From: Wenjunlia vitaminophila DSM 41686
Lineage (GTDB): Bacteria; Actinomycetota; Actinomycetes; Streptomycetales; Streptomycetaceae
Assembly: GCF_000380165.1 (NCBI RefSeq)
Contig: NZ_KB904678.1
Span: forward strand, 1 to 50,416
Reading direction: 5' to 3'
Length of the DNA: 50,416 bases
A program made the translations under genes and the position numbers. The stretch's first letter is position 1. Every line of letters starts with the position of its first letter. The notes under the pieces are model-generated. The model searched no databases. It had not been told where the DNA came from and saw only the letters and a program-made list of their open reading frames with translations. Of the stretch, positions 1-50,416 are shown piece after piece.

Positions 1-1
1 C

Positions 2-241
2 CTGGGCATCAGCCCCCGCTGGACCAAACCCTGGCGACCCCAGACCAACGGAAAGGTCGAACGCTTCCACCGCACCCTGCTCGACGAATGGGCCTACCAC
101 CGGCCCTACACCTCAGACCGCGAACGCCAGGCAGCGTTCCCCGACTGGCTGGACTGGTACAACTACCACCGACCCCACACCGGCATCGGCGGCCACCCAC
201 CAGCCACCCGCGTCACCAACCTGCCCGAACAACACACCTAG
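2..241 (+). CDS. IS481-type transposase, C-terminal part (cut by window edge)
   Basis: This is the C-terminal 79 codons of a DDE transposase; the open frame runs in from the left edge and stops with TAG. The stretch NGKVERFHRTLLDEW carries the third catalytic acid (the Glu of the DDE triad), and WYNYHRPHTGIGG is the usual rve-domain ending in IS481/IS3-like elements. The element's right inverted repeat should lie in the 49 bases before the next gene, but without the left end it cannot be defined. It marks the left flank as a past insertion site. Whether the copy is intact cannot be told from here. Confidence 0.85.
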   Translation: MGISPRWTKPWRPQTNGKVERFHRTLLDEWAYHRPYTSDRERQAAFPDWLDWYNYHRPHTGIGGHPPATRVTNLPEQHT

Positions 242-290
242 CGGCACGCGTCCGGGTGACGGCGCCGGCCCCGCCCCGCACCCGTCGCGT

Positions 291-1121
291 TCAGTCGCCG
301 ATCCCCGCGAGGTCCCTCAGCCGGCGGGCCTGGGCGGCGCGCTCGGCGGCACGCTGCTCGTCGTGGTCCCGGCCGGCCGCTCCGCGCAGCAGCGCCTTGA
401 GCTCCACCACCGCGTCCCTCGGCGGCGTGAGGAGGGCCGCTGCCAGGTCCTGCACCGCGTCGTCCAGCTCCTCGCGGGCCACGACCAGGTTGGCCAGGCC
501 GACCCGTTCCGCTTCCTCGGAGTGCACCCAGCGCCCGGTGGCGCAGATCTCCAGCGCCCTGGCGTACCCGACGAGGTCCACCAGCGGCTTGGTCCCGGCC
601 AGGTCCGGCACCAGTCCGTAGCTGGCCTCGCGCATGGCGAACTGGGCGTCCTGGGCACACACCCGCAGGTCACAGGCGAGCGCAAGTTGGAAGCCCGCGC
701 CCACCGCGTGTCCCTGCACGGCGGCGACGCTCACCAGGTCGTTCCGCCGCCACCAGGTGAAAGCCTCCTGGTACGAGGCGATGGCCGCGTCGAGCACGTC
801 GTCGGGCTCCGCCGCGAGCGCGGCGAAGGACAACTCGCCCTCGATGCCCTCCGGGGTGAACGCGCGCCGGTCCAGACCGGCGCTGAACGACACCCCTTCG
901 GCCCGCAGCACCACCACCCGGACACTGCCGGGTATCGTGCGGCCGGCCTCGGCGAGCGCCCGCCAGGTCCCCGGCGTCTGCGCGTTGCGCCGCTGGCCAC
1001 GGCACAGGGTGACCGTGGCCAGCGGGCCCGAGACGGTGAGCCTGACCCCGTCGCGCTCCAGCAGGGGCGACTGCGCCCCCTCGGACTGCTCGGCAGGGGT
1101 GTTCTCCGGGTTGGTGGGCAT
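291..1121 (-). CDS. Enoyl-CoA hydratase/isomerase family protein
   Basis: A 276-residue crotonase-fold protein, expected to hydrate, isomerise or hydrolyse an acyl-CoA thioester in the cytosol. The oxyanion-hole motifs are FSAGLD (about residues 79-84) and GHAVGAG (137-143), followed by ALACDLRV. Acidic residues lie at the usual catalytic positions in REASYGLVPDLAG (about 164-176). The length is normal for the family once the 20-residue Ser/Glu-rich N-terminus is allowed for. AAGGAG five bases before the ATG supports this start. It is transcribed alone, below a strong hairpin that separates it from the HTH gene. The substrate cannot be deduced. Confidence 0.85.
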   Translation of the reverse strand: MPTNPENTPAEQSEGAQSPLLERDGVRLTVSGPLATVTLCRGQRRNAQTPGTWRALAEAGRTIPGSVRVVVLRAEGVSFSAGLDRRAFTPEGIEGELSFAALAAEPDDVLDAAIASYQEAFTWWRRNDLVSVAAVQGHAVGAGFQLALACDLRVCAQDAQFAMREASYGLVPDLAGTKPLVDLVGYARALEICATGRWVHSEEAERVGLANLVVAREELDDAVQDLAAALLTPPRDAVVELKALLRGAAGRDHDEQRAAERAAQARRLRDLAGIGD

Positions 1122-1243
1122 GCGGCTCCTTCGGACAGGTCATCGCGGAAGCCGCCCGGCCACACGCCACCTCGGCCTCTGGCTGGACCGCTGTGCGCGC
1201 GCCGCGGCGACCGGCCCTCGCCGGCGCGAGAACCTACCGCAGA

Positions 1244-1284
1244 GTAACCACCCGGCGCGTACCGCGGTACGGCCGGGTGGTGAC
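1244..1284 (-). terminator. Long hairpin downstream of the HTH gene
   Basis: Outer arms of 13 bases (12 paired; right arm GCCGGGTGGTGAC) enclose the perfect inner palindrome GTACCGCGGTAC. There is no T-run, as is usual for actinomycete terminators. It lies between the stop of the HTH gene and the promoter region of the enoyl-CoA hydratase gene. Confidence 0.7.
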
Positions 1285-1304
1285 CACCGAAGCCCCGGTG
1301 AGGT

Positions 1305-1526
1305 CTACGCGGATGCCTTGCTCTTGCCGCGCGTCGCTCCGCCCCGTCCGCGCAGGGTCACTCCTGACTCACTGAGCATCCGGTGGACGAATCCGTAGGA
1401 GCGGCCCGTTTCCTCGGCCAGCGCCCGGATGCTTGCCCCGGAGTCGTACTTCTTCTTCAGGTCAGCCGCGAGCTTCTCGCGCGCGGCACCGGTCACCCGG
1501 CTGCCCTTCTTCAGAGTCTCGGCCAC
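1305..1526 (-). CDS. Small helix-turn-helix DNA-binding protein
   Basis: A 73-residue basic protein starting VAETLKKGSRV. A Lys/Arg-rich start is followed by a helix-turn-helix of the kind ASIRALAEETGRSYGFVHRM (about 31-50) and a Gly/Arg/Lys tail. This small protein is strongly conserved in actinobacteria and resembles the DNA-binding part of nucleoid or resolvase-like regulators; its function is not established. The GTG start is decided by GAGGAGG seven bases upstream, so the longer open frame extending to 1937 is not used. The gene is monocistronic and ends at the 1244-1284 hairpin. Confidence 0.85.
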   Translation of the reverse strand: MAETLKKGSRVTGAAREKLAADLKKKYDSGASIRALAEETGRSYGFVHRMLSESGVTLRGRGGATRGKSKASA

Positions 1527-1897
1527 CCGTGCCTCCTCATGGGAAGTGCGCTCTGGCTTCCCATGATCACCCCTGCCGCGCTTCCTGGCCACCCATTCGG
1601 CAAGGTCCGCTTCACAACATTGACCGGACAGCGGGCACCCGGCGGGCACCCGAATCCGCCCTCCAGCCGGTCCCGTGCCACTCGAGTTCCACCCCAGCAG
1701 CCATCGAGCTGAGGAAAGCGGCAGGTCAACGATGCGAACAGCGGCACCGCGCTCCCCCGGCGGGCCGGATGGGCCGCGCCGGGGGCCGCGCCGAGGCGCG
1801 GGCGAGCGATGGATGAACTCTCCTCGTCCAGATGATGGATTCACCCGCTGGCCGAATGATCGAATCGCCGAGGGGCCACCCGGGGGGCGTCGGCAGG
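1527..1897. other. Gene-free stretch between the ABC-F gene and the HTH gene
   Basis: Both neighbours read leftward, so this stretch must hold the 3' end of the ABC-F transcript and the promoter of the HTH gene. It is somewhat less GC-rich than the genes. I see no convincing coding frame, strong terminator hairpin or clear operator in it. Confidence 0.5.
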
Positions 1898-3496
<1,599 letters not shown>

Positions 3497-3587
3497 GAGA
3501 GGAGGAGCTCCAGGGCGTGGCGGACGGCAGGGACATCTCTTCTGGCCGGTTCAGGGCACACGGGTGCCACCGGACGGTGCGCGCCGT

Positions 3588-3651
3588 CTATTGCACGAGG
3601 AGAACTGCCATGGGTCCCATACTAACGGGGGACCAGGACTGGGTCTTCCAC
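3588..3651 (-). promoter_or_regulatory. Putative translated leader (two short ORFs) upstream of the ABC-F gene
   Basis: On the ABC-F strand, GGAGG lies four bases before a GTG that opens a 9-codon ORF (VEDPVLVPR, 3622-3651). Its TAG is followed after one base by an ATG opening a 10-codon ORF (MGPMAVLLVQ, 3588-3620). Downstream, before the ABC-F start, small hairpins such as CACCG-TC-CGGTG and GGCAC-CCGT-GTGCC can form. Short leader peptides followed by hairpins are the known arrangement for ribosome-mediated attenuation of ABC-F and other ribosome-targeting resistance genes. That this leader is translated is inference. Confidence 0.4.
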
Positions 3652-3753
3652 GTTTCCTCCGGCTCCTCACGGACGGCCGTCACCGAGCAACGGCGGGCCG
3701 CCCCTGGGAGACTTGACGCGACACCGTCCAGGGGGGCGAGGAGGCGAGCACGC

Positions 3754-4155
3754 ATGTCCAGGAGTACGCCCAGGCCCACCGTCTACCCCGCGCTGCGGTA
3801 CCGCGACGCCCGTGCCGCCATGGCGTTCCTGACGGACGCCTTCGGCTTCACCGAGGTGGCGGTCTACGACACCCCGGAGGGCGCCGTGGCCCATGCCGAG
3901 CTCCGCTACGGGAACGGCCTGGTGATGCTCGGCACGACCGACCCCCAGACCGCGAAGGAGATGGGTCCGTCGTCGGTGTACGTGGTCGTGGAGGACCCCG
4001 ACCGGCACCAGGAGCACGCGGCGGCCCGCGGCGCGCACATCGTCCGCGCGGTCTCCGACAAGGAGCAGGGCGCGCGCCGGGAGTACACCGCCCGGGACCC
4101 GGAGGGCAACCTGTGGAGCTTCGGCACCTACCAGCCCAGCTTCCCCGGCGACTGA
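3754..4155 (+). CDS. VOC (glyoxalase/bleomycin-resistance fold) family protein
   Basis: A 133-residue single VOC domain. It opens with TVYPALRYRDARAAMAFLTDAFGF and closes with DPEGNLWSFGTY, the paired beta-alpha-beta-beta-beta modules of the fold. The HxE-type metal positions are only partly conserved, so an enzymatic or a ligand-binding (resistance-type) role is equally possible. GAGGAGG before the ATG at 3754 supports this start over the much longer upstream frame. It is divergent from the ABC-F gene and its stop lies one base from the stop of the convergent unknown gene. Confidence 0.8.
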   Translation: MSRSTPRPTVYPALRYRDARAAMAFLTDAFGFTEVAVYDTPEGAVAHAELRYGNGLVMLGTTDPQTAKEMGPSSVYVVVEDPDRHQEHAAARGAHIVRAVSDKEQGARREYTARDPEGNLWSFGTYQPSFPGD

Positions 4156-4156
4156 G

Positions 4157-5524
4157 TCACCGTCCCCCGCTGTGCACCTGGAACGCGGCCCGACGCACCA
4201 CCTTCGCCAGCACCGGGTCCGGGTGGGCGGCGGCGAGCGCCACCAGTACCTGGACCGTCCTGGGGTGGTCCACCTGCCGCAGTTCCTCGAGCAACTGGGG
4301 CACCGAGCCCTGGGCGGCGGACTGGAGGTGCCGCACCAGCAGGTGGCCCTCGCCGTGGTCGGCGACGGCAGCGGCGGTGTCCACCCAGAGCCAGGTGGCC
4401 TCCTGTCGGCTCAGCAGGTCGGGGGGCGCCTCGCCGTCCAGCTCGGCCAGCCACAGCAGCGCGTAGGGACGCAGACTCGGCTCCGCCGAGGCGGCGCGCA
4501 CCGCGGACTCCGCCGGCCCGCCCACCACGCGCAACGCGTCGAAGGCCAGCCCGCGCAGCAGCGGGTCGTCACCGCGCGCCACCTCGAGCAGCTCGGCGAC
4601 CGCCTGCCCGACCGGGCGGGCGGCCAGCCACGCCCGGTACTCCGCGCGGGCCGGCCCCGGGGAGTACCGGGCGCAGGCCCGCAGCAGTTCCTCGGCGGGC
4701 TGCTCGATGTGCCCGGCGACGCTCTGGGCGGCCACGCAGATCTGCTCGAGCTTGGTCCACACCGCCCAGTTCCCCAGGGCGGTCAGGGCGACCGCCGGGG
4801 TGTCGGGATCGCGGTGCAGCGCGCCCACGGAGGCCAGGGCGGCCAGGAGCCACTCCAGCAGGTCGGGCAGCTCGTCGGCCTGGTCGGCGATGTCCGGCTC
4901 GCCGCGTGACTCGCGCAGCTCGGCGATGCGCTGGGTGAGCAGGTCGAGCAGCCCCGAGACCGGGAGCGGGCCCGAGGTCAGGTGCAGCAGCGACAGGAGC
5001 TGGGGGGTGCCCTCGACCACGTCGGCGACCAGACCGGGGTCGGCGCCCTCCGGGGCGGGCAGGGCCAGCGACCAGGCGTCGAACAGGGCGACCCAGCCGC
5101 GCAGCACCGCCGCGTCGTCGCGGTCCCAGACCCGCAGCCGCCAGCCGGGGGTGGCCACGCCCTCACGGAGTTCCAGCAGTCCCGCGAGCCTGGCGTGGTC
5201 CCAGGCGGCGGCGACCTGTTCCGGGGTCAGTTCCAGGGTCGGCGCGGCACGCCCGGCCTCGGTGAAGGACACCGGTCCCTCGGCCCAGCGCGCCAGGCGC
5301 ACCGCGTCGGTCAGTTGCGCTCGGGCGCGCCGGGCCAGTTCCCGCTGACCTGGCATGCCCTCGGGTGGGCGGGCGGCGGCGGCGCGCCGGACGCTGCGTC
5401 GGTGGGCGGTTGCGCCGTCTGCCTGCAGAGCACGGGCCGCTTCGACCCGGCGGTCCGGAACAGGGCGCAGTCGTGCTGTCTCTCGCGGGGTACGGGACGT
5501 CACGACAGCAGTCTGTCGGGTCAT
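4157..5524 (-). CDS. Conserved actinobacterial protein of unknown function (paralog A)
   Basis: A 455-residue, Ala/Leu/Glu-rich, apparently all-helical cytosolic protein without signal peptide or membrane helix. I do not recognise a named domain. The N-terminal 60 residues are Arg-rich, a region near 80-140 (LARWAEGPVSFTEAG) looks like a winged-helix-type start, and the C-terminal half has HEAT-like helical pairs ending VDHPRTVQVLVALAAAHPDP. The product of 25958-27496 is a clear paralog. The ATG at 5524 was chosen; a TTG at 5539 in the same frame is possible and neither has a good Shine-Dalgarno site. Confidence 0.6.
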   Translation of the reverse strand: MTRQTAVVTSRTPRETARLRPVPDRRVEAARALQADGATAHRRSVRRAAAARPPEGMPGQRELARRARAQLTDAVRLARWAEGPVSFTEAGRAAPTLELTPEQVAAAWDHARLAGLLELREGVATPGWRLRVWDRDDAAVLRGWVALFDAWSLALPAPEGADPGLVADVVEGTPQLLSLLHLTSGPLPVSGLLDLLTQRIAELRESRGEPDIADQADELPDLLEWLLAALASVGALHRDPDTPAVALTALGNWAVWTKLEQICVAAQSVAGHIEQPAEELLRACARYSPGPARAEYRAWLAARPVGQAVAELLEVARGDDPLLRGLAFDALRVVGGPAESAVRAASAEPSLRPYALLWLAELDGEAPPDLLSRQEATWLWVDTAAAVADHGEGHLLVRHLQSAAQGSVPQLLEELRQVDHPRTVQVLVALAAAHPDPVLAKVVRRAAFQVHSGGR

Positions 5525-5540
5525 GGCCCGGAATCCCAAA

Positions 5541-5557
5541 CGGTAGATCGTTTACCG
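5541..5557. repeat. Short inverted repeat upstream of paralog A
   Basis: CGGTA, seven bases, TACCG, lying 17 bases before the ATG of paralog A. The position suits an operator overlapping the promoter or 5' end, but the arms are only five bases, so it may be chance. Confidence 0.3.
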
Positions 5558-5649
5558 GCCGCGAAGTAGACAAGAGCGGACGGTTCGGGCACCAACCCGC
5601 CGGCTCCGCAACGGCCGTGGGTCACCGGCGTGGACGCCCCCGCGGAGGG

Positions 5650-6876
5650 TCACAACAGGGGGACCAGGAAGCGCCGCACCTGTTCCTCGTACCCGTCGGG
5701 GTCGGCGTTCCACATCGCCGCGTGGTCGGCTCCCGGCACCCGGTACAGGGTGGCCAGGTCCGCCCTGTCCCTGGCCAGGGCACGCGTCCGGTCCCAGGGG
5801 GCGACGGTGTCGTCGGGCCCGTGCACCAGCAGCGTGGGGACGAACAGGGCCTCGGGCCGGGACGCCCGGCGCAGCCGGTCGCCGGGGAGCACGCCGCGGC
5901 CCTCGGCGGCGCGCAGGAGCAGTGGGAGCAGGGCCGCGGGGACGCCGCGCCGGACGGCCAGCCGGCGCAGCGTCGTCTCCCAGTCCAGGACCGGGGAGTC
6001 GAGTACCAGGCCGCCGACGGCCCCGCGCAGCGGCGAGCGGTGCGCCGCGTACAGCGCCATGGTCGCCCCCACCGACCAGCCGACGACCACGACCTGCCGC
6101 GCACCGTGCTCGACCGCGAAGCGCAGCGCGGCGTCCAGGTCGTGCCACTCGGTGTCGCCGAGGTGCCCCAGGTGGTCGGGGGACCGCGGCGCCGCCGGAT
6201 CGTTGCGGTAGCTGACCGAGAGCACCGGGAGGTGCAGGGCGCACAGGGTCGGCAGCAGGGCGAGGGTCTGTTCCCTGGTGGCGCCGAGGCCGTGCACGGC
6301 GACGACCCAGACCTTCCGCACCCCCGGCAGCATCCAGCAGGGCAACGGCCCCAGGTCCCCGGGGACGGTCACGTCCCGGTAGTCGAGGTCCCTGGCGGAC
6401 CGCGGGTCCCCGGTGTACGCCTGCGGGGTGAACACCCCCCGGGTGCGGCGGTCCAGGGTGCCGCGGTCCACCCGGGTCAGCCGACGGGTGACCGCGTCGT
6501 CGGTGGTGGACAGGACGTCGCCGAGCACGGCGTGGCAGGTGGTTCCGGTCAGGCCGTAGGTTCCGGGGCGGGTGGAGACCGGGGTGCGGGCGAGGGTGAC
6601 GGTGTCCGGGGTCGCGTCGTGGACGACGACCTGTTCGCTGCCCGGAGGGCCGGTGCGCAGCGGCCTCAGGGCGACGCTGGACGCGTGGCGGCCGGCGGCC
6701 AGCGCGGCGAGGCCGACCGTGCCGGCCGCCGCCCCGGCGAGCAGCGCGGGCCCCGGTGTCCGCCGGCGGAGCCGGGGCCGCCCGCGGGCCCGGAGCGGCT
6801 CGCGGCCCGCCCCGGGGTCTGGGGGCCGCTGCTCAGCGGGGCTGACCGTAGGTGTTGCGAATCCTCTCCACCACAT
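5650..6876 (-). CDS. Alpha/beta hydrolase with N-terminal membrane anchor
   Basis: A hydrolase of about 408 residues. An Arg-rich start (RPRLRRRTPG) precedes one hydrophobic Ala/Gly/Leu stretch of about 22 residues that could anchor it in the membrane or be a signal peptide. The core has the nucleophile elbow GWSVGA, the acid loop LVHGPDDTVAP and the histidine in PGADHAAMW, a complete Ser-Asp-His triad, preceded by VVAVHGLGATREQ for the oxyanion hole. It resembles dienelactone-hydrolase/BAAT-type esterases and peptidases. No ATG or GTG occurs between the end of the aldolase gene and the anchor, so the ATG at 6876, inside the aldolase 3' end, is the likely start and implies translational coupling. 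Substrate unknown. Confidence 0.75.
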   Translation of the reverse strand: MWWRGFATPTVSPAEQRPPDPGAGREPLRARGRPRLRRRTPGPALLAGAAAGTVGLAALAAGRHASSVALRPLRTGPPGSEQVVVHDATPDTVTLARTPVSTRPGTYGLTGTTCHAVLGDVLSTTDDAVTRRLTRVDRGTLDRRTRGVFTPQAYTGDPRSARDLDYRDVTVPGDLGPLPCWMLPGVRKVWVVAVHGLGATREQTLALLPTLCALHLPVLSVSYRNDPAAPRSPDHLGHLGDTEWHDLDAALRFAVEHGARQVVVVGWSVGATMALYAAHRSPLRGAVGGLVLDSPVLDWETTLRRLAVRRGVPAALLPLLLRAAEGRGVLPGDRLRRASRPEALFVPTLLVHGPDDTVAPWDRTRALARDRADLATLYRVPGADHAAMWNADPDGYEEQVRRFLVPLL

Positions 6877-7483
6877 GCTCGATCTCGTACCCCGGAAGCA
6901 CGGAAGGAGTACCCGCCGCTCGGGCGGCAAGCCACACCTGGCAGAGCCACTCGAGCACCTCGGTCTTGCCGTACGCCGAGTCGAGGTCCTCGGCGACGGT
7001 GATGGTGCCGTGGTTCTTCAGCAGGCACGCGGTGCGGTCCCGCAGGGCGAGGAGCATCACCTCGGCCAGCTCCTCGGAGCCGTAGGTGGCGTACGGGGCG
7101 ACGCGTATGGTGCCGCCGAGCCCGGCCGCCACGTAGTGGATCGCGGGCAGCTCGTCCACCAGGGTGGACGCGGCGGTGGCGTGCACCGAGTGGGTGTGCA
7201 CCACGGCACGGGCGTCGGTGTTCCGGTAGACGGCCAGGTGCATGGGCAGCTCGCTGGTGGGGCGGAGGGTGCCGTGCACCTGCTTGCCGTCCAGGTCCAC
7301 CACGACCCAGTCGCTGCGCCGCAGTCGGTCGTACCGGACGCCGCTGGGGGTGACCACCACGAGGTCCCCCACCCTCGTGGAGACGTTGCCTGCGGTTCCG
7401 ACGACCAGGCCGTCGGCGGCCATCTGCTGTGCGGTCCGGGCGACCTGCTCCCAGGCACGGACCATATCCGCGTTTGCTGCCAT
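6833..7483 (-). CDS. Class II aldolase/adducin family protein (FucA-like)
   Basis: A 216-residue zinc-dependent sugar-phosphate aldolase or epimerase of the L-fuculose-phosphate aldolase/ribulose-phosphate epimerase family. GTAGNVSTRVG binds the phosphate, TSELPMHLAVY carries the catalytic Glu, VVHTHSVHATA supplies two of the zinc histidines, and LLKNHGTITV supplies the third. The length is typical. The ATG at 7483 (MAANADMV) is preceded by AAGG and lies after the divergent promoter region. It overlaps the start of the alpha/beta hydrolase gene by 44 bases, so the two are probably one operon. The exact aldehyde product is not predictable. Confidence 0.85.
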   Translation of the reverse strand: MAANADMVRAWEQVARTAQQMAADGLVVGTAGNVSTRVGDLVVVTPSGVRYDRLRRSDWVVVDLDGKQVHGTLRPTSELPMHLAVYRNTDARAVVHTHSVHATAASTLVDELPAIHYVAAGLGGTIRVAPYATYGSEELAEVMLLALRDRTACLLKNHGTITVAEDLDSAYGKTEVLEWLCQVWLAARAAGTPSVLPGYEIEHVVERIRNTYGQPR

Positions 7484-7650
7484 ACAGGCGACCTTACGTG
7501 TGGTGCGGCTCGGGACCGCGCCCGGGGTGGCGGGTGGGCCGCACCCCGGGCTCGGGACGGCTCGGGAGCGGGTCGAGACGGGCCTCGGCGCGGATTCCGC
7601 CGTTACGCGAATCGGGCGAATCCCAGGGGCAGATGGGGGCAAACCACTAC

Positions 7651-7690
7651 CCTGTCGCCACTGGCGAGATCCCCGCACCGGCGCGACAGG
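7651..7690. repeat. 8-bp inverted repeat next to the PHO box
   Basis: CCTGTCGC at 7651-7658 and its exact complement GCGACAGG at 7683-7690, 24 bases apart, end four bases before the PHO box. It may be a second regulator's site or a stem in the 5' region. Confidence 0.35.
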
Positions 7691-7694
7691 TGCA

Positions 7695-7716
7695 GTTCAC
7701 CTGCTGTTCACCCTGA
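7695..7716 (+). promoter_or_regulatory. PHO box (PhoP-binding direct repeats)
   Basis: Two 11-base direct repeats lie head to tail: GTTCACCTGCT (7695-7705) and GTTCACCCTGA (7706-7716). The established PhoP operator of Streptomyces is built of exactly such 11-base direct repeat units with a conserved GTTCACC start. It lies 50 bases before the phosphate permease ATG. PiT genes are known PhoP targets in Streptomyces, so control by phosphate is a strong inference. Confidence 0.8.
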
Positions 7717-7765
7717 GTCCGTACGGTCGCCACGCCCCCGACCGCCTCGAAGATTGCCTGAGTGC

Positions 7766-9028
7766 ATGGAACACATCACGCTGCTGATCGCGATCGTGAT
7801 CGCTACGGCCCTCGTGTTCGACTTCACCAACGGCTTCCATGACACCGCGAACGCCATGGCCACCACCATCTCCACCGGGGCGATGAAGCCCAAGGCGGCG
7901 GTGGCCATGTCCGCGGTGCTCAATCTCGTCGGCGCGTTCCTGTCCGTGGAGGTGGCCAAGACCATCTCCGGCGGAATCATCGACGAAGGGGCCGGCGTCA
8001 GACCGGAAGTGATATTCGCCGGGCTCGTCGGCGCAATCGTCTGGAACATGCTGACCTGGCTGCTCGGCCTCCCCTCGAGTTCGTCGCACGCCCTGTTCGG
8101 CGGCCTGATCGGCGCCACCCTGGTCTCCGTCGGTGCGGACGGGGTCAACGGGGACAAGGTGATGATGAAGATCCTCATCCCCGCGGTGGCCGCGCCGATC
8201 GTGGCCGGGGTCGCCGCCGCCCTGGCCACCTGGCTCACCTACCGCCTGGGCCGGGGACTGGACGACCGCACCGCGTCCAAGGGCTACCGCGCCGGACAGA
8301 TCACCTCCGCCGCCCTGGTCTCCCTCGCCCACGGCACCAACGACGCCCAGAAGACCATGGGCGTCATCACCCTGGTCCTGATCACCGGCGGGACGCTCGG
8401 CCCCGGTTCCGGGCCGCCCCTGTGGGTGATCGTCTCGGCTGGTCTGGCCATATCGCTCGGCACCTACCTGGGCGGCTGGCGGATCATCCGCACCATGGGC
8501 AAGGGCCTGACCGACATCCAACCCCCGCAGGGCTTCGCCGCCCAGACCGGTGCCGCCGCGGTCATCCTCAGCTCCTCCCACCTCGGTTTCGCCCTGTCCA
8601 CCACCCAGGTCTGCTCCGGCGCCGTCCTCGGCTCCGGGGTCGGACGCAAGGGGGCGGCGGTGAGCTGGGGGACGGCCGGCCGGATGGCCGTCGCCTGGGG
8701 GTTGACCCTCCCCGCCGCGGGAGGCGTCGCCGCCGCGGCCGCCCTGCTGGCCGACCAGGGGAACGCCGGGGTCACCGCGGTCGCGCTCCTCGGCGCCGCG
8801 GCCTGCTCGTCGATCTGGGTGGCCTCCCGGCGCAAGCCGGTCCACGCGGACAACGTCAACGACGTCGAGCCCGCGGCGACGGTGTCCACGGTGACCACCG
8901 CGTCGCTGGCCGACACCCCGGTGCTGGCCGCTGGCGCCCCGGTCGGGATCACCGTCACCGGGGCGGCGAACGCGGCCGTGCTGCACCCGCCGACCGATCC
9001 GGCCCCCGCGCCGGCCGCCACCGCCTGA
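7766..9028 (+). CDS. Inorganic phosphate transporter, PiT family
   Basis: A 420-residue membrane protein of about ten helices that imports (metal-)phosphate using the ion gradient. Both PiT signatures are present: FDFTNGFHDTANAMAT (about 18-33) and SLAHGTNDAQKTMG (about 186-199), the inverted repeat halves that form the phosphate path. The C-terminal 60 residues after KPVHADNVND are a Thr/Ala/Pro-rich tail not needed for transport. The ATG at 7766 follows the PHO box. The small membrane protein 43 bases downstream is probably cotranscribed, and a strong hairpin ends the unit. Confidence 0.93.
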   Translation: MEHITLLIAIVIATALVFDFTNGFHDTANAMATTISTGAMKPKAAVAMSAVLNLVGAFLSVEVAKTISGGIIDEGAGVRPEVIFAGLVGAIVWNMLTWLLGLPSSSSHALFGGLIGATLVSVGADGVNGDKVMMKILIPAVAAPIVAGVAAALATWLTYRLGRGLDDRTASKGYRAGQITSAALVSLAHGTNDAQKTMGVITLVLITGGTLGPGSGPPLWVIVSAGLAISLGTYLGGWRIIRTMGKGLTDIQPPQGFAAQTGAAAVILSSSHLGFALSTTQVCSGAVLGSGVGRKGAAVSWGTAGRMAVAWGLTLPAAGGVAAAAALLADQGNAGVTAVALLGAAACSSIWVASRRKPVHADNVNDVEPAATVSTVTTASLADTPVLAAGAPVGITVTGAANAAVLHPPTDPAPAPAATA

Positions 9029-9071
9029 CCCGGGCCCACCGTCCGCACCGCTCGCACCCCAAGGAGTGTCC

Positions 9072-9293
9072 GTGAACATCGACTGGGTCGCCCTCGGCAC
9101 CGTCTTCGGCGTCAGCGTCGCGGTGACCGTCGGCCTCGTGGGCCTGTTCACCGTCGGCATCGTCGCCCTGTCCCGACAGGAGGGTGCCGCCGCCACCGGC
9201 AACTCCGTCCTCGCCGCCCGGACGGGAGCGGTCGCCTGCTTCGGTCTCTGCCTGGCGGCTGTCACCTACGGGATCTACCTGATCGTGGCCTGA
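9072..9293 (+). CDS. Small membrane protein downstream of the phosphate permease
   Basis: A 73-residue protein with two hydrophobic helices: WVALGTVFGVSVAVTVGL... (about 5-30) and TGAVACFGLCLAAVTYGIYL (about 50-70), joined by a short polar loop. AAGGAG at 9061-9066, five bases before the GTG at 9072, fixes the start; the GTG at 9066 overlaps that site and is rejected. Position directly after the PiT gene and before the terminator suggests an accessory role in phosphate uptake, but no function is known. Confidence 0.75.
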   Translation: MNIDWVALGTVFGVSVAVTVGLVGLFTVGIVALSRQEGAAATGNSVLAARTGAVACFGLCLAAVTYGIYLIVA

Positions 9294-9311
9294 GCCCCGC
9301 ACCGTCCTGAC

Positions 9312-9366
9312 CGACCCCGAAGGGCCGGACCGGCGTCGTTCCCGACGCGGTCCGGCCCTTCGGGTC
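9312..9366 (+). terminator. Strong hairpin terminator after the phosphate operon
   Basis: Arms of about 25 bases, each with one bulge, share the core GAAGGGCCGGACCG and its complement CGGTCCGGCCCTTC, and close on a TTCC loop. It directly follows the small membrane protein gene. Confidence 0.85.
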
Positions 9367-9618
9367 GTGCGCGGGAGGGGAGATGACAGCGGGCGGGGAC
9401 GAGCCGCACGCGTTCCCGGTCGGCCGACCCGTCACCGGCCCCCCGGGTGCGCCCCGGCCCAGCGGCGGCACATCGAAGCTGGCGGGTTTCCGAAATCGGC
9501 CACCACCGGAGTCCCTCACACACCAGGATTCACCCGAGGCCCATGAGCACCATGAGCGCGGCCAGCCTCAGCTCGCGGGCGTCGTCCGTTCCATGAGTCC
9601 CGCAAGGAGAGAAACCCC

Positions 9619-10494
9619 GTGACCCCGCCCGACCAGCATTCTGCTCCCGCTCTCCTGCTCGTCAGCCCCGGTGGCCGCGACGAGCGGGGAGCCGAGGCGT
9701 TCCGCTCCTTAGTCGCCGGGCTCGGTGAGCGACACCCGGAGCTGCCGATCGGGGGTGGCTTCGTCGGCACGTCGTCACCGCCGCTGGCCGACGCGGTGGC
9801 CAGCCTGGTGGGCCGGGGGGTGCGGAGCTTCGCCGTCGTGCCGCTGACCCTCTCCCCGACCGGACCGGAGACGGCCCAGATCCCGTCCGCACTGGCCGCC
9901 GAGGAGCGGCGGCACCCCGGCACCAGCTACGTCCTCGGCCGGCCCCTGGGACCGGACCCCGCACTGCTGGGCGCGCTGGAACGCCGGATCGAGGAGGTGT
10001 TGGGCGGTCGCCGGTCGCCGATGGACCGGGCGAGGACCACCGTCCTGCTGGTCGGCCGCGGCTCCACCGACCCGTACGCCAACGCCGAGGCGCACCGGGC
10101 GGCCAGGTTGCTCTGGGAGGGCCGGGGCCTGGCCGGGGTGGAGACCGCCTTCGTCTCGCTGGCCGCACCGGACGTTCCCGCCGGGCTCGACCGGTGCCGG
10201 ACACTGGGCGCCCGACGGGTGGTGGTGCTGCCGTACCTCCTGTTCCCCGGGGTGCTGCCGGACAAGGTCGCCGCCCAGGCACAGGGTTGGGCCGATGTGC
10301 ACCCCGAGGTGGCGGTGGACCTCGCCGACGTGCTCGCGGGCGGCGACGACCTGTTCGAGCTGGTGCTGGAGCGTTACCGGGAGGCCGTCCACGGCGGCGC
10401 GAGGACCGACTGGCCCGGCGGGACGTGGACGGTGGGGCCGCTCGGGGGCGGAGGCCGGGTGGCCGTCCCCGCACGGGGCCCGCGGGGCCGCTGA
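9619..10494 (+). CDS. CbiX/sirohydrochlorin-chelatase-like protein lacking the catalytic histidines
   Basis: A 291-residue two-domain chelatase-fold protein. Homologues start LLIAGHGSRD and use that His, and a second His in the matching loop, to insert Co or Fe into sirohydrochlorin. Here the first motif reads LLLVSPGGRDERGAEAF (12-28) and the second LTLSPTGPETAQIP (about 76-89), so both His are gone. The second half is well conserved (VLLVGRGSTDPYANAEAHRA; AAPDVPAGLDRC; VVVLPYLLFPGVLPD). The tail is Gly/Pro-rich instead of the Cys/His-rich tail I recall for Streptomyces homologues. AAGGAGA precedes the GTG start. It is probably inactive as a classical chelatase; a sensor or carrier role is speculative. 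The upstream gap holds an unassigned 17-codon ORF (9543-9596). Confidence 0.8.
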   Translation: MTPPDQHSAPALLLVSPGGRDERGAEAFRSLVAGLGERHPELPIGGGFVGTSSPPLADAVASLVGRGVRSFAVVPLTLSPTGPETAQIPSALAAEERRHPGTSYVLGRPLGPDPALLGALERRIEEVLGGRRSPMDRARTTVLLVGRGSTDPYANAEAHRAARLLWEGRGLAGVETAFVSLAAPDVPAGLDRCRTLGARRVVVLPYLLFPGVLPDKVAAQAQGWADVHPEVAVDLADVLAGGDDLFELVLERYREAVHGGARTDWPGGTWTVGPLGGGGRVAVPARGPRGR

Positions 10495-10498
10495 CCCC

Positions 10499-10525
10499 GG
10501 CCGGGGCGGCGGGACCGCCCCGGCC
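10499..10525. terminator. Bidirectional hairpin between convergent genes
   Basis: GGCCGGGGCGG, a 5-base loop, CCGCCCCGGCC: an 11-bp perfect stem between the stops of the CbiX-like and kinase genes, which read towards each other. Confidence 0.75.
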
Positions 10526-10531
10526 CCGTGG

Positions 10532-13500
10532 TCACTCCTTGACGACGCCCAGGGCCTGGATGTCGATGCCGCCGAGCGCGGGGTGGACGTAGGCGTTGGT
10601 GAGGCGCTTCCCGCGGTAGTTGAGGGCGCGGCCGTGCAGCAGCGGCACGATCACCGACTCGTTCATGATCTTCTCGTCCACCTCCACCCACTTGTCCCTG
10701 GCCTCGCGGGGGTCCTCTTCCTGCGCCGCCTCGTCCATCGCGCTGTCGATGTCCCAGTCGTCGAGCTGGGCGTAGTTGTAGGCGCTGTCCTTGTCCACCA
10801 GCGGGCGCAGGAAGCCGGTGGGCGCGGGCCAGTCGGAGGACCAGCTCGTGAGGATGATGCCCCACTTCCGCTTCTCCACCTTCTCCGGGTCCTGGATGTC
10901 GGTGAAGAACTCCGCCCCGTCCACCAGCTCGATCTCGGCCTTGATCCCCACCACCTTCAGGTCGGCCTGGATGACCTGAAGGAGTTCCCGGTTGCGCGGC
11001 CCGCTGGCGGAGGCGACCAGCTTGGTGGTGAAGCCCTTGGTCTTGCCGCAGGCGTTGAGCTGTCCCCCGGCCTCGTTCGGCCGGGGACCGGTCAGCGTGC
11101 CGTACACGTCGGACTCGCGGTCGTAGCCGGTGATCGTCGGTGGGATCACCCCGCCGGCCACGTCCCCGCCGGTGTCGGGTCCGCCGTACAGCGTCTGCAG
11201 CCTGGTCTTGTCGATGGCGTACTGCACCGCGCGGCGGCACTGGAACGCGTCCAGCGGGGCCACGCTCGGCTGGACGCTGAGGTACCGCAGGGCACCGGTG
11301 TAGGAGGAGTCGGAGTACGCCTTCTTCTCGGCGTCAGCCAGGACCTGCCGCTCGGCGGCCTCACCGAGGCCGACCTGCGCCGGGTCCAGGTCCGCCGCTC
11401 CGGTGAGCAGGGCGTTGTCAACCGCGTCCTGGTTCCCCGGGTGGATGGTGAGTTCGATCCGGTCGGGCAGGGCGGTGCGGATGGGGTCGGTCCTCGCGTC
11501 CCACTCGTCGTTGCGGACCAGGGCCAACGACGAGGAGCCCGCACGGACCTCGGACTCCAGCTTGTAGGGGCCGCTGGCCACGGGCTTGCGGCCGTAGGTC
11601 TCGCTGTCGTCGGCCGCCCTGGGCACCGGGGACGCGGGGGACATCGCCAGGACGTAGGGGAAGTCGGGGAACGGGTCCTGGAGGTGGAACACGATGGTCC
11701 GGTCGTCGGGGGTCTCCACCGAGGACAGGCCCAGGCGGTCGGGGTCGTCGTCCTGGTACGGCCCCGGGTAGTCCTGGCCCTGGTCCAGCAGGTCCACCAG
11801 GTGTTCCGGGCCGTTGAACACGTCCGTGGCGAACGACCGCTCGATGCCGTACTTGATGTCCCTGGAGGTGATCGGGTCGCCGTTCTCGAACCGCACGCCT
11901 TCCTTCAGGGTGAACGTGTACGTCCTGCCCCCGTCGGAGACCTGCCCGGTGTCGGTGGCGAGGTCGGGCTTGAGCACCCGCCCCTTCGCGCCGGGCATCG
12001 GCGCGTAGTCCACCAGCTTGCGCATGAAGACGCGTTGGAGGTTCCACGACAGGGTGTCGTAGGTGTCCGCGGGGTCCAGTGTGTCCAGGGCCACGGACGA
12101 CGCCAGCCGGAGGGTGCCGCCGCGCTCGGTGGACGGCGAGACCACCCCTTCGAGCGCGCCGTTGTACCCGCTGGCCGAGGTGCGTTGCTCGGTGAGCTTG
12201 CCGATCAGTTCGGTGTCCACGGAGCCGTCGTCGCGGTCGAACGGGTCCAGCACCAGCAACCCGGCGACCAGGGCCCCCACCACCGTGACCGCCACGCCCG
12301 GGATCACCCACCGCAGCTTCCCGCGGGGGCGGGGCGCCGGCGGCGGCACCGGGTGGAACGACGGGGAAGGGGTGCCGTTCGCCACCCCCCAGGCCGCCTG
12401 GGGGGTGCCCGAGTAGGGGTTCACACCGGCCGGCGGGTACGGGAGTGACGGCGGGGGCCCGAACCCGGCGAGGGGCGGGGTGGCCTGCGGTACCGCGGCG
12501 ACCGCTGCCGGGCCGCCGCCCTTGAGGAACGTGAACCCGGTGCGCGGGTCGCCCTCCGCCGCCGGGGGGCCCGCGGCGCCCGACGACTCGGCCGCCGGGG
12601 GCGTCCCCCCGGCCTGCGGGTCGGTGGTCGACGGCCCGGACGCGACGGGGTCGGGAGCCGTGTCCGGGCCGGAGCCGGTTGACTCCCCCGACCCGGCCTT
12701 CCCGGTGGGATCGGCGGACTCGCCGCGGGGCCGGTCACCGTCCGTTGGCTCGACGGAGTCGGTGGGCCGTTCGCCGGCCGGCAGCACCCGCTCGGCGACC
12801 CCGCCGACCGTGATCCCGCCGACCGTGATCCCGAGGTCCGACGCCCCGCTCCCCGCGCGGTGCAGCCACCCGCGGAGCTCCGTCCGCAGGGCCGCCGCGT
12901 CCGGGGGGCGGTCCTGCGGGTCCTTGGTGAGCGCGCCGAGCACGATCTCGTCGAGGTCCCGCGGCACCTCGGGGTTGCGCTCCGAGGGCCTCGGCGGCGC
13001 CTGGTGGACGTGCCCGTACATGACGTTCAGCGGGGTGTCCCCGATGAACGGCACCGAACCGGTGAGGAGTTCGGTCAGCAGACAGCCCACCGCGTAGACG
13101 TCGCCCCTGGCGTCCACCGGCCTGCCCAACACCTGTTCCGGTGCCATGTAGCCGGGGGTGCCCACGGTGAACCCGGTGACGGTGAGCGTGGTGGCGTCCA
13201 CTACCCGGGCGATCCCGAAGTCGGCCACCTTCACCGCGCCGGACTTCGTGATCATCACGTTGGAGGGCTTGACGTCGCGGTGCACGGTGCCGTGGGCGTG
13301 GGCGTGGGCCAGCGCGTCGAGCACCTCGCAGGTGATCCGCACCGCGTACCCGGGGTCCAGCGGGGCCCGTTCCTTGACCACCCGCTCCAGGGTCACCCCG
13401 TCGATGTACTCCATGACCAGGTACGGCAGGATCTCCTCGCCGTCCCGGACCTCGTCCTGGTCGTGAACGGTGACGATCCCGGGGTGGTTCAGTACGGCGG

Positions 13501-13684
13501 CGGCCCTGGCCTCGCGGGCGAACCGCATGCGGGCCTCGGGGTCCCGGGCCAGGTTCCGGTGAAGGGTCTTGACCGCGACCGTACGTCCCAGTCGGGTGTC
13601 CCGCGCTCGGTGCACCCGGGCCATCCCTCCGGAGCCGAGTTGCTCCTGGAGTTCGTAGCGCCCTCCGAACAGCGCCCCTCCCAT
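10532..13684 (-). CDS. Receptor Ser/Thr protein kinase fused to an ABC-type solute-binding protein
   Basis: A 1050-residue fusion. Residues 9-275 are a PknB-type kinase: glycine loop GSGGMA (17-22), VAVK lysine at 39, HRDVKPSN with Asp137, DFG Asp155, then GTPGYMAPE. A Pro/Gly/Ser/Asp-rich linker leads to one transmembrane helix (about 457-477, after RGKLRW). Residues 485-1050 are an SBP_bac_5 peptide/nickel-binding-type domain (GGTLRLASSVALDTLDPADT; VRFENGDPITSRDIKYGIER; PVASGPYKLESE). By PknB topology the kinase is cytosolic and the binding domain extracellular, making it a likely ligand-gated kinase. ATG 13684 (MGGALFGGRYELQEQL) was preferred because upstream frame residues are not kinase-like; GTG 13690 is an alternative. 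Fusions of this type occur in other actinomycetes; I know of no established ligand. Confidence 0.92.
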   Translation of the reverse strand: MGGALFGGRYELQEQLGSGGMARVHRARDTRLGRTVAVKTLHRNLARDPEARMRFAREARAAAVLNHPGIVTVHDQDEVRDGEEILPYLVMEYIDGVTLERVVKERAPLDPGYAVRITCEVLDALAHAHAHGTVHRDVKPSNVMITKSGAVKVADFGIARVVDATTLTVTGFTVGTPGYMAPEQVLGRPVDARGDVYAVGCLLTELLTGSVPFIGDTPLNVMYGHVHQAPPRPSERNPEVPRDLDEIVLGALTKDPQDRPPDAAALRTELRGWLHRAGSGASDLGITVGGITVGGVAERVLPAGERPTDSVEPTDGDRPRGESADPTGKAGSGESTGSGPDTAPDPVASGPSTTDPQAGGTPPAAESSGAAGPPAAEGDPRTGFTFLKGGGPAAVAAVPQATPPLAGFGPPPSLPYPPAGVNPYSGTPQAAWGVANGTPSPSFHPVPPPAPRPRGKLRWVIPGVAVTVVGALVAGLLVLDPFDRDDGSVDTELIGKLTEQRTSASGYNGALEGVVSPSTERGGTLRLASSVALDTLDPADTYDTLSWNLQRVFMRKLVDYAPMPGAKGRVLKPDLATDTGQVSDGGRTYTFTLKEGVRFENGDPITSRDIKYGIERSFATDVFNGPEHLVDLLDQGQDYPGPYQDDDPDRLGLSSVETPDDRTIVFHLQDPFPDFPYVLAMSPASPVPRAADDSETYGRKPVASGPYKLESEVRAGSSSLALVRNDEWDARTDPIRTALPDRIELTIHPGNQDAVDNALLTGAADLDPAQVGLGEAAERQVLADAEKKAYSDSSYTGALRYLSVQPSVAPLDAFQCRRAVQYAIDKTRLQTLYGGPDTGGDVAGGVIPPTITGYDRESDVYGTLTGPRPNEAGGQLNACGKTKGFTTKLVASASGPRNRELLQVIQADLKVVGIKAEIELVDGAEFFTDIQDPEKVEKRKWGIILTSWSSDWPAPTGFLRPLVDKDSAYNYAQLDDWDIDSAMDEAAQEEDPREARDKWVEVDEKIMNESVIVPLLHGRALNYRGKRLTNAYVHPALGGIDIQALGVVKE

Positions 13685-13882
13685 GCCCACCGACACCAAC
13701 CTGCCCCCCGCGCCCCACGACGCCCGCCATCGTCCGGGCGCCCCGCCCAGTGCGGTCCTCGACACCCGGGAACAGGGTAGTCCGTTGGCCGGTCCCGGGT
13801 GCAGCGGTGTCGCACCGGCCAACGGGTGCACGCCCACCGGGGATTCGGGCGGACCCGCGCCCGCCCCGGCGCCGCTGTCGGT

Positions 13883-14995
13883 TCAGCCCCGGCCGGCGAC
13901 CACCCGCCCGCGCAGCACCACGCACCGCGGGTCCGCCAACACCCGCACGTCCCGCCGCGGGTCCTCGTCGTAGACCACCAGGTCGGCCGACGCGCCCTCG
14001 GTCAGCCCCTCCCGCCCGAGCCACCGGCGCGCGCCCCAGGTGGTCGCGGAGAGCGCCGCCATCGTCGGCAGGCCGGCCGTGACCAACTCCGCCACCTCGC
14101 GGGCGACCAGGCCGTGGGCGAGCGAACCTCCGGCGTCGGTGCCGACGTAGACGGGCACGCCCGCGTCGTGGGCTGCCCGCACCGTGTCGTGGCGGCGTTC
14201 CCACAGCCGCCGCATGTGGTCGCTGTAACGCGGGAACTTGTGCTCCGCCGAGCTGGCGATCTCCGGGAAGGTGGCGATGTTGATCAGCGTGGGGACGATG
14301 GCGACCCCTGCCTCGGCGAACAGGGGCACCGTGTCCTCGGTCAGCCCGGTGGCGTGCTCCACGCAGTCGATGCCGGCCTCGACCAGATCGGTCAGCGACT
14401 CCTCGGAGAAGCAGTGCGCCGTGACCCGCGCCCCCTCCTCGTGCGCCGCGGCGATGGCCTGGTCCAGGGCCTCGCGCGGCCAGCACGGGGCCAGGTCACC
14501 GCGGTCCCGGTCGATCCAGTCACCGACGAGCTTGACCCAGCCGTCGCCGCGCCGGGCCTCCTGCCGGACGTGGGCCACCAGTTGGTCGGGCTCGATCTCG
14601 TGGGCGTAGTTGCGCAGGTACCGGCGGGGGCGGGCGATGTGCCGACCGGCTCGGACGAGTCGGGGCAGGTCCTGGCGGTCGTCGATCCACCGGGTGTCGG
14701 CGGCCGAACCGGCGTCGCGCAGCAGCAGCGCACCGGCGTCCCGGTCGGTCAGCGCCTGGAGTTCGGCCGTGGCGTCGTCCACCGCTCCGTGGCTGTCGAG
14801 ACCCACGTGGCAGTGGGCGTCCACCAGACCGGGCAGCACCCAGCCCCGGACGGTGCGCACGTCGCGGGTGCCCACCGGACGGTCGTAGCTGACCCGGCCG
14901 GAGACGACCCACAGCTCGTCCCTGACGTCGTTCTCATCGACCAGGACCGGACCGGTGAGGTGCAGCACCGGGCGGTCCGACACGGACTCAGACAT
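13883..14995 (-). CDS. Amidohydrolase family protein (imidazolonepropionase/prolidase-like)
   Basis: A 370-residue TIM-barrel metal hydrolase. Metal-site motifs appear in order: VDAHCHVGLD (HxH after strand 1), the Lys in GWVKLVGDW that can be carboxylated, TAHCFSEES, CVEHATGL, and VGTDAGG with the strand-8 Asp. Beta-sandwich ends (GRVSYDR; VLRGRVVAGRG) flank the barrel, as in cytosolic amidohydrolases of the Xaa-Pro dipeptidase type. The ATG at 14995 (MSESVSDRP) was chosen because the longer frame is Arg-rich and non-conserved. It lies 198 bases upstream of the kinase gene on the same strand. Substrate unknown. Confidence 0.82.
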   Translation of the reverse strand: MSESVSDRPVLHLTGPVLVDENDVRDELWVVSGRVSYDRPVGTRDVRTVRGWVLPGLVDAHCHVGLDSHGAVDDATAELQALTDRDAGALLLRDAGSAADTRWIDDRQDLPRLVRAGRHIARPRRYLRNYAHEIEPDQLVAHVRQEARRGDGWVKLVGDWIDRDRGDLAPCWPREALDQAIAAAHEEGARVTAHCFSEESLTDLVEAGIDCVEHATGLTEDTVPLFAEAGVAIVPTLINIATFPEIASSAEHKFPRYSDHMRRLWERRHDTVRAAHDAGVPVYVGTDAGGSLAHGLVAREVAELVTAGLPTMAALSATTWGARRWLGREGLTEGASADLVVYDEDPRRDVRVLADPRCVVLRGRVVAGRG

Positions 14996-15363
14996 GGCCG
15001 GCACGATACGCCGGCGTCCGGTGCCGTCGGCCACGGCCTCCGCCCGGGGAAACACGGGCCGGGGCACGAGAACGCGGCGCGGAGAAGCGCGGCGCCCTGA
15101 CGGCATTCTTCCGGTGCGGCTTCTTTCCAGTTCTTCCCGGATCAAACTCCTCTTTCTTTTTCCAGGTCGAGGATCACTCGTTCGACAGTGCACGACAATG
15201 CCGTTATCAAATCGTGACCTACCCTCGAATTCACCCTCCTTATACCGACATATCCTCCCAGGCAACCGGTGTACCGCCCCCAGCCCAATAACACATCCTG
15301 TTGGCTCCCCAAACGGCCATCCTCCCGTGCGATATTCGCTGGCTCTCGGTAAGTTCCTTATGC
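14996..15363. promoter_or_regulatory. Regulatory region between the amidohydrolase gene and ectA
   Basis: This 368-base divergent region is clearly less GC-rich from about 15110 on. A possible sigma70-like promoter for ectA is TTCGAC (15181-15186), 17 bases, TTATCA (15204-15209), leaving a leader of about 150 bases. I see no coding frame of substance and no recognisable osmoregulator operator. The promoter assignment is tentative. Confidence 0.35.
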
Positions 15364-16017
15364 ATGACCGCTACTGGAACTCGTGCGGACATTTCTCATC
15401 CACCCATCGATCTAGACTTTCCGAAACTGGCGGACGGCGCAGCGATGTGGCGCATCGCCCGCGACTCCCAGGCACTCGACCTCAACTCGTCGTACAGCTA
15501 CCTGCTGTGGTGCCGGGACTTCGCGGGAACCTCCCTGGTCGCCAGGGGTGTCGGGAAGCACGCCCCCAGGGGTACCAGCGCTGACGGGAGCCGGGCGGCT
15601 CCCGCCAGCCACCACACCGAAGACCGGGACACCGGGGAACGGGTCACCGAGGGTCAGGACCCCGCCTCCGGGGCCCGGATCGGAGAACCGGTGGGCTTCG
15701 TCACCGGCTACCTCCGCCCCGAGCGGCCGGCCACCCTCGTCATCTGGCAAATCGCTGTGGACCAGGCCCACCGTGGACGCGGTCTGGCCGCGGCGATGCT
15801 GGACGGCCTGACCGGACGCCTCGTCGGACGCGGCGTACGCGAGGTGGAGACCACCATCACCCCGGACAACGCCGCCTCCATCCGGCTGTTCACCTCGTTC
15901 GGCGAACGACACGGCGCCGCGGTGCGGCGAGAGGTGCTGTTCCCCGGCGGTCTCTTCCCCGACGGCCACGAGTCGGAGGTGCTGTACCGCATCGGCCCAC
16001 TGCCGCGCACCGGCTGA
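15364..16017 (+). CDS. ectA: L-2,4-diaminobutyrate acetyltransferase
   Basis: First pathway-specific acyl transfer of ectoine synthesis: acetyl-CoA + L-2,4-diaminobutyrate to N-gamma-acetyl-diaminobutyrate. The GNAT fold is evident: NSSYSYLLWCRDF (41-53) is the EctA substrate signature, GFVTGYLRPE follows, and IAVDQAHRGRGLAAAML carries the acetyl-CoA P-loop, ending ETTITPDNAASIRLF. At 217 residues it is longer than the usual 160-190 because about 38 extra hydrophilic residues (about 62-106) sit between the first strands. The ATG at 15364 has no strong Shine-Dalgarno site. It heads ectABCD. Confidence 0.93.
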   Translation: MTATGTRADISHPPIDLDFPKLADGAAMWRIARDSQALDLNSSYSYLLWCRDFAGTSLVARGVGKHAPRGTSADGSRAAPASHHTEDRDTGERVTEGQDPASGARIGEPVGFVTGYLRPERPATLVIWQIAVDQAHRGRGLAAAMLDGLTGRLVGRGVREVETTITPDNAASIRLFTSFGERHGAAVRREVLFPGGLFPDGHESEVLYRIGPLPRTG

Positions 16018-16100
16018 GGCCGTGGGGAGGGCGAACGCCGCCGCTCCGCGTCGCCACTCCCCCGACCACCACCCACCCGCCTTCGGCAAAGGACTCCGAC

Positions 16101-17369
16101 ATGACCATCACCCCCGTCGCCCCCACCATCTTCGAGACCCGCGAGTCCGCGGTGCGCAGCTACTGCCGGAGTTGGCCGACGGTCTTCGACCGGGCCCAGG
16201 GCAGCCGGATGTTCGACGAGGAGGGCCGTGCCTACCTGGACTTCTTCGCGGGGGCCGGGGCGCTGAACTACGGCCACAACAACCCGTTGCTCAAGCGCGC
16301 CCTGCTGGAGTACCTGGAGCGGGACGGCGTCACCCACAGCCTGGACATGGGCAGCGTGGCCAAGCGGACCTTCCTGGAGAAGTTCGAGGAGCTGGTCCTC
16401 CAGCCGCGCGGCCTGGACTACAGGGTCCAGTTCCCCGGCCCCACCGGAACCAACACCGTGGAGGCCGCGCTCAAGCTGGCCCGCAAGGTCAAGGGCCGGG
16501 AGTCGGTGATCAGCTTCACCAACGCCTTCCACGGGATGTCCCTCGGCGCCCTCGCCGTGACGGGCAACTCGATGAAGCGCGCGGGCGCCGGCATCCCCCT
16601 GGTGCACGGCACGCCGATGCCGTTCGACAACTACCTGGACGGCCTCACCCCGGACTTCCTGTGGTTCGAGAGGCTGCTGGAGGACAGCGGCTCGGGACTC
16701 AACCAACCAGCGGCGGTGATCGTCGAGACGGTCCAGGGTGAGGGCGGGGTGAACGTGGCCCGGCCAAGCTGGCTCCGCGGACTCGCCGAGCTGTGCGCGC
16801 GCCGCGACATGCTGCTGATCGTGGACGACGTTCAGATGGGCTGCGGGCGCACCGGGCCGTTCTTCAGCTTCGAGGAGGCCGGGATCGTCCCCGACATCGT
16901 CTGCCTGTCGAAGTCGATCGGCGGCTACGGGATGCCGATGGCGCTGACCCTGTTCCGCCCCGAACTCGACGTGTGGGAGCCGGGCGAGCACAACGGCACC
17001 TTCCGCGGCCACAACCCCGCGTTCGTCACCTCCGCCGCCGCGCTCGACGCCTACTGGTCCGACGACCACCTGGAGAAACAGACCCTGGTCAAGGGCGAGC
17101 AGGTGGCCGCCGCCCTGGTCGAGCTCTGCGCGGAGCACCGCGGGCTCGGGGCCTCGTTCCGGGGCCGGGGACTGATCTGGGGCCTGACCTTCGCCGACAC
17201 CCGGCGCGCGGTGGCGGTCTGCCGGCGCGCCTTCGAGCTGGGGCTGCTGGTGGAGACCTCGGGCCCGAAGAGCGAGGTGGTCAAGGTCATGCCCCCGCTG
17301 ACCGTCTCGCCCGACGAACTCGACGAGGGCCTCGCCGTGCTCGGGCGTGCCGTCCGGGACACCGCCTGA
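16101..17369 (+). CDS. ectB: Diaminobutyrate-2-oxoglutarate transaminase
   Basis: A 422-residue class III PLP aminotransferase that makes L-2,4-diaminobutyrate from aspartate semialdehyde with glutamate as donor. PLP features: [16 protein letters not shown] binds phosphate, [11 protein letters not shown] stacks on the ring, [13 protein letters not shown] carries the Asp, and [11 protein letters not shown] contains the Schiff-base Lys. The length and the start [16 protein letters not shown] are typical of EctB. AAAGGA precedes the ATG. It is the second gene of the ectoine operon, 83 bases after ectA. Confidence 0.96.
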
Positions 17370-17445
17370 TCGTTCCCTCCGGCACGCCGCACCGGCGGAC
17401 CCGCCGGACGCCGGCACCACAGGAACGAAACGAAAGGAAGAACGC

Positions 17446-17856
17446 GTGATCGTCCGATCCCTGTCCGACCTCGACGACACCGACCGGGACATCCGCTCCA
17501 AGAGCGGCACCTGGCGCAGCAGGCGCCTGGTCCTGGCCCAGGAGCGCGTGGGCTTCTCCCTGCACGAGACGGTGCTCTACGCGGGCACCACCACCGCGAT
17601 GTGGTACGCCAACCACGTCGAGGCGGTGCTGTGCGTGGAGGGCGAGGCCGAACTCACCAACGAGGAGACCGGCGAGAAGCACTGGATCAGCCCCGGCACC
17701 ATGTACCTGCTCGACGGCCACGAGCGGCACACGCTGCGCCCGAGGACCGACTTCCGCTGCGTCTGCGTGTTCAACCCACCGTTGACCGGACGGGAGGACC
17801 ACGACGAGAGGGGCGTCTACCCGCTGCTCACGGAGTCGGACAGGGCAGCGGACTGA
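17446..17856 (+). CDS. ectC: L-ectoine synthase
   Basis: A 136-residue cupin that cyclises N-gamma-acetyl-diaminobutyrate to ectoine. The family start [16 protein letters not shown], the segment [19 protein letters not shown] (metal-binding Glu region) and [13 protein letters not shown] (metal-binding His region) are all present, ending [27 protein letters not shown] before the GTG at 17446 fixes the start. It follows ectB by 76 bases and is 18 bases before ectD. Confidence 0.96.
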
Positions 17857-17874
17857 GACGGAGGGGGGACCACG

Positions 17875-18774
17875 ATGACCACAGCGACCGAGCAGGCGCC
17901 CGATCTGTACCCGACCCGTACCGCCACCCCGGTGGCGACGCCGCGCCGGGACCCGGTGGTCTGGTCACCGCCGGGCACCTCGGGGCCGATCTCCGCCAAC
18001 GACCTGGCCGGCTACGACCGTGACGGCTTCCTCACCGTGGACCAACTGCTCAGCGACGAGGAGGTGGCACGGTACCGGCGCGAGCTGGAGCGGCTGGTGG
18101 GCGACCCCGAGGTGCGCGCCGACGACCGGTCGGTGGTGGAACCGACGTCACGACAGATCCGGTCGATCTTCGAGGTGCACCGGCTCAGCGAGGTGTTCGC
18201 CGAGTTGGTCACCGATCCCCGGGTCCTCGGCCGGGCCCGACAGATCCTCGGCTCCGACGTGTACGTCCACCAGAGCCGGGTCAACATCAAGCCCGGCTTC
18301 GGGGCGAGCGGCTTCTACTGGCACTCGGACTTCGAGACCTGGCACGCGGAGGACGGTCTGCCGCGGATGCGCACGGTGAGCGTGTCCTTCGCCCTCACCG
18401 AGAACTTCACCACCAACGGCAGCCTGATGATCATGCCGGGTTCGCACCGCACCTTCGTGGGGTGCGCCGGGCAGACCCCCGCCGACCACTACCGGGACTC
18501 GTTGCGTCGCCAGGAGCTGGGCACCCCGGCCCCCGAGGACCTGCGGACGCTCACCGACCAGCACGGGATCAGGTTGCTGACCGGCAGGGCCGGCGCTGCG
18601 ACCGTCTTCGACTGCAACTGCATGCACGGCTCGGGGGACAACATCACCCCCCATCCACGCAGCAACGTCTTCCTCGTCTTCAACAGCGTGGAGAACGCAC
18701 CGGGGGAGCCGTTCGCGGCACCGGGCCGGCGTCCCGGGTTCGTCGCCGCCCGGGACTTCACCCCGGTCGGCTGA
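17875..18774 (+). CDS. ectD: Ectoine 5-hydroxylase
   Basis: A 299-residue Fe(II)/2-oxoglutarate dioxygenase that converts ectoine to 5-hydroxyectoine, a heat- and desiccation-protecting solute. The EctD signature FYWHSDFETWHAEDG contains the iron ligands His and Asp, and CMHGSGDNITPHPRSN contains the second iron His and the 2-oxoglutarate Arg. The start at ATG 17875 follows GGAGGGG. It is the last gene of ectABCD, and the strong hairpin after it ends the transcript. Confidence 0.96.
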   Translation: MTTATEQAPDLYPTRTATPVATPRRDPVVWSPPGTSGPISANDLAGYDRDGFLTVDQLLSDEEVARYRRELERLVGDPEVRADDRSVVEPTSRQIRSIFEVHRLSEVFAELVTDPRVLGRARQILGSDVYVHQSRVNIKPGFGASGFYWHSDFETWHAEDGLPRMRTVSVSFALTENFTTNGSLMIMPGSHRTFVGCAGQTPADHYRDSLRRQELGTPAPEDLRTLTDQHGIRLLTGRAGAATVFDCNCMHGSGDNITPHPRSNVFLVFNSVENAPGEPFAAPGRRPGFVAARDFTPVG

Positions 18775-18783
18775 GCCGTGCCG

Positions 18784-18816
18784 CGCGCCGGGCGGGTGCG
18801 TCCCCCGCCCGGCGCG
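18784..18816. terminator. Hairpin between ectD and the convergent dehydrogenase gene
   Basis: CGCGCCGGGCGGG (18784-18796), a 7-base loop, CCCGCCCGGCGCG (18804-18816): a perfect 13-bp stem that can serve both convergent transcripts. Confidence 0.85.
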
Positions 18817-18835
18817 TCGCCGCGGCCGGCGGGGC

Positions 18836-20380
18836 TCAACGTCCCGGCAGTTCCAGGCGGCCGTCCACCCTGCGGGGCAGGCCAAGGGGGTTGTCGTCCC
18901 GCAGGGGCGCGGGGAGCAGCGCCGGCGGGGCGTCCTGGTAGGTGACGGGACGCAGCCAACGTTCGATCGCCGTGTCCCCCACCGAGCTGGCGGTTCCGGT
19001 GGTGGCGGGGTAGGGGCCGCCGTGGTGCTGTGCGGGGGCGACGGCCACACCGGTGGGCCAGCCGTTCACCACGACCCGACCGACCAGCGCGGTGAGCCCG
19101 GCGAGCAGGGCGGCGGCCGGCCCGTCCGCCTGCCGGGCCTCGGCGGCGGCGAGGTGGACGGTGGCGGTGAGGTTCCCCGGAAGCCGACCGAGGACGGCGT
19201 TGACCTCGGCGGCGTCCCGGTAGCGGGCCACCACGGTGACCGGGCCGAAGCACTCCTCGAGCAGCAGGTGGTGCGGGCCCGGCACGGTCAACCGCTCGGC
19301 GGGGACGGTGAGGAACCCGGCCCGCACCGCGAACGGCCCGTCGCCGTGGGGGGTGACCGGGGCCTGCACGTCCGGCAGCGCGGCGCGTCGGCGCACTCCG
19401 CGCAGGAACGCCTCGCGCAGCCGGGCGTCCAGCAGGACGGCCGGCGGGGTCCCGGTGGTGGCGTGGGTCAGCGCGGCCACCAGGCGGTCCCCCGGCTCCC
19501 CGACCGGGGCGAGGACGAGTCCTGGCTTGGTGCAGAACTGCCCGGCGCCCAGGGTGAACGAGCCGGCGAGGCCGGTGCCGATCTCCTCGGGGCGCTCCGC
19601 CGCGGCGGCCTCGGTGACCACCACGGGGTTGAGGCTGCCCAGTTCACCGTGGAAGGGGATGGGACGGGGACGGGCGGCTGCCGCGTCGTACAGCGCCCGG
19701 CCGCCGGCGATCGACCCGGTGAACCCGGCGGCGGCCACCAGGGGGTGGCTGATCACGTCGGTGCCGGCCCGGAACCCGTGCACCAGGCGCACCACGTCGG
19801 GCGGCAGGCCCACCGAGCCGGCGGCCCGGCGCAGCAGCGCCGCGCACCGCTCGGAGGTGTCCGGGTGGTCGGGGTGGGCCTTGACCACCACCGGACAGCC
19901 CGCGGCCAGCGCGCTTGCGGTGTCCCCGCCGGGGACACCGAAGGCGAGCGGGAAGTTGCTCGCCGAGAACACGGCGACCACTCCGAGCGGTACCTTGTAC
20001 CGGCGCAGGTCGGGGCGGGGCACCGGTCCGGCCTCGGGGTCGGCGTGGTCGATCACCACGTCGAGGTAGGCGCCCTCCTCCACGACGTCGGCGAACGCCC
20101 GCAACTGGTGGCTGGTACGGGCGAGTTCGCCGGTGAGCCGGGAGGGGCCGAGGGCCGTCTCGGCGTCCGCGGCGGCGACCACCTCGTCGCCCGCGGACTC
20201 CAGGGCGTCGGCCGCGGCACGCAGCAGCGCGGTCCGCGCCGCGGGGTCGGCGAGGGCGGGGAGGGTGTCGGCGGCGGCACGCACCGCCGCGTCCACGGCT
20301 TCGGTGTCGGCTTCGGTGGCCACCTGTCCCCGGGGCTCCCCGGTCCGCGGATCGACGCTCAAGACTGGGGTCGTACCCAC
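18836..20380 (-). CDS. 2-oxoglutarate semialdehyde (2,5-dioxopentanoate) dehydrogenase
   Basis: A 514-residue aldehyde dehydrogenase of the NADP-type KGSADH subgroup. It shows VFSASNFPLAFGVPGGDTASALAAGCPVV (the specific start of the cofactor domain), VVKAHPDHPDTS, AGFTGSIAGGRAL, FHGELGSLNPVV with the catalytic Glu, and GAGQFCTKPGLVL with the catalytic Cys. It oxidises 2,5-dioxopentanoate to 2-oxoglutarate, the last step of aldarate breakdown. The GTG at 20380 has GGAGG nine bases upstream, whereas a TTG at 20389 overlaps that site and is rejected. It is divergent from the IclR regulator and works with the dehydratase and uronate dehydrogenase nearby. Confidence 0.88.
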   Translation of the reverse strand: MGTTPVLSVDPRTGEPRGQVATEADTEAVDAAVRAAADTLPALADPAARTALLRAAADALESAGDEVVAAADAETALGPSRLTGELARTSHQLRAFADVVEEGAYLDVVIDHADPEAGPVPRPDLRRYKVPLGVVAVFSASNFPLAFGVPGGDTASALAAGCPVVVKAHPDHPDTSERCAALLRRAAGSVGLPPDVVRLVHGFRAGTDVISHPLVAAAGFTGSIAGGRALYDAAAARPRPIPFHGELGSLNPVVVTEAAAAERPEEIGTGLAGSFTLGAGQFCTKPGLVLAPVGEPGDRLVAALTHATTGTPPAVLLDARLREAFLRGVRRRAALPDVQAPVTPHGDGPFAVRAGFLTVPAERLTVPGPHHLLLEECFGPVTVVARYRDAAEVNAVLGRLPGNLTATVHLAAAEARQADGPAAALLAGLTALVGRVVVNGWPTGVAVAPAQHHGGPYPATTGTASSVGDTAIERWLRPVTYQDAPPALLPAPLRDDNPLGLPRRVDGRLELPGR

Positions 20381-20405
20381 AGTGACCAACCTCCAGGCGT
20401 TCGAT

Positions 20406-20420
20406 ATACTGAACGGTATT
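20406..20420. promoter_or_regulatory. Putative operator A of the uronate cluster
   Basis: ATACTGAACGGTATT has palindromic ends (ATAC/GTAT) and lies in the 94-base divergent gap between the dehydrogenase and IclR genes, overlapping the -10-like TATACT (20405-20410). The same core, ATAyTGAACsGTmTT, occurs at 23517-23531 in the other divergent gap of the cluster, which suggests the local IclR protein binds both. Confidence 0.55.
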
Positions 20421-20474
20421 CTTCATGCGGAACGGCCGGGACCCTATGCCCGGTGGAACGAAGGGGTCAAGAGC

Positions 20475-21245
20475 ATGGCTGCTCCCGAAGGTGGGGGGTC
20501 CCCGGTCAAGTCGGCGGTGCGCACCGTGGAGCTCCTGGAGTACTTCGCGGGACGCCCGGGCATGCACAGCCTCGCCGAGGTGCAGGAGGCGGTGGGCTAC
20601 CCCAAGAGCAGCCTGTACATGCTGTTGCGCACCCTGGTTGACCTGGGCTGGGTGGAGACCGACGCCACCGGGACCCGTTACGGCATCGGCGTTCGGGCGC
20701 TGCTCGTCGGCACCTCCTACATCGACGGTGACGAGGTGGTGGCGGCGGCCCGCCCCACCCTCGACCGGCTCGCCGACGACACCACGGAGACCATCCACCT
20801 CGCCCGCCTGGACGGCACCAACGTGGTCTACCTCGCCACGCGCCAGTCCCAGCACTACCTGCGGCCGTTCACCCGGGTGGGCCGCCGGCTCCCGGCGCAC
20901 TCCACCTCGCTGGGCAAGGCCCTGCTCTCCACCCACTCCGACGACCAGGTGCGCGCCCTGTTGCCCGAGCACCTGGACGCGCTCACCGAGAACACCGTCA
21001 CCGACCGGGAGCGGCTGATCGGCGAACTGCACCAGGTGCGCGAGCAGGGCTACGCGGTGGACCGGGAGGAGAACACAGTGGGCCTGCGCTGCTTCGGCGT
21101 CGCCATCCCCTACCGCACCCCGGCACGCGACGCGATCAGTTGCTCGGTCCCGGTGGCCCGACTGACCCCGGGGCGGGAGCAGATGATCAAGGACGCCCTC
21201 TTCGACGCCCGGGACCGGCTCATCCTGGCCACCCGCCGGCTCTGA
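20475..21245 (+). CDS. IclR family transcriptional regulator of the uronate cluster
   Basis: A 256-residue regulator. An N-terminal winged helix (SAVRTVELLEYFAG... SLAEVQEAVGYPKSSLYMLLRTL, about 13-60) is followed by the IclR effector domain (HSTSLGKALLS; VREQGYAVDREENTVGLRCFGVAI; AISCSVPVARL). Such proteins sense sugar acids or aromatics and usually repress adjacent divergent genes. AAGGGG eight bases before the ATG at 20475 supports the start. It is convergent with the unknown protein gene, with only 10 bases between the stops. Its natural targets are the two gaps carrying the shared ATAyTGAACsGTmTT motif. Confidence 0.9.
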   Translation: MAAPEGGGSPVKSAVRTVELLEYFAGRPGMHSLAEVQEAVGYPKSSLYMLLRTLVDLGWVETDATGTRYGIGVRALLVGTSYIDGDEVVAAARPTLDRLADDTTETIHLARLDGTNVVYLATRQSQHYLRPFTRVGRRLPAHSTSLGKALLSTHSDDQVRALLPEHLDALTENTVTDRERLIGELHQVREQGYAVDREENTVGLRCFGVAIPYRTPARDAISCSVPVARLTPGREQMIKDALFDARDRLILATRRL

Positions 21246-21255
21246 ACGCCCCCGG

Positions 21256-22497
21256 TCACCGGGCAGTTCCCGTCGGCGCCGGCCGCCCGCCGGGTCGGCG
21301 CCGCAGCGCGGCCAACTGCCGGGTGACCTCCGCCCAGTCCCGGTCCGAGGCCAGACCGGCGTGGTAGAGCCGCAGTTCACCGGCGCCGTGCGTCGCGGCC
21401 TGTCGTGCGGCCTCGGCCAACGCGTCGGGCCGCCCGCCCATGCCGGCGACCACCACCAGGTTGGCGGCGAGCACCGTCCCCGCGCGGCGGGCCGGAACGT
21501 CCGCCGCGGTCAGGACGGCCTCCCGGTCCGCCGCGTCCGTGCACGGCAGTACCAGGCCGTCCGCCTCCGCGAGCACGTCGGCGGCGGACACACCCGCGTT
21601 CGCACCGCACCGGTGGGGGGCGGGGTCCGCGTGCAGCAACACCCGGAAGCCGCCCGGGGCGGCCGACCGCACCGCACGCACCACCGTCCGCTGGAACTCC
21701 CCGGCGACCGCGGTCCGGTGGGCGAGGGTGACCGCGGCCAGGTCCCGTCCCAGGAGTTCCCCGACCGCCGCCCACTCCCCCGCCCGGTCCCCGGCGGCCG
21801 GCTCGGGCGCGCCCGCCCACAGGGGCTCCAGGGCCCCGACGACGGCCCGGCGCAGCTCCTCGGGATCCACGCCGAGACGGTGGTAGCCGTTCCGGCAGTG
21901 ACGGCAGAAGCACACCGACATCAGGTACTGCGCGGCGGCCCCCAGCGGCACCCCGCCGATCTTGTCGTGGGCGTGCAGGTGCCCCAGGCCGTACCAGCCG
22001 CAGGACTCCAGTTCCGTGCCCAGCGCCCCGGGGCGTACCGCCGCCTCGGCCGCCAGCTCGACCAGGTACTCCCGGACCTCCGGCTGGCCCACGCACAGCG
22101 CCCACGGGTAGCGGTCGCCGTAGGCGTTGCGCACCGTCGCCCGGGGGTGCTCCGCGCCGAGGCGGGAGTTGTGGGCCAGCACCACCCAGGAGTGCACGGC
22201 CAGCCCGGCCGCGGCCAGGGCTCCGGCCGCCTCGTCGAAGGCGTCGCGGACCGGCACCCAGGCCTGCGGGTGGGGGCGCAGCGCCCGGCCGGCCCAGCGC
22301 GCCGGGTCCGGCGGGTAGTAGACCGCGTGGTGCCGCGCGGTGACGACCCGGTGGCGAGGGTGACGGGGAGTCAGGGCACGGACGCTGTGGTAGGCGGAGG
22401 CCAGGGTGACCTGTTGGACGCCGGACTCGGCGAGCCGGCGCGGGGCCCCGGGGTCCGCGATCACGTCCCAGGGGTACAGGAAGGCGGAGGCGCGCAT
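21256..22497 (-). CDS. Uncharacterised protein of the uronate cluster, with CxCxxC motif
   Basis: A 413-residue cytosolic protein I cannot assign to a named family. It starts MRASAFLYPWDVIADPG and contains SAYHSVRALTPRHPRHRV, a His-rich segment, YYPPDPARW, SCGWYGLGHLHAHDKIG, and CFCRHCRNGYHRLG (about 195-208), a possible metal-binding knuckle like those in some glycosidase-like barrels. Alternating strands and helices suggest a TIM barrel, but this is only an impression. Its ATG shares one base with the stop of the dehydratase gene (TGATG), so the two are translationally coupled. A role in uronate or aldarate breakdown, perhaps a lactone or oligouronide step, is inference from context. Confidence 0.7.
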   Translation of the reverse strand: MRASAFLYPWDVIADPGAPRRLAESGVQQVTLASAYHSVRALTPRHPRHRVVTARHHAVYYPPDPARWAGRALRPHPQAWVPVRDAFDEAAGALAAAGLAVHSWVVLAHNSRLGAEHPRATVRNAYGDRYPWALCVGQPEVREYLVELAAEAAVRPGALGTELESCGWYGLGHLHAHDKIGGVPLGAAAQYLMSVCFCRHCRNGYHRLGVDPEELRRAVVGALEPLWAGAPEPAAGDRAGEWAAVGELLGRDLAAVTLAHRTAVAGEFQRTVVRAVRSAAPGGFRVLLHADPAPHRCGANAGVSAADVLAEADGLVLPCTDAADREAVLTAADVPARRAGTVLAANLVVVAGMGGRPDALAEAARQAATHGAGELRLYHAGLASDRDWAEVTRQLAALRRRPGGRPAPTGTAR

Positions 22498-23429
22498 CAG
22501 GCCGCGCCCTCGACCAGGGCCAGCCCCCGGGTGATCAGCTCCCGCAGCGCCGCGACGTGCTCGGGAGCGGGCTCCACCAGCGGCGCCCGGACTGGTCCCA
22601 CGTCCAGGCCGCGCAGCCTGACCCCGGCCTTGACCAGCGAGACCGCGTACCCGGGCCCCTGCTGACGCAGTTCCACCAACGGTCGGTAGAAGCCGTCGAG
22701 CAGCCGCCGCGCGGTGGGCTCGTCGCCGCCCTCCAGCGCCTGGTGGAACGCGATGGCCACCTCGGGGGCGAAGCAGAACGCGGCCGAGGAGTACAGCCGC
22801 ACGCCGATGCCCCGGTAGGCGAGCTGGGTCTGCTCCGCGGTGGGCAGCCCGTTGAAGTAGCTGAGGCTCCGCCCGGGCAGCTCGCTGCGGACGGCGGAGA
22901 CGATGCGCTGCATCAGCTCCAGGTCGCCGTGCCCGTCCTTGACCCCCACGACGTTGCGGAGCCGGGCGAGCCGTACCACCGAGTCGGGGGTGAGCACCGC
23001 GTTGTCCCGCTGGTAGACGATCACGTCGAGGCCGGTCGCCGCGGCGACCTCGGTGTAGTGGCGGACCAGGCCCCGCTGGCCGGGGACCACCAGGTAGGGC
23101 GGCATCGCCAGCAGGCCGTCGGCCCCCGCGTCGCCGGCCAGCCGGGCGAACCTGGAGGCGAGCGCGGTGCCGTGGCCGACCCCGGCGAACACCGGCACCT
23201 CACCGGCGGTCTCCTCCACCGCGGCGGCCACCAGGTCCCGGTACTCCTCCAGGTCCAGGGCGTGGTACTCGCCGGTTCCGCAGCAGGCGAACACCGCCCC
23301 GGCCCCGGCGTCCACTCCCGCGCGGACGTGGCGGCGGAAGAGGTCGAGGTCCGGTGCCCCGTCGGGGCCGAAGGGGGTCACCGGGAAGAACAGCACCCCG
23401 TGCAGGGGCCTGTGCGCAGGCTGGGTCAT
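22497..23429 (-). CDS. 5-dehydro-4-deoxyglucarate dehydratase-like DapA-family protein
   Basis: A 310-residue class I aldolase-fold protein. GVLFFPVTPFGPDGAPD opens the barrel, CCGTGEYHALDLEEY replaces the DapA GTTGE loop as in 5-dehydro-4-deoxyglucarate dehydratases, VIVYQRDNAVLT carries the Tyr region, and VVGVKDGHGDLEL holds the Schiff-base Lys. The family decarboxylates and dehydrates 5-dehydro-4-deoxyglucarate to 2,5-dioxopentanoate, the substrate of the dehydrogenase at 18836-20380. AAGGAG lies upstream; the ATG at 23429 is used here, and the GTG three bases earlier is equally possible. It is divergent from the uronate dehydrogenase gene. Confidence 0.82.
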   Translation of the reverse strand: MTQPAHRPLHGVLFFPVTPFGPDGAPDLDLFRRHVRAGVDAGAGAVFACCGTGEYHALDLEEYRDLVAAAVEETAGEVPVFAGVGHGTALASRFARLAGDAGADGLLAMPPYLVVPGQRGLVRHYTEVAAATGLDVIVYQRDNAVLTPDSVVRLARLRNVVGVKDGHGDLELMQRIVSAVRSELPGRSLSYFNGLPTAEQTQLAYRGIGVRLYSSAAFCFAPEVAIAFHQALEGGDEPTARRLLDGFYRPLVELRQQGPGYAVSLVKAGVRLRGLDVGPVRAPLVEPAPEHVAALRELITRGLALVEGAA

Positions 23430-23491
23430 CACGACTCGCACTCCTTGGCTAGGGCGGCACCACACCGTGGCGCCGCCATCACGCCAGGTCG

Positions 23492-23531
23492 TTTACATAC
23501 ATGTTTTGTGTACACCATATTGAACCGTCTT
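23492..23531 (+). promoter_or_regulatory. Promoter and operator B of the uronate cluster
   Basis: TTTACA (23492-23497), 18 bases, CATATT (23516-23521) makes a plausible promoter for the uronate dehydrogenase gene. The spacer contains the palindrome GTGTACAC. ATATTGAACCGTCTT (23517-23531) overlaps the -10 and matches operator A at 12 of 15 bases. Binding there would block initiation. Confidence 0.5.
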
Positions 23532-23724
23532 GGGAATCCCCCGACCACCCCACCTCCCCGCCACCCTCGTCCCAGAGCCCTCCTTGCCCGGCCAGGACGC
23601 CTTCGGAGCCGGATTGACGAGGAACCCACCACTCCCTAGGGTTTCCACGCATGTGAACGTCATCCGCCACCATGCCGAACCGCCCGCACCCGGGCCCACG
23701 GAGACCTCGAGGAGACCGGCCACG

Positions 23725-24525
23725 ATGACCGCCCCGCGAACCGTCCTGCTGACCGGAGCCGCCGGAGGCGTCGGCACCCTGATGCGCGAGCGCCTGCCCG
23801 GATACGGGTACGAGCTGCGCCTGTTCGACCGCGTCCCGGTCGCGGGCGCGCCGGACGCCGTCACCGCCGACCTGCTGGACGAGGGAGCGCTGCGAGCCGC
23901 GGTCCGGGGCGTGGACGCCGTGGTCCACCTCGCCGGGATCGCCACGGAGGCCCCGTTCGACCAGATCCTGCAGGCCAACATCGTCGGCACGCACCGACTG
24001 TTCGAGGCGGTCAGGGCCGAGGGGGTGCGCCGGGTGGTCTTCGCCTCGAGCAACCACACGGTGGGGTTCACCCCACTGGAGGCCGGGAGCCCCAGTGCCC
24101 CCCTGCCGGTGGGGACCCCCCTGCGCCCGGACACCTACTACGGGGTGTCCAAGGTCTTCGGTGAGGCGCTGGCCTCGCTCTACGCCGACAAGTACGGCGT
24201 GCAGACGGTCTCCCTGCGGATCGGCTCCTGCGCGCCCGAACCGACCGACGTCCGCATGCTCAGCACCTGGCTCAGCCCCGACGACTGCGCCCGGCTGGTG
24301 CACGCCGCGCTCACCGCCCCCGATGTCGGACACACCGTCGTCTACGGTCTGTCCGCCAACACCCGGGGGTGGTGGGACCTGGCTCCGGCCCGGGCCCTCG
24401 GCTACCAACCGCGGGACGACGCCGAGGTCTTCGCGGCGAGGATCACCGCCGAGCCGGGCGAGGGGGACCGGCGGGGCCCGGCGGCCGGGTTGCTCGGCGG
24501 CCACTTCACCGACCTGGAGCCCTGA
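23725..24525 (+). CDS. Uronate dehydrogenase-like NAD-dependent SDR protein
   Basis: A 266-residue extended-type short-chain dehydrogenase. LLTGAAGGVGTLM binds NAD, VVHLAGIATEAPF follows strand 4, FASSNHTVGF supplies the Ser and substrate loop, and YYGVSKVFGEAL the Tyr/Lys pair. SSNHTVGF with the short C-terminus fits uronate dehydrogenases, which oxidise D-glucuronate or D-galacturonate to the aldarolactone. GAGGAGA lies upstream of the ATG at 23725. Its position opposite the dehydratase gene supports a uronate-to-2-oxoglutarate route; the lactonase and aldarate dehydratase are not seen in the window. Confidence 0.8.
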   Translation: MTAPRTVLLTGAAGGVGTLMRERLPGYGYELRLFDRVPVAGAPDAVTADLLDEGALRAAVRGVDAVVHLAGIATEAPFDQILQANIVGTHRLFEAVRAEGVRRVVFASSNHTVGFTPLEAGSPSAPLPVGTPLRPDTYYGVSKVFGEALASLYADKYGVQTVSLRIGSCAPEPTDVRMLSTWLSPDDCARLVHAALTAPDVGHTVVYGLSANTRGWWDLAPARALGYQPRDDAEVFAARITAEPGEGDRRGPAAGLLGGHFTDLEP

Positions 24526-24602
24526 CGGCCGCCCGGGACACCTCCTTCGAGAACGGCCCCGGGTCGGTCACTCCTCCCCCGCGCTCACGTACGGTGGGGC
24601 GC

Positions 24603-25922
24603 ATGACGACGATGACGCCCGGCGCCAACATCCCGTTGCCCGTACCGCAGGTGGTGGTGGAGGTCACCGCGCCCAGGGCGCTGGACGTCTCCGGACTCCT
24701 GGTCACGGCAGGCGGAAAGGTGCGCAGCGACGCCGACTTCGTCTTCTTCAACCAGCCGCACGGCCCCGGGGTGACCCACCGCCCCGCCGCGCCCGGCGTG
24801 CCCGACGCGATCACCGTGCAGACCTCCGCGGTGCCCCCGGACATCGAGAAGGTGGTGGTGACGGCCAGCCTGGACAGCCCGGGCGCCACCTTCGCCGGCG
24901 CGGAACCCACGGCGACGGTCCGCAACGCGGCCGACGGCACCGTCCTGGCCACCTTCACCCCGCCCCGGCTGAGCAGCGAGACGGCGCTGGTCGTCGCCGA
25001 GGTCTACCGTCGGCAGGGCACCTGGAAGCTGCGGGCGGTCGGGCAGGGCTACGCCAACGGCCTGGCGGGGATCGCCACCGACTTCGGGGTGACGGTGGAC
25101 GAGGCACCCCAGGCGCCGCCGGCCGGGCCGCAGGCACCGGCAGCACCCATGCCCCAGGCCCCCATGCCGCAGGCACCGATGCCCCAGGCCCCCGTGCCCG
25201 CGCCAGGCGGCGGTTTCGCCCCGCCGCCCGCCGCCCCGCCGCCCGCCGCCCCACCGCCGATGCCGCAGGCACCCTGGGCCCCCGCGCCGCCGCCCCCGTC
25301 CCCACCGCAGGCACCGGGCCAGCCGGCGCCCGGTGCCCCCTCCGGCGTGGTCAACCTCGACAAGGGGCGGGTCAGTCTCGTCAAGGACCAGACCGTGTCC
25401 CTGGTCAAGGGGGGCCGTCCCATGCTCTCGGTGGTCCGGATGGGCCTCGGATGGGAGCCCGCCTACCGGGGCCGGAGCATCGACCTGGACGCCTCGGTCA
25501 TCGCCTACGACGCCCGCCGCAAGAAGGTGGACACGGTCTGGTTCATGAAGCTCTCCGCCCTCGGCGGAGCGCTCCAGCACTCGGGTGACAACCTCACCGG
25601 GGAGGGCGCGGGCGACGACGAGGTGATCACCGTTGACCTGGGCCGCATCCCGCCGGAGGTGTCCGGTCTTGTCTTCGTGGTCAACTCCTTCTCCGGGCAG
25701 AAGTTCAACCAGGTGGCCAAGGCGTACTGTCGCCTCCTCGACGGGCACGACAACTCCGAGCTGGTCCGGTTCGACCTCACCAACTCCGAGGCCCGCACCG
25801 GCGTGATCATGTGCAAACTGATCCGTCAGTACTCGGGAGAGTGGCAGATGACGGCGGTCGGCCAGTACGTGGACGCCAAGACGGCACGGGGCATGGTGAA
25901 GCCCGGGGCGGCGGTGCTGTGA
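24603..25922 (+). CDS. TerD-family protein with two TerD domains and a proline-rich linker
   Basis: A 439-residue cytosolic protein. TerD domain 1 (about 10-165) includes KVRSDADFVFFNQP, the calcium-binding acidic motif. The linker (about 168-250) is almost only Pro, Ala, Gln, Gly and Met, with tandem MPQAP units. TerD domain 2 (about 255-435) begins VNLDKGRVSLVKDQ and ends MTAVGQYVDAKTARGM. TerD proteins bind Ca2+ and belong to stress-response (tellurite/phage-type) modules, commonly multi-copy in actinomycetes. No other ter gene lies nearby. The ATG at 24603 was chosen because MTTMTPGANIPL begins the domain. Confidence 0.9.
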   Translation: MTTMTPGANIPLPVPQVVVEVTAPRALDVSGLLVTAGGKVRSDADFVFFNQPHGPGVTHRPAAPGVPDAITVQTSAVPPDIEKVVVTASLDSPGATFAGAEPTATVRNAADGTVLATFTPPRLSSETALVVAEVYRRQGTWKLRAVGQGYANGLAGIATDFGVTVDEAPQAPPAGPQAPAAPMPQAPMPQAPMPQAPVPAPGGGFAPPPAAPPPAAPPPMPQAPWAPAPPPPSPPQAPGQPAPGAPSGVVNLDKGRVSLVKDQTVSLVKGGRPMLSVVRMGLGWEPAYRGRSIDLDASVIAYDARRKKVDTVWFMKLSALGGALQHSGDNLTGEGAGDDEVITVDLGRIPPEVSGLVFVVNSFSGQKFNQVAKAYCRLLDGHDNSELVRFDLTNSEARTGVIMCKLIRQYSGEWQMTAVGQYVDAKTARGMVKPGAAVL

Positions 25923-25957
25923 CACCGCCCCGGGCCCGCACCGGGTGAAGGAGGCGG

Positions 25958-27496
25958 CTACGCCCGGCTGGACCTCGCCTTCAGCGCCGCCTTGCGGGCT
26001 TCCTTGGCCACCGCCCGGTCCGGGTGCAGCCGTCCCAGGGCCTCCAGCACCTCCACCGTCGCCGGGTGGTCCACCTTCCAGGCGGCGGAGAAGAAGGAGT
26101 CGTGCTCGTCCCGGACGGGGATGCCGCGCACCAGTTCCTGTAGCAGCTCCTCGTCGTCCTCGGCGAGCTGCGCCGCCAGGGTGTCCACGGTCAGCCAGAA
26201 CACCATCTCCTCCGACGGCTCCGGCACGTCGGCGGCCCGGTTCTCGGCCAACCTGACCCGGGCGAGACCGCCGAGGTGCCGGTCGTCGAGCACCTCGCGC
26301 AGCGCGGGGTCACCCGCGGGCCCGAGCAGGGCGAGCGCCTGCTGGCAGTACAGCCGGCGCAGGGGTGCCTGGGGGTCGTCGCCGCGGGCGGCGCCGAGCA
26401 GCTCCCGGGCCGCGGCCACCGGGTCCCGGTGCTCGATCCAGCCCTGGGCCTCGGCGCGGGCGGCGCCGTCCGGGTAGTCGGCCATGGCCTCCAGGAGTTC
26501 GTCCGCCCCGGCATCGACCAACTCGCCCACCGCGGGGGCGAGGGCGCCCGCGAGCAGCAGCCGACGGCGCACCCCGTAGATCCCGAGGGGAGTCAGCCGA
26601 ACCATCCCGTAACGGCTCACGTCCTCCTCGTCCAGTTCCTCCACCAGCGCCTCGGAGGCCGCGAGGTCCTCCTCGTCATCCACCACCAGCGCGGGATCGA
26701 CCGGCTGGTACTCCACCACGCCGGTCCCGGCCACCAGTTGCAGGGCGCCGTCGAGCCGCATCATCAGGGACGAGACCTCTTCCAGCGCCTCGTCCGTCGG
26801 CGCCTCCATGTCGTCGGGGACCACCATGGAAGCGGCCAGCACCGGCAGCGGGACGGCCTGCTCGTCGTCGGCGTCCCGCTCCTGGTCGAACCCGGTCTCC
26901 AGCGCCGAGATCACGTACAGGTTCTCCAGGGCCTCGTAGAGCAGCTCGGGGTCGGTCTCGAGGCCGAGTTCCTGCTCGCCGGCCGCCAGGTCACCGTCCT
27001 CCAGGGAGGCCAGCAGGGCGTCCACCGACGGCAGGCAGGCGTCGGCGACCACCACTTCGGCGGCCTCCCACCACAGGTCGAGCAGCTCTTCCGCACCCGC
27101 GGTGTCCACGGCGGCCAGGGCCGCCCCCGGCCTGGCCGTGCCGTCCTCGATGTCGATGAACTCCAGTTCCTCGGCGATCGACCAGGGTAGGTCCAGCTCG
27201 GGCAGTTCCTCGGCTCCGCCGATCTGGTCGAGCTCCGACTCCAGGTCCTCCGGCGGGAGCAGGTTCAGCTCGCGGGCGGCCCGCCGGGCGTCGCCCAGCT
27301 CCAGCACGCCGTCCGCGGTGACCGGGCGGTGCGGGCCGATCCAGTGGGCCAGCCGCACCGCGGCGTCGAACATGGGGGACTTCCGGGCCAGTCGTGCGAG
27401 TGCGTCCGTGGGCAACAGCCGCACCGGCGGCATCGCGGGGACGGTGCCCAGATCAGGCTGATGGCCGTCACTGGGGGTGGGGCTGGGTCCGGCCAT
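25958..27496 (-). CDS. Conserved actinobacterial protein of unknown function (paralog B)
   Basis: A 512-residue, strongly acidic, helical protein. The N-terminal part has LARLARKSPMFDAAVRLAHWIG (similar to paralog A's AVRLARWAEG), the middle is rich in Glu/Asp/Leu, and the C-terminus VDHPATVEVLEALGRLHPDRAVAKEARKAALKA matches the end of the protein at 4157-5524. No motif I know indicates catalysis. AGGAGA about nine bases before the ATG at 27496 sets the start; the longer frame upstream is not used. It is convergent with the TerD gene. Confidence 0.7.
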   Translation of the reverse strand: MAGPSPTPSDGHQPDLGTVPAMPPVRLLPTDALARLARKSPMFDAAVRLAHWIGPHRPVTADGVLELGDARRAARELNLLPPEDLESELDQIGGAEELPELDLPWSIAEELEFIDIEDGTARPGAALAAVDTAGAEELLDLWWEAAEVVVADACLPSVDALLASLEDGDLAAGEQELGLETDPELLYEALENLYVISALETGFDQERDADDEQAVPLPVLAASMVVPDDMEAPTDEALEEVSSLMMRLDGALQLVAGTGVVEYQPVDPALVVDDEEDLAASEALVEELDEEDVSRYGMVRLTPLGIYGVRRRLLLAGALAPAVGELVDAGADELLEAMADYPDGAARAEAQGWIEHRDPVAAARELLGAARGDDPQAPLRRLYCQQALALLGPAGDPALREVLDDRHLGGLARVRLAENRAADVPEPSEEMVFWLTVDTLAAQLAEDDEELLQELVRGIPVRDEHDSFFSAAWKVDHPATVEVLEALGRLHPDRAVAKEARKAALKARSSRA

Positions 27497-27791
27497 GGGC
27501 GGGGTTCTCCTGAGGTGGGGGGCTGCCGTGCCCCACCCTAGTGCGCCCGTCCGAACCACGGCTGCACCTGGCGGCAGCCGGAGGGCGACCGCGGGGTGAC
27601 GAGGGCCCCACGCCGCCGTCCGGAGCCCGCACCGCCCGTGGACGTCCGCGGCCCCGCCGGGTCCACGGGCGGCGGGCACCCGGCGGAACGGCGCCGATGG
27701 CGCGGTCAACGACTGCGTGTCGGCTGGCGCACACGCGATCCGCATGTCATGACTTCTAGCAACTTGTCCTGTTCTGGAAAGGAAGCATCCC
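27497..27791. other. Divergent gene-free region
   Basis: This 295-base gap separates paralog B from the secreted TIGR03118-type protein and must contain both promoters. I see no conserved operator, RNA structure or small gene beyond the Shine-Dalgarno site AAAGGAAG of the right-hand gene. Confidence 0.4.
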
Positions 27792-28946
27792 ATGGTAGTG
27801 CAGGCATCGGTTCGTCGGTCCGGCCTCCTCAGGAAGCGGCTGACGGCAGCGGCCCTGGCCCTGGGCACTGTGGGTGCCCTCGCCGCGGCGTCCCCGCCCC
27901 AGGCGCAGGAGCCACAGCACCACCCCCGGCACCACGGATTCCGGGAGGTCGATCTCGTATCCGACGTCGCCGGCAGGGCGCAGCGGACCGACCCGAACCT
28001 GGTCAACCCCTGGGGTCTGGCAACGGCGCGCTCGGGAGAACTGTGGGTCTCGGACAACGGGTCCGACAAGGCCACCACGTACACGGGCGGCCAGAAGGGC
28101 CGGCCGGTCACCATCGGGTCCCGGGTCGTGTCGTTCCCGACGGGCGGCGCCCCCACCGGGGTCGTGCGCAACGACACCGACGACTTCGAGTTCAGCGGGT
28201 TCGGCAGGACCGCCCCCGCACGCTTCCTGTTCGCCGGGGAACGCGGGGACCTGTTCGCGTACAGCCCGGCCGTGTCCCGGACCAACGCGGTCCGGGTCGC
28301 CCACGAGGACAGCGGCACCGAGACGGCCGTCTTCAAGGGGCTGACGCTGGTCCGCGACAGGGACGACAGGCACGGCGACGACGAGGCGAGGCTGCTCGTC
28401 GCCAACTTCCGTGACGCGCGCATCGACGTCTTCGACGAGGACTTCAACCTGGTGCCGTCCCCGGGCGCGTTCCAGGACCCCAACCTGCCCGCCGGGTTCG
28501 CGCCGTTCGACGTCAAGGAGATCGGCTCGAAGGTGTTCGTCACCTACGCCCTGCAGGACGCGGAGAAGGAGGACGACGTCGCCGGTCCTGGCAACGGGTT
28601 CGTCAACGTGTTCAGCCAGGAAGGGGAGTTCCTGAAGAGGTTCGCGAGCCGCGGTGTGCTCAACTCGCCCTGGGGCCTGGAGGTGGCACCCAGGAAGTTC
28701 GGACGGTTCTCCGGTGACCTGCTCGTCGGCAACTTCGGGGACGGCCGGATCAACGTGTTCGACCGGCACACCGGCCACTTCGAAGGCACCCTGAAGGACC
28801 GCCACGGGGACCCGATCACCATCCCCGGGCTGTGGGGGCTGCACCGCGGCACCGAAAAGGCCGGCGGCAGGGACGCGGTCTGGTTCGCCGCCGGGATCAA
28901 CGACGAGAACAACGGGCTGCTCGGGGTCCTGCGCGCCGAGCACTGA
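27792..28946 (+). CDS. Secreted TIGR03118 family protein (NHL-like beta-propeller)
   Basis: A 384-residue exported protein. Residues 1-40 form a signal peptide (RRSGLLRKRLTAAALALGTVGALAAASPPQAQ), with twin-arginine-like charge but no clear consensus. The mature part has propeller-type repeats: NLVNPWGLATARSGELWVSDN, ARFLFAGERGDLFAYS, LLVANFRDARIDVFDEDF, GDLLVGNFGDGRINVFD and GLWGLHRG, typical of TIGR03118. These are probably extracellular binding proteins; no reaction is established. AAAGGAAG precedes the ATG, and a strong hairpin follows the gene. Confidence 0.85.
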   Translation: MVVQASVRRSGLLRKRLTAAALALGTVGALAAASPPQAQEPQHHPRHHGFREVDLVSDVAGRAQRTDPNLVNPWGLATARSGELWVSDNGSDKATTYTGGQKGRPVTIGSRVVSFPTGGAPTGVVRNDTDDFEFSGFGRTAPARFLFAGERGDLFAYSPAVSRTNAVRVAHEDSGTETAVFKGLTLVRDRDDRHGDDEARLLVANFRDARIDVFDEDFNLVPSPGAFQDPNLPAGFAPFDVKEIGSKVFVTYALQDAEKEDDVAGPGNGFVNVFSQEGEFLKRFASRGVLNSPWGLEVAPRKFGRFSGDLLVGNFGDGRINVFDRHTGHFEGTLKDRHGDPITIPGLWGLHRGTEKAGGRDAVWFAAGINDENNGLLGVLRAEH

Positions 28947-28953
28947 CCGGCCG

Positions 28954-28992
28954 CGCTGCCGTCCCGGACCGGTACGGCCCGGGACGGCAGCG
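28954..28992. terminator. Hairpin between the TIGR03118 gene and the permease gene
   Basis: CGCTGCCGTCCCGG (28954-28967) and CCGGGACGGCAGCG (28979-28992) are exact complements, 14 bp, with an 11-base loop, between two convergent genes. Confidence 0.85.
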
Positions 28993-29023
28993 GTGGTGGC
29001 CGCACCGGCCACCGCGGTGGCCG

Positions 29024-30289
29024 TCACCCACGGGCGACCGCCCCGCGCAGCCCGTAGACCGCGGCGCCGAACGCCAGTACGGCGGCCCCCCACAGGACGG
29101 AGGTCACCGGGAGGGAGCAGGCCAGGACCAGGCAACCGGCCCCGCCGACCACCGGCACGATCCGGGCGGGACGGCCCTCGGCCGGCGAGAGGGTCCAGGC
29201 CGAGGCGTTGGCGATGGCGTAGTAGGCCAGCACCCCGAAGGAGGAGAAGCCGATGGCGCCCCGCACGTCCGTGGTCGCCGCCAGGACCGCGACGACCGCA
29301 CCGACCACCAGCTCGGCGCGGTGCGGCACCCCGAAGCGGGGGTGAACGGCGGCCAGGGCGTGCGGCAGGTGCCGGTCGCGGGCCATCGCCAGCGTGGTGC
29401 GCGAGACCCCGAGGACCAGCGCGAGCAGCGAGCCCAGCGCCGCGACGGCCGCACCGACCCGCACCACCGGGGCCAGACCGGGAAGGCCCGCGCCGCGCAC
29501 GGCGTCGGCGAGCGGCGCGGTGGACGCGGCGAGGCGGTCAGGTCCGAGCACCGCGAGCACGGCCACGGCGACGGCCACGTACACCACCAGGGTGATGCCC
29601 AGGGCGAGGACGATGGCGCGGGGGATGCTCCGACGCGGATCGCGGACCTCCTCACCGAGGGTGGCGATCCGCGCGTAGCCGGCGAACGCGAAGAACAACA
29701 GCCCGGCCGCCTTGAGGACACCGCCGAAGGTGGTGTCCGCGCCGATCCGCAGGTGTCCGGGCTCCGCGCTGCCCGCGGTCAGACACGCGACGACCACCCC
29801 GGCCAGCACCGCGAGGACCACCGCCACGATCACCCGGGTGAGCCAGGCGGACTTCCGCACGCCGACGTAGTTCACCGCGGTCAGCACCACTACCGCCGCG
29901 ACTGCCACCTCCCGCGCCCGGCCCGGCCACGCGTACGCACCCACGGTCAGGGCCATCGCCGCACACGAGGCGGTCTTGCCCACCACGAAGCCCCAACCGG
30001 CCAGGTAGCCCCAGAAGTCGCCGAGGCGCTCACGCCCGTAGACGTAGGTGCCCCCGGACCGCGGGTACCGGGCCGCCAGCCGGGCGGAGGAGGTCGCGTT
30101 GCAGTACGCCACGACGGCGGCCAACGCCAGCCCCAGCAGCAGCCCGGACCCCGCCGCACCAGCGGCCGGTGCGAGCGCCGCGAAGATCCCGGCGCCGATC
30201 ATCGATCCGAGCCCGACCACCACGGCGTCGGACACGCCGAGGTGCCGCCTCAGCTCTCCGGCGCCGGTGGACGCCGCCGAACCGTTCAC
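29024..30289 (-). CDS. APC family amino-acid permease
   Basis: A 421-residue integral membrane transporter of about 12 helices. VGLGSMIGAGIFAALAPAAGAAG (about 26-48) is the unwound first helix that binds the amino-acid backbone in APC transporters, and YPRSGGTYVYGRE and FFAFAGYARIATLGEEVRDPRRSIP are further family motifs. It presumably imports or exchanges a small amine or amino acid. The GTG start overlaps the stop of the methyltransferase gene by four bases (GTGA), so the two are translationally coupled. Confidence 0.9.
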   Translation of the reverse strand: MNGSAASTGAGELRRHLGVSDAVVVGLGSMIGAGIFAALAPAAGAAGSGLLLGLALAAVVAYCNATSSARLAARYPRSGGTYVYGRERLGDFWGYLAGWGFVVGKTASCAAMALTVGAYAWPGRAREVAVAAVVVLTAVNYVGVRKSAWLTRVIVAVVLAVLAGVVVACLTAGSAEPGHLRIGADTTFGGVLKAAGLLFFAFAGYARIATLGEEVRDPRRSIPRAIVLALGITLVVYVAVAVAVLAVLGPDRLAASTAPLADAVRGAGLPGLAPVVRVGAAVAALGSLLALVLGVSRTTLAMARDRHLPHALAAVHPRFGVPHRAELVVGAVVAVLAATTDVRGAIGFSSFGVLAYYAIANASAWTLSPAEGRPARIVPVVGGAGCLVLACSLPVTSVLWGAAVLAFGAAVYGLRGAVARG

Positions 30290-31032
30290 TCGCTCGTTCC
30301 TCCGGCAGGGGCATCCGGCTGGCTCCGGGGAGCCGGACGCGCGGCCCCCCGGGCGTCATCGTGCCCGGGGTCCGCCGGCTTGCGCGCCAACAGGAACGCC
30401 GCATGGCGCTTCCTGCTGACGGAGTCGTCCCCCGCGTCGGGCTCGTCCAGCAGCCGGGCGCGCACGACCAGCCCCGCCCGGCCGAGCAGGTCGGCGACCC
30501 GGTCCGGCTGCCGCCGGTGCAGTTCGAGCGAGACCGGGTGCCCGAACGCCTCCGTCAGGTGCACCGTCTCGTCGCCGGCCTGGAACGCGAGCAGCACGTG
30601 GCCGCCGGGCGCCAGCACCCGGTGGAACTCGGCGAAGACCTCCGGCAGGCGTTCCTGCGGGACGTGGATGATCGAGTACCAGGTGACGACTCCGCCCAGG
30701 GCGCCGTCCGGCAGGTCCAGGCCCAGCATCGAACCCACCTCGAACCGCAGACCGGGATACGTCTGCCGGGCCACCGCCACCATCCGCGGCGACAGGTCGA
30801 TCCCGAACACCGGAAGGCCCAGGCCGTGCAGGTGCGCCGCCACGCGACCGCTGCCGCACCCGACGTCGGCGACCTGCCCGGCACCGCCGGCCCGTACGAG
30901 GTCCGCGAACCCCGCGAGCATCGCCCGTTCCAACGGACTGTCCGCCAACGCGTCACGGAACAGTTCGGCGTAGTCGGCGGCCACGGTGTCGTAGGAGGTC
31001 CGGGTGGTGCGCAGGAAGTCGGGTTCGGTCAC
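30286..31032 (-). CDS. Class I SAM-dependent methyltransferase
   Basis: A 248-residue soluble methyltransferase. Motif I VADVGCGSGRVAAHL, the acidic end of strand 2 (VFGIDLSPRMVAVAR), motif II GGVVTWYSIIHVP and the LAPGGHVLLAF segment are all in order, as in methyltransferase_11/25 domains. The C-terminal 25 residues are Pro/Arg/Ala-rich. The GTG at 31032 (VTEPDFLRTTRTSYD) fits the family start better than the longer frame to 31092. Translational coupling to the APC permease suggests a shared small substrate. Acceptor unknown. Confidence 0.82.
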   Translation of the reverse strand: MTEPDFLRTTRTSYDTVAADYAELFRDALADSPLERAMLAGFADLVRAGGAGQVADVGCGSGRVAAHLHGLGLPVFGIDLSPRMVAVARQTYPGLRFEVGSMLGLDLPDGALGGVVTWYSIIHVPQERLPEVFAEFHRVLAPGGHVLLAFQAGDETVHLTEAFGHPVSLELHRRQPDRVADLLGRAGLVVRARLLDEPDAGDDSVSRKRHAAFLLARKPADPGHDDARGAARPAPRSQPDAPAGGTSE

Positions 31033-31118
31033 GGTCGCGCACCCTACTCGGCTTACCCCCGAGGCCACCGAGAGGGACCCGGACGGTCCCACCCCGACCC
31101 CTCCCCCGACCCCGGCGC

Positions 31119-31991
31119 TCAGGTACGAGGCCGTGCGGTGCCGTGCGCGGCAGTGCGATAGGCACCGGGGGTGACGCCGTAGGTGCGGGTGAACCAGCGG
31201 GTGAGGTGGGCCTGGTCGGCGAAGCCCGCCTCCGTCGCCGCCGCCGACGGTGCGGCGCCGGACGCCAGGAGGCCCCTGGCGTGGCGCAGCCTCAGGTCAC
31301 GCTGGTACTCGCTGGGCGCGAAGCCGTAGGTGGCGCGGAAACCGCGGTACAGGGCGTAGCGGCTGCACCCGGCGGCCCGCGCGAGTTCGCCGACGCTCAG
31401 GTCCTCGGCGAAGCGTTCCCGCAGGAGCGCCCGCGCGCGTGCGGCCGCGCCGGCGACCGGCGCGTGGCGCCGGTCACCGGCAGGACGGGTCGGCCGTGAG
31501 GCGGCACGGCCGGCCATGCCCAGGACCGCGGCGGTGAGCCGCTCCTCCACGACCAGGCGCGGGGCACGGGCGACGACCGCGCGGTGCAGCCGGGACAGGG
31601 CCCGGGCCAGGTGGGGGTCGTCCACGACGGGCTCGGCGAACAGCGGAGGTCCCGACCGGTGGGGCACCGCGTCCTCCAGGACCTGCCGGAGCAGGGCCAC
31701 GTCGAGGTGGAGCATGCGGTAGCGGTATCCGTGGTCGGTCGCCGAACGGCCGTCGTGCGGTTCGTCGGGGTTGAACGCCATGACCCGCCCCGCCCCGCTG
31801 GTGCACCGCCGTCCCCGGCAGACGAAGGACTGCGCACCGTGGTCGGTGACGCCGAACGAGTAGGTGTCGTGGGAGTGCACCGGGTACGCGAAGGCGTGGA
31901 AGCGCGCCTGCATGACCTCGAGTCCGAGCCCGGGCACCCGCCAGTAGACCGCGCGTTCACCAGCAGGGGACACCCCACCAGTGTCCCGCAC
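31119..31991 (-). CDS. AraC family transcriptional regulator
   Basis: A 290-residue regulator. An N-terminal cupin-type AraC-binding domain (VHSHDTYSFGVTDHGAQSF; VMAFNPDEPHDGR) is followed by the double helix-turn-helix (about 190-285: LSVGELARAAGCSRYALYRGF; GFADQAHLTRWFTRTYGVTPGAYR). GTG 31991 is used; GTG 31973 (VSPAGERAVYW) is an alternative. It is divergent from the MerB-like gene, the most likely regulated neighbour. Confidence 0.88.
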   Translation of the reverse strand: MRDTGGVSPAGERAVYWRVPGLGLEVMQARFHAFAYPVHSHDTYSFGVTDHGAQSFVCRGRRCTSGAGRVMAFNPDEPHDGRSATDHGYRYRMLHLDVALLRQVLEDAVPHRSGPPLFAEPVVDDPHLARALSRLHRAVVARAPRLVVEERLTAAVLGMAGRAASRPTRPAGDRRHAPVAGAAARARALLRERFAEDLSVGELARAAGCSRYALYRGFRATYGFAPSEYQRDLRLRHARGLLASGAAPSAAATEAGFADQAHLTRWFTRTYGVTPGAYRTAAHGTARPRT

Positions 31992-32107
31992 CCGCGTTCA
32001 AGACACCTGGGGGCCCCGGGCCCAGGCTGGACGCCACCCACCCCGCGTTCCTTCGCCGGAGCGCCACCGCCCCGGCCCTCGGGCCGGGCCGTCACGGAGG
32101 AACCCCG

Positions 32108-32806
32108 ATGACCGACGCCGCATCCCGGACGCACGCAGCCCGGGCGGAGGAGATCCGCCTGGCGGTCTACTCCCACTTCGCACGAACCGGCGGCGCTCCG
32201 TCCGTCCCGGACCTGGCGTCCGGGACCGGACTCGCGCCCACCGAGGTACGCCGCGCGCTCCGCACCCTGCACCAGCGCCGCGACCTGGTCCTCGACAACG
32301 ACCACGACCGGATCGTCATGGCGCACCCCTTCTCCTCGGTCCCGCTCGGCTTCTCGGTGATGGGCGCGCGCACGCTGTGGTGGGGCGGCTGCGCCTGGGA
32401 CTCCTTCGCGATCCCCCACCTCCTCGACGACGAGCCGGAGGTCCTGGTCGCCACGCGCTGCCCGGCCTGCGGCACCCCACACGCATGGGTGGTGGACCGG
32501 AAGGCTCCGCCCCCCGGGGAGCAGGTGGCCCACTTCCTCACCCCCGCCCGCCACGTCTGGGACGACGTCGTGCACGCCTGCGCCCACCAGCGCCTGTTCT
32601 GCTCGGCCGACTGCGTCAGCACCTGGTCGGAGCACACCGGGCGGACGCCCGGCTACGTCATGGACCTGCCCACGCTGTGGCGGCTCGCCCGCGGCTGGTA
32701 CGCCGGCCGCCTGGACGCCGGACACGTCCGCCGCGACCCCGCCTCGGCCTCCGCGTACTTCGCCCAGGTGGGACTGCGCGGGGCGTTCTGGGGACTGCCC
32801 GACTGA
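32108..32806 (+). CDS. Alkylmercury lyase (MerB)-like protein
   Basis: A 232-residue protein with an N-terminal winged helix (about 12-70) and the MerB catalytic core. WWGGCAWDSF places Cys95 and Asp98, and RLFCSADC places Cys165, matching the Cys96/Asp99/Cys159 triad known for organomercurial lyase, which cleaves C-Hg bonds. Extra pairs CPAC (118-121) and the second Cys of CSADC look like an added metal knuckle. No merA, merR or merT is present, and the neighbouring regulator is AraC-type, so organomercury detoxification is uncertain. GGAGG precedes the ATG. Confidence 0.8.
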   Translation: MTDAASRTHAARAEEIRLAVYSHFARTGGAPSVPDLASGTGLAPTEVRRALRTLHQRRDLVLDNDHDRIVMAHPFSSVPLGFSVMGARTLWWGGCAWDSFAIPHLLDDEPEVLVATRCPACGTPHAWVVDRKAPPPGEQVAHFLTPARHVWDDVVHACAHQRLFCSADCVSTWSEHTGRTPGYVMDLPTLWRLARGWYAGRLDAGHVRRDPASASAYFAQVGLRGAFWGLPD

Positions 32807-32816
32807 ACAACGCGGG

Positions 32817-32844
32817 CGCCCGGCGCCCGGCACCCGGCACCCGG
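32817..32844. repeat. Four 7-bp tandem units between convergent genes
   Basis: Units CGCCCGG, CGCCCGG, CACCCGG, CACCCGG follow each other without gaps in the 66-base space between the MerB-like and DUF1203 gene ends. Confidence 0.7.
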
Positions 32845-32872
32845 CGCGGGGGTTCGCCGGTGCGCCCGCCCC

Positions 32873-33352
32873 TCAGGCGCGCGTGATCCTGAACATGTAG
32901 CAGCCCCAGGCGACGTTGCGGCTGTGCACCTGCACCACGGCGGGCTCGGCGAGCAGTTCGGCAATCACTCCCTCGGGGTCCTGGCCGTCGTGCACGGTGG
33001 TGGCGTCGTGAATCCAGCCGCGCGCGTCGTACGCCCGCAGCACCTGCGGACGGCCGCGCCAGTCCGGGGGGTAGCGGGTGACGTCGGCGGGCCCCGCGCA
33101 GGGCTCAGCATGGGCGAACACGGCGCCGACCTCGCGGTAGGGGCTGGCCGGCAGCGGCGGCTGGTAACCGAACAGCAGCAGGCCCTGGCCGGGCTCGGCG
33201 TCGCGCAGACAGCACCGGAGGGGCTCGCCGCCCTGGGCCGTCATGCGCTCCGCACGATTTCCGAAGGCGTCGGCCCCGCTGGCGCGCACCCCGTCGAGTA
33301 CCTCAGCGGGCAGCGCGTGGACGCGGAAGGTGATCGTCGGTGTCCTCGTCAT
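32873..33352 (-). CDS. DUF1203 family protein
   Basis: A 159-residue protein matching DUF1203 along its whole length: TFRVHALPAEVLDGVR, EPLRCCLRDAEPG, SPYREVGAVFAHAEPC, PQVLRAYDARGWIHDA and the C-terminal VHSRNVAWGCYMFRI. The paired Cys, the HAEPC segment and conserved His/Arg are hallmarks of the family, whose function is unknown. ATG 33352 (MTRTPTITFRV) was chosen over the longer frame reaching 33526. It is apparently monocistronic. Confidence 0.82.
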   Translation of the reverse strand: MTRTPTITFRVHALPAEVLDGVRASGADAFGNRAERMTAQGGEPLRCCLRDAEPGQGLLLFGYQPPLPASPYREVGAVFAHAEPCAGPADVTRYPPDWRGRPQVLRAYDARGWIHDATTVHDGQDPEGVIAELLAEPAVVQVHSRNVAWGCYMFRITRA

Positions 33353-33522
33353 GCGCCCAGACTCCCGACTCGGCGCTGGCCACGCTGGCGGGGATCGGAC
33401 ATCACATCCCGTACCGGACGTCCACGCACTCCCACGAGCCACGTGCTGGCTCCGAGCGAGGAGTCGCAGCAGCAGCTCGCGAACCGGAACACGTCGGCTC
33501 CAAGGGATGTGCTCATGGAAAG

Positions 33523-34695
33523 TCACAAAGCAATGCCTGCTCGTTTCGTCAGGGTCATGAGCCTCGGATTGCTTCGGCGGTGAATGGACGTCAGGACACG
33601 CAGGAGTTCCTGGCTGTGCGGGTGGACACGGGCCATTTGCGGAGCCGCTTCCCAGGCCTCGGAGAGGGAATCAAGGGCGCCGTCGCGGTCACCAAGCGCG
33701 AGTCGCGCACGCGACGCGTTCATGTGCAGTGGACCGATACGCGTTGCCGGCAGGGAAAGCGGAGACTGACTGACCCCTTCCATGAAGGAAAGCGCGTCAC
33801 CAAAGTCCTCGATGTCCACCGAGGTTGCCACAACGTGGGTCAACGTGTTTTCGGGTCCAAAATGAATCCCGTGCTCCTCCACATCCCGCGGGAAATCGTC
33901 AGCCATTCGCCATGCCCGCTCCTTGTGTCTGGCCACCTCGGTTCTGTCTTTGACGCGTCCGGCAAGGGTCATTCCCCGAAGATGCAACAAGCCAAGAGCG
34001 AAAGAACGCTCCCAACCAGTCAAGGTGCGCTCAGCCTCCACCACCGCGCGCTCGACGACCGCTAGACCACCCGCAAAGTCCCCAAAATTAAGAAAGGTGC
34101 CAGCTTCGTCCCGCGCGGCAATCGCGACTGCCAACGAACCTGCGCGTTCAGCGGCCATGTGTTGCTTGGCGACAGCCAAGTCCGCAAGGTCCATCCAACG
34201 GTGCCGCGCCGCCAGCCAGTACACCGTGCTGTACACGTCGGCCACCATTGACCAGGCATGTGATCCCCCCACGGCATGCGCATGGTTCGTCGCGTCAGCC
34301 AAAAGGCCCGGCAAACGGGTCAAGACGCCTACGAGATCCGCGTCTCCCCGCATACGAATCACCTCAGCAAGACCTGTAGCGATTCCTCGGGAGTCTGCGG
34401 TTGCTTCTCCTGGCAGGTCAAAGCGCCGAATAGCTGACCGGAGATTCTTGATGTCGCCCTCGTTCGCGGGCTCAATGGGGGTCTTTCCCAGAATCTCGTC
34501 AAGCGTGTAGCCAAGTACGCCCGCGATAGAGGCGGCGACTCCTTGACTCAGCGCCCGGTCGCCGATCTCGATTTTACTGAGCAGTGAGACGGAAATACCT
34601 GCTTTGCGGGCCAACGCTGCCTGTCCCATCCCACGCGCCTTGCGGAGAACGGCAACGTTCTGGCCGGGTCCGGGGATCTTCGTTGTTCCGGTCAT
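33523..34695 (-). CDS. XRE-type HTH regulator with C-terminal helical (TPR-like) domain
   Basis: A 390-residue regulator. An N-terminal Cro/CI-type HTH (about 12-66: LRKARGMGQAALARKAGISVSLLSKIEIG) is followed by about 300 residues of helical repeats resembling TPR units (WMDLADLAVAKQHMAAERAG; GDFAGGLAVVERAV; ARLALGDRDGALDSLSEAWEAA), the layout of many actinomycete peptide- or stress-linked regulators. Its GC content is visibly below that of its neighbours, suggesting transfer. It is divergent from a small conserved protein gene and about 1.4 kb from the peptide/methyltransferase pair, a setting common for regulators of small-peptide loci. Confidence 0.85.
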   Translation of the reverse strand: MTGTTKIPGPGQNVAVLRKARGMGQAALARKAGISVSLLSKIEIGDRALSQGVAASIAGVLGYTLDEILGKTPIEPANEGDIKNLRSAIRRFDLPGEATADSRGIATGLAEVIRMRGDADLVGVLTRLPGLLADATNHAHAVGGSHAWSMVADVYSTVYWLAARHRWMDLADLAVAKQHMAAERAGSLAVAIAARDEAGTFLNFGDFAGGLAVVERAVVEAERTLTGWERSFALGLLHLRGMTLAGRVKDRTEVARHKERAWRMADDFPRDVEEHGIHFGPENTLTHVVATSVDIEDFGDALSFMEGVSQSPLSLPATRIGPLHMNASRARLALGDRDGALDSLSEAWEAAPQMARVHPHSQELLRVLTSIHRRSNPRLMTLTKRAGIAL

Positions 34696-34783
34696 GGCCT
34701 CAGTCTCCCGTCAGTTGTGCGGGCTTCCCATGCTGCCAGCCACTGATGGGCCTCCCCCACCTGACTGTGCATGAAGTGTGCAA

Positions 34784-34811
34784 GTTGACTGCCGCCCGGA
34801 CGCGTTGACTG
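34784..34811. promoter_or_regulatory. Direct repeat GTTGACTG x2, 20 bases apart
   Basis: GTTGACTG at 34784-34791 and 34804-34811, start to start 20 bases (two helical turns), in the 191-base divergent gap between the XRE gene and the small protein gene. A CTGACTGTG-like partial copy lies just upstream. It fits a tandem site for the divergent XRE regulator; alternatively one copy may be a -35 (TTGACT). Confidence 0.4.
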
Positions 34812-34886
34812 ATTGCAGGCAGAGGAGACCCCCGCGACCGTCCGACCGGCCCGGGGGCATGGACCACCTGAAAGAAGCAGGCAGCC

Positions 34887-35195
34887 ATGACGAAGAGTAC
34901 GACGGAACTACCGTCCTCGAACGAACGATCTGAGGAACCAGTGAGCGGCCAGGTGTCCGACACTGTCGAAGCCGTGGCTGAGCGGCCCCCCGTGGGCTCC
35001 CTCGTCGTGGACTCCAGGCGTGATCGGCTCGGTGTGGTGATGGGGCACGTCGGCCCGTGCTGCCAGCTCCGACCCGAACGGGGTGGACGGGAATGGGACG
35101 CCCGCCCGTCCGAGCTCCGTCCGGCCACCGATGCCGACAAGGTGCGGTTGAGGGTCCGCGAGGCCAACGAGCGCAGCACGGGGGCGAAGCTGTGA
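34887..35195 (+). CDS. Small conserved actinomycete protein next to the XRE regulator
   Basis: A 102-residue soluble protein. The first 35 residues are Ser/Glu-rich and variable. The rest, VGSLVVDSRRDRLGVVMGH...GGREWDARPSELRPAT, looks like a small beta-barrel segment that I recall beside XRE-type regulators in other actinomycetes. No function is known. Start ATG 34887 with only a weak AAAGAAG upstream. A GTG overlaps its stop, but the frame it opens runs into the VOC gene region and was not called. Confidence 0.65.
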   Translation: MTKSTTELPSSNERSEEPVSGQVSDTVEAVAERPPVGSLVVDSRRDRLGVVMGHVGPCCQLRPERGGREWDARPSELRPATDADKVRLRVREANERSTGAKL

Positions 35196-35401
35196 GCACT
35201 CCCGGAGCAGCGGAGCAACAGCAGGGCGGGCCAACGCCCCCGCCTGGTTCTCTCTTCTCGTGGTCGTTTCAACACCCCAGCTCAGCAGGTTCGATGGACC
35301 TCGGGGTTCGGGTGGACCGGGGGCCGCAGGGACCCTCATTCGTTCAAGGTCTCCCAGCCGGGACCTCCCTCACCCGCCCACAGCCTCCCCGGACAGAACA
35401 G

Positions 35402-35767
35402 CTAGTCCACCAGGGTCCGTCTCGGCCGCAGGACGCAGAACTCGTTGCCCTCGGGGTCCGCCAGGACGACCCATGTCACGTCGTCGCCCTGACCGATGCC
35501 CACCCGACGCGCCCCGAGGCCCTCGAGCCGGGCGACCTCCGCGGCCTGGTCGTCCGGGGCCAGGTCCAGGTGGAGGCGGTTCTTGACCGTCTTGCCCTCC
35601 GGCACCGGCAGGAAGCACAGCCCGGGCCGGGTGGTGGCGTCCTCACCGATGACGACCTCGTCCTCCGCCTCGAAGAGGATCTGGTAACGGAGGACCTCGG
35701 CCCACCAGCGGGCGAGTCCGGGGACGTCGTGGGCATCGACGGCGATCTGGTGCAGGACGAGAGTCAT
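35402..35767 (-). CDS. VOC family protein
   Basis: A 121-residue glyoxalase/bleomycin-resistance-fold protein. LHQIAVDAHDVPGLARWWAEVL opens module one, NRLHLDLAPDDQAAEVARLEGLGA opens module two and VVLADPEGNEFCVLRP closes it. The His and Glu positions used for metal in glyoxalase I are partly present (HQIAV, HLDLAP, EFCVL). ATG 35767 was used. It stands alone, reading toward the small XRE-associated gene. Substrate unknown. Confidence 0.82.
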   Translation of the reverse strand: MTLVLHQIAVDAHDVPGLARWWAEVLRYQILFEAEDEVVIGEDATTRPGLCFLPVPEGKTVKNRLHLDLAPDDQAAEVARLEGLGARRVGIGQGDDVTWVVLADPEGNEFCVLRPRRTLVD

Positions 35768-36100
35768 GCGCGCCAGTGTGACCGAGGGACCCATGGCTGA
35801 CCAAGCGTTTCTTCCGGGCGGCCCTGTGGTTCCGGCGCGGCGCGGCCAGTGCCTGTGGGCCGACTCCACACCGACGGACGGCACACACGTCCTGCCAAGT
35901 CCGGGGCCGGTACACACGTGCCTGATCACTGCGGCCATGGACTCGTTCGGGTGATCGGGCTGCAATCGCTTGTGATCACACGGATGTTGGGAGGCAGGGA
36001 TTCCCAGGGTCGTCACGGCGACAGGTCCGGCCAGTGCCACCGACGGACGGCACCACCAGACCGGTGAGGCCACACCAACCGGAACGAAGGAGAACACAGG
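35768..36100. other. Upstream region of the peptide/methyltransferase operon, with a 16-bp direct repeat
   Basis: This 333-base divergent region has no persuasive gene. CACCGACGGACGGCAC occurs twice, at 35869-35884 and 36038-36053, and each copy is preceded by GGCCAGTGCC at a different distance. The second copy lies 48 bases before the peptide ATG. They may be regulator-binding sites or a duplicated fragment. Confidence 0.45.
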
Positions 36101-36238
36101 ATGACATTCCCCATTGCCCCGTACGCCCAGCGAGGCGACGGAGACGACGACCACCCCGGCCAGCCGTGGCAGCCTCCGCAGGACCCGCCGAGCCCTGACG
36201 GTTCCAGCCCGGAGGGCGACGGGAAGCACCGCAAGTGA
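36101..36238 (+). CDS. Small Asp-Gly-rich peptide, candidate RiPP precursor
   Basis: A 45-residue peptide, too short for most gene callers, starting MTFPIAPYAQRGDG. AAGGAG lies 10 bases before the ATG, and its TGA overlaps the GTG of the methyltransferase by four bases. It is rich in Asp, Pro, Gly and Gln and has three Asp-Gly pairs (13-14, 33-34, 40-41), the dipeptide most prone to aspartimide formation, and ends GKHRK. A hydrophobic leader-like start followed by a polar core, coupled to a PIMT homologue, resembles precursors of aspartimide-containing RiPPs (imiditides, PIMT-modified graspetides). No ATP-grasp or lanthipeptide synthetase is seen. That it is a RiPP precursor is inference. Confidence 0.6.
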   Translation: MTFPIAPYAQRGDGDDDHPGQPWQPPQDPPSPDGSSPEGDGKHRK

Positions 36239-37413
36239 CGCCCGACGTCCTGCGTACGGACCGCCCCAGCCGCAACGAGCTGGGGCGGGTACTCATGGAG
36301 TCCGGTGCGCTGTCGTCGGACTGGGTTCCGACCTTCACATCCGTGGACCGGGCCGCGTTCCTCCCGGACGTGATGTGGCCCTATGACCTGGCGACCCGCA
36401 CGAGTTCCGCTGTGGACAAGCGGGAGGACCCGGACGCCTGGTACGAGGCGGCGGACAGCAACGTCCCCATCGTGACCCGGTGGGACGACGGAACCCAACC
36501 GGGGCCCGGTCCCGGCAGGTTGTCCACCAGTTCGTCCTCCATGCCCTCCGTGGTTTACGACCTGCTCCAGGACCTGGCGGTGGAGGTTGGCATGCGCGTA
36601 CTGGACGTGGGCACGGGCACCGGCGAGACGGCCGGTGCCCTGACCCACCGCCTTGGACCCGACAGTGTGACGACCATGGACATTGACGGATTCGTGTCCC
36701 GGATGGCCCAGGAGCGGCTGTCCCGGCACGGCTGGCACCCGGAGGTGGTCGTGGGCGACGGGTTCGAGGGGCATCCCGACACCGCACCGTACGACCGCAT
36801 CCTGGCCACGGTGGGTGTCCGCGAAGTCCCCGATACCTGGATCAGGCAGACCCGGCCCGGGGGGATCATCCTCGCCCCGTTCGGCACCCACTACGGAAAC
36901 GCCGACGCCGTGGTGCGCCTGAAGGTGGCGGACGGGACGGCAAGCGGGCACTTCACCCAGCGTGTGGAGTTCATGAAACTGCGTACGCGGAGGAACTCCG
37001 AGGTCACTCCCGACGACTACCTGTCCGCGTGGCCGCTGAAGGACGCCGAGGTGTCCAACACTTACCTGAGTGAAGGGGAGTTCCTTCGCGGGCAGTGGTC
37101 CGACCTGCCGTTCGTGCTGGGTCTGCGGGTGCCTCACTGTCGCCAGGCGGTGGCGGAGAAACGCGACGACGCACGGCCGGTGTGGTTCCACAGCCTGTCG
37201 GACCTGTCCTGGGCATGTGTGATGTTCCGCGATGGCGAGCGGGAGGCGAAGGTCTGGCAGGCGGGCTCGCGTCGCCTGTGGGACGAGGTGTCCAACGCCT
37301 ACCTCTGGTGGCGGGACCAGGGGTGCCCGGACGTGGCCCGGTTCGGGCTGACGGTCAGCCCACACGGGCATCGCGCGTGGCTGGACGACCCGGGGGATTC
37401 CTGGCCGATCTGA
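36235..37413 (+). CDS. Protein-L-isoaspartate O-methyltransferase homologue (RiPP-type)
   Basis: A 392-residue SAM methyltransferase. After a 95-residue N-terminal region, SSMPSVVYDLLQDL (about 101-114) stands where housekeeping PIMT has its substrate loop. RVLDVGTGTGETAGAL (about 121-136) is SAM motif I, DRILATVGVREVPDTWIRQTRPGG is the post-I/motif II part, and a C-terminal 150-residue extension ends RFGLTVSPHGHRAWLD. This extended form is the one found with ribosomal peptides (ATP-grasp and imiditide systems), where it methylates Asp and drives aspartimide formation. Translational coupling (GTGA) to the 45-residue peptide supports that role here. Confidence 0.85.
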   Translation: MTPDVLRTDRPSRNELGRVLMESGALSSDWVPTFTSVDRAAFLPDVMWPYDLATRTSSAVDKREDPDAWYEAADSNVPIVTRWDDGTQPGPGPGRLSTSSSSMPSVVYDLLQDLAVEVGMRVLDVGTGTGETAGALTHRLGPDSVTTMDIDGFVSRMAQERLSRHGWHPEVVVGDGFEGHPDTAPYDRILATVGVREVPDTWIRQTRPGGIILAPFGTHYGNADAVVRLKVADGTASGHFTQRVEFMKLRTRRNSEVTPDDYLSAWPLKDAEVSNTYLSEGEFLRGQWSDLPFVLGLRVPHCRQAVAEKRDDARPVWFHSLSDLSWACVMFRDGEREAKVWQAGSRRLWDEVSNAYLWWRDQGCPDVARFGLTVSPHGHRAWLDDPGDSWPI

Positions 37414-37498
37414 CCGCCTCAGGACGTCCGCCCGCACCGCCACCCCGGCCCAGGTGGGGCGGCGTCCCGGTGTCAGCACACGAGGTGGAGGAGGGACC

Positions 37499-37906
37499 GT
37501 GCCCGCCAGTGGTCACAGTCATGTGCGGATCGCCCGGCCCTCGGGCGACCTGGCGGCGGCGGAACGCCTCTGGTGCGGGGGGCTCGGGTTGGGTGTGGTG
37601 TGGCGCAGCGGCCCCGGGCGGAGACACGAGGAACACGAGTTGCTGGTGGTGGGGTGGCCGGCCGCGGCGTGGCACCTGGAGCTGGTCCGTTCCGCGGACC
37701 GGCCGGCCGCGCCGCGGCCCACCGAGGAGGACCTGCTGGTGGTGTACCTCGAGGAGGACGTCCCCGAGGAGTTGGTGGCCCGGCTGGTGGAGCACGGCGG
37801 TCGTCGGGTCACGTCACCGAACCCGTACTGGAACCGGTGGGGCGTCACCGTGGAAGACCCGGACGGGTACCGGCTGGTGCTGTGTTCCCGGGCGTGGCGG
37901 CCCTGA
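37499..37906 (+). CDS. VOC family protein
   Basis: A 135-residue single VOC-fold protein: HVRIARPSGDLAAAERLWCGGLGLGVVW at the start, a middle stretch of acidic residues (PTEEDLLVVYLEEDVPEEL), and WGVTVEDPDGYRLVLCSR at the end. GGAGGAGG five bases before the GTG at 37499 sets the start, 85 bases after the methyltransferase stop. It could be cotranscribed with the peptide/methyltransferase pair. Ligand or substrate unknown. Confidence 0.78.
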   Translation: MPASGHSHVRIARPSGDLAAAERLWCGGLGLGVVWRSGPGRRHEEHELLVVGWPAAAWHLELVRSADRPAAPRPTEEDLLVVYLEEDVPEELVARLVEHGGRRVTSPNPYWNRWGVTVEDPDGYRLVLCSRAWRP

Positions 37907-37955
37907 GGGCCCTGCCTGGCCGTGGCGGCGGGTGCGGGCCCCGTCACGCGTCACG

Positions 37956-37986
37956 CGCGTCGGGCCCGGAGCGGACAACCGCACCC
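37956..37986. repeat. 31-bp direct repeat, left copy
   Basis: It begins CGCGTCGGGCCCGGAGC and is identical over 31 bases to 40121-40151. It lies between the VOC gene end and the 3' end of the hydrolase gene. Together the two copies bracket that gene. Confidence 0.85.
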
Positions 37987-38062
37987 GAGCCAGACCGCGG
38001 GACCAGGTGGTGGCGTTGCCGACCGAGGTGTGCCGAGCGGCCCACCGGTGCCGGTGGGCGGG

Positions 38063-39751
38063 TCAACTGGTCCGGCGCAGGGTCACCCTGCCCGCCTTCT
38101 TGGTGTAGAGGGCCCCTCCGGCGCTCATCGAGACCAGCATGGTGTAGCGGCCGGCCGGCACCTCGGAGACATCCACTCCCTCGCCCTTCGGGCTGGTGTA
38201 GTACCCGAAGTCGTAGTTGCCGACGTCGTCAGGGCTCTTGCGTGCGCGCACCGGCTTGGCGTTCCTCCGCGCCACCAGGGGGAAGGAGTAGGTGCCCGCC
38301 TTCCCCTGGAGGACGAGGTAGTAGGAGGCGTGCGCGAACTTGTCGGCGTTCCGGCCCGGCAGGAAGAACACGCCCTCCGCGTGCGCGACCCGCTCGCGTA
38401 CCCACGAGTCCTCGACGGTGAAGCGGATGGTGTCCGAGTCCTCCCCCACGACGCTCCGCTTGATGACCCTGAGTCCGCCGCGGCCTCCCCTGACCATGAT
38501 CTCCGCGTCCTGGGACACGAAGCGGGTGTCCACGACGACCTGCGAGATCAACCGGGTCCTCCGCTCGATGCCCTCGCGTTCACTCGAGAGCCAGACGGAA
38601 ACGTCGTAGCTCCCGAGCGGGAGCGCGTCGAAGGAGATGCTGTCGCTTCCGGAGCTGAACCCGCCTTCGGCGTACTCACAGAAGTACTTCTCGTAGTAGT
38701 CCCGGTACAGCCGCAGGACCTTGACCGTCTCCAGGGGGAAGACCCAGGTCCTGCCGTTCTGCTCCAGCACGAGTCGCTTCCGCTCCTCCACCTCGCCCTC
38801 GGGGGGGACCCCGGGGAGGAAGGCGTGGCCGCTCAGGTGGACCTTGCGGTCATTCACGGTGATCTTCTTGAGGATGGCCAGGGCGGTGTCCCGACGCCGC
38901 AGCTCGGCCAGGTACTCGGCCGCCTTGGCCGGGTCGTCGGGGCCAGGTCCGACGCGGTGCTGACCCCAGTGCAGGACGACGCCCTCGGTCAGGGCGTGGA
39001 TGATGCTCCAGAGCACCGGCAGGGCGTGCCTGGTCACTTCCTCGTGCCGGCGCAGGGTGGGGGACTCGACGAGGACGAGGTTGAAGTTCTCGTACTTCCG
39101 CAGCGCCGGCAGGTAGTGCTTGACCTCCTGCTCGTACTGGTAGTCCGCCTCGCAGGAAACGAGGTAGATGTTCCGGTCGAAGTCCTTCTCCGCCTGTAGG
39201 ACGTCGGGTATGACGGAGTCCATGATCTTCACGTTCTCCATCGGCTCACCCTCGCCGAGGACGTACCTTCCGAGGTCGCCGTGTCCGTGGGAGTAACTGC
39301 CCAGGAAATACTGCGGCGTGGACATCACGATGTTCTTGTAGTCGTACTTGAGCCCGTAGTAGAGGGCGGCGCTTCCCCCCTTCGAAGAACCGGCCAGCGT
39401 CACCTGGTCCCGGGTCACGCCGAGCCGCTCCATGAAGCTCCTGATCAGCGCCTCGACGGACTCGGAAACGCTGAAGTCCATGTTGCGCGCCACATAGTAG
39501 GAGGCGGCTCCGTCGAAGTAGTCACGAATACGCAGGACGTTGCACTGTATCCCGTCCAGTGCGTTCCCGAACCCCCACCTGCTCCCCACCGATGAGAACA
39601 CCACGAGAAGGTTCTTGTGGTCCCCCTTGGCCGCACGGAACTGGTAGTGCACGGGCCATTTTCCATGCACCTCCACGTCCTCCGCATAGCCACGGGAAAG
39701 GGCCATCTGCGCCGCGTAGTTCGGGGATAGTTCGGGGGTGACGCCTACCAT
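38063..39751 (-). CDS. Asp2/XcbB-like alpha/beta hydrolase with C-terminal beta domains
   Basis: A 562-residue protein. The N-terminal 260 residues form a hydrolase core: LLVVFSSVGSRWGFGNAL, then VTLAGSSKGGSAALYYGLKYDY with the nucleophile Ser123 (GSSKGG), IYLVSCEADYQYEQ for the acid region and SPTLRRHEEVTRHALP for the His. This resembles the accessory Sec protein Asp2 and XcbB/CpsF capsule proteins, which act on surface glycans. The remaining 300 residues contain two or three beta-sandwich repeats (YDVSVWLSS; YYLVLQGKAGTYSFPLV; YTMLVSMSAGG). No signal peptide, glycosyltransferase or Sec2 gene is nearby. It is bracketed by the 31-bp repeat, suggesting a mobile cassette. Confidence 0.72.
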   Translation of the reverse strand: MVGVTPELSPNYAAQMALSRGYAEDVEVHGKWPVHYQFRAAKGDHKNLLVVFSSVGSRWGFGNALDGIQCNVLRIRDYFDGAASYYVARNMDFSVSESVEALIRSFMERLGVTRDQVTLAGSSKGGSAALYYGLKYDYKNIVMSTPQYFLGSYSHGHGDLGRYVLGEGEPMENVKIMDSVIPDVLQAEKDFDRNIYLVSCEADYQYEQEVKHYLPALRKYENFNLVLVESPTLRRHEEVTRHALPVLWSIIHALTEGVVLHWGQHRVGPGPDDPAKAAEYLAELRRRDTALAILKKITVNDRKVHLSGHAFLPGVPPEGEVEERKRLVLEQNGRTWVFPLETVKVLRLYRDYYEKYFCEYAEGGFSSGSDSISFDALPLGSYDVSVWLSSEREGIERRTRLISQVVVDTRFVSQDAEIMVRGGRGGLRVIKRSVVGEDSDTIRFTVEDSWVRERVAHAEGVFFLPGRNADKFAHASYYLVLQGKAGTYSFPLVARRNAKPVRARKSPDDVGNYDFGYYTSPKGEGVDVSEVPAGRYTMLVSMSAGGALYTKKAGRVTLRRTS

Positions 39752-40172
39752 GGGTGACCTACCAACCCTTCGAGATCTTCGAGGAAGCCCTTCTGCGCCT
39801 TTTCACCGTTCTCCTCGCGATCCTTGGTGGGAGGCCCCCCGGCGAGCGCGCTCCTTTCGAAGCGCCCGAGCACGAGTGGCGCACCCTCTGCGGACCAACA
39901 CCGAAGACGACCCGACGGATGGCGGGGACCAGTCCGGGCTCTGCCGCGATTCGAACAATGCTCGAGGGAGTATAGGTGCTGCCGTACGACGCCCCGTCGT
40001 CGGCGCCCGCCACGGACCATAGGGTGCCCTGATCTGGTGCACAAGGGTTCGAACGGGGCCGGCTAGGGTCCGGTTGAACGGGGTGACGCGGTTGGCCGGG
40101 GCGAGAACGCGCCCACAATACGCGTCGGGCCCGGAGCGGACAACCGCACCCAGGCCCGACCGCCCCGTCGCC
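39752..40172. other. 421-base gap with promoter of the hydrolase gene and the right repeat copy
   Basis: The left part must hold the promoter of the Asp2-like gene and the right end holds the second copy of the 31-bp repeat. I find no convincing gene; short frames on both strands lack Shine-Dalgarno sites and typical codon bias. It is also where the four-gene transporter operon ends, but no clear terminator hairpin is visible. Confidence 0.45.
40121..40151. repeat. 31-bp direct repeat, right copy
   Basis: Identical to 37956-37986 over 31 bases, and weakly similar beyond (GACCGC shared after the repeat). It ends 22 bases before the stop of the transporter permease gene. Confidence 0.85.
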
Positions 40173-40979
40173 TCACTCCTCGCCGAAGCGGGTGCGGATG
40201 ATCCGTTCCAGGAGGTTGACCAACGCGTACAGGGCCAGCGCCAGCAGGCACAGCAACAGCAGGGAGACGATGACGAGCTGGATGTCGTCGTTCTCCTGGG
40301 CCTGCCGCTCGAGGTAGCCCAGGCCGGACTGGGCGCCGATGAACTCCCCGATGACCGCCGCGGTGACCGCCGCCAGGGTGCCCAGGCGCAGCCCGGCGGC
40401 GATGGCCGGCAGGCTGTACGGCAGGTCGATCTTGATGGCTCGGGCCACCGGGCCGAGCTTGAGGATGCGGGACAGGTCGTCGACGCCCTTGGGGATGCTG
40501 CGCAGCCGCATCACCGTGTTGACCAGCACCGGGTAGAACGACACCAGGGTGACCAGCGCGATCTTCGAGCCGACGCCGAGGCCCAGCCAGAGCACGATCA
40601 GCGGCGCGATGGAGATCTTCGGCGTCACCTGGGCGACCACGATGAGCGGCATCAGCAGCCGCTCGACCAGACGGACCCGGACGAAGAGGGCCGCCAGGAC
40701 GACGCCGATCACGCTGCCGAGGAGGACTCCCTGGGTGACCTCGGCGAGGGTCTGCTGGATGTGCGGGGTCAGCACGCCGTCCCGCCCGAGTTCCCAGCCG
40801 CGGTCGGCGACCTGCCCTGGACTGGGCAGCTTGTAGTCGGGCACGTCGAAGAGCGTGACCACGAGCTGCCAGAGCAGGACGCCGGCGGCCAGGGAGGCGG
40901 TGCCGACCGCCAGCGGTCTGGCCCGTCGGGCCAGACCGCTGGGGACGGCCCGGGGTGCCGTGGTGCTACCCCAGCTCAT
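40173..40979 (-). CDS. ABC transporter permease, NitT/TauT type (second permease)
   Basis: A 268-residue permease of about six helices, SsuC/TauC-like. The EAA loop is LSRILKLGPVARAIKIDLPYSLPAIAAGLRLG, and FIGAQSGLGYLERQAQ is typical of the family. Its ATG overlaps the end of the binding-protein gene by 14 bases. It is last in the leftward operon ATPase, permease, binding protein, permease; two different permeases imply a heterodimeric channel. Confidence 0.92.
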   Translation of the reverse strand: MSWGSTTAPRAVPSGLARRARPLAVGTASLAAGVLLWQLVVTLFDVPDYKLPSPGQVADRGWELGRDGVLTPHIQQTLAEVTQGVLLGSVIGVVLAALFVRVRLVERLLMPLIVVAQVTPKISIAPLIVLWLGLGVGSKIALVTLVSFYPVLVNTVMRLRSIPKGVDDLSRILKLGPVARAIKIDLPYSLPAIAAGLRLGTLAAVTAAVIGEFIGAQSGLGYLERQAQENDDIQLVIVSLLLLCLLALALYALVNLLERIIRTRFGEE

Positions 40980-42000
40980 CGGGCGCCACCACGAGGTCGT
41001 CGGCCTTGAACGAGCTGTCGATCAGGCCGTAACTCTGCTGGGCGTCGATCGCCTTCTGCCAACGGGCGGTGTCGGGGTAGCCCAGGCCCTTCTCCTCGGT
41101 GGTCGCCGACTGCCACAGGTTCTTGGTGAAGACGTCCTCGATGATGGTGGTGATGTCCGCCTCCTGGCCCTTGAAGGTGGGGGCGTACTTCTTCACCGAC
41201 ATGTCCACCGCGGCCCGGGGGTTCTTGATGGTGTAGTCGATGCCCTCACCGAAGGCCTTGTTGAAGGCCTTGACCGTGTCGGGGTCCTTCTCCACCGTCT
41301 TGGGGCTGGTGATGACCACGTTGCCGAACGACGGCAGGTACTTGTCGCTGAGGATCTGCTGCACGTCCACCCCGGCGGACTTCAGCGCGTAGTACCGCAG
41401 CCGGGAGAAGACGATCGCGTCCACCTGGCCGTTCTTCAGCGCGTCCACGATGACGCCGCTGCCCAGCGGCTTCACCTTGACGTCGCTGATGTCCATGCCG
41501 GCGCTCTTGAGCATCGCCTGGAGCTGGATGTAGTTGGGGCTGCCCAGGTCGGTGACGGCGACCGTCTTGCCCTTCAGGTCCTCCACCGAGCCGATGCCGG
41601 AGCTGGTCTGCGAGAGCAGCGCGCCGATCCCCTGCTGGTAGGTGGTGTGGACGACGTTGGTCTTGATGCCCTTGCCGTAGGCGGTGATCACCGAGTCGCC
41701 GTTGGGGAAGCCGAAGTTGACGTTGCCGGCGGCGACGTTCTTGACGATGTCGGAGCCCTGGGCGTAGGTGAAGTTGACGTCCAGGCCGTTCTTCTTGAAG
41801 TACCCCTGCTCCTTGGCCGCGTACAGCGGGGCGTAGTAGGGGACGGCCGCACCGTCGATCTGGATGGTGACCTTCTTGGTGCCGTCGGCGTTGCTGCCCG
41901 AGGACGAGCCCCCGGAGGAGCCCGGGCTGCACGCCGCGGCGGCGGTCGCCGCGAGGACGAGGACGCCCGCGACGGCACCGCGGCGTTTGATGTTCTTCAT
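40966..42000 (-). CDS. ABC transporter substrate-binding lipoprotein, NMT1/THI5-like
   Basis: A 344-residue lipoprotein. Residues 1-24 are a lipoprotein signal ending AAACSPG (lipobox Cys24), followed by a Gly/Ser linker. The mature domain has VPYYAPLYAAKEQGYFKKNGLDV, AAGNVNFGFPNGDSVI and LKGKTVAVTDLGSPNY, the NMT1/SsuA fold that binds pyrimidine, sulfonate or nitrate-like ligands. THI5-type members bind pyrimidines, which fits the nucleobase genes next door. AAGGAGA five bases before the ATG supports the start. Confidence 0.93.
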   Translation of the reverse strand: MKNIKRRGAVAGVLVLAATAAAACSPGSSGGSSSGSNADGTKKVTIQIDGAAVPYYAPLYAAKEQGYFKKNGLDVNFTYAQGSDIVKNVAAGNVNFGFPNGDSVITAYGKGIKTNVVHTTYQQGIGALLSQTSSGIGSVEDLKGKTVAVTDLGSPNYIQLQAMLKSAGMDISDVKVKPLGSGVIVDALKNGQVDAIVFSRLRYYALKSAGVDVQQILSDKYLPSFGNVVITSPKTVEKDPDTVKAFNKAFGEGIDYTIKNPRAAVDMSVKKYAPTFKGQEADITTIIEDVFTKNLWQSATTEEKGLGYPDTARWQKAIDAQQSYGLIDSSFKADDLVVAPDELG

Positions 42001-42017
42001 GACTCTCCTTGGGAGGT

Positions 42018-42857
42018 TCAGCGGTTCCAGCGCAGCAGGCGGCGCTCCGCGAGCGAGACCAGGCCGAATCCGGCGAGGCCGACCAGAACCGTGATCACCA
42101 CCGCGGCGATGAGCAGCGGGGTGTCGTTACTGGTGTTGCCCAGGACCATCAGGTAGCCCAGGCCCTTCTGTGCGGAGAGGTACTCCGCGAGGAACGCGCC
42201 GGTCATCGAGTCGATGACGGCGACCTTGGCCCCGGCCAGCAGTGCGGGGACGGCGGCGGGGAGCTGGATGGTGCGCAGGTACTGCCACCGGGAGAGGTGG
42301 AGCAGTCTGCCGAGGGTGGCGACGTCCGCCGGGACGTCACGCAGCCCCAGCAGCATCGCTGTCATCATCGGGAAGAAGGCCAGGAGCAGGATCAGCACGA
42401 GCTGCGAGGTCTGGCTGAGCCCGAACCAGAGCACCAGCAGTGGGGCGACGGCGATCTTCGGGGCGGCCTGGAGCAGCACGATGTACGGTGCGAGGAGTTC
42501 GCGGGCCCATCGGGAGGACCACAGCAGCCAGCCGAGCAGGGTGCCGATCAGTGTGCCGCCCACGAAGCCCAGCGCGATGTTCCGTGCGGTGAAGCCGAGG
42601 TTGGGCCACAGTTGGCCGTTGCCTATCAGGTCCCGGGCGGCGTCCCAGACCTCCCCCGGCGGCGGCAGCAGGTAGACCGGGACGTCCGCGACGCGCACGT
42701 AGACGCTCCAGCCGGCGATGACCACGGCGAGGTAGGCGGCGGCGGCCAGCACTCCGAGGGTGATGCGGACGGCGGCCGGTCTCGGCCTTCCGGTCGGGCG
42801 CGGACGGGGTGGGGCGGGGACGGGCTCGCGGAGGGCGGTGCTGGTGTCGCCGCTCAT
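42018..42857 (-). CDS. ABC transporter permease, NitT/TauT type (first permease)
   Basis: A 279-residue permease with a Pro/Arg-rich cytosolic N-terminus, then about six helices. YLLPPPGEVWDAARDL, AAPKIAVAPLLVLWFGLSQTSQ and the EAA loop LGRLLHLSRWQYLRTIQLPAAVPALLAGAKVAVI are family hallmarks. ATG 42857 overlaps the stop of the ATPase gene by four bases. It pairs with the permease at 40173-40979. Confidence 0.92.
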   Translation of the reverse strand: MSGDTSTALREPVPAPPRPRPTGRPRPAAVRITLGVLAAAAYLAVVIAGWSVYVRVADVPVYLLPPPGEVWDAARDLIGNGQLWPNLGFTARNIALGFVGGTLIGTLLGWLLWSSRWARELLAPYIVLLQAAPKIAVAPLLVLWFGLSQTSQLVLILLLAFFPMMTAMLLGLRDVPADVATLGRLLHLSRWQYLRTIQLPAAVPALLAGAKVAVIDSMTGAFLAEYLSAQKGLGYLMVLGNTSNDTPLLIAAVVITVLVGLAGFGLVSLAERRLLRWNR

Positions 42858-43687
42858 TGGAGTTCCTGCCGGAGCATGCCGGAGAACTCGGCGAACTGGG
42901 GCAGCCGACGGGCCTCCGGGGTGCGGTCGCGGTCGAGCGGCACCTGGTGGACCGCCTTGATCCGGCCCGGCCGCGCGCTCATCACCGCGACCCGGTCGGC
43001 GAGGTAGGTGGCCTCCTCGACGCTGTGCGTGACCAGGACGATCGTCTTGTGGGTCTGCTCCCAGATCCGCAGCAGGTCGTCGTGGAGCCGGTCGCGGGTG
43101 ATCGCGTCGAGCGCGCCGAACGGCTCGTCCATCAGCAGGATCTGCGGGTCGTAGGCGAGGGCCCGGGCGATGGCGGCGCGCTGGCGCATGCCGCCGGAGA
43201 GCTCCTTGGGGAACGAGCGGGCGAACTCGGTGAGGCCGACCAGCTCCAGGAGGTTCCGTACCCGTGCCTTGCCCTCGGCGGAGCGGTCCCGCTGGGCCTC
43301 GAGGCCCATGGACACGTTCCGTTCCACGGTGCGCCACGGCAGCAGGGCCGGCTCCTGGAAGACGAACCCGATGTCCTTGCCCGGGCGGGGGGCACGGGTC
43401 CAGGACAGCTCGCCGTCGTAGTCGTTGTCGAGGCCGGCGATCATCCGCAGCAGGGTGGACTTGCCGCAGCCGGACGGGCCGATCAGCGCGACGATCTCTC
43501 CCTGGGCCACGTCGAGGTCCACGTCGGACAGCGCCAGGACGGGCTGCCGGTTGGCGGCCGTGTACGTCTTGCTGACCCCTCGGGCGGACACCAGCGTGTT
43601 CGTGCGCGCGCTCCCGCCGTCCACCCCGACGGCGGCGGGCGATGGGCGGCTGCCGCCGCCGTTCCGGCTCCCCTGATGGTCTTGCAC
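42854..43687 (-). CDS. ABC transporter ATP-binding protein, NitT/TauT type
   Basis: A 277-residue ATPase, first gene of the transporter operon. Walker A GPSGCGKSTLL, Q-loop GFVFQEPALLPW, signature LSGGMRQRAAIARAL, Walker B ILLMDEPFGALD and VTHSVEEATYLADR are all intact. The GTG at 43687 with AGGGAG upstream is taken as start, giving a 35-residue Ser/Gly-rich N-terminus; an internal GTG nearer the domain is possible. Divergent from the nucleoside phosphorylase gene with shared operator-like palindromes between them. Confidence 0.9.
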   Translation of the reverse strand: MQDHQGSRNGGGSRPSPAAVGVDGGSARTNTLVSARGVSKTYTAANRQPVLALSDVDLDVAQGEIVALIGPSGCGKSTLLRMIAGLDNDYDGELSWTRAPRPGKDIGFVFQEPALLPWRTVERNVSMGLEAQRDRSAEGKARVRNLLELVGLTEFARSFPKELSGGMRQRAAIARALAYDPQILLMDEPFGALDAITRDRLHDDLLRIWEQTHKTIVLVTHSVEEATYLADRVAVMSARPGRIKAVHQVPLDRDRTPEARRLPQFAEFSGMLRQELQ

Positions 43688-43745
43688 GAGGCTCCCTGTG
43701 ATCCGGTCAGCGCGGTGGCTCGATGAGCGGCCGGCGCCACTGACT

Positions 43746-43761
43746 CTTCCATGAATGGAAG
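43746..43761. promoter_or_regulatory. Perfect palindrome CTTCCATGAATGGAAG (IclR-type operator candidate)
   Basis: Arms CTTCCAT/ATGGAAG are exact with a GA spacer. A degenerate copy (TTCCATGGATG) lies at 43768-43778, and a related one (TCCAT-AA-ATGGA) at 43948-43959. All fall in the divergent gap, downstream of the leftward promoter, so a bound protein would block the transporter operon. The IclR protein encoded at 45936-46781 is the natural candidate. Confidence 0.65.
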
Positions 43762-43786
43762 AAAAACTTCCATGGATGCGTGTTCG

Positions 43787-43815
43787 AGGATGAACCGCAG
43801 ACCCCACTTCGTCAA
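43787..43815 (-). promoter_or_regulatory. Promoter of the transporter operon
   Basis: On the minus strand TTGACG (43815-43810), 17 bases, CATCCT (43792-43787). The -35 is near consensus and the spacing optimal. The palindromic operators lie just downstream. Confidence 0.5.
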
Positions 43816-43823
43816 CCCCCTCT

Positions 43824-43838
43824 GAGATGTTACATCTC
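43824..43838. promoter_or_regulatory. Perfect palindrome GAGATGTTACATCTC
   Basis: Seven-base arms GAGATGT/ACATCTC around a single T, upstream of the -35 elements of both divergent promoters. The sequence differs from the TTCCAT-type sites, so a second regulator (activator position) is possible. Confidence 0.5.
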
Positions 43839-43897
43839 GGACATAACGCGGTCCATAACGCCCAAATCACCGTTCGAGAGCTAGGATTCAGGGGTTG

Positions 43898-43926
43898 TTG
43901 ACGCTCCACCGACCGCAATGCATACT
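43898..43926 (+). promoter_or_regulatory. Promoter of the nucleobase operon
   Basis: TTGACG (43898-43903), 17 bases, CATACT (43921-43926), predicting a start near 43933 and a leader of about 35 bases before the nucleoside phosphorylase ATG. Confidence 0.6.
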
Positions 43927-43947
43927 GCCAGATCTGGAAAACATGCA

Positions 43948-43959
43948 TCCATAAATGGA
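43948..43959. promoter_or_regulatory. Operator-like palindrome TCCATAAATGGA
   Basis: TCCAT-AA-ATGGA, the same core as the 43746-43761 palindrome. It lies between the predicted transcription start and the ATG at 43969 and overlaps the Shine-Dalgarno site GGAGG (43957-43961). Confidence 0.55.
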
Positions 43960-43968
43960 GGTTCGTTG

Positions 43969-44778
43969 ATGGCCCGCAGCGCCCAGGATCCATGGCGGAA
44001 CGGAGCCGCCCCGCACCTTCCCGCGCGCCTGGGCCACTTCCCCGGGGTCTGTCTGCTGCCGGGCGACCCGGCGCGGGTGGACCTGGCCGCCACGGTGCTG
44101 TCGGACTTCTCCGTCCTCGGGCAGCGCCGCGAGTTCCGCATCGGGACCGGCCAGGTGGCCGGCGTCCCCGTCGCCGTGTGCTCCACGGGCATCGGGGGAC
44201 CCTCCACGGAGATCGCCGTCGTCGAACTGGCCCGGCTCGGCGTGCACACGGTGCTCCGGGTCGGGGGCATGGGAGCGCTGCGGGACTGGGTCCGCCCCGG
44301 TTCGGTGTGCGCGGTCACCCACGCGGTGCCGCGTACCGGAGCAGCGGCCGTCTACGCGCGGGACTCCGAGCCCCGCACCGCCGACCCCGAGGTGCTCGAC
44401 GTGCTGCGCGCCGAGGCGACCGCCCTGGGCACGGAGCTCGCCCGGATCACGGTCGCCTCCAGCGACACCTACTACCTCGGCCAGGGCCGGCCGCTGCCCG
44501 GCCTCGAGGCCGCCTCCGCCGCGCACCTGGCCGCGCTGCGCGGACTGGACGTGGACGGGATCGACATGGAGACCGAGACGGTGTTCTCGGTGGCCCGGGC
44601 GCTGGGCCTGCGGGCCGGTGCGCTGTTGGTCGCGCACGCCAACCGGGCCACCGACGCCTGGCTCGAGGACTACGAGCCGGCCCAGCTCGCCATGCTGCGG
44701 CTGGCCGCGCGCAGCGCCCACCGCCTCGGGCAGCCCGCCCAGGTTCCCCCGGCGCGTCGGGACGGTGCCCCGGCATGA
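43969..44778 (+). CDS. Nucleoside phosphorylase (uridine phosphorylase-like)
   Basis: A 269-residue PNP/UDP-family enzyme. LLPGDPARVDLAATVL binds phosphate, CSTGIGGPSTEIAVVEL and VLRVGGMGALRDWV are core motifs, and GIDMETETVFSVARALGLRAGALLV binds the ribose and base end. It should split a pyrimidine nucleoside with phosphate into base and ribose 1-phosphate. GGAGG seven bases before the ATG supports the start. First gene of the rightward operon; its stop overlaps the dehydrogenase gene start (ATGA). Confidence 0.88.
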   Translation: MARSAQDPWRNGAAPHLPARLGHFPGVCLLPGDPARVDLAATVLSDFSVLGQRREFRIGTGQVAGVPVAVCSTGIGGPSTEIAVVELARLGVHTVLRVGGMGALRDWVRPGSVCAVTHAVPRTGAAAVYARDSEPRTADPEVLDVLRAEATALGTELARITVASSDTYYLGQGRPLPGLEAASAAHLAALRGLDVDGIDMETETVFSVARALGLRAGALLVAHANRATDAWLEDYEPAQLAMLRLAARSAHRLGQPAQVPPARRDGAPA

Positions 44779-45929
44779 GCGGCCGCACCGGATCGACCTC
44801 CCCCACACTGACTGCCGGGCCCCGCCACGGCGCGGGGCACGTCGGGGGGCACCTCACCGGCCCGGCACCCGCTGCCGGCGTCGGCCCGCCGGCCCGCCCC
44901 ACCCCGGAGGACGCCAGGGCCCGGTTCTTCGCCCCCGACCCCGCGCGGGTGACCGCCGACCTCTCGGTGCGGCTCGGCTCCCTGCTCCTGGACAGCCCCG
45001 TGATGCCGGCCTCCGGTTGCTTCGGCCCCGAGCTCGAGGGCCTGTTGCCCATGGACCGGCTCGGCGCGGTCGTCACCAAGACCGTCTTCTCCGCCCAACG
45101 CGGGGGCAACGCGGCGCACCGGCTCAGCGAGACCGGAATGGGCATGATCAACAGCGTGGGCATCCCCAGCCCGGGCGTCCCGGGGTTCCTGCGGGACGTC
45201 CTGCCCCGTTACCACGCCACCGGCCGCCCGGTCGTGGTCAGCGTGGGAGGACTGCGGCCCGAGGAGTACGCCGAGGTGGCCGAGGAACTCGGCGACGCCG
45301 AGTACGCCGCCCTGGAGATCAACGTCTCGTGTCCCAACCTGGAGCACGGGGGCACCGAGATCGGGGCCGACCCGGAGGCGGTGGCCCGGATCACCCGCGA
45401 GGTGCGGCACCGTGCCGGCGGCCGTCCGGTCTGGGTCAAGCTGGCCCCCATGGTGGCGTCGGTCACCGAGGTGGCGCGGGCCGCGCACCGGGCCGGGGCC
45501 GAGGCCCTGGTCGTCGCCAACTCCTACCCCGGGATGGTGGTCGATCCCGGCACCGGGCGGCCCGTGCTCGGCAACACCGTGGGCGGGGTGTCGGGACCCG
45601 CCGTCAAGCCCCTGTCCCTGCGGTTGGCCTGGCTGGTGGCGCAGGCGGTCCCCGTCCCGGTCATCGGGTGCGGTGGGGTCTCCACCGCCCAGGACGCCCT
45701 GGACTACCTGCGGGTCGGTGCCGCCGCCGTCCAGGTGGGCACCGCGACCTTCGCCCGTCCCCAGGCCATGGCGGAGATCGTCCGGGAACTCGACGACCGC
45801 TGCGCGGGGGCCGGCGTGGCTAAGCTGCCTGAGCTGGTCCGCCCGGGGGGCGATCACGAGGACGCGACCACGCCGACACGGCACCCCGGACGGTCCGCCG
45901 ACGACCGACCGTCCCGGGGAAACGGATAG
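44775..45929 (+). CDS. Dihydroorotate dehydrogenase, class 1B (catalytic subunit)
   Basis: A 384-residue FMN barrel protein. After a 55-residue Gly/Pro/Ala-rich N-terminal extension unusual for the family come SVRLGSLLLDSPVMPASGCFG, VTKTVFSAQRGGN, NSVGIPSPG, ALEINVSCPNLEHGG with the catalytic Cys186, VWVKLAP, NTVGGVSGPAVKPLSLRL and PVIGCGGVSTAQDALDYLRVGA. The Cys rather than Ser base marks class 1, and the PyrK-like partner at 49212-50072 marks class 1B, which exchanges electrons with NAD(H). It could work in either direction; context suggests orotate (or another pyrimidine) reduction. Confidence 0.88.
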   Translation: MSGRTGSTSPTLTAGPRHGAGHVGGHLTGPAPAAGVGPPARPTPEDARARFFAPDPARVTADLSVRLGSLLLDSPVMPASGCFGPELEGLLPMDRLGAVVTKTVFSAQRGGNAAHRLSETGMGMINSVGIPSPGVPGFLRDVLPRYHATGRPVVVSVGGLRPEEYAEVAEELGDAEYAALEINVSCPNLEHGGTEIGADPEAVARITREVRHRAGGRPVWVKLAPMVASVTEVARAAHRAGAEALVVANSYPGMVVDPGTGRPVLGNTVGGVSGPAVKPLSLRLAWLVAQAVPVPVIGCGGVSTAQDALDYLRVGAAAVQVGTATFARPQAMAEIVRELDDRCAGAGVAKLPELVRPGGDHEDATTPTRHPGRSADDRPSRGNG

Positions 45930-45935
45930 CTGACC

Positions 45936-46781
45936 ATGCAAGTTGTCACGCGCGCGCTTCGAGTGATCAGGGCCCTGGCCATGAACCGCCAGGGAATGAG
46001 CCTGCAACAACTCCACGAGGAACTGGACACCCCGATCAGCAGCATGCACCGGGTGCTGTCCACCCTCGTCGAGGAGCGCTACGTCACCAGGTCGCCACTG
46101 AACCGGCGCTACTTCCTCGGCCCGGCCTCGACCGAACTCTTCGGCTCCTTCACCGGTGAGCACGGGACGCTGGTGACGCCGCCCGGGCCGCTGGTCGAGG
46201 CCGCCCGGGAGAGCGGCGAGACGGTGTTCCTCACCAACCTCATGGGCACCCGGCTGGTGTGCGTCTCGCTGGTGGAGGCCCGCCACCCGCTGCGGCTGTA
46301 CGTGCGGGCCGGTCAGGAGATGCCGCCGCACGCCGCGGCCTCGGCCCGCAGCGTGCTGGCGTACCTGCCGCCCGCCCAGGTCAGGCTGATCCTGGGCGAG
46401 GCGCAGCTCACCGCGTACACCCCGGACACCCCCCGCACGGTGAGCGAGGTCGAGGAGCACCTGACCCGGGTCCGGGACCAGGGCTACGACGTGTGCGCCA
46501 ACGAACTCGACGACGACGTCTGGGCGGTCTCCGCGCCGGTGTTCACCTCCACCGCGCAGTCCGTCTCCAGCGTCACCCTGGCCGCCGCCGGCAACCGGAT
46601 GCGCGACCCGATCCAGCGCACCCGCGCCACCGAGGTCGTGCTGCGCGCGGCGCGGCTGATGTCCCAGGAGATGGGTTACACCGGGGACTTCGGCACCCGG
46701 CCCACCCCGACAGGAAGCACAGCGGCCCCGGCCGGCGAGGCCGCGGGCAAGGCACTGATCAACCCTCCGAGAAAGGGATAG
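45936..46781 (+). CDS. IclR family transcriptional regulator of the nucleobase operon
   Basis: A 281-residue regulator embedded in the operon it probably controls. The winged helix is VVTRALRVIRALAMNRQGMSLQQLHEELDTPISSMHRVLSTL (about 3-45), followed by the effector domain (HAAASARSVLAYLPP; VRDQGYDVCANELDDDVWAVSAPVF; SVSSVTLAAAG). The C-terminal 35 residues are Pro/Ala/Gly-rich. It starts six bases after the dehydrogenase stop. TTCCAT-NN-ATGGAA palindromes in the 43.7-44.0 kb gap are its likely sites; the effector may be a pathway pyrimidine. Confidence 0.9.
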   Translation: MQVVTRALRVIRALAMNRQGMSLQQLHEELDTPISSMHRVLSTLVEERYVTRSPLNRRYFLGPASTELFGSFTGEHGTLVTPPGPLVEAARESGETVFLTNLMGTRLVCVSLVEARHPLRLYVRAGQEMPPHAAASARSVLAYLPPAQVRLILGEAQLTAYTPDTPRTVSEVEEHLTRVRDQGYDVCANELDDDVWAVSAPVFTSTAQSVSSVTLAAAGNRMRDPIQRTRATEVVLRAARLMSQEMGYTGDFGTRPTPTGSTAAPAGEAAGKALINPPRKG

Positions 46782-46784
46782 CAG

Positions 46785-47351
46785 ATGGCGGAACCGTCCT
46801 TCCCGGTCGACGACGTCAGGTCCCGGCGGCACGCCGAGCTCCTCGCCGACATAGCGGCCAGCGCGATCCCGCACCGCGGACACCTCACGGACCTGCTGGA
46901 GTTCGCGGAGATGCGCGCCCTGCAACGCCCGTCGGTGCTGCGCCGGGTCGCCGCGGACCTGGGCGCGGCGGTTCCGCCCGACACCACCCGGCTGGTGGCA
47001 GCGGGCTGGCCCGCGGCCGTGCTGGCCACCGCGATCTCCCTGCACACCGGTCTCCCGTTGACCGTGGTGACCCCCGACGACGCGTCGGCGACCGGCGCGC
47101 CTTCGGCCGCCGCGGTCGCCCTGGTGGTGCCCTCGACCGCCGCCGACGCGGAGGTCCAGGCCCACGTCGAGGCGCTGGCCCAGGCCGGAGCCCGGGTGAA
47201 CGCCGTCCTTTCGGTGCTGGCGGACGGGCCCGGGTCGACCGGCGCCCCCTCCGGCACCCCGGTGTCCGCGGGTGCGGACGCCTCCGCACGCCCCCGCCCA
47301 GTCCGTGTGTCGGTCCTGGGTCTTGAGGAACTCCACAGCGCACGCCCGTAG
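46785..47351 (+). CDS. Degenerate phosphoribosyltransferase-like protein (first of a pair)
   Basis: A 188-residue protein with the outline of orotate phosphoribosyltransferase. RHAELLADIAASAIPHRGHLTD resembles the family start, TTRLVAAGWPAAVLATAISLHTGLPLTVV matches the hood/core strand that reads VGVEAGGIPLA in active enzymes, and ALVVPSTAADAEVQAHVEALAQAGARVNAVLSVL matches the PRPP-loop strand. The two Asp and TTG of the PRPP loop are replaced by Pro-Ser and Ala, so PRPP transfer is unlikely. It follows the IclR gene by three bases. A sensor or scaffold role is inference. Confidence 0.6.
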   Translation: MAEPSFPVDDVRSRRHAELLADIAASAIPHRGHLTDLLEFAEMRALQRPSVLRRVAADLGAAVPPDTTRLVAAGWPAAVLATAISLHTGLPLTVVTPDDASATGAPSAAAVALVVPSTAADAEVQAHVEALAQAGARVNAVLSVLADGPGSTGAPSGTPVSAGADASARPRPVRVSVLGLEELHSARP

Positions 47352-47360
47352 GAGGACGTT

Positions 47361-47870
47361 ATGACCCGCCCACCCAGCCCGCAGGACGTGCTGGCCGCCG
47401 TCCGCGACCTCACCCAACTCCGTGACGGCGCCGTGGACATCGACCACAGCCGCTCCGCCGCGGCCATGGAGACCGTCGGCCGGGCGATGGCCGACGCCCT
47501 GCGTCCCCACCGACCCGAGACCGTACTGACCTGGGACGACAGCGACAACGCGGTGCTGGGGCACGTCCTCGCCCGCGAGTCGGGCGTCCCCGCGGTCCCG
47601 TTCCGCCTCCAGGACGGCGTCATCGACGTGGACGTCGAGCTGGTCCGGGGACGGCAGGTGGCGCTGGCCGTGCTGCACGGCGTGCCGGCGTTCCTGCTGC
47701 GGCAGGTGCGGTCCTACCTCGACGCCCACCAGGCGACCCTGGAGGCGGTCGCCGAGGCGGTGGGCCCGCGGCCCTCCGGGGAGACCGCGGTGCCGCACCA
47801 CCTGGTGCTGGTGGACCAGCACACCCTGACCCCCGCAGCCCGGGACACCGGTACCGACCATGCGCACTGA
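47361..47870 (+). CDS. Degenerate phosphoribosyltransferase-like protein (second of a pair)
   Basis: A 169-residue protein. VDIDHSRSAAAMETVGRAMADALRPHRPETVLTWDDSDNAVLGHVLARESGVPAVPFRL resembles the first half of an orotate phosphoribosyltransferase, with WDDSDNAVLG in place of the usual GxAxGGxPLG loop. GVIDVDVELVRGRQVALAV follows, but no PRPP motif (DDxxTTG) exists anywhere. It may form a pair with the product of 46785-47351, each providing half of a remodelled site; this is a guess from fold outline only. Its end overlaps the carbamoylase start by 11 bases. Confidence 0.5.
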   Translation: MTRPPSPQDVLAAVRDLTQLRDGAVDIDHSRSAAAMETVGRAMADALRPHRPETVLTWDDSDNAVLGHVLARESGVPAVPFRLQDGVIDVDVELVRGRQVALAVLHGVPAFLLRQVRSYLDAHQATLEAVAEAVGPRPSGETAVPHHLVLVDQHTLTPAARDTGTDHAH

Positions 47871-49215
47871 GCACGACGAGCGGCGCCCCACCGCCGCCCC
47901 CACCGTCCCCGCCCAGCGGGTCCGGGACCTCGCCGACCAGGTGGACGCCCGGAGGCTGGCCGGGCTGATCGAGGAGTTCGCCTCGCTCAGCGAGGGAGAC
48001 GGGGCCGGGGTCACCCGGCTCGGCTACACCCCGATGGAACGCCGGGCGCACGAGCGGTTCGCCGCCCACATGCGCGACCTGGGCCTGACCACCTGGACCG
48101 ACGCGGCGGGCAACACCCACGCGCTGCGCCCGGGTCGCCTCAGCGAGCGGCGCGGCGCCCTGGGCACCGGCTCGCACCTGGACAGCGTCCCCGAGGCCGG
48201 ACGGTTCGACGGGATCGCCGGCGTGGTGGCCGCGATGGAGGTGGCCCGGGTCCTGGCCGACAACGACGCCGCGCACGACCACCCGCTGCGGTTCGTGGCC
48301 TTCGCCGCCGAGGAGGGCGCCAGGTTCGGCCAGGCGTGCACCGGCAGCCGGATCGCGGCCGGACTGACCCGCGCCACCGACCTCGACGGGTTCCGGGACG
48401 CCGCGGGCACCACCCTCGCGGACGCTATGCGCCAGGTCGGTCTGGCCCCCGAGGGGGTGGACGCCGCACGGTGGGACCCGGCGGAGTGGAACGCGTTCGT
48501 CGAGCTCCACATCGAACAGGGCAACGTGCTGGAGAGCCTGGGCCTGCCCGTGGGCATCGTTGACGAGATCTCCGGGAGCAGCCGGCTGCGGCTCAGCCTC
48601 ACCGGTCGGGCCTCGCACACCGGGGGCACCCCGATGCGCGACCGCGCCGACGCCCTGACCGCGGCGGCCGAGTGCGTGCTGCTCGCGGAGGAACTGGCCA
48701 CCGACTCGCGGCACCACGGCACCCGCATCACCGTCGGCAAGCTCGAGGTCCGGCCCGGCTCCATCACCACCATCCCGGGACAGGTCGAGATGGCGGTGGA
48801 CATCAGGGACGTGGACAGCGACCGGCAGCGCCACACGGCGGCGGAGTTCGTCGCCCGGTCCCGCGAGGTGTGCGAGCGCCGCGGGATCGCCCTGCGGGCC
48901 CAGGACCTCGCCGACGCCTCCCCGGTGATCCTCCCGGTGTGGCTGGCCGACACGGTCGCCGAGGCCTGCACCGCGCTGGACGTCAGGTATCACGTCATGA
49001 CCAGCGGTGCCAGCCACGACAGCCAGATGATCAACCACGTGGTGCCCACGGGCATGATCTTCGTGCCCAGCAAGGACGGGCTCAGCCACACCCCGGCCGA
49101 GCAGACCGCCCCGGAGGAACTCGCCGCGGGCACCCGGGTGCTCCTGGCCACCCTGCTCCGGCTGGACGGTCTCCTCGCGGAGCCGGCGAACACCACGAAG
49201 GAGCGGGCCGCATGA
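47860..49215 (+). CDS. M20 family N-carbamoyl-amino-acid hydrolase/allantoate amidohydrolase
   Basis: A 451-residue dinuclear-zinc amidohydrolase of the hydantoinase/carbamoylase family. GTGSHLDSVPEAGRFDG gives the first His and the bridging Asp, FAAEEGARFG the Glu pair, ELHIEQGNVLE the second His, TGRASHTGGTPM the dimerisation-domain His, and SGASHDSQMINHVVPTGMIFVPSKDGLSHTP the last ligand and substrate loop. The family removes carbamoyl groups from N-carbamoyl amino acids, releasing NH3 and CO2. Beside dihydroorotase and DHODH genes, N-carbamoyl-aspartate is the obvious substrate. The stop overlaps the PyrK-like gene start (ATGA). Confidence 0.9.
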   Translation: MRTEHDERRPTAAPTVPAQRVRDLADQVDARRLAGLIEEFASLSEGDGAGVTRLGYTPMERRAHERFAAHMRDLGLTTWTDAAGNTHALRPGRLSERRGALGTGSHLDSVPEAGRFDGIAGVVAAMEVARVLADNDAAHDHPLRFVAFAAEEGARFGQACTGSRIAAGLTRATDLDGFRDAAGTTLADAMRQVGLAPEGVDAARWDPAEWNAFVELHIEQGNVLESLGLPVGIVDEISGSSRLRLSLTGRASHTGGTPMRDRADALTAAAECVLLAEELATDSRHHGTRITVGKLEVRPGSITTIPGQVEMAVDIRDVDSDRQRHTAAEFVARSREVCERRGIALRAQDLADASPVILPVWLADTVAEACTALDVRYHVMTSGASHDSQMINHVVPTGMIFVPSKDGLSHTPAEQTAPEELAAGTRVLLATLLRLDGLLAEPANTTKERAA

Positions 49216-50072
49216 GCGTGCCGAACGGTTGGACGCTGGCACCGGTAGGCGGGCCGCGCCCCGGCAGCCCCACCTGGGACCGGGCCGAGGTGGTGGAGAA
49301 CGCCCCGGTCGGTGACCGCCACTACCGGATGCGGCTCGCCGCACCCACCATCACCGCGTCGGCCCGGCCGGGTCAGTTCGTCATGGTGTCGGTGCCCGAG
49401 GAGACCTCGGTCCGTGCGGTGCTGCCGCGCCCCATGGCGATCCACCGCAGGCACCCGACCGACGGCCAGGTGGAGATCGTGTACGGGGTGCGCGGGGTCG
49501 GCACCCAGGCGTTGAGCCAGGTGCCGGTCGGCGGTGCCCTGCAGGTCGTCGGCCCACTCGGCCGGGGCTTCGACCTGGCGCCGGAGACCCGGCGGCTGCT
49601 GCTCGTCGGCCGGGGCATCGGGGTGTGCTCGCTGATGACCTGCGCGGAGGACGCGGTTGCCGCCGGTGTGGAGGTGACCGCCGTGGTCAGCGCCCGTACC
49701 CGGGACGCGCTCGTGGGCGCCTCGGACTACCGGGAGCTGGGGATATCCCGGCTGATCGAGGTCACCGACGAGGAGGGGGACAGCGACCCCCACACGGTGG
49801 GTGCGCTGCTGCGGGACGCGCTGGACGAGGCCCCCGCGCAGCAGGTCCTGACGTGCGGCTCGGAACGTCTCACCGCGCTGTGCGCGCGGCTCGCCGACCG
49901 GTGGGCGGCGACCCTGCAGGTGTCCCTGGAGGCGCACATGGCCTGCGGTCTCGGCTACTGCCACGGGTGCGCGACGGCGGCGACGACCGCAGCCAGCGAG
50001 TCCGCGCTGATCTGCGCCGACGGGCCGGTGTTCGCGGTGCGCCGGGAGGGGCGGGTGTCGGCACGTGGCTGA
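49212..50072 (+). CDS. Dihydroorotate dehydrogenase electron-transfer subunit (PyrK-like)
   Basis: A 286-residue flavoprotein with a ferredoxin-reductase layout. An FAD barrel contains PGQFVMVSVPE and RAVLPRPMAIHRR (R-P-x-A flavin motif). The NAD domain begins LLLVGRGIGVCSLMTCAEDA, although PyrK normally has GGG-I-G. The C-terminus carries a 2Fe-2S site: Cys245, Cys250, Cys253 and Cys268 (C-x4-C-x2-C-x14-C) in ACGLGYCHGC and LICADGPVF. It passes electrons between NAD(H) and the FMN of the class 1B dehydrogenase encoded at 44775-45929. The two partner genes are separated by four others, an unusual order. Confidence 0.9.
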   Translation: MSVPNGWTLAPVGGPRPGSPTWDRAEVVENAPVGDRHYRMRLAAPTITASARPGQFVMVSVPEETSVRAVLPRPMAIHRRHPTDGQVEIVYGVRGVGTQALSQVPVGGALQVVGPLGRGFDLAPETRRLLLVGRGIGVCSLMTCAEDAVAAGVEVTAVVSARTRDALVGASDYRELGISRLIEVTDEEGDSDPHTVGALLRDALDEAPAQQVLTCGSERLTALCARLADRWAATLQVSLEAHMACGLGYCHGCATAATTAASESALICADGPVFAVRREGRVSARG

Positions 50073-50416
50073 GCGCGGGTTCCTGATTCGTGGTGCGCGG
50101 GTGTTGGGGGGTGCGCCGCGGGATGTTCTGGTGGTGGGTGGTGTGGTGGCTGAGGTGGGTGTGGGTGTGTCGGCTGGTGGTTCGGGTGGTGGTGGTGTGC
50201 GGGTGGTGGATGCGGAGGGGTTGGTGTTGTTGCCGGGGTTGGTGGATTTGCATACGCATCTTCGGGAGCCGGGTCGGGAGGATGCGGAGACGGTGGCGAC
50301 GGGGACGCGTGCGGCGGCGCGGGGTGGGTTTACGGCGGTGCATGCGATGGCGAATACGTTTCCGGTGGCGGATACGGCGGGTGTGGTGGAGCAGGTGTGG
50401 CGGTTGGGGCGGGAGT
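50065..50416 (+). CDS. pyrC: Dihydroorotase, N-terminal part (cut by window edge)
   Basis: The first 117 codons of a type I dihydroorotase, which interconverts dihydroorotate and N-carbamoyl-aspartate. DLHTHLREPGRE carries the HxH zinc ligands, and ETVATGTRAAARGGFTAVHAMANTFPVAD is the classic continuation. It starts with GTG 50065, overlapping the PyrK-like gene by eight bases. Base use changes abruptly: from codon 7 on, every codon ends in G or T, whereas its neighbours mostly end in C. This points to a separate origin. It could be the sole pyrC or a catabolic copy. Confidence 0.85.
   Translation, partial: MAERGFLIRGARVLGGAPRDVLVVGGVVAEVGVGVSAGGSGGGGVRVVDAEGLVLLPGLVDLHTHLREPGREDAETVATGTRAAARGGFTAVHAMANTFPVADTAGVVEQVWRLGRE

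What the first reader, a model, noticed from the sequence alone, without database searches (positions are those of the whole stretch)
36101..37413. Candidate two-gene aspartimide RiPP locus
A 45-residue peptide with three Asp-Gly pairs and a good Shine-Dalgarno site overlaps by GTGA a PIMT homologue with the extended form associated with RiPPs. Such methyltransferases convert Asp to aspartimide in graspetides and in imiditides, where precursor plus methyltransferase suffice. No ATP-grasp or lanthipeptide synthetase is in the window, so this would be the standalone type. The peptide is not one I recognise.
Basis: partly seen in the sequence, partly recalled or inferred. Interest (0 to 1): 0.72.

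Follow-up and report, generated by a model that had tools for sequence, protein, structure and literature searches.

The report
Two-gene aspartimide peptide locus (pamtide)
A tiny Streptomyces-family gene for a 45-residue peptide and the enzyme gene overlapping it form a type I pamtide (imiditide) pair, a peptide class already described in which one aspartate is turned into a reactive ring; new here is that a good share of its relatives sit beside one kind of gene regulator, and in one genome the peptide's tail is fused to it.

Summary
Window 36101-36238 encodes a 45-aa Gly/Pro/Asp-rich peptide with an AAGGAG ribosome site, overlapping by GTGA a 392-aa PIMT-type methyltransferase (36235-37413). 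Leaving out three distant paralogues of the same genome, 61 of the 65 loci whose methyltransferase start is covered (window included) carry the peptide. Its last 27 codons are under strong purifying selection (pN/pS 0.20). One Asp, D33 in P-S-P-D33-G, is kept in 56 of 58 sequences; the C-terminal GDG is not. The enzyme falls in the clade of peptide-linked methyltransferases, outside the three graspetide ones of the same genome. No graspetide-type ATP-grasp ligase is on the contig. This matches published type I pamtides/imiditides: a new member of a known kind. The chemistry was not tested.

Beyond the published text I saw: relatives are linked to an upstream XRE-DUF5753 regulator plus DUF6879 cassette (DUF6879 within 2.5 kb upstream in 13 of 34 loci; 0.07 expected), and in one genome the peptide core is the C-terminal tail of such a regulator, still overlapping its methyltransferase. 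The window locus itself lacks that cassette. A regulatory role is possible but rests on gene order and one fusion.

The parts
36087..36092 (+). Shine-Dalgarno-like AAGGAG, 8 nt before the ATG
   Evidence: sequence; similar purine-rich sites stand before many homologous precursors, but my script chose starts partly by such sites, so this is not an independent count
36101..36238 (+). precursor peptide, 45 aa (type I pamtide / imiditide precursor)
   Evidence: present in 61 of 65 eligible loci; pN/pS 0.20 over the last 27 codons
36155..36235 (+). conserved core block PGQPWQPPQDPPSPDGSSPEGDGKHRK (residues 19-45)
36197..36199 (+). Asp33 codon (P-S-P-D-G), predicted site of methylation and aspartimide formation
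   Evidence: P-x-P-D-(G/S/T) in 56 of 58 sequences, against 45 of 58 with the C-terminal G(D/N)G-x-(H/R)(R/K) motif; chemistry inferred from PMC10787088 and PMC13001092
36235..36238 (+). GTGA stop/start overlap (translational coupling inferred)
   Evidence: the same 4-nt overlap in 27 of 61 loci with a precursor
36235..37413 (+). PIMT-type methyltransferase (PAMT), 392 aa
   Evidence: PF01135, TIGR04188 below cut-off, model pLDDT 85.3 / pTM 0.86, best fold match 1DL5, tree
36598..36624 (+). SAM-binding motif VLDVGTGTG
   Evidence: alignment A2
37309..37329 (+). WXXXGXP motif (WRDQGCP) in the C-terminal domain
   Evidence: strict motif in 25 of 30 aligned homologues; motif described in PMC13001092
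33523..34695 (-). nearest regulator: XRE helix-turn-helix protein (HTH_3), 390 aa, no DUF5753 match; link to the pair not shown
34887..35195 (+). small conserved Streptomycetaceae protein with dispersed paralogues; link to the pair not shown
   Evidence: no Pfam/NCBIfam match; 7 copies in the own genome

Best explanation
A standalone type I pamtide (imiditide) locus. The two genes are probably translated together. The methyltransferase binds the linear peptide, probably through the conserved basic C-terminal tail (KHRK) and its own extra C-terminal domain, and uses SAM to methylate the side chain of Asp33 in PPSPDG. The backbone nitrogen of Gly34 then displaces methanol to give an aspartimide, which partly hydrolyses to isoaspartate or aspartate. 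Shown here: gene anatomy, conservation, purifying selection, near-invariance of Asp33, enzyme clade and (by prediction) fold, absence of a graspetide-type ligase on the contig. Inferred from characterised relatives: the chemistry, the recognition mode and the modified residue. The biological role is not known; across the family, gene order points to a partner or output of an XRE-type regulator, though no such DUF5753 regulator was found at the window's own locus.
For: Peptide next to the methyltransferase in 61 of 65 eligible loci found by methyltransferase similarity alone. Against L041, L043 and L044 the window's last 27 codons have 4-6 synonymous and 0 non-synonymous differences. P-x-P-D kept in 56 of 58 sequences although whole subgroups lose the C-terminal GDG. 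Enzyme in a clade of peptide-associated methyltransferases, the three ligase-associated ones of the genome outside. Fold: best match 1DL5 (TM 0.53 by query, 0.64 by target). No TIGR04187 ligase on contig C44; three elsewhere in the genome. [quoted passage not shown] SpaM gave +14 and -18 Da species with SpaA, and replacing the conserved C-terminal residues by Ala was deleterious (PMC10787088 section 2.5), 'abolished modification' in the review's words (PMC13001092). L050 from S. sparsogenes has the same core and a methyltransferase 64.5% identical.
Against: No chemistry was or could be tested. The methyltransferase is below the TIGR04188 cut-off. In G001, the only other held genome of the same genus, the precursor has lost PSPDG (L009), and L046 has PSPNG, so Asp33 is not strictly required across the family. 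L030, L058 and L069 have no recognisable precursor. No dedicated leader protease or RiPP exporter was recognised; the window does hold ABC transporter genes and an M20 peptidase, none beside the pair.
Confidence: 0.9

Rival explanations
1. The pair is a regulatory module: the modified Asp tail is a partner, or a switch, of a WhiJ-like XRE-DUF5753 transcription factor, not a secreted natural product. This adds a function to the best explanation and does not contradict its chemistry.
For: DUF6879 upstream within 2.5 kb in 13 of 34 methyltransferase loci, 0.07 expected, against 1 of 22 graspetide ligase loci in the same genomes; XRE-DUF5753 ending less than 1 kb upstream in 16 of 52 loci (the fusion counted) and DUF6879 in 14 of 52; in L089 (genome G090) a complete HTH_31 plus DUF5753 protein ends in ANAPWTPPEPSPDGQSPEGDGQHRK and overlaps an intact methyltransferase. 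Fusions of WhiJ to its small partner BldB are known (PMC10294661, passages).
Against: Only one fusion found (profile A1 searched in 394 genomes; the 70 brought no new handle). The window locus has neither DUF5753 nor DUF6879 beside it. 36 of 52 loci lack the XRE neighbour by this search. DUF6879 also lies near 2 of 22 graspetide ligases (within 5 kb), and DUF5753 regulators are reported beside graspetide genes (PMC13097080; PMC8939145), so it may simply be a local regulator of RiPP genes.
Confidence: 0.25
2. The stable end product is isoaspartate, the aspartimide being only an intermediate.
For: SpaA coexpressed with SpaM was mostly at unchanged mass, with -18 and +14 Da also seen (PMC10787088); that Asp-Gly aspartimides hydrolyse readily is general knowledge.
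Against: The N. maritima imiditide is about half aspartimide after 40 h of expression (PMC13001092); it has His, not Gly, after the Asp. The Asp-to-isoAsp change was not directly confirmed for SpaA.
Confidence: 0.45
3. A graspetide whose ATP-grasp ligase acts from elsewhere in the genome.
For: TIGR04188 is the graspetide-associated methyltransferase model; three TIGR04187 ligases in the genome.
Against: Each of the three ligases sits beside its own methyltransferase (loci L003, L005, L007); the window enzyme lies in another clade; by eye, the precursor alignment keeps no Lys/Ser/Thr and Glu/Asp ring pattern.
Confidence: 0.03
4. A housekeeping isoAsp repair enzyme with an unrelated or chance small ORF upstream.
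For: PCMT domain.
Against: Peptide conservation and selection, extra C-terminal domain, eight matches of the family in one genome.
Confidence: 0.01

Closest known systems
Type I pamtides, SpaA/SpaM of Streptomyces sparsogenes (PMC10787088)
   Same: Two genes, ~45-aa Gly/Pro/Asp-rich precursor, PAMT with C-terminal extension, conserved Asp, basic C-terminus. A S. sparsogenes locus (L050) has the same core motif and a 64.5% identical methyltransferase.
   Different: L050 reads DGETPPGDGTHRK where the window has DGSSPEGDGKHRK. Which of two S. sparsogenes loci in this clade (L050, L081) is SpaA/SpaM could not be checked, because the sequence is only in a figure; L050 fits better (basic C-terminus). 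Product not measured here.
Imiditides, NmaA/NmaM of Nonomuraea maritima (review PMC13001092; primary paper not held)
   Same: Precursor plus PIMT homologue only; linear substrate; WXXXGXP motif in the enzyme.
   Different: NmaA has His after the modified Asp, the window peptide Gly; sequences not compared here.
Graspimiditides (graspetides with a PIMT; models TIGR04188 / TIGR04187)
   Same: Homologous methyltransferase.
   Different: No TIGR04187 ligase on the contig; the ligase-associated methyltransferases form other branches.
WhiJ/BldB (XRE-DUF397) regulatory cassettes of Streptomyces (PMC10294661, passages; PMC10364602, search listing only)
   Same: 16 of 52 relatives of this locus have an XRE-DUF5753 gene directly upstream; one of them is fused to it.
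   Different: The window locus has no DUF5753 or DUF397 gene identified beside it.

Membership tests
Type I pamtide / imiditide | precursor of ~45 aa rich in Gly, Pro and Asp next to a PAMT | tested here: met
   45 aa with 6 Gly, 10 Pro, 7 Asp, GTGA overlap with the PAMT
Type I pamtide / imiditide | highly conserved Asp near conserved Pro/Gly | tested here: met
   P-x-P-D-(G/S/T) in 56 of 58 sequences
Type I pamtide / imiditide | PIMT homologue with extra C-terminal domain of over 100 aa, WXXXGXP | tested here: met
   AlphaFold model and 1DL5 match; WRDQGCP
Type I pamtide / imiditide | no primary modification enzyme of another RiPP class nearby | tested here: met
   no TIGR04187 ligase on contig C44; no lanthipeptide, lasso or LAP enzyme domain among the 37 window ORFs put to Pfam; other and smaller ORFs not scanned
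Type I pamtide / imiditide | methyl ester, aspartimide and/or isoAsp formed on the precursor | not testable with these tools
   needs coexpression and mass spectrometry
Type II pamtide / cysimiditide | two CXXCXGXG motifs in the precursor | tested here: not met
   no Cys in the peptide
Graspetide (graspimiditide) | ATP-grasp ligase in the cluster | tested here: not met
   no TIGR04187 match on the contig; none seen in the Pfam scans
TIGR04188 methyltransferase subfamily | score over the curated cut-off of 380 bits | tested here: not met
   277 bits

The most novel reading that the evidence does not exclude
Type I pamtides in Streptomycetaceae are not only natural-product precursors: the PPSPDG tail and its methyltransferase form a protein-level switch for XRE-DUF5753 (WhiJ-like) regulators, acting as a separate small partner in many genomes and as a covalent tail of the regulator in at least one (G090). 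An Asp-to-aspartimide or isoAsp change would then be a bacterial post-translational modification of a transcription factor or its complex.
Probability: 0.18. Interest if true: 0.75.

Novelty: new member of a known kind. Interest (0 to 1): 0.38.

Why it matters
The role of pamtides and imiditides is an open question; [quoted passage not shown] This locus is one more member, but the linkage of its relatives to XRE-DUF5753/DUF6879 genes and the natural regulator-tail fusion give a concrete, testable lead on that role, and the conservation analysis names the residue to mutate (Asp33).

Tried and rejected
Chance ORF: rejected by conservation and codon pattern. Graspetide in trans and repair PIMT: rejected by clade and by ligase positions. 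All three DG pairs modified: not supported; the C-terminal GDG is lost in subgroups and the N-terminal part varies. RNA structure in the 5' region: none beyond shuffles (z -0.05). Sigma-70 promoter or terminator patterns: none found. Link of the small protein 34887-35195 to the pair: relatives of it neighbour some homologous loci, but its family is dispersed, and in the 22 other genomes taken none of its 35 matches lies within 20 kb of a methyltransferase locus; not followed. More fusions: 20 further stretches, chosen for long frames, partial or weak matches or variant precursors, were fetched and compared with the G090 regulator; only tail similarity was found, so fusions to other proteins are not ruled out. 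One search was meant to widen the fusion search but its 70 genomes bore handles already given, so it added none. Regulator paralogues of G090 (7), G120 (7) and G096 (1) have ordinary C-termini, so the tail is special to L089 among those. Limits: the upstream-cassette statistic treats loci as independent; shared ancestry makes the true significance weaker than the Poisson value. The 22 genomes were my choice among those with a methyltransferase match and 1-3 contigs; the 34 loci were not all checked for a precursor; some of the 142 DUF6879 rows are pieces of one gene. shares loci, and its XRE and DUF6879 counts come from BLAST with three seed sequences, so they are lower bounds. Searches scored only 7 and 18 candidates per genome, so their tallies are lower bounds too.

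Full report
What is there. The window (contig C44 of a 6.43 Mb Streptomycetaceae genome; the family is read from the named relatives) carries at 36101-36238 a 45-codon ORF preceded by AAGGAG, whose TGA overlaps the GTG of a 392-codon methyltransferase ORF. The enzyme matches PCMT (PF01135) and, below its curated cut-off, TIGR04188.

Is it real. Homologues of the methyltransferase were gathered without regard to the peptide: 8 matches in the own genome, the window's included, 1 match in the only other held genome of the genus, 91 of 249 family genomes at E<=1e-75 (loci were given for the best ones), 42 loci in GTDB contigs. Of the 79 loci so obtained, 11 lacked the start of the methyltransferase match and were dropped. 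Of the remaining 68, 61 carry the precursor motif; the seven without are three distant paralogues of the own genome (L003, L005, L006), L025 (the fusion below), L030, L058 and L069. There are 57 distinct peptides; some loci repeat the same peptide (L010 and L052, L012 and L053, L016 and L060, L027 and L067). A profile of 21 precursors found matches at E<=0.01 in 111 of 394 family genomes, the weakest of which may be chance. The last 27 codons of 11 close loci have pS 0.39, pN 0.08; differences by codon position are 136, 90 and 439. The exact 4-nt overlap recurs in 27 of 61 loci.

Which Asp. P-x-P-D-(G/S/T) is present in 56 of 58 sequences (57 peptides plus the fusion tail); the exceptions are L009 (lost) and L046 (Asn). 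The C-terminal G(D/N)G-x-(H/R)(R/K) is present in 45 of 58, and two subgroups end in PNPPK or GPR/GPK instead. I therefore predict Asp33.

The enzyme. Alignment A2 of 30 sequences gave a model with pLDDT 85.3 and pTM 0.86; its C-terminal part has helix 290-298, strands 302-306, 313-320, 326-332 and 338-343, helix 348-361 and strands 370-375 and 378-383. Foldseek's first hits are the two chains of T. maritima PIMT 1DL5 (TM about 0.53 by query, 0.64 by target), which PMC10787088 names as, to its authors' knowledge, the only enzyme of the PAMT clade with a solved structure. By sequence 1DL5 is also the best solved relative. In a tree of 47 rows the window enzyme groups with L038 and L039 inside the precursor-associated clade; the three own-genome methyltransferases that lie beside ATP-grasp ligases fall outside (ligase positions). 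Several of the outside rows have long branches.

Surroundings. The 37 window ORFs put to Pfam include ectoine synthesis, ABC transporters, a kinase, a permease, an M20 peptidase and regulators, with no other RiPP enzyme and nothing recognised as a dedicated leader protease or RiPP exporter. The nearest regulator is an XRE protein without DUF5753 on the other strand.

What is known. PMC10787088 (abstract, sections 2.2-2.5 and passages) describes over 1,500 pamtide gene clusters; type I precursors have ~45 aa, and with SpaM one gave +14 and -18 Da species. PMC13001092 (abstract, the imiditide and enzyme sections, and passages) treats imiditides and type I pamtides as one class with charge-based recognition. 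L050, from S. sparsogenes, shares the core motif and 64.5% of the methyltransferase; a second locus of that genome, L081, belongs to the PNPPK subgroup. That ATCC 25498 and the DSM 40356 of the paper are the same strain is recalled, not checked.

What may be new. Clustering of flanking ORFs showed an upstream cassette: DUF6879 (PF21806), XRE with HTH_31 and DUF5753, a small unnamed protein, and sometimes DUF397. In 22 genomes of 1-3 contigs, chosen among those with a methyltransferase match, with 142 DUF6879 rows, 13 of 34 methyltransferase loci have DUF6879 within 2.5 kb upstream (12 on the same strand, 1.08-1.89 kb; one opposite); 0.07 expected if placed at random. Not all 34 were checked for a precursor. 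In the same genomes 1 of 22 graspetide ligases has one so placed and 2 of 22 have one within 5 kb, against 14 of 34 (Fisher p 0.004 and 0.009). Among 52 loci with at least 2.5 kb upstream, 16 have XRE-DUF5753 ending less than 1 kb upstream on the same strand (the fusion counted) and 14 have DUF6879; 36 and 38 have not. In L089 (G090) a 301-aa ORF has HTH_31 and DUF5753 (1.3e-49) and then ANAPWTPPEPSPDGQSPEGDGQHRK, overlapping by GTGA an intact 400-aa methyltransferase. Fifteen regulator paralogues in G090, G120 and G096 end differently. This is one case, and a recent chance joining of a much-copied regulator gene to the peptide cannot be excluded.

Prior print for the link. Graspetide groups 11 and 13 may co-occur with DUF397 and DUF5753 (PMC13097080, passages) and DUF5753 regulators are listed near actinobacterial ATP-grasp loci (PMC8939145, passages). 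Searches for DUF6879 (0 papers), imiditide (5 papers, 4 listed), pamtide (2 papers), DUF5753 with methyltransferase and precursor peptide (2 papers, both on graspetides) and isoaspartyl methyltransferase with WhiJ (0 papers) gave no report of the link for pamtides in what I saw; the primary imiditide paper is not held and may mention it.

Verdict.

Noticed in passing
L089 4619-5524 and 5521-6723 (G090:C1): XRE-DUF5753 regulator whose C-terminus is the pamtide core, overlapping an intact methyltransferase by GTGA.
   Followed up: partly
L046, precursor ending at the methyltransferase start (5001): The conserved Asp is Asn (PSPNG); Asn-Gly could form the same succinimide without the enzyme.
   Followed up: no
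L009 (G001, same genus as the window): Precursor keeps GDGTHRK and the overlap but has lost the PSPDG Asp; the methyltransferase frame is open.
   Followed up: no
L049 4724-4846: A second precursor-like ORF (MLLPTLSTTPGEPWPVPPDPPSPDGGPSMTG...) in tandem upstream of the usual one.
   Followed up: no
L002 (G000:C32) and L006 (G000:C55): Two further precursor-like peptides beside methyltransferase paralogues in the same genome (one ends PPSPDSGPPPGNGGHRR; the other has NADG and GEHRR).
   Followed up: partly
G090 and G120 genomes: 17 and 15 matches (E<=1e-50) to the fused XRE-DUF5753 regulator, many of them 68-78% identical to it, a marked expansion; some copies are followed directly by a small protein with RTWRITATNG...GYLPPWA.
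   Followed up: partly
G190:C1 about 7197-7200 kb; G160:C1 about 2659-2664 kb: DUF6879 genes also lie upstream of two graspetide ATP-grasp ligases (1.25 and 2.8 kb).
   Followed up: no
window 10532-13837 (-): A 1101-aa protein joining a Ser/Thr protein kinase domain to an extracellular solute-binding protein domain (SBP_bac_5).
   Followed up: no
window 16101-18774 (+): Class III aminotransferase, ectoine synthase and a PhyH dioxygenase: ectoine/hydroxyectoine genes.
   Followed up: no
window 32108-32806 (+): MerB (alkylmercury lyase) domain protein with an HTH-like N-terminus, below the NCBIfam MerB cut-offs.
   Followed up: no
window 38063-39751 (-): Protein weakly similar to XcbB/CpsF capsule and Asp2 accessory secretion proteins.
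   Followed up: no
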